Virus record (IMG/VR): IMGVR_UViG_3300032116_001194
Location: 1 to 25,533 of that record
Source of the DNA: a virus
Strand: one strand, 5' to 3'
Length of the DNA stretch: 25,533 bases
The notes below the pieces were generated by a model. It saw only the letters and a list, made by a program, of their open reading frames with translations. It was not told the origin of the DNA and searched no databases. Both the position numbers and the translations under genes were made by a program. The first letter of the stretch is position 1, and every line of letters begins with the position of its first letter. Shown here in pieces: positions 1 through 25,533 of the stretch.

Positions 1-827
1 AAAGAATTGCAAACATAACTTGCTTGGAAGTTCTGTGTGATTGCTCGCATGTATGCAGTATACATTGCGCTTATCTTATCTCGCAATCTTGCAAAGGTGC
101 TTATATGCAAATAGAAGTTATTAGGTGGTGTGTCAACTGCTCGTGTATACTTGCCTTCTTTGAAGTAGTAACCAAGTATGTAACTTGTGTGCTCAGTGTT
201 TTCAGCATAGATACCAGTTGCACCATCATAGTTAATAAGCGTACTGTCGCATCGAAGCAAGTACTGCCACACTGCAGGCTTTATCATTTCTCCTATGCAT
301 CTAATTATGTCGTATGCTTCAACATCGTATCTTATTATGTTTTGCAAAGTGGTGACTTCGAGTTCGTTCTCTGCTGAGTATTTTTGGCAACCGATAAAAC
401 TTACCTTCCATCCTGTGCCATCATTGTACTGAAGCACGAATGTATTGAAGCAGTCAAACTCTTTGTCTGCTAACACGGAAGCCGCATCATACCACGAGTC
501 CGCGTTGCCAATTAAGTCAGTGCCCGTCACTGTCAAAGGAAACTTTTTTGTAGTACTACCTTTGAGTAACTGTATTCTTAAGTTGTTTAAGTCAGCAGTT
601 CCTTCAAGCGAAGCAATGTTGAAAGACATCTTTAATACTTGACTCATCATGCCCGAAGGTAACTCGCCAAGTTCTGTATCGAGAGTCATGTCTCGTAGCA
701 AGAAGTCACTTGGCAAAGTCACATCAGTGCTACCGCCTGCGTAGTTAGCATTGGACGGTATGATGTAAAGCCGATAGTTGATAGCGTCTTCGCTTGTCCA
801 TGTTGTAACATATCTTCTATTGCTCAT
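1..827 (-). CDS. Tail protein downstream of tape measure (partial, runs off left edge)
   Basis: An open frame of about 275 codons begins at the ATG at 827-825 and stays open to the left edge of the window, so the C-terminus is missing. It starts MSNRRYVTTWTSEDAINYRL. The ATG overlaps the TGA of the upstream gene (ATGA) and sits in the TAACATCATG context seen before several other genes here, which supports this start. The visible part has no signal peptide or membrane segment and mixes short hydrophobic strands with polar stretches. I do not recognise the family. Its place two genes after the tape measure is where distal-tail or baseplate-hub proteins are usually found, so a tail-tip structural role is likely by position only. 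Confidence 0.8.
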   Translation of the reverse strand, partial: MSNRRYVTTWTSEDAINYRLYIIPSNANYAGGSTDVTLPSDFLLRDMTLDTELGELPSGMMSQVLKMSFNIASLEGTADLNNLRIQLLKGSTTKKFPLTVTGTDLIGNADSWYDAASVLADKEFDCFNTFVLQYNDGTGWKVSFIGCQKYSAENELEVTTLQNIIRYDVEAYDIIRCIGEMIKPAVWQYLLRCDSTLINYDGATGIYAENTEHTSYILGYYFKEGKYTRAVDTPPNNFYLHISTFARLRDKISAMYTAYMRAITQNFQASYVCNS

Positions 828-1306
828 GATGTTAGGAGTTCCTTGCGGTAGCATGTAAGAGTAAGTTGCTCAAGACCACTCGCCCATTTCTTTTCGTTAG
901 CAAGGTCGCATCGTGCAAAGACAAAACCATTTGCGAGCAATGATGTAGTCAGCGGAAAGTTGCCCGCGCTATCCCACCTATCAGGCAGTTGCTTGTTATT
1001 CGTGCCTAGGTCTGGTTTTATCAGGCGAGTATGCTTCATTTGTAGTATTGAGCGAAGCAAATACTGTATGCTATCAGTGTTGACTGTGCCTGTGTCCCAA
1101 GTAGAAACTGCAACAAGATTGACTTCGAGTACTACTCTTATTTTCCTTTGTGAAATTTCGGAGCCACTCATAGACACTTCAGCATTTGACTCTACTTGGT
1201 AAGTTGGATGTATACCAAAGATTGGTAACTCGACTGACAAAGTATTGACCGGCTGAAAGGTTGGTTCCGTAGCGCCTTGTATTTTTATCCAGTATCTCCA
1301 TCCCAT
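824..1306 (-). CDS. Putative tail protein following the tape measure
   Basis: A 160-residue protein starting MGWRYWIKIQG. Its ATG lies one base after the tape-measure stop (GAGGTTAAGATG), with GAGG as a plausible ribosome site inside the last codons of that gene, so translation is probably coupled. Its own stop overlaps the next start. The sequence looks beta-rich with no membrane segment or enzyme motif. Position directly after the tape measure suggests a distal tail or tail-tip component, but I do not recognise the family from sequence alone. Confidence 0.8.
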   Translation of the reverse strand: MGWRYWIKIQGATEPTFQPVNTLSVELPIFGIHPTYQVESNAEVSMSGSEISQRKIRVVLEVNLVAVSTWDTGTVNTDSIQYLLRSILQMKHTRLIKPDLGTNNKQLPDRWDSAGNFPLTTSLLANGFVFARCDLANEKKWASGLEQLTLTCYRKELLTS

Positions 1307-1307
1307 C

Positions 1308-4300
1308 TTAACCTCGTCTGCTTAGTTTGCGTCTGTTAGTTTCTACTAGTGCGGTAATGTGCTTGCTGTCTACTCTCAATTCTCCGTGGACATCAACTGT
1401 TGTTTTGTGTGATATGCTTTTGCCAAGTGCTTGTGTATCTTTGCGTAGCAACTTAAGTTCTTCAAGTACTTCGCTGTCGAAGATTGCTGACGCAGTGCGA
1501 GTTGTTACTGCATTAAAGTGACTTGCTCTATGATGTTCAGTATTCTGAAGCATGCCATTTTTATCTATGTATGTAGTTGAACTATGCGTAGCGTAGTATT
1601 CTCTTAAAGACTTGCCTGTCTTATTCATCCATTCCAACTCCTCTTTATTCATGCGGGTTGCACGGGCGGTAATAACTGACTCGCCTTTCGACAACCACGC
1701 TGGAATTGAGTCAGATGTTTCAGTACCTTCGCCTTGCAAATTGACTACACCATCTTTGAAGCCTGCCGAGGACCGCGCTGCGAATACCAACCCAATTAAG
1801 GTTGCTTGTAAAGCAGCGGCTACTGCAAGACCACCTATACCAAGTTGAGCAACTGATGTACCGAATATCTGCGCAGTCCAAATAGGTATCATCTCAAGCA
1901 TGGCATTAACTGCTATGTCTATCGTAGCGCTTGCAAAGTCTTTGAGTGTTGCCTTGCCTGATGCTGCGAGCTCCCCAAACTTACCAGCGAGTTTTGCAAA
2001 CGACTCGAACATCACCTTCTCACCATCCTTCATGTCCTTTGCCATCTTCTTAAAGATGTCTCCTGACTTTGCAAAGATAGTTGATGCTGCTTTGTCTCCT
2101 GCCGCTTTTAGTCTATCAAGAAAAGTTTTTTGCTCTATCTCTTCAGCATCTTGTCTTTTCTTATTGATGTCTCCGAGTTGTTTAGCGTAGGCATCAAAAG
2201 TTATCTCGCGCTTGGCAAAACTTTTTTGCAAGTCTTTTTCTTCTTGAGCAAATCCTTTCCGTTGTTCTTCAAGTCGTTTTTCTGTTTCTTGTTTTTCTTT
2301 TTTGTATGCCTTAAAGTCAAATGCTTCTTGCATTGCTCCTTTGATTGCAAGAGACGACTGGAGGACTATGTCTTTTTCTGACTCTGCTTTTTTCATTGAC
2401 TCAAGTGACTGCTTCTCATAAGCAGACAAACGAGTTTGTAGTGTGCCTATGTACTCTTTAACTTTGACTAATGAGTCTTCTAATCCTTTTGCAGTTTCCG
2501 TTTGTCCGCCGAGTGTTGCCTTAGTAAATAAGTTTTGTATTTCTATTGACTGTAATTCTAAGAAGCCGATAAATGTTTTGACTTGTTCTATCGTTTGCTT
2601 CAAACTATCTTGAGTTGTGGCAAGCGCCTTCGGGACAATGGTTTGCATAGTCGACTCAAAGACTTTAACGGAGTCACTCCAATCTTTTGATACAGACTTT
2701 AATGATGCGACTTCTATTTCCGCTTTGAGCTTTGCTTCTGCTACGAGTCCTTTTTGGTTTTTCTTTATCTCGCTCAAGTAAAACTCAATAACATCCTCAG
2801 CCGTTTCGCCTTTCTTCTCGCTTGGCTTGATGATACTTGTTATCTCTTCATTGCTCAAGACTTGATTAGCGTCTTTGACTTTTGCAAGGCGGTCATTCAA
2901 GAAAGTATTTAACAACCGACTGCGTTCTCCTTCTTGTCTTTGTGCGAGCGCTTTAAGGTCTTCGCCATTTTTCTCCGCAAGGATTTGCTCGCGGTCAAAT
3001 CTTTGTTGCAAGAGTTGTTCTTCTTTTTCGTATTGCTTCTTAAGCGCTTCGAATTCTGAGTCTTCTTCTTTTGGCTTGTCTGCTTTTGGCTTCGGACTTT
3101 TTGGAAGCTTCGGTCCGCCTGGTGGTTTCAAGTCAAGGTTCGACTTGTTCACTACTTCATTTGACTTAACTATCGCTTCTTCAGTCTTCTTAACTTCGGC
3201 ACGCTGTTGCTCGCCTGTCTTCTTGCTGGAGTTGTAAGCATCATCGTATGCCTTCTTGGCATTGGTAAAACCGTTTGCCATGATGTTGCCTATATCATCC
3301 CAGTTAAAAGATGTTATTGCTCGCCACACCTCACCGAGTGTTCCAACGAGTGAGTTGAACATCGCTCCCACTCCTCGCCCGATTGCATCAAGGTTTGCGA
3401 AGAAGTTATAGACGGCCATGCCTGCATCCCATAGCAGAGTGAATCCTGTGATAAGCAAGCCAACATTAAAGACAAGAACATCAATTATGAATTTGCCAAT
3501 AGGTTCGAGTATAGCGTAGAGAAACTTGAATACTTCTTTTACTCCGTTTGTGATGCCTTCGAGTCCACCCATTCTATCCATGAGTGGTTTGATTGCTTCG
3601 TTGATTTGGTCAAAGGCATACACGGCTAAGTTCCAAACCATGCGTAGCAAGCCCATAACATTTTCTAATGCTGCTAAGAATGTAGTCTTCAATATATCAG
3701 CAACGCCTGAGATGATTCCTCCGAAGTCAACTGCGGGCCCGCCTGCTCCAGCAAAGGCATTTGTAATTATGTCTTTTGCTTCGTTGAATATACTGACCAA
3801 GAAGTTCATTGCCTTTGGGATGCCGTCAGTGAGAGCAGGCATCAAACCAGTGAGGAGCGGGCCTATTGCATCATACACTCCCGAGCCGATTGTCTCAAAG
3901 GCTTCGTTTGCTATGTTAGAAAGTTTGTTCAACTGACCACCCGCATCTCCTTGTTGGTCGGCAACTGTCTTAAACGACTCACCAAGTAACTCGTTTGCAA
4001 CTTTCATTTTTTCTGCGGGGTCTAAATTACTGCGTAGTGTTTCTGCAAGTTGTGGATACTTCTTAGCAAGCCTTTCAATTGCTGCTGCGCCTTCAGGGTC
4101 AGCGAGACCTTTGGAGAATGCAAGCGCAACTGCTTCGCCTTTGACCGCACCACCTGAGAACACTTCAAGTCCTGCAGACAACTTAGTCAACTCCTCCGCT
4201 TGCTTGCCTGAGACGCCACCCATAGTAGCGACAGTTGATGCGAGTTCTCGCGTTCTCTGTACTGGTAGTCCTAAGTCATTGGCAAGGTTGAGTGTTGATG

Positions 4301-4736
4301 CTCGCACCTTTTCCATTTCGCCTTCGATGTCTCCGATGCCTTGCTGAGCAAAAGCAACTTCCATTGTGTCGCCAAACTCATCTGCTGCAAGAGCGCCGTC
4401 CATAATTTTTTGTCCGAGCATTTGCACACCACCGACTGCTGCTTGTATTCCCATGCCCGCAACAGTACCGAGTGCGCCACCGAGTGTTGCTCCCCAAAAG
4501 CCTGCCTTGTCTATTCCTTCGTCTGCAACATCATTTGCTTTTTTGCCAAGGTTGTCTAACTCTCCTTGTGCTTGAGTTGTGTCAAGGTCAATCTTTTGGT
4601 CATCAATTTGTGCAACTGCTGACTCTGTTTTGTTCGCAGTAGAGATGAGTGACTCTAACTGGTTTATTGCCTTGCGTAAACCAGCCATGAGTTCGTCTGC
4701 TTCAACGCCAAGGCTTATCTTAATATCTTCGGACAT
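1308..4736 (-). CDS. Tail tape measure protein
   Basis: This sets tail length and is threaded through the tail tube during assembly and DNA ejection. It is the largest gene in the window, 1142 residues from the chosen start MSEDIKISLGVE. It has an early Gly/Ala-rich hydrophobic stretch (around residues 85-115), further hydrophobic segments in the middle, and long Lys/Glu-rich coiled-coil regions in the second half. Near the C-terminus is a motif common in tape measures (DSIPAWLSKGESVITA). An in-frame TTG at 4772 would add 12 residues, but the ATG at 4736 has an AGAAAGA upstream and fits the family better. At roughly 1.5 angstrom per residue the tail would be about 170 nm long. The start lies inside the end of the frameshift extension of the tail chaperone, a typical arrangement. 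Confidence 0.95.
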   Translation of the reverse strand: MSEDIKISLGVEADELMAGLRKAINQLESLISTANKTESAVAQIDDQKIDLDTTQAQGELDNLGKKANDVADEGIDKAGFWGATLGGALGTVAGMGIQAAVGGVQMLGQKIMDGALAADEFGDTMEVAFAQQGIGDIEGEMEKVRASTLNLANDLGLPVQRTRELASTVATMGGVSGKQAEELTKLSAGLEVFSGGAVKGEAVALAFSKGLADPEGAAAIERLAKKYPQLAETLRSNLDPAEKMKVANELLGESFKTVADQQGDAGGQLNKLSNIANEAFETIGSGVYDAIGPLLTGLMPALTDGIPKAMNFLVSIFNEAKDIITNAFAGAGGPAVDFGGIISGVADILKTTFLAALENVMGLLRMVWNLAVYAFDQINEAIKPLMDRMGGLEGITNGVKEVFKFLYAILEPIGKFIIDVLVFNVGLLITGFTLLWDAGMAVYNFFANLDAIGRGVGAMFNSLVGTLGEVWRAITSFNWDDIGNIMANGFTNAKKAYDDAYNSSKKTGEQQRAEVKKTEEAIVKSNEVVNKSNLDLKPPGGPKLPKSPKPKADKPKEEDSEFEALKKQYEKEEQLLQQRFDREQILAEKNGEDLKALAQRQEGERSRLLNTFLNDRLAKVKDANQVLSNEEITSIIKPSEKKGETAEDVIEFYLSEIKKNQKGLVAEAKLKAEIEVASLKSVSKDWSDSVKVFESTMQTIVPKALATTQDSLKQTIEQVKTFIGFLELQSIEIQNLFTKATLGGQTETAKGLEDSLVKVKEYIGTLQTRLSAYEKQSLESMKKAESEKDIVLQSSLAIKGAMQEAFDFKAYKKEKQETEKRLEEQRKGFAQEEKDLQKSFAKREITFDAYAKQLGDINKKRQDAEEIEQKTFLDRLKAAGDKAASTIFAKSGDIFKKMAKDMKDGEKVMFESFAKLAGKFGELAASGKATLKDFASATIDIAVNAMLEMIPIWTAQIFGTSVAQLGIGGLAVAAALQATLIGLVFAARSSAGFKDGVVNLQGEGTETSDSIPAWLSKGESVITARATRMNKEELEWMNKTGKSLREYYATHSSTTYIDKNGMLQNTEHHRASHFNAVTTRTASAIFDSEVLEELKLLRKDTQALGKSISHKTTVDVHGELRVDSKHITALVETNRRKLSRRG

Positions 4737-5025
4737 TCTTTCTACGCTCCATTTTTTTTCTTTCTTTAGCAAAGGTTATAGTGTATGCAAGCAACTGCAC
4801 CACATCCACTCGACTCGTCTCATAGTACAACCGCAAGTAAGTGCCTGCGTCTCCTTTTGCTAATGCCTTGTATATCCAATAGTTCTTACTCAGGTCTTCG
4901 CCTAAGTAATAATTCGCACCATCATCTTCTTCGTCTTCGTACTCATCATCATCTGGGTCATTGAAGACAACTAAGTTTTCAAGATAAGACTCACATAATG
5001 CGGACTCTTCTACATACTGTAGTAC
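4720..5025 (-). CDS. Tail assembly chaperone frameshift extension (gpT-like part)
   Basis: An open frame of about 101 codons follows the probable shift site and ends at a TAA at 4720-4722, which overlaps the tape-measure start by 17 bases. The frame is open from 5034, but it has no ATG, GTG or TTG start before or near its N-terminus, so it most likely has no independent initiation. It encodes an acidic run (NDPDDDEYEDEEDDG), a middle segment with Trp and Tyr, and a basic C-terminal tail (KERKKMERRKNVRRY). It is in the +1 (equivalently -2) frame relative to the upstream chaperone gene. In lambda-like phages the second chaperone is made only as a frameshift fusion and recruits the tape measure; this looks like the same arrangement. 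The fusion would be about 255 residues. Confidence 0.75.
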   Translation of the reverse strand, partial: VLQYVEESALCESYLENLVVFNDPDDDEYEDEEDDGANYYLGEDLSKNYWIYKALAKGDAGTYLRLYYETSRVDVVQLLAYTITFAKERKKMERRKNVRRY

Positions 5026-5488
5026 GAAAAAACTCTAAGTCAGTCAGCATCCCTTCTATATCTTGTTGTTGCCAGAACTCCGAAGTCACTTCTGACTGTA
5101 TGCCCGCAAGCAAGTCTGCGTCTGCAACTTTAGAAGCATCAATACATTCCTTGGCAAAGGCAAGTATGAGTGGCATAGTTTCCGCATCAACATTGATGAC
5201 TTCAAAGAGTCGCTGTCTTACTTTTAAGAAAGATAGCTTGACAAGTTGTTGCCCTTCATTTGTAGCAAGTAGGTTGTCAAAAGCATTTGCCCCTTTTTGC
5301 AAGTCGATGAGTTGAGCAAGCGCGGGATTGCTGAATGCTTCTTCAAGAATCCATTGCTCTGCTGCGGAGTTTCCACCGCGACTATTGGCTAAGCCATTGA
5401 GCAGAGGAGTCACCTTGTCATGTAAGTAAGGAGTGAGTTTTGTTTGCAGTGGTACTTCAAATTCTTTGTCATTGAGATATAGCTTCAT
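4991..5488 (-). CDS. Tail assembly chaperone (gpG-like)
   Basis: A 165-residue protein starting MKLYLNDKEFEV. The ATG at 5488 is preceded by GGAG with a six-base spacer, so it is preferred over earlier in-frame starts. It lies between the tail-tube gene and the tape measure, the usual place of tail assembly chaperones, which bind the tape measure and are absent from the finished virion. The protein looks largely alpha-helical. Near its 3' end the codons GAG TTT TTT CGT form a run where ribosomes could change frame, joining it to the overlapping frame that ends at 4720. Without a shift the protein ends 11 residues later, with RTTVCRRVRIM. Confidence 0.85.
   Translation of the reverse strand: MKLYLNDKEFEVPLQTKLTPYLHDKVTPLLNGLANSRGGNSAAEQWILEEAFSNPALAQLIDLQKGANAFDNLLATNEGQQLVKLSFLKVRQRLFEVINVDAETMPLILAFAKECIDASKVADADLLAGIQSEVTSEFWQQQDIEGMLTDLEFFRTTVCRRVRIM
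5026..5033 (-). promoter_or_regulatory. Probable programmed frameshift site
   Basis: The minus-strand sequence is GTTTTTTC, read in the chaperone frame as ..G TTT TTT C... A +1 slip moves the Phe tRNA from TTT to TTC, which the same tRNA reads. A -2 slip re-pairs it on TTT. Both lead into the frame that stays open to 4720. The preceding in-frame stop of that second frame is at 5035-5037, just before the site, so the shift must happen at or after this run and before the zero-frame TGA at 4991. No downstream stimulatory structure was worked out. Confidence 0.65.
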
Positions 5489-5512
5489 GCTTAACTCCAT
5501 TGATGAATAAAG

Positions 5513-5540
5513 GCACAAGGGAGTGCGAACTCCCTCGTGC
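5513..5540 (-). terminator. Hairpin after tail-tube gene, possible terminator or attenuator
   Basis: The transcript can form a 12-bp stem (GCACGAGGGAGT with ACTCCCTTGTGC, one G-U pair) around a four-base loop, just after the tail-tube stop. The tract after it is only moderately U-rich (CUUUAUUC), so termination on this strand may be partial. The opposite strand has a better T tract, but no plus-strand gene needs it. A leaky terminator would let the abundant tail-tube protein be made in excess over the genes downstream. Confidence 0.6.
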
Positions 5541-5554
5541 TGTGTTTTGTTTTT

Positions 5555-6103
5555 TTAGATTGGACCTGTGCTTGTAAACCACACTTCTTTGTATCCATAG
5601 AGTCTTGGGATTGTTACCGCAGTTGCTCCTGTTACGAGTGTAGTGTCAAAATAAGTTCCTGCAACAACCATGTCCGCATCAGGATTGACAACATCACCAG
5701 ACACTTTTGGTTTTGTGTACTTGCCTGACTCTTGGTCGAATGAACCAGAGTCCTGCATCAGCTTGCAAAGCATCAAGACAACCTTGCGCTTTTTTGGAAC
5801 ACTGTTTACGTCCACGCCACCGTAGATAATTTGCAACAGTGTCTGACTTGCTGCGTTTCCTGAGTTGAACTTTTCACCGTTCTCGTACTCGCCCGTATCA
5901 GCAGTCGCTTGGTTTTGCGGAGCGTATGCATCCAAGAAAGTTGTGAGTGCTTCGGAGTCTTCATTCTGGTCGATGGTGAATGAAGTGCGAGTGATTGATG
6001 TTTTGATTTTCTTTACCAATGTGAATGTTGGCAACGGGCCAACTGTATTGGCAACTTCATCAGCAGTGAAGAAGACGGATTTATTTGCGCCACCTACTAC
6101 CAT
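5555..6103 (-). CDS. Major tail protein (tail tube)
   Basis: A 182-residue protein starting MVVGGANKSVFF. It is Thr/Val/Gly-rich with alternating polar and hydrophobic residues, as expected for the beta-sandwich fold of siphovirus tail-tube subunits. It lies between the tail-completion genes and the tail chaperones/tape measure, which is the conserved place for this gene. A strong hairpin follows it, consistent with a highly expressed structural gene. The ATG lies shortly after the stop of the upstream glycosyltransferase, whose last codons provide AGG. No sheath gene is next to it, which supports a non-contractile tail. Confidence 0.85.
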   Translation of the reverse strand: MVVGGANKSVFFTADEVANTVGPLPTFTLVKKIKTSITRTSFTIDQNEDSEALTTFLDAYAPQNQATADTGEYENGEKFNSGNAASQTLLQIIYGGVDVNSVPKKRKVVLMLCKLMQDSGSFDQESGKYTKPKVSGDVVNPDADMVVAGTYFDTTLVTGATAVTIPRLYGYKEVWFTSTGPI

Positions 6104-6107
6104 TTGT

Positions 6108-6791
6108 TTACCTCGTTAGTTTGTGTATTAGATTAAATGTGTTAACTAAGTAACTCCAATTTCTTGCAGAACTTTCTCTTGTGTACTCCCGTATCATTAA
6201 CTTGGCATTGCGCTCACATTTGCTCAGCATGTCTGCCTTGCTGATTGCATACCCCGTATGGTAGAGGAGTATGTCAGTGTCCGCAATAACAATAGGCTTC
6301 TCGTCTATGTCTATTGTCTCATGGCAAATGCCAACCCATTTTAGTTTCGATGTTTTTTTATGCAGTCGCATGTTAGGCAAATTGTATCTCGGTCGGTAAA
6401 CTTCTTCGGGGTCTTCTTCGTGTGATACTCCAGCAATAGAAACAAAAGCGCAGTCGGCTGTACTTGCAGTGAGCGTTGTAAGTATGTTGTCTAATTCATC
6501 ATGCGGAATAGCAAGGCGCTCATCGGAGTCAACATGAAGTATCCATTCGCCTGTTGCATATTCGTCCGCAAAGTTTCTGCATAGAGAAAAGTCGAAATGC
6601 TTTTCTAATGTTGGGAATGTAATTTGCAAACCTACAAGTTTATCAGTTACTCCGAGCACTTCTTTTTTTATCTCGGTAGCCGACTCGTCAAATATAGTAC
6701 GGCATGCAACTACCTGTATGTCTTTAGGCAGTGATGCTCGCCAAGGCCTGATGTCTTCGCCTTGCTTGTAGATTACACAAACTGTAAGCAT
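6108..6791 (-). CDS. Family 2 glycosyltransferase (GT-A fold)
   Basis: A 227-residue protein starting MLTVCVIYKQGED. The ATG at 6791 is preceded by AAAGGATAAC, which contains the stop of the upstream gene, so the 44-residue upstream extension of the frame is rejected. The motif SLCRNFADEYATGEWILHVD followed by SDERL carries the DxD-type metal/nucleotide-sugar site (D88-x-D90) of GT2 enzymes. Further on, WVGICHETI and a late YHTGY resemble the acceptor-side motifs of SunS/WaaE-like GT2 proteins. It should transfer a sugar from a nucleotide-sugar donor. The acceptor is unknown. Its place inside the head-tail operon, between tail completion and tail tube, suggests glycosylation of a virion protein, which is inference. 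Confidence 0.85.
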   Translation of the reverse strand: MLTVCVIYKQGEDIRPWRASLPKDIQVVACRTIFDESATEIKKEVLGVTDKLVGLQITFPTLEKHFDFSLCRNFADEYATGEWILHVDSDERLAIPHDELDNILTTLTASTADCAFVSIAGVSHEEDPEEVYRPRYNLPNMRLHKKTSKLKWVGICHETIDIDEKPIVIADTDILLYHTGYAISKADMLSKCERNAKLMIREYTRESSARNWSYLVNTFNLIHKLTR

Positions 6792-6792
6792 G

Positions 6793-7248
6793 TTATCCTT
6801 TGTAGTAAATTGTTCTGAAGACAAGGAGCGTAATACCCTTGGTTTCATCATCGTTGTATGTCGCCACTTGCGAACTAACAAAGTGCAAAGGCGAGAACAG
6901 AGTACTCTCATACTCACTTTCATAACCAGCCGGTACGAAGTTAGTTAATTTATTTTCTATTGCCTCGCTGATGTTTGCAAGTGCCTCGCGGAGATTAGCT
7001 TTGTTGTTTACTTGTTTCTTGACTTGACTGCCCGCCAACAAGTATACATCAAGAGTCCCGCGGTTAGCAAAAGCACTGTCGTCTTCAAGGGCAATGACTT
7101 CTCTGTTGTCTTCAACTGCTAATACTCCTACATAGTCGAATTGATAAGTGTTCCATTTGTCAATAGTCACGAACTCGTAGACACGAAGCCCACTCATTGT
7201 TTTGAGTTGCTCAACTATTTCTTCAACTGCTTTTGATTCACGAGCCAT
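6793..7248 (-). CDS. Tail completion / minor tail protein
   Basis: A 151-residue protein starting MARESKAVEEIVEQL. It overlaps the end of the upstream gp10-like gene by 34 bases. It has a helical N-terminus followed by alternating strands (WNTYQFDYVGVLAV). This size and position, after the gp10-like gene and shortly before the tail-tube gene, match tail-terminator or tail-completion proteins of HK97-like phages, which cap the tail at the head side. The sequence alone does not prove the family. Its last codons and stop (AAA GGA TAA) form the ribosome site for the glycosyltransferase downstream. Confidence 0.7.
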   Translation of the reverse strand: MARESKAVEEIVEQLKTMSGLRVYEFVTIDKWNTYQFDYVGVLAVEDNREVIALEDDSAFANRGTLDVYLLAGSQVKKQVNNKANLREALANISEAIENKLTNFVPAGYESEYESTLFSPLHFVSSQVATYNDDETKGITLLVFRTIYYKG

Positions 7249-7688
7249 GCTTTCATCTCTCTTATTACTTGCAACTTAAGTTCTTTTTTGAATGTTGGCA
7301 ACCGTTCTGTTTTCCATTCTTTAATTGCTGGCTTTAAGTATGGTCGCTTTGGTATCTTTGCTCCGTTGCCTGCAATACCTCCGAACTCATGTATTGCTGC
7401 ATAAGGCAAATTGCTACCATACTGAAACTGAAAGTTGTTGCCTGTTGTCTTGGCAACGAAGATGTTACCCATGCTTATCTTCTTCGGAGTAAACGACCTA
7501 TACAAGTCACCAGTGATGACTCGTAGAGTACCCTTGCCTTTATCAGGGTTTCGCGGGACTGCTTTGCTCTTGCCTTTTTCAAAGTCAAAGGCAGTGCGCT
7601 TCATGTTGAGTCCTATATACATGTGCAACTCCGATGCCAACTCGAAGGCACTGTTTTCATATATCTTTGAGATGTCAAGCATACTCAT
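7215..7688 (-). CDS. HK97 gp10-like / virion morphogenesis (neck) protein
   Basis: A 157-residue protein starting MSMLDISKIYENS. The ATG at 7688 follows the upstream stop by one base (TAACATG), so a ten-residue upstream extension is rejected. The central motif YAAIHEFGG followed by IPKRPYLKPAI is the hallmark of the gp10/gpG-type morphogenesis family, which joins heads to tails. The N-terminal third is helical and the C-terminal part (KELKLQVIREMKAW) is an amphipathic helix. Gene order (connector, this gene, tail completion, tail tube) agrees with the assignment. Confidence 0.85.
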   Translation of the reverse strand: MSMLDISKIYENSAFELASELHMYIGLNMKRTAFDFEKGKSKAVPRNPDKGKGTLRVITGDLYRSFTPKKISMGNIFVAKTTGNNFQFQYGSNLPYAAIHEFGGIAGNGAKIPKRPYLKPAIKEWKTERLPTFKKELKLQVIREMKAWLVNQKQLKK

Positions 7689-7689
7689 G

Positions 7690-8316
7690 TTATACCGTTG
7701 GTATATAGTGCAGTGCAAAATACTTATGCCATCCTATGTCTGTCTTTAACGACTGACTTACTGTTTGTCCAGCACCACCACTCACTATGCTGTTCAGCCC
7801 GAACCAGTTGCCACCGTGTGGTGATTGCCTAAACAACAGTGCGACCATTTCAGCTATGCCATGCAAAACCGTGTTAGGCATTTGTGCATCTGTGTAACCT
7901 GTTTGGAGCGTTGCTCTGAATTGTCCTTTGCTGATGTTCTTGTAAACTATGAAGTGCATTGCTGGTTCCGTACTCCATGTGTAATTGCTTACATCAAATG
8001 CCGCGTAGGTATCAAACTCATTTTCTCTATACTGCAAACTAGTAAGCGAAGTGTTTGCAAAGTATGGTACGAACTTCCAATAGATATTGGAGTCCTCTGC
8101 CTGCCTTGCCTTACTCGCATTGAAAGTATAGTTGACTGATGTGCTGCGAAGAGGCTGACCGCAGTAGCCTTCGGCCTCCTCGTAGCAAACATCTATCATT
8201 GCATCTATCCAACTATAGAGCGCGGTGTCTTCGACCGATGGGTCTCCGCTGACTTCTAAGTTTAAGAAATTCAGTATCGAATTAAACTGCCGAGGATATG
8301 CGCTCACATAGGGCAT
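7690..8316 (-). CDS. Head-tail connector (gp6-like adaptor)
   Basis: A 208-residue protein starting MPYVSAYPRQFNSIL. The N-terminal half contains a helical stretch with ALYSWIDAMIDVCYEEAEGY, the pattern seen in gp6/gp15-type adaptors that form a ring below the portal. A helix around GIAEMVALLFRQSP and a C-terminal tail follow. Together with its place right after the capsid gene this supports the call. It starts one base after the stop of the 54-residue gene upstream (TAAGATG). Its stop TAA forms part of the TAACATG start context of the next gene. Confidence 0.8.
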   Translation of the reverse strand: MPYVSAYPRQFNSILNFLNLEVSGDPSVEDTALYSWIDAMIDVCYEEAEGYCGQPLRSTSVNYTFNASKARQAEDSNIYWKFVPYFANTSLTSLQYRENEFDTYAAFDVSNYTWSTEPAMHFIVYKNISKGQFRATLQTGYTDAQMPNTVLHGIAEMVALLFRQSPHGGNWFGLNSIVSGGAGQTVSQSLKTDIGWHKYFALHYIPTV

Positions 8317-8317
8317 C

Positions 8318-8482
8318 TTACTTACCTACTTTTTTTGTTTCACTTTTCACTTGCTTAACTTGCTCTACTTTTTTGGCAATGCCTTTTTCAATCAATGACT
8401 CCGCAATGTCTTGTGGTAACTGAGTACATTGACCAGCATTGACTCCGCGGTATGCTTCGAGCAACAGAACATCTATTAACAT
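8318..8482 (-). CDS. Small protein after major capsid gene (54 aa)
   Basis: A short frame starts at the ATG at 8482 and ends at a TAA at 8318-8320, one base before the next start. The product begins MLIDVLLLEAYRGVNAGQ, continues with TQLPQDIAESLIEKGIAKKV and ends in a Lys-rich tail. Small proteins of this pattern (a short beta hairpin, then a helix ending in an LIEKGIA-like motif) are common just after capsid genes in HK97-like phages, and their role is not established. AGAGG lies upstream of the start. It follows the capsid terminator, so it may be transcribed at a lower level. Confidence 0.75.
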   Translation of the reverse strand: MLIDVLLLEAYRGVNAGQCTQLPQDIAESLIEKGIAKKVEQVKQVKSETKKVGK

Positions 8483-8513
8483 TACTGCCTCTGTAAATTA
8501 GTTAAAGAAAAGA

Positions 8514-8533
8514 TGCGGGGTGTTACCCCCGCA
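8514..8533 (-). terminator. Rho-independent terminator after major capsid gene
   Basis: The transcript forms a GC-rich stem (TGCGGGG with CCCCGCA) around a short GTAACA loop, followed directly by TCTTTTCTTT. It lies 16 bases past the capsid stop and before the 54-residue gene. Genes of the same operon continue downstream, so partial readthrough is likely. Confidence 0.8.
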
Positions 8534-8548
8534 CCTGTACTGGTTTTA

Positions 8549-9763
8549 TCAGGTTGTTGATGTCTTCAAGATACCAATGGCTGAAGGTGCTGGGAATGCA
8601 AAGCCTACTCGCTCTACTACCTCAATACCTTTCTGATGTGTGCCACCAAGTCCTGTTGCACCAAAGTATTCTTTGTACTCATTCACTGCTACATCTTCAC
8701 GAATACCCATGACTGTGAACTGTGAGAAGTCGCAGTAAATTGCTGATGCTGTTGTTACTGCTGATGTTGGGAAGAGTGCATCAGGCACTACATGCAATGG
8801 GCGACCTGTGATAGAAACATAAGTGTTGCCTTCGAGTGCAGTCATTCCGATAGATGGTACATCCATTGGTTTAACCATGTCGAAGATTGGGCGACCGTTT
8901 ACTCCGTCAGTTTCTTTCATCAAGAAACCAAAGACAGTTTGTGGTACTACGAAAACTCCGTTAGCACCTACGCCTGAGTTAATTGACAAGCGCAAGTTAA
9001 TCAAGTCCTTCCAAGAGATTTCACCAAAGGTGTCTTTGCCTGATGTTGATGAACCGCCTTGAAAAGTAACAGTCGTGCCTGATGTACCAAGCAATCCTGT
9101 AAAGTTTGCTCCTTGTCCATTACCATTGAAGAACTGCTTGTCTTCAGTCTCAGCAAGTGCGCGACCGAGTCCATTTACTACATAGTCAAGGAAGGCGGGC
9201 GTAGCATCTTGTAGTTGCTCTTCGGAGACGATAGCACCTGCAACAATTTTCTTTGCAATGAGTTGTGTCGGAGTAAAGAAGTTTGTTGAGTCAGTCAATG
9301 TCAAGCCAGAACCTTCGGCAACTACTGCGCCAGTGAAGCCTCCTGATGAAGTCAAGTTTTCTGTCTTGCCTCGCATAGGATAAATCTTTGCGAGTGCTCT
9401 TGCATAACCGAATGTATCAGCATAGGACTGAATTTCTTCTACCCAGAACTGAGGCACATTCGCACCACCTTGTGATGAAGTGCCTGTATTGAAGTTAGCG
9501 CGAGTCTGAAACTTCTCATTTGCTCTACGAGCAATCTCGTCTGCTTGACCTTCGAGGCCTTTGTGCTTAGCTTGAATGTAGTCCGCAATGATGCGTGCTT
9601 GTTCGTTTCGTGAGTCATAGTCTGCCTTGATACTTACAAAGCCGTTGCCTCTTTGTTGCGTAGCAAGAGGAGCGGTTGTTGGTTTTACGGAGCGGAGATG
9701 CTCTGCCACTTTAGCATCCACAACTTCTTTTAATTGCTCAGGAGTTACAATAAGTTTTTCCAT
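8549..9763 (-). CDS. Major capsid protein (HK97 fold)
   Basis: A 404-residue protein starting MEKLIVTPEQLKEVV. The first ~95 residues are helical and charged (KGLEGQADEIARRANEKF), like the delta domain removed by the prohead protease in this family; the mature shell protein would begin nearby. The rest contains typical HK97-type pieces such as a VPQFWVEEIQSYA helix, KKIVAGAIVSEEQLQD, LAETEDKQFFNGNG and a late AVNEYKEYFGA. It follows the protease/scaffold gene and is followed by a strong terminator. The start is preceded by GGAAAAGATAACA, a clear ribosome site. Confidence 0.95.
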   Translation of the reverse strand: MEKLIVTPEQLKEVVDAKVAEHLRSVKPTTAPLATQQRGNGFVSIKADYDSRNEQARIIADYIQAKHKGLEGQADEIARRANEKFQTRANFNTGTSSQGGANVPQFWVEEIQSYADTFGYARALAKIYPMRGKTENLTSSGGFTGAVVAEGSGLTLTDSTNFFTPTQLIAKKIVAGAIVSEEQLQDATPAFLDYVVNGLGRALAETEDKQFFNGNGQGANFTGLLGTSGTTVTFQGGSSTSGKDTFGEISWKDLINLRLSINSGVGANGVFVVPQTVFGFLMKETDGVNGRPIFDMVKPMDVPSIGMTALEGNTYVSITGRPLHVVPDALFPTSAVTTASAIYCDFSQFTVMGIREDVAVNEYKEYFGATGLGGTHQKGIEVVERVGFAFPAPSAIGILKTSTT

Positions 9764-9776
9764 TGTTATCTTTTCC

Positions 9777-10352
9777 TTAGATAAGTTTCAAAAGTTCTTC
9801 TGTTGTTTTTTGTTGAGGCATTGGCAACTCAATCTTGCGAGTCACTGTCTGCACTTGTTTTGTTTGTGTCGTAGGTACCGAGCGTTGTTTGCTCTGTGCC
9901 ATTCTTACTGCATTGATAAGTTTGTAACCTTGCTTAATCATTTGCAGACCTTCTGCTATTTGTATTTCAGTTTTGGTTGCAATCTTTTTACCGTAACGAA
10001 CTTCTGTATCATTGAATGATGAATAACTATTGCCTTCGTCTTCATCATCCATGTCTTGCCCTGCCTCGTAACCAGCACTGGTTTCATCAGCGTCTTCGGC
10101 TTCCGCATACTCGCCTTCGACTTCGACTGGTTGCTCTGGCATTGGTTGTTCAGCAACTTGTTCTTCAGGCATTGCGACTTCGCCTCGCAAGTTAGCAAGC
10201 AATGCTTCGGAGCCAACGCCTATCATTGCTTCGACTGCTGCTTGCGCTTCGTCAATGCTGAATCCTAAGTTAGTTAGTTCAGTAATGATTGCTTCTTTCA
10301 CTGCTGGCAAAAGTTCGTCTTTTAACTTTTGCTCAATCTCGGGAGTAAGCAT
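9777..10352 (-). CDS. Nested scaffold protein from internal start (predicted)
   Basis: Inside the protease-scaffold gene, the ATG at 10352 begins MLTPEIEQKLKDELL and would give a 191-residue scaffold in the same frame. It is preceded by AAGGAAG with an eight-base spacer, one of the best ribosome sites in the window. The product would have a helical N-terminus, a long acidic Glu/Asp/Gln/Pro linker and a basic C-terminus. Lambda uses the same device (Nu3 inside C). This is a prediction from the start signal. Confidence 0.55.
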   Translation of the reverse strand: MLTPEIEQKLKDELLPAVKEAIITELTNLGFSIDEAQAAVEAMIGVGSEALLANLRGEVAMPEEQVAEQPMPEQPVEVEGEYAEAEDADETSAGYEAGQDMDDEDEGNSYSSFNDTEVRYGKKIATKTEIQIAEGLQMIKQGYKLINAVRMAQSKQRSVPTTQTKQVQTVTRKIELPMPQQKTTEELLKLI

Positions 10353-11228
10353 TCGTGTTTCTTCCTTGTATCTTTGAATGAATTGAGAGAGTGTCTCACT
10401 GAATGTTCGCTTAATCAAAGCACCTCTGTTCGCTGGCACGGACACAATGCTGAACTCTACAAGTTCAGACTTGGTGAACACTTTAACTTTGTTGCCATCG
10501 ATAGTTTGCTCTTCTGACTCTACTGGTATAATGCCCACACTCACCGCCTTTACATATCCCGCCTCTATCAAAGCGTTTAATGCTTTGCCTTCTTCGGTGA
10601 TGCACTCTACTTGCACTGTTGCTTCGAGGTTCTCACCATTCATGTAAAGGCCAAGGCACCGACCGACTGGAAACCGAGTAGCATCATGCTGCGCAAGTAC
10701 TATTGGGTTATTCATGTATGCTGTAAAGTCAATGCCTGATGGTATAATGATTGTACCATATCTATCGACCTCAGGCGTTGAAACAACAAACGACCAGATA
10801 TTGTTTTCTTTCTCTTCATACATCTCGTCTTCGTCTTCGTAGTAACCGCGACTAAGACTGACCGTGCGAGTTATTGACTCCATGTTGTATCCTCGTTCTT
10901 GTTCTTCTTTGACAATTTTGTTTCTTATGTTCTCACTCCATGTATATCCTGCATCGCCTCCCCATAGTGCCCAAGCAACTCTGCCTGCGCTGGGGTATCC
11001 ATCTTCACCTGGCTCGAAGCCTTCTGCTTGCTTGTTCTTTTCATGTCGACTAAAGAACGAGTACATGCGCATCACTGTATCTCGACTTAGTTTTTCTCTT
11101 CTTATGATTTGCCTTGCTCGAACAAGACCTATCCTTGTCCCTCCTTGCTTGCCTTCTTCTTTCCAAGCGATGCCACGCTCCGCTTCTTCTATCATGCCGT
11201 CAGTCACTTCATAACCTTCATCCATCAT
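9777..11228 (-). CDS. Prohead protease fused to N-terminal domain and C-terminal scaffold
   Basis: A 483-residue protein from the ATG at 11228, whose ATGA overlaps the portal stop. Residues 1-105 form a separate domain (AERGIAWKEEG, GGTRIGLVRAR, DTVMRMYSFFSRHE, YPSAGRVAWALWGGD) that I have seen on phage head-maturation proteins but cannot name. Residues ~125-290 are an HK97/S78-type serine protease with a catalytic His (H181 in LAQHDATRFPVGR), Ser (S230 in AVSVGIIPVE) and a supporting Glu (E258 in ELVEFSIVSVPAN). The rest is acidic and coiled-coil, as in a scaffold. An ATG at 10883 (residue 116) with GAGGATACAAC before it and one at 10352 could give shorter nested products. The enzyme cleaves scaffold and capsid delta domain inside the prohead. 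Confidence 0.9.
   Translation of the reverse strand: MMDEGYEVTDGMIEEAERGIAWKEEGKQGGTRIGLVRARQIIRREKLSRDTVMRMYSFFSRHEKNKQAEGFEPGEDGYPSAGRVAWALWGGDAGYTWSENIRNKIVKEEQERGYNMESITRTVSLSRGYYEDEDEMYEEKENNIWSFVVSTPEVDRYGTIIIPSGIDFTAYMNNPIVLAQHDATRFPVGRCLGLYMNGENLEATVQVECITEEGKALNALIEAGYVKAVSVGIIPVESEEQTIDGNKVKVFTKSELVEFSIVSVPANRGALIKRTFSETLSQFIQRYKEETRMLTPEIEQKLKDELLPAVKEAIITELTNLGFSIDEAQAAVEAMIGVGSEALLANLRGEVAMPEEQVAEQPMPEQPVEVEGEYAEAEDADETSAGYEAGQDMDDEDEGNSYSSFNDTEVRYGKKIATKTEIQIAEGLQMIKQGYKLINAVRMAQSKQRSVPTTQTKQVQTVTRKIELPMPQQKTTEELLKLI
10361..10367 (-). promoter_or_regulatory. Internal ribosome binding site for nested scaffold
   Basis: The minus strand reads AAGGAAG, eight bases before the in-frame ATG at 10352. 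It lies inside the protease-scaffold coding sequence, at the protease/scaffold junction. Confidence 0.55.
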
Positions 11229-13231
11229 GACCTCACTGGGAAGAGTTGGCATCTGCAGTTGATTGCATTCCAACCAGACAAGTTAGGGTCGAGTGGTCGC
11301 ACTGCTTTCTCTCCGCCCACGGTGAAGAACCCCTTTGCATCAGGCATCTTACCGTCTGCTTGCTGGTGAAAGAATCTTACTCGTCCGTCTCGTTGAGTAA
11401 GCCAAGACATCTTGATTCCGTTCTCACTCATAACTGTATACTGAGTTGCTGCGGTTGCATCAGCACTTGTTGTCTGTGCTATTGTCTTTGCTCTTGATGT
11501 TTCGAGTGAGTCAAACTTTTTCTTTAGTGCCTTTGTTATTTTCGCGGGGTCTTCAGTTGCCGATACTTTGTTGAAGACATGAAGCACTTCTTCTTTCATT
11601 ACATTGCCTGACTCTCGGAGTTTGTCAACTGATGCAAGTGTAGTTTGCTCGATGACTTCAGCAACCGTTGGTGGCATGGTGTCTGGAGTAATGCCTAACT
11701 CCAACATCAACTCAGCTTCAATCTTGTTGCATGCTTCAAGCACTGCATCATAATACTGAGTATAAGTCTCTTCGCTGAAGTCGATGTTCTTAAAGTTCTT
11801 GTCTTGCTGTTCGAGTTTTCTTTGCATCTGCTTATTGATTTCTCCTATTGCTCCACTCACTATGCCTTCGAGGTTGATTGCATTGTCTATTGTGAGTGCA
11901 TCGTATTGTCTCCAATATAAGTCACGCTTCTGCATGTCAGCAGTGAGATACTGGTCGGAGGTGACCTCTTGAGTCACCATGGTTTCATCAGCATTCCGCG
12001 TTGCCACGGGAGCAGGCGGTAAGCCAAGAGCAACTTGGTCAAGAGGCATATACCCCGCAGCAATCAACGGAGTATCACCATCAGGAACTTTGTCATAGCC
12101 TCTTTCTGCTCGTGCATCGTTTATAGTTTTTAGTCCCCAGCGCAACTCAAATTCTTCTTGTGCCATTTGCACTGCGGGGTCTATATAGATATAAGGTTCT
12201 GCTTGTATGAGCACATTGCCTTCCCAACGCTTGAAGTGTCTTGTCAGCTCTTCAGCAATATACAATGCTTCGGGGTCTATTGTGTTTTGTCTGAATATCG
12301 CCCACTGCACTTCAGCAGTTGCTCGGTTGCTGTAGTCACTTGTCAGCATGCCAGGTGGTACTCCGAACACTTGCGCAATCTGAGTGCGAGTGTCCATAGC
12401 AACTGTCTCGTAGTTAACATACAAGTCGGACTTCGGTGGTAACTCAAGTCCAAGTCCGCCTGCGAGCAAAGCACGCAACTTGTAGTCAGGCATTTCTTCA
12501 TTCCACCTTGTTTTGAGTTTTTCCCACTCATCATAGTCGAGACGCTCGGGGTACTTGGCAATCAATGGTGGTGCTGCGTTATTGATGAAGAGACGCTGTA
12601 AGTATGCGGCTGACTCGCGGTCGAGGTTGGCATAGTCGAGTGCTGCCTGCACAAGTCCTACACCAAACATATTCATACCTACCAACTCTTCTGGTCGTGC
12701 CGCGGGACTCAACCGAGCAAGGTGAACGACTTCGTTCTCAGGCAAAGCTATATTGCCTTCTTGTGCTGACTGATATATGTATCCTTCAACAAAGTTGTCA
12801 CTGCCTTTTACAACTCGCATACGAGTAGGGTTAAGAACCCACATCTGCAAAGGCACTCGGTAACCGTTGGTTGGTGTCCAGATAAAAGCATTGCCGTTTA
12901 TAGACAACCAATTCTCGATGTAACCAAAGACCTGCGACCGAGTAAAGTACGGATTAGGATTAGCAAGCAACTCCGATGTCCAATGACCTCTGCCTAACTC
13001 TTCAAGTGAGTAATTCTTTTCAGTGAATGAATTAAACTTGATTGCTGACAAAGCATTTGCTCTATGTTGAAGGCATGCGAAGACAGTACCTCGTATTGAT
13101 GCCTGCAACTCATTGCCACTACTCGTAGCACCAATGTCTCTGTTGCTCCGACCGCGCCGTGTCGGTGCGGCTTGTCGCCGTGGTTGGATTGCTTGTGCGA
13201 CTCGTTCTCGCAGTTGGTCAAGTATACTCAT
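11225..13231 (-). CDS. Portal protein fused to MuF-like head morphogenesis domain
   Basis: A 668-residue protein. Residues ~1-390 match the HK97 portal family: SIRGTVFACLQHRANALSA near the N-terminus, a NGNAFIW segment, the MNMFGVGLVQAALDYA helix, and the VFGVPPGMLTSDYSNRATAE motif. The portal is the dodecameric ring through which DNA enters and leaves the head. Residues ~410-668 form a helical region ending in a MuF/SPP1 gp7-type domain, with RDGRVRFFHQQADGK, FFTVGGEKAVRPLDPN and a C-terminal INCRCQLFPV. In most phages these are two genes; here the frame is continuous. The start overlaps the terminase stop (ATGA). The fusion would fix one MuF copy per portal subunit. Confidence 0.92.
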   Translation of the reverse strand: MSILDQLRERVAQAIQPRRQAAPTRRGRSNRDIGATSSGNELQASIRGTVFACLQHRANALSAIKFNSFTEKNYSLEELGRGHWTSELLANPNPYFTRSQVFGYIENWLSINGNAFIWTPTNGYRVPLQMWVLNPTRMRVVKGSDNFVEGYIYQSAQEGNIALPENEVVHLARLSPAARPEELVGMNMFGVGLVQAALDYANLDRESAAYLQRLFINNAAPPLIAKYPERLDYDEWEKLKTRWNEEMPDYKLRALLAGGLGLELPPKSDLYVNYETVAMDTRTQIAQVFGVPPGMLTSDYSNRATAEVQWAIFRQNTIDPEALYIAEELTRHFKRWEGNVLIQAEPYIYIDPAVQMAQEEFELRWGLKTINDARAERGYDKVPDGDTPLIAAGYMPLDQVALGLPPAPVATRNADETMVTQEVTSDQYLTADMQKRDLYWRQYDALTIDNAINLEGIVSGAIGEINKQMQRKLEQQDKNFKNIDFSEETYTQYYDAVLEACNKIEAELMLELGITPDTMPPTVAEVIEQTTLASVDKLRESGNVMKEEVLHVFNKVSATEDPAKITKALKKKFDSLETSRAKTIAQTTSADATAATQYTVMSENGIKMSWLTQRDGRVRFFHQQADGKMPDAKGFFTVGGEKAVRPLDPNLSGWNAINCRCQLFPVRS

Positions 13232-14382
13232 ACATATATGCTCGGTGACTTACTAATGGAGTTAAAGGCATGAGCAAGAGCATCCACGAAGTCATCATGT
13301 TTGTCTTGCTGAGTGCCTGTAAAGTTCAGCAACTCTTCTATAAACTCAGGCGCAAGGTTAGTCGTGTGATATATTAGTCCTTGCTCGTATCGTGCTTCGA
13401 CTGGTTGAAACCTTATTACTTTGTCTCTGTCTGCTCTGACTCCGACTACATTCATTCGAGTATTCCTCTTTAACTCTTGCACCATCCAAGCTTGTGCTTG
13501 ATTGGACTCGACCGCAACTACTCTCGCTTGCCATTTGTCATGTGCCGCGACAATCTGCTTGCCTATCTCTACGAATGTCCACCTGCCTCTTACCGCATCA
13601 ACAACCACAACTTCATTTTGTGCAGTGATGCCTATGGTAACTATCGCGGTATAATCAGCAGTCTCACGCTGGCTGATAGCTAAGTCGACTCCGATATAGT
13701 AGTCAAGACACTTCATGTCATTAGCAATGCGAAGCCACTCTCTCTTTATCTTGCTTGCTCCTCTGTCTACATACTCAGCAAGATACTCCTGAGCGAATGC
13801 AAGAGTTGGGAGTTGTGCCTTTGCTAAGTCAATCTCCGTTGGTTTTATCAAAGGATTATCATAGCTTGAATAATGAAACGACTTCCAATTGCTATATGTT
13901 TGTTGCATCATGTCCAAGTCATAAAAATGATTCCTGCCACTCGGGGTACTCATGAAGTAAGCATCGCCTTCGTAGTCCGCAAGCGTAGGCATGATAACAT
14001 CTTGCCATGCCGTGTCTCCATTGTCAGCATACGCCCACTCATCACATAAGACGCGGTGATAAGCGTTACCTCGAATTGTCTCGCTCCTCCAGACGCCTGT
14101 AAACTCCAAGTAACTCCGCTTTAATTTAATCTCTCCTTCCTTACATGTTGCTCCGAGTGGTTCGAACAACTTCCTTGCATCTCGGTATCTCTTCTTGAGG
14201 TCTTTGTATGTTGGAGCAGTATACAAAACGAATGCACCGTCCACTTCCAACATCTTCTCAAGAGCGAGAGCAAAAGCAAGATGAGACTTGCCAAAGCGAC
14301 GACCGCACCTAATAACATTAAACCTATTGCGCTCATCAATAACTTCGTGTTGCTTATCATGTAACTCAATCCTCAGTTTCAT
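13228..14382 (-). CDS. terL: Terminase large subunit
   Basis: A 384-residue protein from the ATG at 14382 (MKLRIELHDKQHEV), which has AAGGAAAGC before it; a 13-residue upstream extension is rejected. It powers DNA packaging and cuts the concatemer. The ATPase domain shows Walker A (CGRRFGKS, residues 26-33), Walker B (VLCDEWA) and the coupling motif STPSGRNHFYD. The nuclease domain shows the acidic cluster IGVDLA, VAVESN and HDDFVDALAHA. It is short for the family but has both domains. It overlaps the small subunit by 17 bases and the portal by 4. Confidence 0.97.
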   Translation of the reverse strand: MKLRIELHDKQHEVIDERNRFNVIRCGRRFGKSHLAFALALEKMLEVDGAFVLYTAPTYKDLKKRYRDARKLFEPLGATCKEGEIKLKRSYLEFTGVWRSETIRGNAYHRVLCDEWAYADNGDTAWQDVIMPTLADYEGDAYFMSTPSGRNHFYDLDMMQQTYSNWKSFHYSSYDNPLIKPTEIDLAKAQLPTLAFAQEYLAEYVDRGASKIKREWLRIANDMKCLDYYIGVDLAISQRETADYTAIVTIGITAQNEVVVVDAVRGRWTFVEIGKQIVAAHDKWQARVVAVESNQAQAWMVQELKRNTRMNVVGVRADRDKVIRFQPVEARYEQGLIYHTTNLAPEFIEELLNFTGTQQDKHDDFVDALAHAFNSISKSPSIYV

Positions 14383-14680
14383 TGCTTTCCTTCGTTTGCA
14401 ATTTACCCCACACCAACTCAATCTCAGTATCTGTGTGAGTGCCTATGCCATTAGGGAATGCGTACTTCAACAGTAGTTCTGCTGCTCGTATGTTGCCTTT
14501 CATTGCATCACTCCGAAGTTTCAAAAGGATAATGTCCAAAGCAGTACGCTCATCATTGACTTCGCCAAGCGTTTGCGCGAGTGCATTGCCTAAGTCAGGT
14601 ATGCGCTTCGGTCGTCCTTTAGGATTACCGCTTTGTCCTTTCTTCCATTTATGCTTCTCTATGTTTTGTGGATTCGGCAT
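14366..14680 (-). CDS. Terminase small subunit-like protein (DUF5681 type)
   Basis: A 104-residue protein starting MPNPQNIEKHKWKKG. The motif KKGQSGNPKGRPK at residues 13-25 is typical of the DUF5681 domain found on small-terminase-like proteins. The rest is helical (IPDLGNALAQTLGEV, DIILLKLRSDAMKGN, AAELLLKYAFP), as expected for a DNA-recognition subunit. It lies directly before the large subunit. AACAGGCT precedes the ATG. The call rests on motif and position. Confidence 0.85.
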   Translation of the reverse strand: MPNPQNIEKHKWKKGQSGNPKGRPKRIPDLGNALAQTLGEVNDERTALDIILLKLRSDAMKGNIRAAELLLKYAFPNGIGTHTDTEIELVWGKLQTKESNETED

Positions 14681-14716
14681 AGCCTGTTACTTCGCTGATG
14701 TAGTCGGTGTTTCGTG

Positions 14717-15532
14717 TCACTTGACATATCTCAAAAACTCATTCCTTGTCTTCTCTTCGTCTTTGAATATACCAAGCAACTTTGTTGTAGTCGTCATTGC
14801 GTTTGGTTTCTTAACTCCTCGCATGCTCATGCACAAGTGTTGTGCCTTTAATGATACCGCAACTCCTTTAGGACTCAACTCTTCATTCAACCTATTTGCT
14901 ATTTGTTGAGTAATGCGTTCTTGATTCTGCAACCTGTTGGCATACAAGTCAACACATCGAGCAAGTTTACTTAAACCAACTATCTTTTCGTTTGGTATGT
15001 AAGCAACTGTTGCCGTACCAAAAAACGGAGCAAGGTGATGTTCGCATAATGAATAGAACGGTATATCCGTTTGCACTATCATTTCATCAGTGCCTTCAGC
15101 ATCAAAGGCAGTGAATGCGAATTCTTTTGGAGTCAAGAACTCGCGTAAGAACTTAACATAACGCTCAGGCGTTTGCTTCAATCCTTCACGAGCAACATCT
15201 TCTCCGAAGTACTGCAATATACGAGCGACATTGTCTTCGACTGCTTCTTCTTTTTGTTCCCATGGGAAACGAAGCCACTTGCCTTTTAATTCATCTTCTG
15301 TTTGCTTATCGAACAGTGCTACGAATGGTTTCGCATTGACTGAGTACTTATCACGAGTACGACCGCTATCTATCAAGTCGTCTATGATAACATCACACTC
15401 ACTTACTGTGTCTACTGGGTTAAGCATTGCTGCGATATATTGACCACCGCGAGGTACTCCGTAATACTTCAATGACTTGTCCAATTGCTCAACACGAGAC
15501 TTAATCTCTTGCCATGTTACAATATATTCCAT
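14717..15532 (-). CDS. folE: Phosphoribosyltransferase-GTP cyclohydrolase I fusion
   Basis: A 271-residue fusion from the ATG at 15532 (MEYIVTWQEIKSRVE); a GTG at 15562 is an alternative. Residues 1-92 look like a compact type I phosphoribosyltransferase: YGVPRGGQYIAAML, then the PRPP-binding motif VIIDDLIDSGRT (residues 48-59), and KGKWLRFPWE at the end, as in guanine/xanthine-type enzymes. Residues ~97-260 are GTP cyclohydrolase I, with zinc ligands C163 and H166 in SLCEHHLAPFFG, C234 in QHLCMSMRGV, and the usual GLSKLARCVDLYA helix. FolE makes 7,8-dihydroneopterin triphosphate from GTP, the first step to 7-deazaguanine. The gene overlaps queE by 16 bases. The phosphoribosyltransferase may salvage guanine to GMP; that is inference. 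Confidence 0.93.
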   Translation of the reverse strand: MEYIVTWQEIKSRVEQLDKSLKYYGVPRGGQYIAAMLNPVDTVSECDVIIDDLIDSGRTRDKYSVNAKPFVALFDKQTEDELKGKWLRFPWEQKEEAVEDNVARILQYFGEDVAREGLKQTPERYVKFLREFLTPKEFAFTAFDAEGTDEMIVQTDIPFYSLCEHHLAPFFGTATVAYIPNEKIVGLSKLARCVDLYANRLQNQERITQQIANRLNEELSPKGVAVSLKAQHLCMSMRGVKKPNAMTTTTKLLGIFKDEEKTRNEFLRYVK

Positions 15533-16128
15533 ACCTTGTGACTCTGTAATGAGAGTTTCCACTGCGGGTTCTGTTTACACAACTCAATGCAATGGCGTAA
15601 GTTTACTGTATTGATGCGGGTTCCATCGGAGTGAGGACTCAACCAATAATGCTTTGCTGTTATTGAAGGTTGAGGCACTGACTGCCCTTGATGCCTAACA
15701 TAGCGCAACTCAGTCACGCCTTGAGGAAAGTTTTTTGCTATAACATGTTCAGCAACCTTAGGACTCACACATACAAAGTCAATTCCTATTGGAGCAGGAT
15801 GCAGTCCGCTTGTTTCGACTGCTTGATAATATCCTTCGTCTTTGAAGTACTGCACTATGTCTTCAGTTAACTGGTCAAGAGGTTCTCCGCCTGTCCATGT
15901 AATTTCATTGCATGCCGGCTGTACTTCCCGCATCAAATCAAGTAAGTCACCGACTGTATACTCCGAACCCGACTCAAACTCGGTATCACACATAATGCCT
16001 GAAGCGAAGCAAGCATGTTTTGCTTTGCATCCTTGCAAACGAATAAAGAATGTAGGCGTTCCTGTTCGAGCACCTTCGCCTTGTAATGAGTAAAAGAACT
16101 CACTGACTCTCAATACTGCATCATCCAT
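15517..16128 (-). CDS. queE: 7-carboxy-7-deazaguanine synthase (radical SAM)
   Basis: A 203-residue protein starting MDDAVLRVSEFFYSLQGEG. QueE converts 6-carboxytetrahydropterin to 7-carboxy-7-deazaguanine (CDG). FYSLQGEG followed by GTPTFFIRLQGC is the family signature. The cluster-binding cysteines appear to be C34, C40 and C47 (GCKAKHACFASGIMCDTEF), a CX5CX6C spacing rather than the usual CX3CX2C, although C-D-T after the last Cys is kept. ITWTGGEPLDQ is the SAM-binding GGEP motif, and the end KLSLQSHKVWNIL matches QueE C-termini. It overlaps queD by 8 bases and the FolE fusion at the other end, so the three are co-translated. Confidence 0.93.
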   Translation of the reverse strand: MDDAVLRVSEFFYSLQGEGARTGTPTFFIRLQGCKAKHACFASGIMCDTEFESGSEYTVGDLLDLMREVQPACNEITWTGGEPLDQLTEDIVQYFKDEGYYQAVETSGLHPAPIGIDFVCVSPKVAEHVIAKNFPQGVTELRYVRHQGQSVPQPSITAKHYWLSPHSDGTRINTVNLRHCIELCKQNPQWKLSLQSHKVWNIL

Positions 16129-16552
16129 TTGTTGCTTTCTTATATGTTGCTAAACACTTTCTTGTTTCTTCGACTCTGACTTCTATCAATTCGCAGTCAG
16201 TTCCTGTAAGTTGTTGAGGCCCAACGACTTCCACGAGGTGCTTTGCTAAGTTTTCAGCAGTTGGGTTAAATGGAACAGCAACTATACTGTCTTTATCAGC
16301 ATTCATCAACTGCTCCAGCAACTCGTCTTGCTCCCAAAGGAGAAATTTGTGGTCGTAGTTATCTTCTAACCACATGCAAAGGCGCGACTTGATGACTGAG
16401 AAGTCGATGACTCGCCCGATAAAATCAAGGGTTCTCGCGCTTACTACAAAATGAACTCGGTAATTGTGTCCATGTAGGTACTTGCACTTGCTCTCATGGC
16501 CACTTACTCGGTGACCGCAACTTATATCGTGGTATCTCTCTGCTGTTATCAT
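16121..16552 (-). CDS. queD: 6-carboxytetrahydropterin synthase
   Basis: A 143-residue T-fold enzyme starting MITAERYHDISCGHRV. It converts dihydroneopterin triphosphate, the FolE product, to 6-carboxytetrahydropterin. Zinc ligands are H14 (SCGHRV), H27 and H29 (YLHGHNYRVH); the catalytic Cys is C23. GRVIDFSVIKSRL, NYDHKFLL, PTAENLAKHL and the late EVRVEET (catalytic Glu region) are all in family order. Length is normal for QueD. The ATG lies three bases after the upstream stop, with GGAG before it. Confidence 0.95.
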   Translation of the reverse strand: MITAERYHDISCGHRVSGHESKCKYLHGHNYRVHFVVSARTLDFIGRVIDFSVIKSRLCMWLEDNYDHKFLLWEQDELLEQLMNADKDSIVAVPFNPTAENLAKHLVEVVGPQQLTGTDCELIEVRVEETRKCLATYKKATNG

Positions 16553-16555
16553 AGT

Positions 16556-16963
16556 TTACTCCGAGTCGCGAGCATAATCAGCATGACTAACATGCAATGC
16601 TTGCCATTTTGTGAAGCACAAAACATTGTAGGTATCAAAATCTATCATGACTTCATCAGTCGACTTCAGTTTGTGAGGCACTTCGTCTTCAATACGGTAG
16701 ATAAGATGTGCTCGCACTCGCATGTTAGGTGTAAGCTTGCTGAATGTTTGCTTGTTGCACTCAATAGTAACAAATTTATTAGTCTTAGTTACAAATTCTT
16801 CGAGGTGGCGTAGATTGCTGATTTCATGCAGGTACTCGCGGGTGAAGTATACATGCAAACAGTCATCAGGCACTGTTCCTATCTCATTGCGAACAAAATA
16901 TGTCTTGACTCCGTGCAGTCTTCCTTCGCACTCATGTCCTTTCCAATTATCTTTGCCTTGCAC
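16556..16963 (-). CDS. Unknown protein in the 7-deazaguanine island
   Basis: A 135-residue protein starting with GTG (MQGKDNWKGHECEGRL). The GTG directly follows the stop of the glycosyltransferase (TAAGTG), and GGAG lies nine bases upstream inside the last codons of that gene. It looks like a mixed alpha/beta soluble protein with GVKTYFVRN, CLHVYFTREYL, FVTIECNKQTF, VRAHLIYRIED and a late DTYNVLCFTKWQA. It has no membrane segment or familiar catalytic motif. I do not recognise it. It is locked between the glycosyltransferase and queD with no gap, so a role in making or handling the modified base is possible but unproven. Confidence 0.8.
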   Translation of the reverse strand: MQGKDNWKGHECEGRLHGVKTYFVRNEIGTVPDDCLHVYFTREYLHEISNLRHLEEFVTKTNKFVTIECNKQTFSKLTPNMRVRAHLIYRIEDEVPHKLKSTDEVMIDFDTYNVLCFTKWQALHVSHADYARDSE

Positions 16964-17965
16964 TTATACCAACTCCATTATTTTGCTAACATTGTTTGCA
17001 AATTTTGATTTCCAAGCACTGCTCTCATGAGTTTTGCCACTCGAAAATATATTTTTTATGTCTTCGACTGAGTCATAGATGCTGAACGGAGCAACTACCT
17101 CCTCATAACATGCTCGCCTAGGTACTGCAATGATGCAGTTATACATAATTGCTTCTTGAACTGTGTAACCGAATGTTTCTTGGTACGCAGTTGACAAGTA
17201 ATACTTTGCTCTACTCATCATTTTGTAGTATTCTTGCTTGGTGAGACCACTGATGTAGTCGGCATTCTGCGGGAGCACGACCGAGTTGTCTCTATTACCA
17301 GAAGAAGTCACTACAAATTTTATCTCAGGATAGTGCTCGCATATACTTACGAAGTCATCAAATCCTTTTTCTCTACAAAGTCGGTGCGGATATATCACAA
17401 ACTCTTCTTTTGCTTCGATGTGAGGATATACTTTGTATGCTTCTTCGGCATTCCAGACATAACCAGTTGCTACAACTTTATGTTCAGGCAATTCAAAGTA
17501 CTCTACTACTTGCTTTTTGTGAAACTCACTGCCTACTAATATCAAGTCAGCTACTTCATGATACATTTTTTCTGCGTAGTCAGCCCAGTAGCCGAGTCCT
17601 TGCACAAAATCAGTAGAGTCGGCTCGCCCAGCATAGTTGAAACCAACTATTCTTACCTTGATGCCTTGCAACTCGGCCATGTACTTGATGCTCTCTATGC
17701 CCGGGAAGAACAAGTCGCCTATCAAAAATGAGTCACCATCATTGACTTTGCCTTCTTGGAATGCTCGACTGACCATTGCCAACTGCTTTGACTTGAACTC
17801 TATGGTTCTTTCAACATCAAGGAACTGTCCTTTTGCTATTTTTGTCTCAACAAAGTCGGTTGGGTAATAGACATGAGAGCAAAACGGTGAGACTACTGCA
17901 TTCATCAGCCTTGTATACCGCTGCTCCATATTCTCAATAGGCAAAAAGTGTATTGCTTTACTCAT
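16964..17965 (-). CDS. GT-B glycosyltransferase (GT4-like)
   Basis: A 333-residue protein starting MSKAIHFLPIENMEQ; its ATG overlaps the upstream stop (ATGA). It is expected to transfer a sugar from a nucleotide-sugar to an unknown acceptor. The C-terminal half has GT4-type motifs: YPHRLCREKGFDDFV (residues 192-206), the strand KFVVTSSG, and the E-x7-E donor site (E263 and E271 in QETFGYTVQEA) followed by IIAVPRRACYEEV. The N-terminal half is a divergent acceptor domain with LIGDLFFPGIESI and ADLILVGSEFHKKQV. It sits between the T-fold gene and the unknown gene inside the 7-deazaguanine island. A DNA-base acceptor is possible; virion or cell-surface targets cannot be excluded. Confidence 0.87.
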   Translation of the reverse strand: MSKAIHFLPIENMEQRYTRLMNAVVSPFCSHVYYPTDFVETKIAKGQFLDVERTIEFKSKQLAMVSRAFQEGKVNDGDSFLIGDLFFPGIESIKYMAELQGIKVRIVGFNYAGRADSTDFVQGLGYWADYAEKMYHEVADLILVGSEFHKKQVVEYFELPEHKVVATGYVWNAEEAYKVYPHIEAKEEFVIYPHRLCREKGFDDFVSICEHYPEIKFVVTSSGNRDNSVVLPQNADYISGLTKQEYYKMMSRAKYYLSTAYQETFGYTVQEAIMYNCIIAVPRRACYEEVVAPFSIYDSVEDIKNIFSSGKTHESSAWKSKFANNVSKIMELV

Positions 17966-18291
17966 TTTTTTACTATTGCTCCGTTTTCATTGTCTTCAAG
18001 TACCTGCACAAACTCAAAGTCAAAACGGTTAAGCAAGTCTTCAGCAATGTCTTCGCAACTCATTGCATAAAAATTACCATCGAATGACTCCAAGTACTCA
18101 CTTACTATTCGTTTGAGCATGATGATTTCTATTTCTCGGTCGTTATGACTGACTTCTTTGTGTGCTTCGATATAAAACATGTGTCTATGCGGGTTCCGAA
18201 GGTATTCAACACCTCGAACATCGCAGTTAGGCCAGCAATGTATGCCTTCGACTTGCAGTCTAATGACTACCAACTTTCTTAAACTTGTCAT
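17962..18291 (-). CDS. Small QueD-like T-fold protein, function unknown
   Basis: A 109-residue protein starting MTSLRKLVVIRLQVEG. Strand and helix order resembles the QueD/PTPS T-fold: a first strand ending in H18-C19 (GIHCWPNC), H35 and H37 (NPHRHMFYIEAH), then REIEIIMLKRIVSEYLE like the QueD ID-F-x-x-I-K helix, CEDIAEDLLNRF like its PTAENLA helix, and VQVLEDNENGA with E99 where QueD has its late Glu. H18, H35 and H37 could form the zinc site. The insertion between H18 and H35 is longer than in QueD. It overlaps the DpdA gene by 32 bases and the glycosyltransferase by 4. It could modify CDG (for example a decarboxylase) or be an unrelated T-fold enzyme; this is inference. Confidence 0.75.
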   Translation of the reverse strand: MTSLRKLVVIRLQVEGIHCWPNCDVRGVEYLRNPHRHMFYIEAHKEVSHNDREIEIIMLKRIVSEYLESFDGNFYAMSCEDIAEDLLNRFDFEFVQVLEDNENGAIVKK

Positions 18292-19180
18292 AAGTCAGTG
18301 TTCCGTTACTCATTTGTTCGTCAACCCAGATGATATTCTCGACTTGTCTGGTGGTTGAGCATGCAAGAAACAAATTTAGTCCTCTTGCCTTGCAGTATTT
18401 TTGATATTCGATATAAGCAACCGTGCTTAACAAGCCTTCTATGCTCTGTTGCTTGTGATGATTTTCTTTTTGGTTGAAGTCTTTGACTGATACTTCATAC
18501 TTGTCAAGCAACTCCGTTAGTTTTGGAGGCATTACTCGCTTGCGGTTAAACACTTCGCGGTGCTGAATGCCTTGTATACCGTTATCCCACCACTTCAATA
18601 TACCATAAATCTGTGCACCTTGTATCCATGTGCTACTGTCTACGCTATGCAATGGCAACTGCAACATGTCGGGGAACTTAACAAAGCCAAGTGCATGAAG
18701 CAAACCACCACTATGTTTGTAAACATCTTGGTACCTTTTGCGTATCCATTGTCTATTGCTGAGCAAGCCGCCTGACACGCATATATGCGGGTTCTGTGTC
18801 ACTGCAAACTTTAAGTATTCGTAGTCGGTATCATACGAAGTGAAGACATACATAGGATTGTAACCACGCTCGAGCATCGTCTCATAATTATTTCTTGACT
18901 GAGCGTCGTTATTGATAACATCCAAGTTTACATACTTCTCAGCATACTGACTATACATGTCAAGGAACTTACAGTAGTTATCTAAGTTAATCCAAGACAA
19001 CTTACCTGGCTTTGCGAAGTGCAGTGTGAATGCACCACTGTCTATCATTACATTTATTCTTTGGTCAGCACTTGCTCCGAACACTAACTCAGTAAATTTT
19101 TTGGACTTGCCTACATAAGCGAATGAAACAAGTACATTTAAGTAGGTATCATTTGATAACACAACCACTGTACTCCACAT
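18260..19180 (-). CDS. dpdA: DpdA-type DNA guanine transglycosylase
   Basis: A 306-residue TGT-fold protein. DpdA enzymes exchange guanine in DNA for a 7-deazaguanine base. Residue D47 in VMIDSGAF aligns with the general acid/base Asp of tRNA-guanine transglycosylases (VDSGSF in archaeal TGT). D87 lies in VNLDVIN. ICVSGGLLSNR (residues 133-143) fits the substrate loop, and HALGFVKFPDML followed by HSVDSSTW places D181 as the likely nucleophile. The CxCxxC..H zinc site of tRNA enzymes is not visible, and the protein lacks an RNA-binding PUA domain. A DNA rather than tRNA target is supported by the phage context and by folE, queD and queE nearby. The start overlaps the ParB gene by 32 bases; GTG codons 5 and 7 are alternatives. 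Confidence 0.85.
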   Translation of the reverse strand: MWSTVVVLSNDTYLNVLVSFAYVGKSKKFTELVFGASADQRINVMIDSGAFTLHFAKPGKLSWINLDNYCKFLDMYSQYAEKYVNLDVINNDAQSRNNYETMLERGYNPMYVFTSYDTDYEYLKFAVTQNPHICVSGGLLSNRQWIRKRYQDVYKHSGGLLHALGFVKFPDMLQLPLHSVDSSTWIQGAQIYGILKWWDNGIQGIQHREVFNRKRVMPPKLTELLDKYEVSVKDFNQKENHHKQQSIEGLLSTVAYIEYQKYCKARGLNLFLACSTTRQVENIIWVDEQMSNGTLTYDKFKKVGSH

Positions 19181-19676
19181 TGAGCAAACTCTTGATGGCT
19201 TCTTCTATTGCAGGCATGTCAAGAAGCAACTCGTCTGGTACAGTCACGGTTATCACATTGTCTTTTCTCATCGGTGGAGCAGTTTGTTCTTCTGCAATGT
19301 ACTCTAACTGTGTCCAATCTTGAGGAATTGTAACATCAACTCCCCACTCCGATAAGTCTTCTACGTCCCATTCGTTTGCAAGCACCTCATGGTTCCATTC
19401 TCCGAAGGAAGCATTGTCTTTAATGATGAATTGCCTTTGCTTTTCTTCACTCCAGTCAACAACTTCAACATCAACTTCTTTTACTTTTGCTTCCTGCAAT
19501 GCTTTGAGTCGCATGTTACCTCCTAATACTACGAAGTCAGGGGTGCAAACTAGCCTGCGTACATCAAGCATCTCGGGGAATTCAGTAATTGACTTGACTA
19601 ATTTTCTAAACTGCTCATCTTTTATGACTCGCGGGTTGCTTGGATTAGGTTTGAGTTGTGATATTTTGACTCTCAT
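19149..19676 (-). CDS. ParB/sulfiredoxin-fold nuclease-like protein
   Basis: A 175-residue protein starting MRVKISQLKPNPSNPRVIKD. This N-terminus (I..LKPNP.NPR) and the VLGGNMRLKALQEA motif (about residues 50-63) are typical of the ParB N-terminal / Srx fold, which binds nucleotides and in phages is often tied to DNA modification or nuclease activity. The rest has EEKQRQFIIKDNASFGEW and a Trp-rich stretch. It lacks a ParB helix-turn-helix and DNA-binding C-terminal domain, so a partition role is unlikely. It lies just before the DpdA gene with an overlap and has AACAGGTAAGAC before its ATG. It may be a partner for DpdA, which is inference. Confidence 0.85.
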   Translation of the reverse strand: MRVKISQLKPNPSNPRVIKDEQFRKLVKSITEFPEMLDVRRLVCTPDFVVLGGNMRLKALQEAKVKEVDVEVVDWSEEKQRQFIIKDNASFGEWNHEVLANEWDVEDLSEWGVDVTIPQDWTQLEYIAEEQTAPPMRKDNVITVTVPDELLLDMPAIEEAIKSLLNVEYSGCVIK

Positions 19677-19679
19677 GTC

Positions 19680-20180
19680 TTACCTGTTCGATAACATAGC
19701 GCCTATGCCGACTAATATGCCGACTCCGAAGGCACCAAAAATATATTCTAAGTTACTTTTTGTCTCTTGCATCACTGGTATGTGCACTGTTCGAGTGACT
19801 ATGCTGTCTGGTCGCGGTCTGTATACTACGCTGAAGCTACCTTTTCGCTCCCAATAGTTAAAAGCAAGGTTAAGTGTGTCGCCTGTTGGCAAAAGTACAC
19901 TGTCTGCTTGTGCTATGAATGAAGTATCTCCGCATGGCACTTCGTCTTTTACAAAAATAATTGAGTCGCGAGTCCTCCAAGACACTGATTTGATGCGGAT
20001 AGTATCGGAGATATACACTGGACGCTCAACTATACGCACTTGACTGATTGTATCAGTAGTTATACGCTGTGTCTTGCTTGGTACTCCACATGAAGTATAG
20101 TCGAGTACCAAAAAAAGCAAAGCACTTATCATTGCAAAACTAACTATTGCTTGAGTTGTGCCTATGTTTTTCTTTTCCAT
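19680..20180 (-). CDS. Two-helix membrane protein, possible lysis/spanin-like
   Basis: A 166-residue protein starting MEKKNIGTTQAIVSF. It has a membrane helix at about residues 11-27, a strand-rich Thr/Ser/Asp-rich middle of about 110 residues with repeated IxD-type turns (ISDTIRIKSVS), and a second helix at about 144-163 (LEYIFGAFGVGILVGIGAML). Cysteines C31 and C83 lie in the middle part. A spanin or other envelope protein is possible by shape. It is not next to the lysin, so this is only a suggestion. Its ATG is in the GGATAACATCATG context and its last codons give AACAGG for the ParB gene. Confidence 0.75.
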   Translation of the reverse strand: MEKKNIGTTQAIVSFAMISALLFLVLDYTSCGVPSKTQRITTDTISQVRIVERPVYISDTIRIKSVSWRTRDSIIFVKDEVPCGDTSFIAQADSVLLPTGDTLNLAFNYWERKGSFSVVYRPRPDSIVTRTVHIPVMQETKSNLEYIFGAFGVGILVGIGAMLSNR

Positions 20181-20184
20181 GATG

Positions 20185-21063
20185 TTATCCTTCTACCTTT
20201 GTGCCTATTACCCACATGTTTCTGACTTCACCGTCTTCGTTTATGATTGCAAAGCCGTGGTTACTGTGTGAATGAGGCATGTATGCTTGTTGTAGTTTGC
20301 AAAGACAACCAGTTGTCCATGCTCGAATGAAGTCACCATTCAAATTTCGTCCGTGACTGGCACTGGTTTTATGCACATGCCCCATAATTGTATTGGCAAA
20401 TGCTTTCAAGAGCAATGCTCGTGCAGGATTCACACCCCCACTTACTTTCATTTCGTGTCCGTGCACTATCCAAGTGCCTGTATGCTTGATGATTTGACTG
20501 CTTTCTACGAACTCAATTTCTTTTTTGCTTAACTCCAGCAACGACTTTAAGTTAACCATGCCCTCAAAATGAGTTGCGTAGGTGTGTATCCATCGGTTAA
20601 GTCGGTCTTCATGATTGCCTTCTTTAAAAAGAATACGAGCCTGCGGGAACTCTGTTCTCAAGTTAGATAAAAATCTTTTAGCTAAGTCTACTTCATACAG
20701 ATAAGTCGCAGGCTTGATGTTTCTTACATGCGTACTTAACGCAGCACTATCTATTATATCACCATTCAATACAATAGTTTCTATTTTTTCTTTTTTCATA
20801 TAACGAAGCGCGGTCATTAAAGCATCTTTATCATGCACTCCGATGTGAATGTCTGATAAGATTGCAGTCTTGCCTTCAACTTTTACATGATTGCTGACTT
20901 GCTCGTCACCATCTGGGAACTCATTTGTCCACTCACCAAGCAAAGTATCGAGTTCAGTCAGTTTAGCAGGCCTGCCAACACCCTTGGTTTTATGCAGTAT
21001 CTCACGGACTAAGCCGTACTCGTCTTCACTAACTGAAACTCGTATGTTCCTTTTTGGTTTCAT
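20185..21063 (-). CDS. Calcineurin-like metallophosphoesterase
   Basis: A 292-residue protein from the ATG at 21063 (MKPKRNIRVSVSEDEYG); a TTG at 21075 is rejected. After a ~60-residue helical N-terminus it has all metal-binding motifs of the family in order: SDIHIG (D71, H73), NGDIID (D102), GNHEDR (N150, H151), VHGHEM (H201) and GHVHKT (H229, H231). Two-metal enzymes of this fold cleave phosphate mono- or diesters, including nucleic acids and nucleotides. The substrate is unknown. It lies between a tail-fibre gene and the membrane protein. A similar fold is found in SbcD/Mre11 nucleases and in nucleotide hydrolases, so a nucleic-acid or nucleotide role is likeliest. Confidence 0.9.
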   Translation of the reverse strand: MKPKRNIRVSVSEDEYGLVREILHKTKGVGRPAKLTELDTLLGEWTNEFPDGDEQVSNHVKVEGKTAILSDIHIGVHDKDALMTALRYMKKEKIETIVLNGDIIDSAALSTHVRNIKPATYLYEVDLAKRFLSNLRTEFPQARILFKEGNHEDRLNRWIHTYATHFEGMVNLKSLLELSKKEIEFVESSQIIKHTGTWIVHGHEMKVSGGVNPARALLLKAFANTIMGHVHKTSASHGRNLNGDFIRAWTTGCLCKLQQAYMPHSHSNHGFAIINEDGEVRNMWVIGTKVEG

Positions 21064-21067
21064 CTGT

Positions 21068-21883
21068 TTATGCAACTCTTAGGATTGAAATTTTTGTTCC
21101 TATGCTTGACAGTCTAAGCCCTGTTGCATCCGCGTCCTGAGTTCCAGGTATCAATGTCCAGTTGCTGTTAAAACCTGGAGCGTTGCTCTTTGCACATCTG
21201 ATTTCTATTGTGCTTAGAGTTGTAGTGGTTAGGTATCCGAATAGAGTCACGGTTGCTGATGTAAATCTACCCGCCGTTCCACTTGCCATCACTGTTTGAC
21301 TGGCCTCTGATATTCCAGACAGATTCCCAGATAGTTGCCCATGCATAACGAAATTTACATTGTTAGCATAACCAACAAGATTTGCCATGACTAGCCAAGT
21401 TCCAAGTCCAGGTTGGATTGAAAATATGGTCACATAGTCAATTTGATTGACCAGTCCAGTAGTTGTCAAAAAGAAATCTTTTCGATTGTTCGCGTTGCTT
21501 GCAACTGTCGTTCCAAGTGTGTTCGAAATATATGCTAAACTTGAATGCAGACCAACTCTTTGAGGAGCACCAGTTGTTGGGTATCCAATCACGGCATTTG
21601 ATGTTCCCGATTGTATCTTGGCATAATTTACCGCTCCATTGTCTATTGTCCAAGTGGAACCCGAACCGCTAACAGTAATGTCTCCTTTGTCTCCATCGGA
21701 AACTCCACCGCCCGCCGTTGTCCATGACAGATTGCCACTGCCATCCGTAGATAGAACTTGACCAGCCGACCCGCCTGATATACTCAGGCGAGTTGGGGTA
21801 GTGTCAATGTCATTGCTCGTGTCTATTGTTTTGTTTTGCAGTGTATCAGGCAACTGACTGTTTTTTAGTTTGGTTTCTGGCAT
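21068..21883 (-). CDS. Tail fibre / tail-tip protein
   Basis: A 271-residue protein starting MPETKLKNSQLPDTL. The N-terminal third has fibre-type repeats (GGSAGQVLSTDGSGNLSWTT, GDITVSGSGSTW, NGAVNYAKIQSG). The C-terminal part is Ser/Thr/Asn/Gly-rich with beta character (LVMANLVGYANNVNF, ATVTLFGYLTTTTLSTIEI) and could be a receptor-binding head. It begins with the same MPET as the fibre gene upstream and shares the AKIQSG/SKIQSG element, so the two are probably related at their N-termini. GGAG lies eight bases before the ATG. Confidence 0.8.
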   Translation of the reverse strand: MPETKLKNSQLPDTLQNKTIDTSNDIDTTPTRLSISGGSAGQVLSTDGSGNLSWTTAGGGVSDGDKGDITVSGSGSTWTIDNGAVNYAKIQSGTSNAVIGYPTTGAPQRVGLHSSLAYISNTLGTTVASNANNRKDFFLTTTGLVNQIDYVTIFSIQPGLGTWLVMANLVGYANNVNFVMHGQLSGNLSGISEASQTVMASGTAGRFTSATVTLFGYLTTTTLSTIEIRCAKSNAPGFNSNWTLIPGTQDADATGLRLSSIGTKISILRVA

Positions 21884-21899
21884 ACCTTATACTCCGTTA

Positions 21900-22724
21900 T
21901 TACTTCATGAAGTCAGCAAGCAAGACATCGCCCGAAATTGGAGCAGTAGTCATGCTGATGATATTGGTTGACAATGTGTAGTCATTGCCCGCGCCTGACT
22001 TTAAGCGCACACCATTCAAGTATAACTTCAAAGTTCCTGATGTTGGTGTGGTTGATAAAGTGAAAGTAACATTAACTCCGTTTATTGTGCCGCTCGGAGT
22101 TTCTTCGGTCACGAAGTTTGTTGCGCTCAGTGTGCCACTCGTGTCTTGAACATAGACAACCGCTGTTGAACCAAGAGTACCGCCCGTATTTGAAGTACAA
22201 AAGAATCTTTGTTCGGCATTTACTGTCCCGATATCTACATAAACCAAGGTGCCGACCAATTCATCCCATGCGTCTGAATCAGTTGCCCTTGTCATTGCGC
22301 TCGAAGCACCATTAAAGACATAGATACCATTTTCGGTTTGAGTCGTTTGGTTCTTAACAAGCACGCGGTCACCGTTTGTTAGTGTGTGACCATCAAATAC
22401 TGCGGTACCTGGATTGCTCAAAGTTATGTTAGCAACCGAAGCAACATGGACATTTCGATACTTGTATGCTGAGGGCAATGCAGAAATCAAGTTGTCTACA
22501 TATACTTTATTGGCAGCATCGTTGTTTGATGTTGGAGTACCGAGGTTTACTACCTTTTGGTTGCCTAAATCTAAGTTGCCAGTCATTGCAACCGAACCAT
22601 CCTTGTTTATGAGGTTGGTACCTGACTGTATTTTTGAAAGTTCTATACCAGCGCCTGCTGCAACTTTACTATTACTTATCGCACCATCGCGTATCTGGCG
22701 ACCTGCTATTGTAGTTTCTGGCAT
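21900..22724 (-). CDS. Tail fibre protein with N-terminal repeat and C-terminal beta module
   Basis: A 274-residue protein starting MPETTIAGRQIRDGAI. The N-terminus (IRDGAISNSKV, GIELSKIQSGT, GNLDLGNQKVVNLGTP, NDAANKVYVDNL) is typical of phage fibre shafts. The middle has VLVKNQTTQTENGIYVFNG and a beta domain often found in fibre and baseplate proteins. Residues 204-274 repeat a module also found at the end of the next gene upstream (22732-22944). No enzyme motif is visible. The ATG lies in the GGATAACATCATG context, with the stop of the upstream gene inside it. Confidence 0.82.
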   Translation of the reverse strand: MPETTIAGRQIRDGAISNSKVAAGAGIELSKIQSGTNLINKDGSVAMTGNLDLGNQKVVNLGTPTSNNDAANKVYVDNLISALPSAYKYRNVHVASVANITLSNPGTAVFDGHTLTNGDRVLVKNQTTQTENGIYVFNGASSAMTRATDSDAWDELVGTLVYVDIGTVNAEQRFFCTSNTGGTLGSTAVVYVQDTSGTLSATNFVTEETPSGTINGVNVTFTLSTTPTSGTLKLYLNGVRLKSGAGNDYTLSTNIISMTTAPISGDVLLADFMK

Positions 22725-22728
22725 GATG

Positions 22729-23097
22729 TTATCCTATCTTATAGTTTACTCGAATGAAGTCACCAGTTATTGGTGAAGCGTTTAGTATAATTGTTGTAGT
22801 GCCCGATGTTATGTAGTCAACTCCGTTGGTTTGACTGACTCCATTTACAAATAGTTGCACTGACTCAGGCACAAAAAGACTTGCGGTTGTGTAAGTTGCA
22901 TTGCTTCCGTTTACCGCACCTGCTGGCGTCTCGCCTATTATGAAAGTCCCCGCACTCGTCTGTATTGATGCGGCTACTTGAACAGTTATGAACTCAGGTA
23001 TAGTGGTAATATCAACATCGCCAGTGCCTTGCTGTATGCCTATATTCACAAGTTGAGGCTTGGTGACTATGGTTACCGACTCATTCGATGCACTCAT
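22729..23097 (-). CDS. Small tail-tip protein with duplicated beta module
   Basis: A 122-residue protein from the ATG at 23097 (MSASNESVTIVTKPQLV). The ATG overlaps the stop of the upstream gene, so the longer frame to 23139 is rejected. Residues 52-122 (GETPAGAVNGSNATYT, LFVNGVSQTNGVDY, SPITGDFIRVNYK) match the C-terminal module of the fibre protein downstream. It is beta-rich with no membrane segment or Cys. Position between two other fibre-like genes suggests a tail-tip component. Confidence 0.78.
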   Translation of the reverse strand: MSASNESVTIVTKPQLVNIGIQQGTGDVDITTIPEFITVQVAASIQTSAGTFIIGETPAGAVNGSNATYTTASLFVPESVQLFVNGVSQTNGVDYITSGTTTIILNASPITGDFIRVNYKIG

Positions 23098-23438
23098 GAT
23101 GTTACAGTGTCTATAATTTCTACATCTCCACTCAACCAATGCTTTGTATCACCACCTGCCCACGCTATTCTAACATCATATACCAAGCCTTTTTGCGGAG
23201 TAAGTGCTTGTGATGTTGTCGAAAGCAATGACAATACGAATATACCAGCGGACTCAGGCGACTGCTTCGTGCATAAAAAGGAAAAGACAACAGTATTTGT
23301 TGCCTTGTTTCTACATTGAGCAGTGAGCGTTGCGCCTGTCAAGTTAATTGAAGCACCCGCACTGTCTTTCAACTCCACAATAGTGCTGAAAGTTTCTCCT
23401 CGGTATATCGATATATTGTATCTATCTCGCTTTGCCAT
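23094..23438 (-). CDS. BppU-like upper baseplate / tail protein
   Basis: A 114-residue protein starting MAKRDRYNISIYRGETFST. The pattern YRGETF..I..L.DSAG..I.LTGAT....CR, then a second set of strands ending YDVRIAWAGGDTKHWLSGDV, matches the small beta-sandwich found at the N-terminus of BppU-like baseplate proteins. These act as adaptors between tail and fibres. It begins inside the stop of the preceding membrane gene (TAATG). Its own stop overlaps the next gene. Confidence 0.78.
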   Translation of the reverse strand: MAKRDRYNISIYRGETFSTIVELKDSAGASINLTGATLTAQCRNKATNTVVFSFLCTKQSPESAGIFVLSLLSTTSQALTPQKGLVYDVRIAWAGGDTKHWLSGDVEIIDTVTS

Positions 23439-23641
23439 TAAGGTTTGTCTGCGAATAGTTTAGAAATGAAGCTACCTACGACTGCACAAGTCAAAAGTGC
23501 AATGGCAAGTGGTATGTTATCACGAAGGTAAGCAAAACCACAACCAGCAATGCCTGCTGATGCAAAGGCCCCCGAGACCCTGCGCACAATCACGGGAGTT
23601 GGCTCCTTCCAATATGCAAAACCAAAGTTATACTTCTTCAT
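23438..23641 (-). CDS. Small membrane protein, possible holin or lysis accessory
   Basis: A 67-residue protein starting MKKYNFGFAYWKEP. It has two hydrophobic segments at about residues 23-39 (GAFASAGIAGCGFAYL) and 44-61 (IPLAIALLTCAVVGSFI). The ATG overlaps the upstream stop (ATGA) and its stop overlaps the next start (TAATG). Holin or antiholin is possible from size and neighbourhood; other small phage membrane proteins cannot be excluded. Confidence 0.75.
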   Translation of the reverse strand: MKKYNFGFAYWKEPTPVIVRRVSGAFASAGIAGCGFAYLRDNIPLAIALLTCAVVGSFISKLFADKP

Positions 23642-23931
23642 GACTTGCTTGCAATGATTGAATAAATCTGGTCAAGGCGAGCATGCACTTGAGCGAATGA
23701 CTCTCGCATGTATTCTTGATTTTCTTTTTCTGCTGTTTCAAGCATTTTGACTCTATGCTCGAGCGAAGCAGTATCAAAAACTTTGTTTGCTGTCTTATCT
23801 ATAATTTCACTCACTATCTTTGCATGATGCAACCGTTCTTTATTCAAGTACCTTGCAAACATAATTGCTAAGGTGACTGCCGAGATGCTTGTTGCTAAGA
23901 TATTTTTGAGCAGTTCAAGGGTTATGTCCAT
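23638..23931 (-). CDS. Small membrane protein with coiled coil (XhlA/spanin-like shape)
   Basis: A 97-residue protein starting MDITLELLKNILATS. An N-terminal membrane helix at about residues 9-27 (NILATSISAVTLAIMFARYL) is followed by a charged coiled coil (about 45-90; SLEHRVKMLETAEKENQEYM). This shape occurs in i-spanins and in some lysis-module accessory proteins. It is the first gene after the terminator that follows the lysin, so it may have its own promoter. No good ribosome site is seen before the ATG, which is preceded by an A/T-rich stretch. Confidence 0.78.
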   Translation of the reverse strand: MDITLELLKNILATSISAVTLAIMFARYLNKERLHHAKIVSEIIDKTANKVFDTASLEHRVKMLETAEKENQEYMRESFAQVHARLDQIYSIIASKS

Positions 23932-23950
23932 TGTAGTATATCAAAATATA

Positions 23951-23972
23951 GGAGGCCACATAAGTGACCTCC
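23951..23972 (-). terminator. Rho-independent terminator after lysin gene
   Basis: The transcript forms a nine-pair stem (GGAGGTCAC with GTGGCCTCC, one G-U pair) around TTAT, followed by TATATTTTGATA. It lies in the 129-base gap 23932-24060 between the lysin and the next gene, the longest non-coding stretch in the window. A smaller 5-bp hairpin (TGCAC-TCTT-GTGCA) lies earlier in the same gap at about 24002-24015. No convincing promoter was found there. Confidence 0.75.
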
Positions 23973-24060
23973 CATTCGGAGAAGGCATGAGACCAAGAGT
24001 TTGCACAAGAGTGCATTGGAAAAGTATGTCTTTAGAGTTTAGTGTGCAAGAAAAAAATTT

Positions 24061-24618
24061 TTAGTACACTACAAAGTCAGTTATTCTAAAGTAGTTTGTA
24101 GGATTGATAGTGCGCTTCCTTCGCCATACTCCTCCACCATCATATTGACTACCTCGCTCGCCTGATGAAGTGTTGCCTTCAATAGTAGTTCCTCCCTTAC
24201 CTTTCCACTTCTCCACGAAACCCGCATGACCAAAGGGTGTTGAACCCCTTCGCCATACAATGATAGTGCCTGCTGGCAATTCGAGTTGTTTGCTCAGCAC
24301 CTCAGTTGCCTTTATCGTTTTGTTGCGAGTAGCAAAATGACGAGCAAGACCCGAGCCGGTAAATGGCAAGCCTCGCACTCCCGTGGAGTCAAGGCAGAAG
24401 TTAACGAATGCAGCACACCACTGAGCACCTTTCTTCAACTTGCATGATGCAAGAAAACGCTCAACCCAGTACCCACTATTGTTGCCTTCTTCTTTTGTGC
24501 CTACAAATCCTTTAGCAATTTCGTATGTCTTATGACTGTGAGAAGCAGAGAGCGGCTGTAATGATATTAGCAGCAAGGTAAAGAGCGTAAGCGATAGGGT
24601 TCTGACTGATAACTTCAC
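24061..24618 (-). CDS. Secreted CHAP-type endolysin
   Basis: A 185-residue cell-wall hydrolase. It has a signal peptide: Lys2/Arg6, a hydrophobic core (LSLTLFTLLLISL, residues 8-20), then QPLSASHS with a likely cleavage near residues 25-28. The CHAP/NlpC-like domain follows: C68 in AQWCAAFVN, H131 in GHAGFVEKW and N149 in TIEGNTSSG would form the active site, cleaving peptidoglycan amide bonds. The start is GTG at 24618, chosen because GGAGG lies nine bases upstream. The first 29 codons overlap the holin-like gene in another frame. Export by the host Sec system is implied, so the holin may act mainly to trigger timing. Confidence 0.9.
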   Translation of the reverse strand: MKLSVRTLSLTLFTLLLISLQPLSASHSHKTYEIAKGFVGTKEEGNNSGYWVERFLASCKLKKGAQWCAAFVNFCLDSTGVRGLPFTGSGLARHFATRNKTIKATEVLSKQLELPAGTIIVWRRGSTPFGHAGFVEKWKGKGGTTIEGNTSSGERGSQYDGGGVWRRKRTINPTNYFRITDFVVY

Positions 24619-24799
24619 GAGTATTAGCCTCCTTGATTAAGTAAGAATCCACAAACCATGCCGCCCCAACTGCTAAAGCATATTTGGTCAGACCGACTGC
24701 GAATGTGCTGAAACTCCCATCACCTACTCCGAGTGTAGCACCCAAGGCAATGACTGAGAGTGCGAGCAAAGGCACAAAAGTTTTCAATGTGTCCTTCAT
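24530..24799 (-). CDS. Holin-like membrane protein
   Basis: An 89-residue protein starting MKDTLKTFVPLLAL. It has three hydrophobic segments at about residues 7-25, 33-53 and 67-86, and no enzyme motif. This is the usual size and shape of a class I holin, which forms holes in the inner membrane to time lysis. The lysin begins inside it, and the two overlap by 89 bases, so TM3 and the lysin signal peptide share the same DNA in different frames. The ATG is preceded by AGGAATAAC. Confidence 0.8.
   Translation of the reverse strand: MKDTLKTFVPLLALSVIALGATLGVGDGSFSTFAVGLTKYALAVGAAWFVDSYLIKEANTREVISQNPIAYALYLAANIITAALCFSQS
24628..24632 (-). promoter_or_regulatory. Ribosome binding site deciding the lysin GTG start
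   Basis: GGAGG on the minus strand, nine bases before the GTG at 24618. It lies inside the holin coding sequence. It is the strongest Shine-Dalgarno match I noticed in the window and supports the signal-peptide start. Confidence 0.7.
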
Positions 24800-24823
24800 G
24801 TTATTCCTATGAGTTTGAATAAT

Positions 24824-25435
24824 TTAATTGCCATCCTCTACATGGCTTGGTTTTATGCGGGTTTTCGGCTCTGTCTTCTTTGTATGTTGTTCTTGCTTTG
24901 TGCAAACTATTAAGTTTGCTACGACTTCAATAGCAAACGGAGTCGCAACTAAGGTCTCAATTATTTTCATCGCATCATCTTCAGTTATGACTGAAGTGTA
25001 ATTGTGATAAATTAACTTGCCACCTGTTGTTATTTTCGGAGTCCAAGCTTGCAGTATATTTGTAAGCTTGCTCGCGCCAACTATCGCATCAACAAACAAA
25101 ACATCTACTGTTGCATCTTCAAAGTTCTTTGCTCCTGTTTCCAAAGTGTCAACTTTCTTTATGCTTTGCTTGCAGCCGAACTCTCTAAGTCTTTGCTCCG
25201 CATAGTCTTGAGCAAATTCATGTCCTAAGTAGTCAGTCGAGTCAATCAATACATGTTTTGCTTTGCACTTTTTCTCTTCTAAGATTTGACTCCACAATAC
25301 TGCATGCCGACCGTATTGTGTGCCAGCCTCAACTATCGTGATTGTACCAGCATTCTCACCGACTATGTCTTCAAGCAACTTGCCGTCGACTCCGTAAGTA
25401 GCATGCCCAGTAATTTTTTGGTAGTCTCTTTTCAT
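24824..25435 (-). CDS. Class I SAM-dependent methyltransferase
   Basis: A 203-residue protein starting MKRDYQKITGHATYG. It has the Rossmann methyltransferase pattern: ITIVEAGTQYGR (motif I, residues 33-43), D65 after the second strand (KHVLIDSTDYLG), VDVLFVDA (residues 110-117), and a late GGKLIYHNYT strand. The pattern resembles Methyltransf_24-type enzymes of small molecules or sugars rather than DNA methylases, as no DPPY/NPPY motif is visible. The acceptor is unknown. Its ATG overlaps the stop of the partial gene upstream (ATGA). The C-terminal 20 residues are Lys/Glu-rich. Confidence 0.83.
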   Translation of the reverse strand: MKRDYQKITGHATYGVDGKLLEDIVGENAGTITIVEAGTQYGRHAVLWSQILEEKKCKAKHVLIDSTDYLGHEFAQDYAEQRLREFGCKQSIKKVDTLETGAKNFEDATVDVLFVDAIVGASKLTNILQAWTPKITTGGKLIYHNYTSVITEDDAMKIIETLVATPFAIEVVANLIVCTKQEQHTKKTEPKTRIKPSHVEDGN

Positions 25436-25533
25436 GTTATGTATTCCAATATGTAGTACTCCGCTTTGCTCATAGCATCGTCTTGCCCAACATCGCGGAA
25501 ACGGAGTTCAAGTATAATGCGGTCGGTGACTCC
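25432..25533 (-). CDS. Unknown protein (partial, N-terminus beyond right edge)
   Basis: Only the last 33 codons are in the window; they are open from the edge to a TGA at 25432-25434. The visible end includes LELRFRDVGQDDAMSKAEYY and finishes LEYIT. Frame and strand match the rest of the operon, and the stop overlaps the methyltransferase start, so this is a real gene end. The part seen is too short to suggest a function. Confidence 0.7.
   Translation of the reverse strand, partial: GVTDRIILELRFRDVGQDDAMSKAEYYILEYIT

Follow-up and report, generated by a model that had tools for sequence, protein, structure and literature searches.

Gene content and layout of the island

The window, that is the whole stretch of viral DNA analysed here (25,533 nucleotides), carries a compact gene island on its minus strand at 14717-19676. 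All eight open reading frames (ORFs) of this island were confirmed by their translations at the following coordinates, given from the first gene onwards.

19149..19676, minus strand: ParB-fold protein, 175 aa, first gene; matches to ParB_N and ParB-like PHROGs; overlaps DpdA by 32 nt
18260..19180, minus strand: DpdA-type DNA-guanine transglycosylase, 306 aa; phrog_887, match to 7ui4, catalytic Asp residues
17962..18291, minus strand: TF6, QueD-fold (T-fold) protein without the catalytic Cys; phrog_17812, AlphaFold, match to E. coli QueD
16964..17965, minus strand: GT, retaining GT4-type glycosyltransferase, 333 aa; Glycos_transf_1, AlphaFold; overlaps TF6 by 4 nt
16556..16963, minus strand: X4, 135 aa protein without a family; profile searches negative
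16121..16552, minus strand: QueD, 6-carboxytetrahydropterin synthase; PF01242, phrog_2389
15517..16128, minus strand: QueE, CDG synthase (radical SAM); phrog_2076, TIGR04508
14717..15562, minus strand: purine phosphoribosyltransferase-FolE fusion; PF01227, PRT family matching purine/XGPRT structures

Along the island, the genes overlap by 4-46 nt, abut or leave gaps of 3 nt. The first-pass annotation had described an overlapping block of eight genes, and this description holds for both the ORFs and their families. The order ParB-DpdA-TF6-GT-[X]-QueD-QueE-FolE is repeated in the diverged viral contigs L013, L034, L036 and L029-L031, so that the grouping is more than chance. It is likewise present in a contig of a Flavobacterium MAG (L107), which suggests a Bacteroidota host for the window virus.

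For the comparison across phages, 100 loci collected through TF6 were mapped, for which the top 80 out of over 595 were retained; the frequencies given below are conditional on similarity to TF6, and the surveyed contigs are mostly fragments. Most of the 100 loci also carry FolE, QueD and QueE. This comparison of the five-gene neighbourhood, proposed earlier as a check, revealed strong linkage of the extra genes and their recurrence in many unrelated phages.

CDG enzymes, the phosphoribosyltransferase domain and X4

Synthesis of 7-carboxy-7-deazaguanine (CDG) by FolE, QueD and QueE, followed by base insertion by DpdA, is known chemistry. All three CDG enzymes were recognised in the island: the FolE domain matched PF01227 (E 4e-65), QueD matched PF01242 (E 6.5e-27) and phrog_2389 (E 7e-49), and QueE matched phrog_2076 (E 5e-23) and the NCBIfam QueE family TIGR04508 (E 4e-34). 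The window QueD keeps C23, H27, D67, H68 and E129; across 22 relatives, the catalytic residues vary little or not at all. QueE has three cysteines in an unusual CX5CX6C spacing, shared with its close relatives in L013, L015, L030 and L097. Family matches and conserved catalytic residues together thus bear out the CDG-making set.

In the case of 14717-15562, the initial assignment to FolE was right for the C-terminal part and overlooked a purine phosphoribosyltransferase (PRTase) domain at the N-terminus. This compact domain spans approximately residues 11-108, FolE (GTP cyclohydrolase I) residues 109-281, and the fusion probably starts at the ATG at 15532. The PRTase domain carries VPRGG, DDLIDSGRT and FPWE, with a shortened base-binding region; its RGG and DDxxDSG motifs are conserved. 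The PRPP motif is thus accompanied by a profile match, obtained via the stand-alone relatives of the family, to purine/XGPRT structures (E 6e-29). PRT occurs in 44 of the 100 TF6 loci, in 15 fused to FolE and in 29 as a separate gene.

Most likely, this domain would convert the guanine released by DpdA to GMP, so that GTP returns to FolE. A rather improbable alternative is that it ribosylates CDG like the tubercidin enzyme TubE, with a pathway running partly at the nucleotide level. TubE is itself a purine PRTase, with demonstrated activity on CDG and PRPP (PMC6112128), and the fusion of PRT to FolE, or its position near QueD/QueE, would fit such a role. However, 89 of the 100 loci carry, alongside TF6, a TGT/DpdA enzyme of one of three types that never co-occur, and such enzymes use the free base; PRT is absent from more than half of the loci, and the best fit of its family profile is to purine PRTases of the hypoxanthine/guanine/xanthine type.

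Profile searches with X4 gave no family beyond noise-level matches, and no homologue was found in phage isolates. Among the sampled loci, its relatives occur only in L002, L013 and L036, in unchanged position. As judged by its sequence relatives, X4 is an optional, dispensable gene.

DpdA and the ParB-fold protein

DpdA matched phrog_887 (E 6.6e-31), and the top PDB match of its family profile was the DNA-guanine transglycosylase 7ui4, a solved bacterial DpdA (E 8e-4). Across 26 relatives, D47, G49, D87, H162, D181 and S182 are invariant, thus including both catalytic Asp residues of the TGT fold, D47 and D181, with the DSG motif. The nearest DpdAs in isolates are those of Bipper and Typha, at about 28-29% identity. 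Profile and motifs mark the window DpdA as a real TGT/DpdA relative, as the first-pass annotation had claimed, and gave no sign of a fold outside the TGT family.

The second TGT type in the survey is phrog_10773-like with a DSGGLQ motif. The idea that the third type is unrelated was rejected, as it shows D-N-[SG]-A, H-x-L-G and W/T-D-S motifs at TGT positions.

The ParB-fold protein matched ParB_N and ParB-like PHROGs, the latter with values as low as E 1e-20. In 27 of the 32 DpdA-type loci it is no more than 600 nt away from DpdA, and in Bipper it again lies upstream of DpdA; among the 100 mapped loci it was not found in those with the second TGT type. This confinement to one DpdA type, together with the pairing in Bipper, argues for a partner of DpdA rather than a tailoring enzyme, and the protein is probably a DNA-binding partner of this kind.

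TF6 and the absence of QueC

TF6 matched phrog_17812 (E 2e-23). Its AlphaFold model (pLDDT 96) has E. coli QueD, 4ntk, as best PDB match (TM 0.79), and the three His metal ligands of the T-fold are present. The residues H18, H35, R36, H37, H49, R52, E55, S78, C79, E80 and E99 are invariant in 61 relatives. An invariant Leu31 occupies the position of the catalytic Cys of QueD, and the alignment of these relatives shows no counterpart of the Asp-His pair, whereas the base-anchoring Glu of QueD is retained as E99. A role as second QueD was rejected because most TF6-bearing records also have QueD and the catalytic residues are gone in TF6.

In a scan with positive controls, QueC was above the cut-off in none of 74 TF6-bearing records, compared with 6 of 7 control DpdA phages, which are without TF6 and GT. 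TF6 and QueC are mutually exclusive. In the window itself, which is a fragment, the scanned ORFs gave no QueC-like match that would indicate a preQ0 pathway. Based on these counts, TF6 appears to take the place of QueC at CDG, and we propose it as a CDG-converting enzyme and candidate CDG decarboxylase.

The loss of the catalytic Cys and Asp-His could also mark TF6 as a QueD paralogue that has degenerated or turned regulatory, e.g. as a scaffold for QueD/FolE, without a step of its own. We regard this as very unlikely, because fourteen positions, among them the three metal-binding His and a new group of residues (H49-R52-E55 / S78-C79-E80), are invariant over 61 diverged sequences. Such conservation implies an active site under selection, and QueC is strictly replaced by TF6.

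Further insight on TF6 comes from the Cellulophaga phage phiST, which has a QueD-QueE-FolE-MazG-TF6 cluster and no QueC. Its TF6 homologue is 42% identical to that of the window. Unlike the window, phiST carries the third-type TGT-like gp65, MazG-like and other neighbours, and no GT. phiST is reportedly a dDG phage; Cui et al. are said to have described in 2023 that phages of its group contain dDG, and to have predicted a CDG decarboxylase, DpdL. From its position in the phiST cluster, TF6 is a candidate for DpdL.

The glycosyltransferase

GT matched Glycos_transf_1 (E 7e-7), and its AlphaFold model (pLDDT 92) has BshA/MshA and other GT4 enzymes as best PDB matches. In 45 relatives, R195, E199 and K200 are conserved, as is E271, the second Glu of the EX7E motif; the motif reads ETFGYTVQE in the window, and only its E271 is invariant. 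GT thus shows the GT-B fold, the EX7E motif and the Arg/Lys donor-phosphate residues of a retaining GT4 enzyme.

GT adjoins TF6 in many unrelated phages, with a distance of at most 1.8 kb in all 59 loci measured and frequent overlap. The two genes lie near each other in phages of Synechococcus, Pseudomonas, Acidovorax, Xanthomonas and Bacteroidota. Overall, GT was present in 60 of the 100 loci: in 20 of 32 of the DpdA type, in 35 of 35 of the second type and in 0 of 22 of the third. On the DpdA tree, whose deep branch is weakly supported, GT presence requires one change, compared to about eight in shuffles. From this gene neighbourhood, GT appears to be a recurrent tailoring partner in TF6 loci.

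As the acceptors of GT4 enzymes are very diverse, GT could act on something else. It may be a mere neighbour acting on, for example, a phage protein or a host surface glycan, with plain dDG or dCDG in the DNA. The CDG and DpdA genes are enough for dCDG, GT is missing from the 22 third-type and from 12 DpdA-type loci, and Bipper has ParB-DpdA-QueD-QueE-FolE without TF6 or GT. We nevertheless consider this explanation unlikely, if the most serious of the alternatives, since GT is close to TF6/DpdA in very different phages, including every second-type locus, and QueC-type DpdA phages are without it.

The chemistry of a sugar transfer deserves attention as well. A 7-deazaguanine offers no hydroxyl or amine handle except N2, so ordinary O-glycosylation is not obvious. 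GT might glycosylate the carboxylate of CDG to a glycosyl ester, with TF6 binding or activating CDG and glycosylated dCDG as the final base. In agreement with this, CDG is the last base made by the identified enzymes, TF6 retains the base-anchoring E99, and no UbiD-type decarboxylase was seen among the annotated window ORFs. However, TF6 occurs without GT in the 22 third-type loci including phiST, indicating a job of TF6 independent of GT. The dDG reportedly present in phages of this group, and the predicted DpdL, likewise speak against the ester, which we hold to be improbable.

Comparison with known systems

The Mycobacterium phage Bipper shares gene order and DpdA type with the window (ParB-DpdA-QueD-QueE-FolE-terminase, no QueC), and both islands lie next to a terminase gene. 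Unlike the window, it has neither TF6 nor GT, a different 141-aa protein follows DpdA, and its FolE gene product measures 208 aa compared to 281 aa. Bipper was proposed as a possible CDG-modified phage (PMC6884629). The preQ0/archaeosine islands of phages 9g, CAjan, EC151 and NP1 (PMC6884629) likewise combine FolE/QueD/QueE with DpdA insertion of 7-deazaguanine in DNA, but use QueC, and TF6 and GT are absent in those tested.

In the case of the bacterial dpd island, DpdA (7ui4) belongs to the same superfamily as that of the window. These islands carry restriction genes, unlike the window, and PADLOC recognised no dpd system among the window proteins. An accessory protein, DpdB, is known from bacterial dpd. 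The alpha- and beta-glucosyltransferases of T4, which put a sugar on the modified base after replication, are a functional analogy to GT. They act on hydroxymethylcytosine, whereas no hydroxylated pyrimidine pathway was seen in the window.

The isolates ACP17, X1, BUCT-ZZ01, Paride and Phosso have TF6 and GT beside 7-deazaguanine genes. In these jumbo/T4-like phages (Paride taken with PA5oct), TF6 lies beside GT (1.4 kb apart in X1), FolE/QueE are near, QueD is in the genome and QueC was not above the cut-off. Where a TGT was found in them, it is of the second type and stands in place of the DpdA of the window; Phosso gave none. The cluster genes are annotated as hypothetical, and no modification was found reported in the literature searched.

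Proposed pathway

Altogether, we read the island as an operon for DNA hypermodification that uses a branch of the 7-deazaguanine pathway without QueC, in which TF6 would convert CDG and GT would add a sugar, with a probability of about 0.55. FolE, QueD and QueE would lead from GTP to CDG, as established for these families. TF6 would then act on CDG at the usual step of QueC, most likely by decarboxylation to 7-deazaguanine. DpdA, as known in relatives, would exchange guanine in double-stranded phage DNA for the modified base, presumably assisted by the ParB-fold protein. The GT4 enzyme may finally glycosylate the 7-deazaguanine unit, at C7 or at a retained carboxylate, with a nucleotide sugar as donor. 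Restriction resistance would be the expected result.

The first-pass annotation had assumed that the extra genes tailor or target the base. Their recurrence in many unrelated phages and the mutual exclusion of TF6 and QueC lend weight to this idea for TF6 and GT, but not for ParB, which looks like a partner of DpdA, nor for the dispensable X4.

Sugar-bearing bases in phage DNA are known on pyrimidines. A literature search combining 7-deazaguanine and glycosyltransferases returned no described modification, and glycosylated 7-deazaguanine in DNA was not found. The recurrence of the gene set in many unrelated phages points to a DNA modification that is probably undescribed in the literature searched. 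We see an even chance that it represents a widespread, undescribed class of phage DNA hypermodification, namely glycosylated 7-deazaguanine made without QueC via TF6 and a dedicated GT4 enzyme, the guanine set free by DpdA being recycled by a PRTase fused to FolE. If true, this would be a third outcome after CDG, beside preQ0/archaeosine-type bases and plain dDG/dCDG, with TF6 as a new T-fold enzyme and a glycosyltransferase usable for DNA labelling at guanine sites. The module is common, with TF6 relatives in at least 595 viral contigs, and its cultured carriers include Paride, a killer of dormant cells.

Organization of the island

The window, a 25.5-kb virus record, carries terminase, portal, capsid-like and tape-measure genes of the tailed-phage kind. 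A block of eight minus-strand genes is flanked by a metallophosphoesterase/membrane-protein pair on one side and the terminase genes on the other; neighbours within it share 4-46 nt, adjoin directly or leave a 3-nt gap.

Genes of the eight-gene block
19149-19676, minus: ParB-fold protein (family identification)
18260-19180, minus: DpdA (family identification)
17962-18291, minus: TF6 (family identification, predicted structure)
16964-17965, minus: glycosyltransferase, GT (family identification, fold)
16556-16963, minus: X4, gene of the block
16121-16552, minus: QueD (family identification)
15517-16128, minus: QueE (family identification)
14717-15562, minus: PRT-FolE (family identification, fusion)

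A 104-aa protein between FolE and the terminase large subunit (14366-14680) is probably a small terminase or DNA-packaging protein. At the window end (24824-25435), a Methyltransf_24-type methyltransferase and a CHAP-domain protein were found.

TF6 and its relation to QueD and QueC

The AlphaFold model of TF6 (pLDDT 96) had E. coli QueD as its top solved match (TM 0.79), and H18, H35 and H37 are invariant across 61 TF6 relatives. The catalytic cysteine of QueD (C23 in the QueD of the window, four residues ahead of HxH) is replaced by an invariant Leu31, and a search of TF6 for the Asp-His counterpart of QueD found none. Judged from model and alignment, TF6 is thus a QueD-fold protein other than QueD. 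The additional invariant residues H49, R52, E55, S78, C79, E80 and E99 suggest that TF6 catalyses another reaction, on a related, pterin- or deazaguanine-like substrate. In Chryseobacterium phage MA9V-3 (L011:9461-10342), a TF6 domain follows an endonuclease-VII-like domain in one fused protein, and a structure-library match places another within a 300-aa 'AAA domain' protein.

QueC was found above the curated cut-off in none of the 74 TF6-bearing records tested, while control genomes matched in the same search. Seven phages with a DpdA but no TF6 were compared (Bipper, NP1, EC151, RHEph04, M39, HD01 and yong3). QueC was present in six of them; TF6 and GT were each searched for and found in 0/7, TF6-positive phages being matched in the same run. 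Because QueC above the cut-off is missing from the TF6 records tested and present in most of these DpdA phages, the simplest reading, with moderate confidence, is that TF6 acts on 7-carboxy-7-deazaguanine (CDG) at the place of QueC.

TF6 loci across viruses and genomes

Relatives of TF6 were detected on at least 595 viral contigs, of which the best 80 were retained, as well as in phage isolates and genome assemblies, the latter mostly MAG contigs. TF6 was the bait, and all co-occurrence rates are conditional on it: of 100 TF6 loci, FolE was present in 70, QueE in 64, QueD in 64 and a purine phosphoribosyltransferase (PRT) in 44 (15 PRT-FolE fusions and 29 other PRT genes). The first-pass annotation, which saw the extra genes as tailoring or targeting the base, had proposed such a neighbourhood comparison, and the linkage was borne out, with a TGT-like gene in 89 loci and GT in 60. 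In these 89 loci the TGT-like gene belongs to one of three types, a single type per locus; two types were together in 0 loci.

TGT-like types in TF6 loci
Type 1, DpdA type of the window: 32 loci, GT in 20
Type 2, phrog_10773-like, DSGGLQ: 35 loci, GT in 35
Type 3, 260-288 aa, includes phiST gp65: 22 loci, GT in 0

The third type is a candidate DpdA3 (L004:10804-11583, with relatives in L011, L022, L048, L058, L061, L065, L073 and others). In some of its loci a small protein lies between the TGT-like gene and TF6, in L011 a P-loop kinase.

GT-TF6-TGT-QueD cassettes occur in Magnetospirillum/Rhodospirillaceae contigs (L119, L122, L123, L129, L130), some of them chromosomal, with an integrase gene near the cassette in L122; they may be either prophages or cellular modification islands. 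Contigs of Amycolatopsis, Bradyrhizobium and Haloactinopolyspora (L115, L121, L124, L131) have TF6 and DpdA-type genes that are probably prophage-borne, and TF6 clusters on contigs binned to the ammonia-oxidising archaea Nitrosopelagicus and Nitrosotalea (L109, L113) are probably viral.

DpdA, glycosyltransferase and PRT-FolE

In the case of DpdA, the protein matched phrog_887 (queuine tRNA-ribosyltransferase; E 6.6e-31), and the top PDB hit for the profile of 26 relatives was 7ui4, a bacterial DNA-guanine transglycosylase of solved structure; D47 (DSG motif), D87, H162 and D181 are invariant in these relatives. Because of these matches and invariant positions, including the catalytic aspartates, the earlier assignment to the TGT fold stands, and by its sequence the window DpdA is a genuine TGT relative. 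Among isolates it comes closest to the proteins of mycobacteriophages Typha and Bipper (about 28-29% identity). A ParB-fold gene is found in 27/32 DpdA-type loci and in 0 loci with the second TGT type; with moderate confidence, DpdA would be aided by this protein.

GT has the fold of a retaining GT4-type enzyme; its donor-site residues are conserved, as is the second Glu of EX7E, the motif of such enzymes. Its distance to TF6 was measured in 59 loci and stays within 1.8 kb; in 33 of them the two genes overlap or are no more than 100 nt apart. On the DpdA-type tree, whose deepest branch is weakly supported, GT-bearing and GT-less rows are split by one change, compared to about eight in shuffles. 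This supports, without proving, that the GT product and DpdA go together, since co-inheritance of whole islands gives the same pattern. In Paride (L008:13785-14303), a short NAD-dependent epimerase/dehydratase-like protein directly follows TF6 and GT and could help to shape a sugar donor.

Residues 1-108 of PRT-FolE contain VPRGG and DDLIDSGRT motifs. Iterated profiles tie this N-terminus to genes that other TF6 loci carry separately, a family that matches purine/xanthine-guanine PRTases (E 6e-29), indicating that FolE of the window is fused to a purine phosphoribosyltransferase. Because a transglycosylase must free one guanine per insertion, the PRT would probably recycle guanine freed by DpdA. 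Alternatively, the domain could ribosylate CDG, a reaction demonstrated for TubE in the tubercidin pathway (PMC6112128).

Proposed pathway

Synthesis of CDG by FolE, QueD and QueE and base exchange by DpdA are established (PMC6884629). In the proposed pathway, the three enzymes would make CDG, TF6 would then act on it, and DpdA would exchange the base in DNA with the ParB-fold protein assisting. More tentatively, TF6 could be a CDG decarboxylating enzyme, and GT could put a sugar on the base in DNA. In 2023, Cui et al. reportedly described dDG and dCDG in phages and proposed DpdL, a predicted CDG decarboxylase. Should TF6 be DpdL, GT would have to act on 7-deazaguanine itself, with C7 the most plausible position, and this would be unusual chemistry for a GT4 enzyme; otherwise, GT could form a glycosyl ester of CDG.

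7-Deazaguanines in phage DNA as a modification class and CDG-only islands are already known. In the openly licensed literature searched, no description was found of the recurrent TF6-GT-DpdA module, the QueC exclusion or the PRT-FolE fusion.

QueE variants

The clade of the window QueE has three cysteines in a CX5CX6C spacing followed by DT, different from CX3CX2C and CX14CX2C; the spacing is kept in L013, L015, L030 and L097. QueE of other TF6 loci shows long inserts ahead of the third cysteine, and in L038:4569-6350 the gene is split by an apparent in-frame intein just ahead of the third cluster cysteine.
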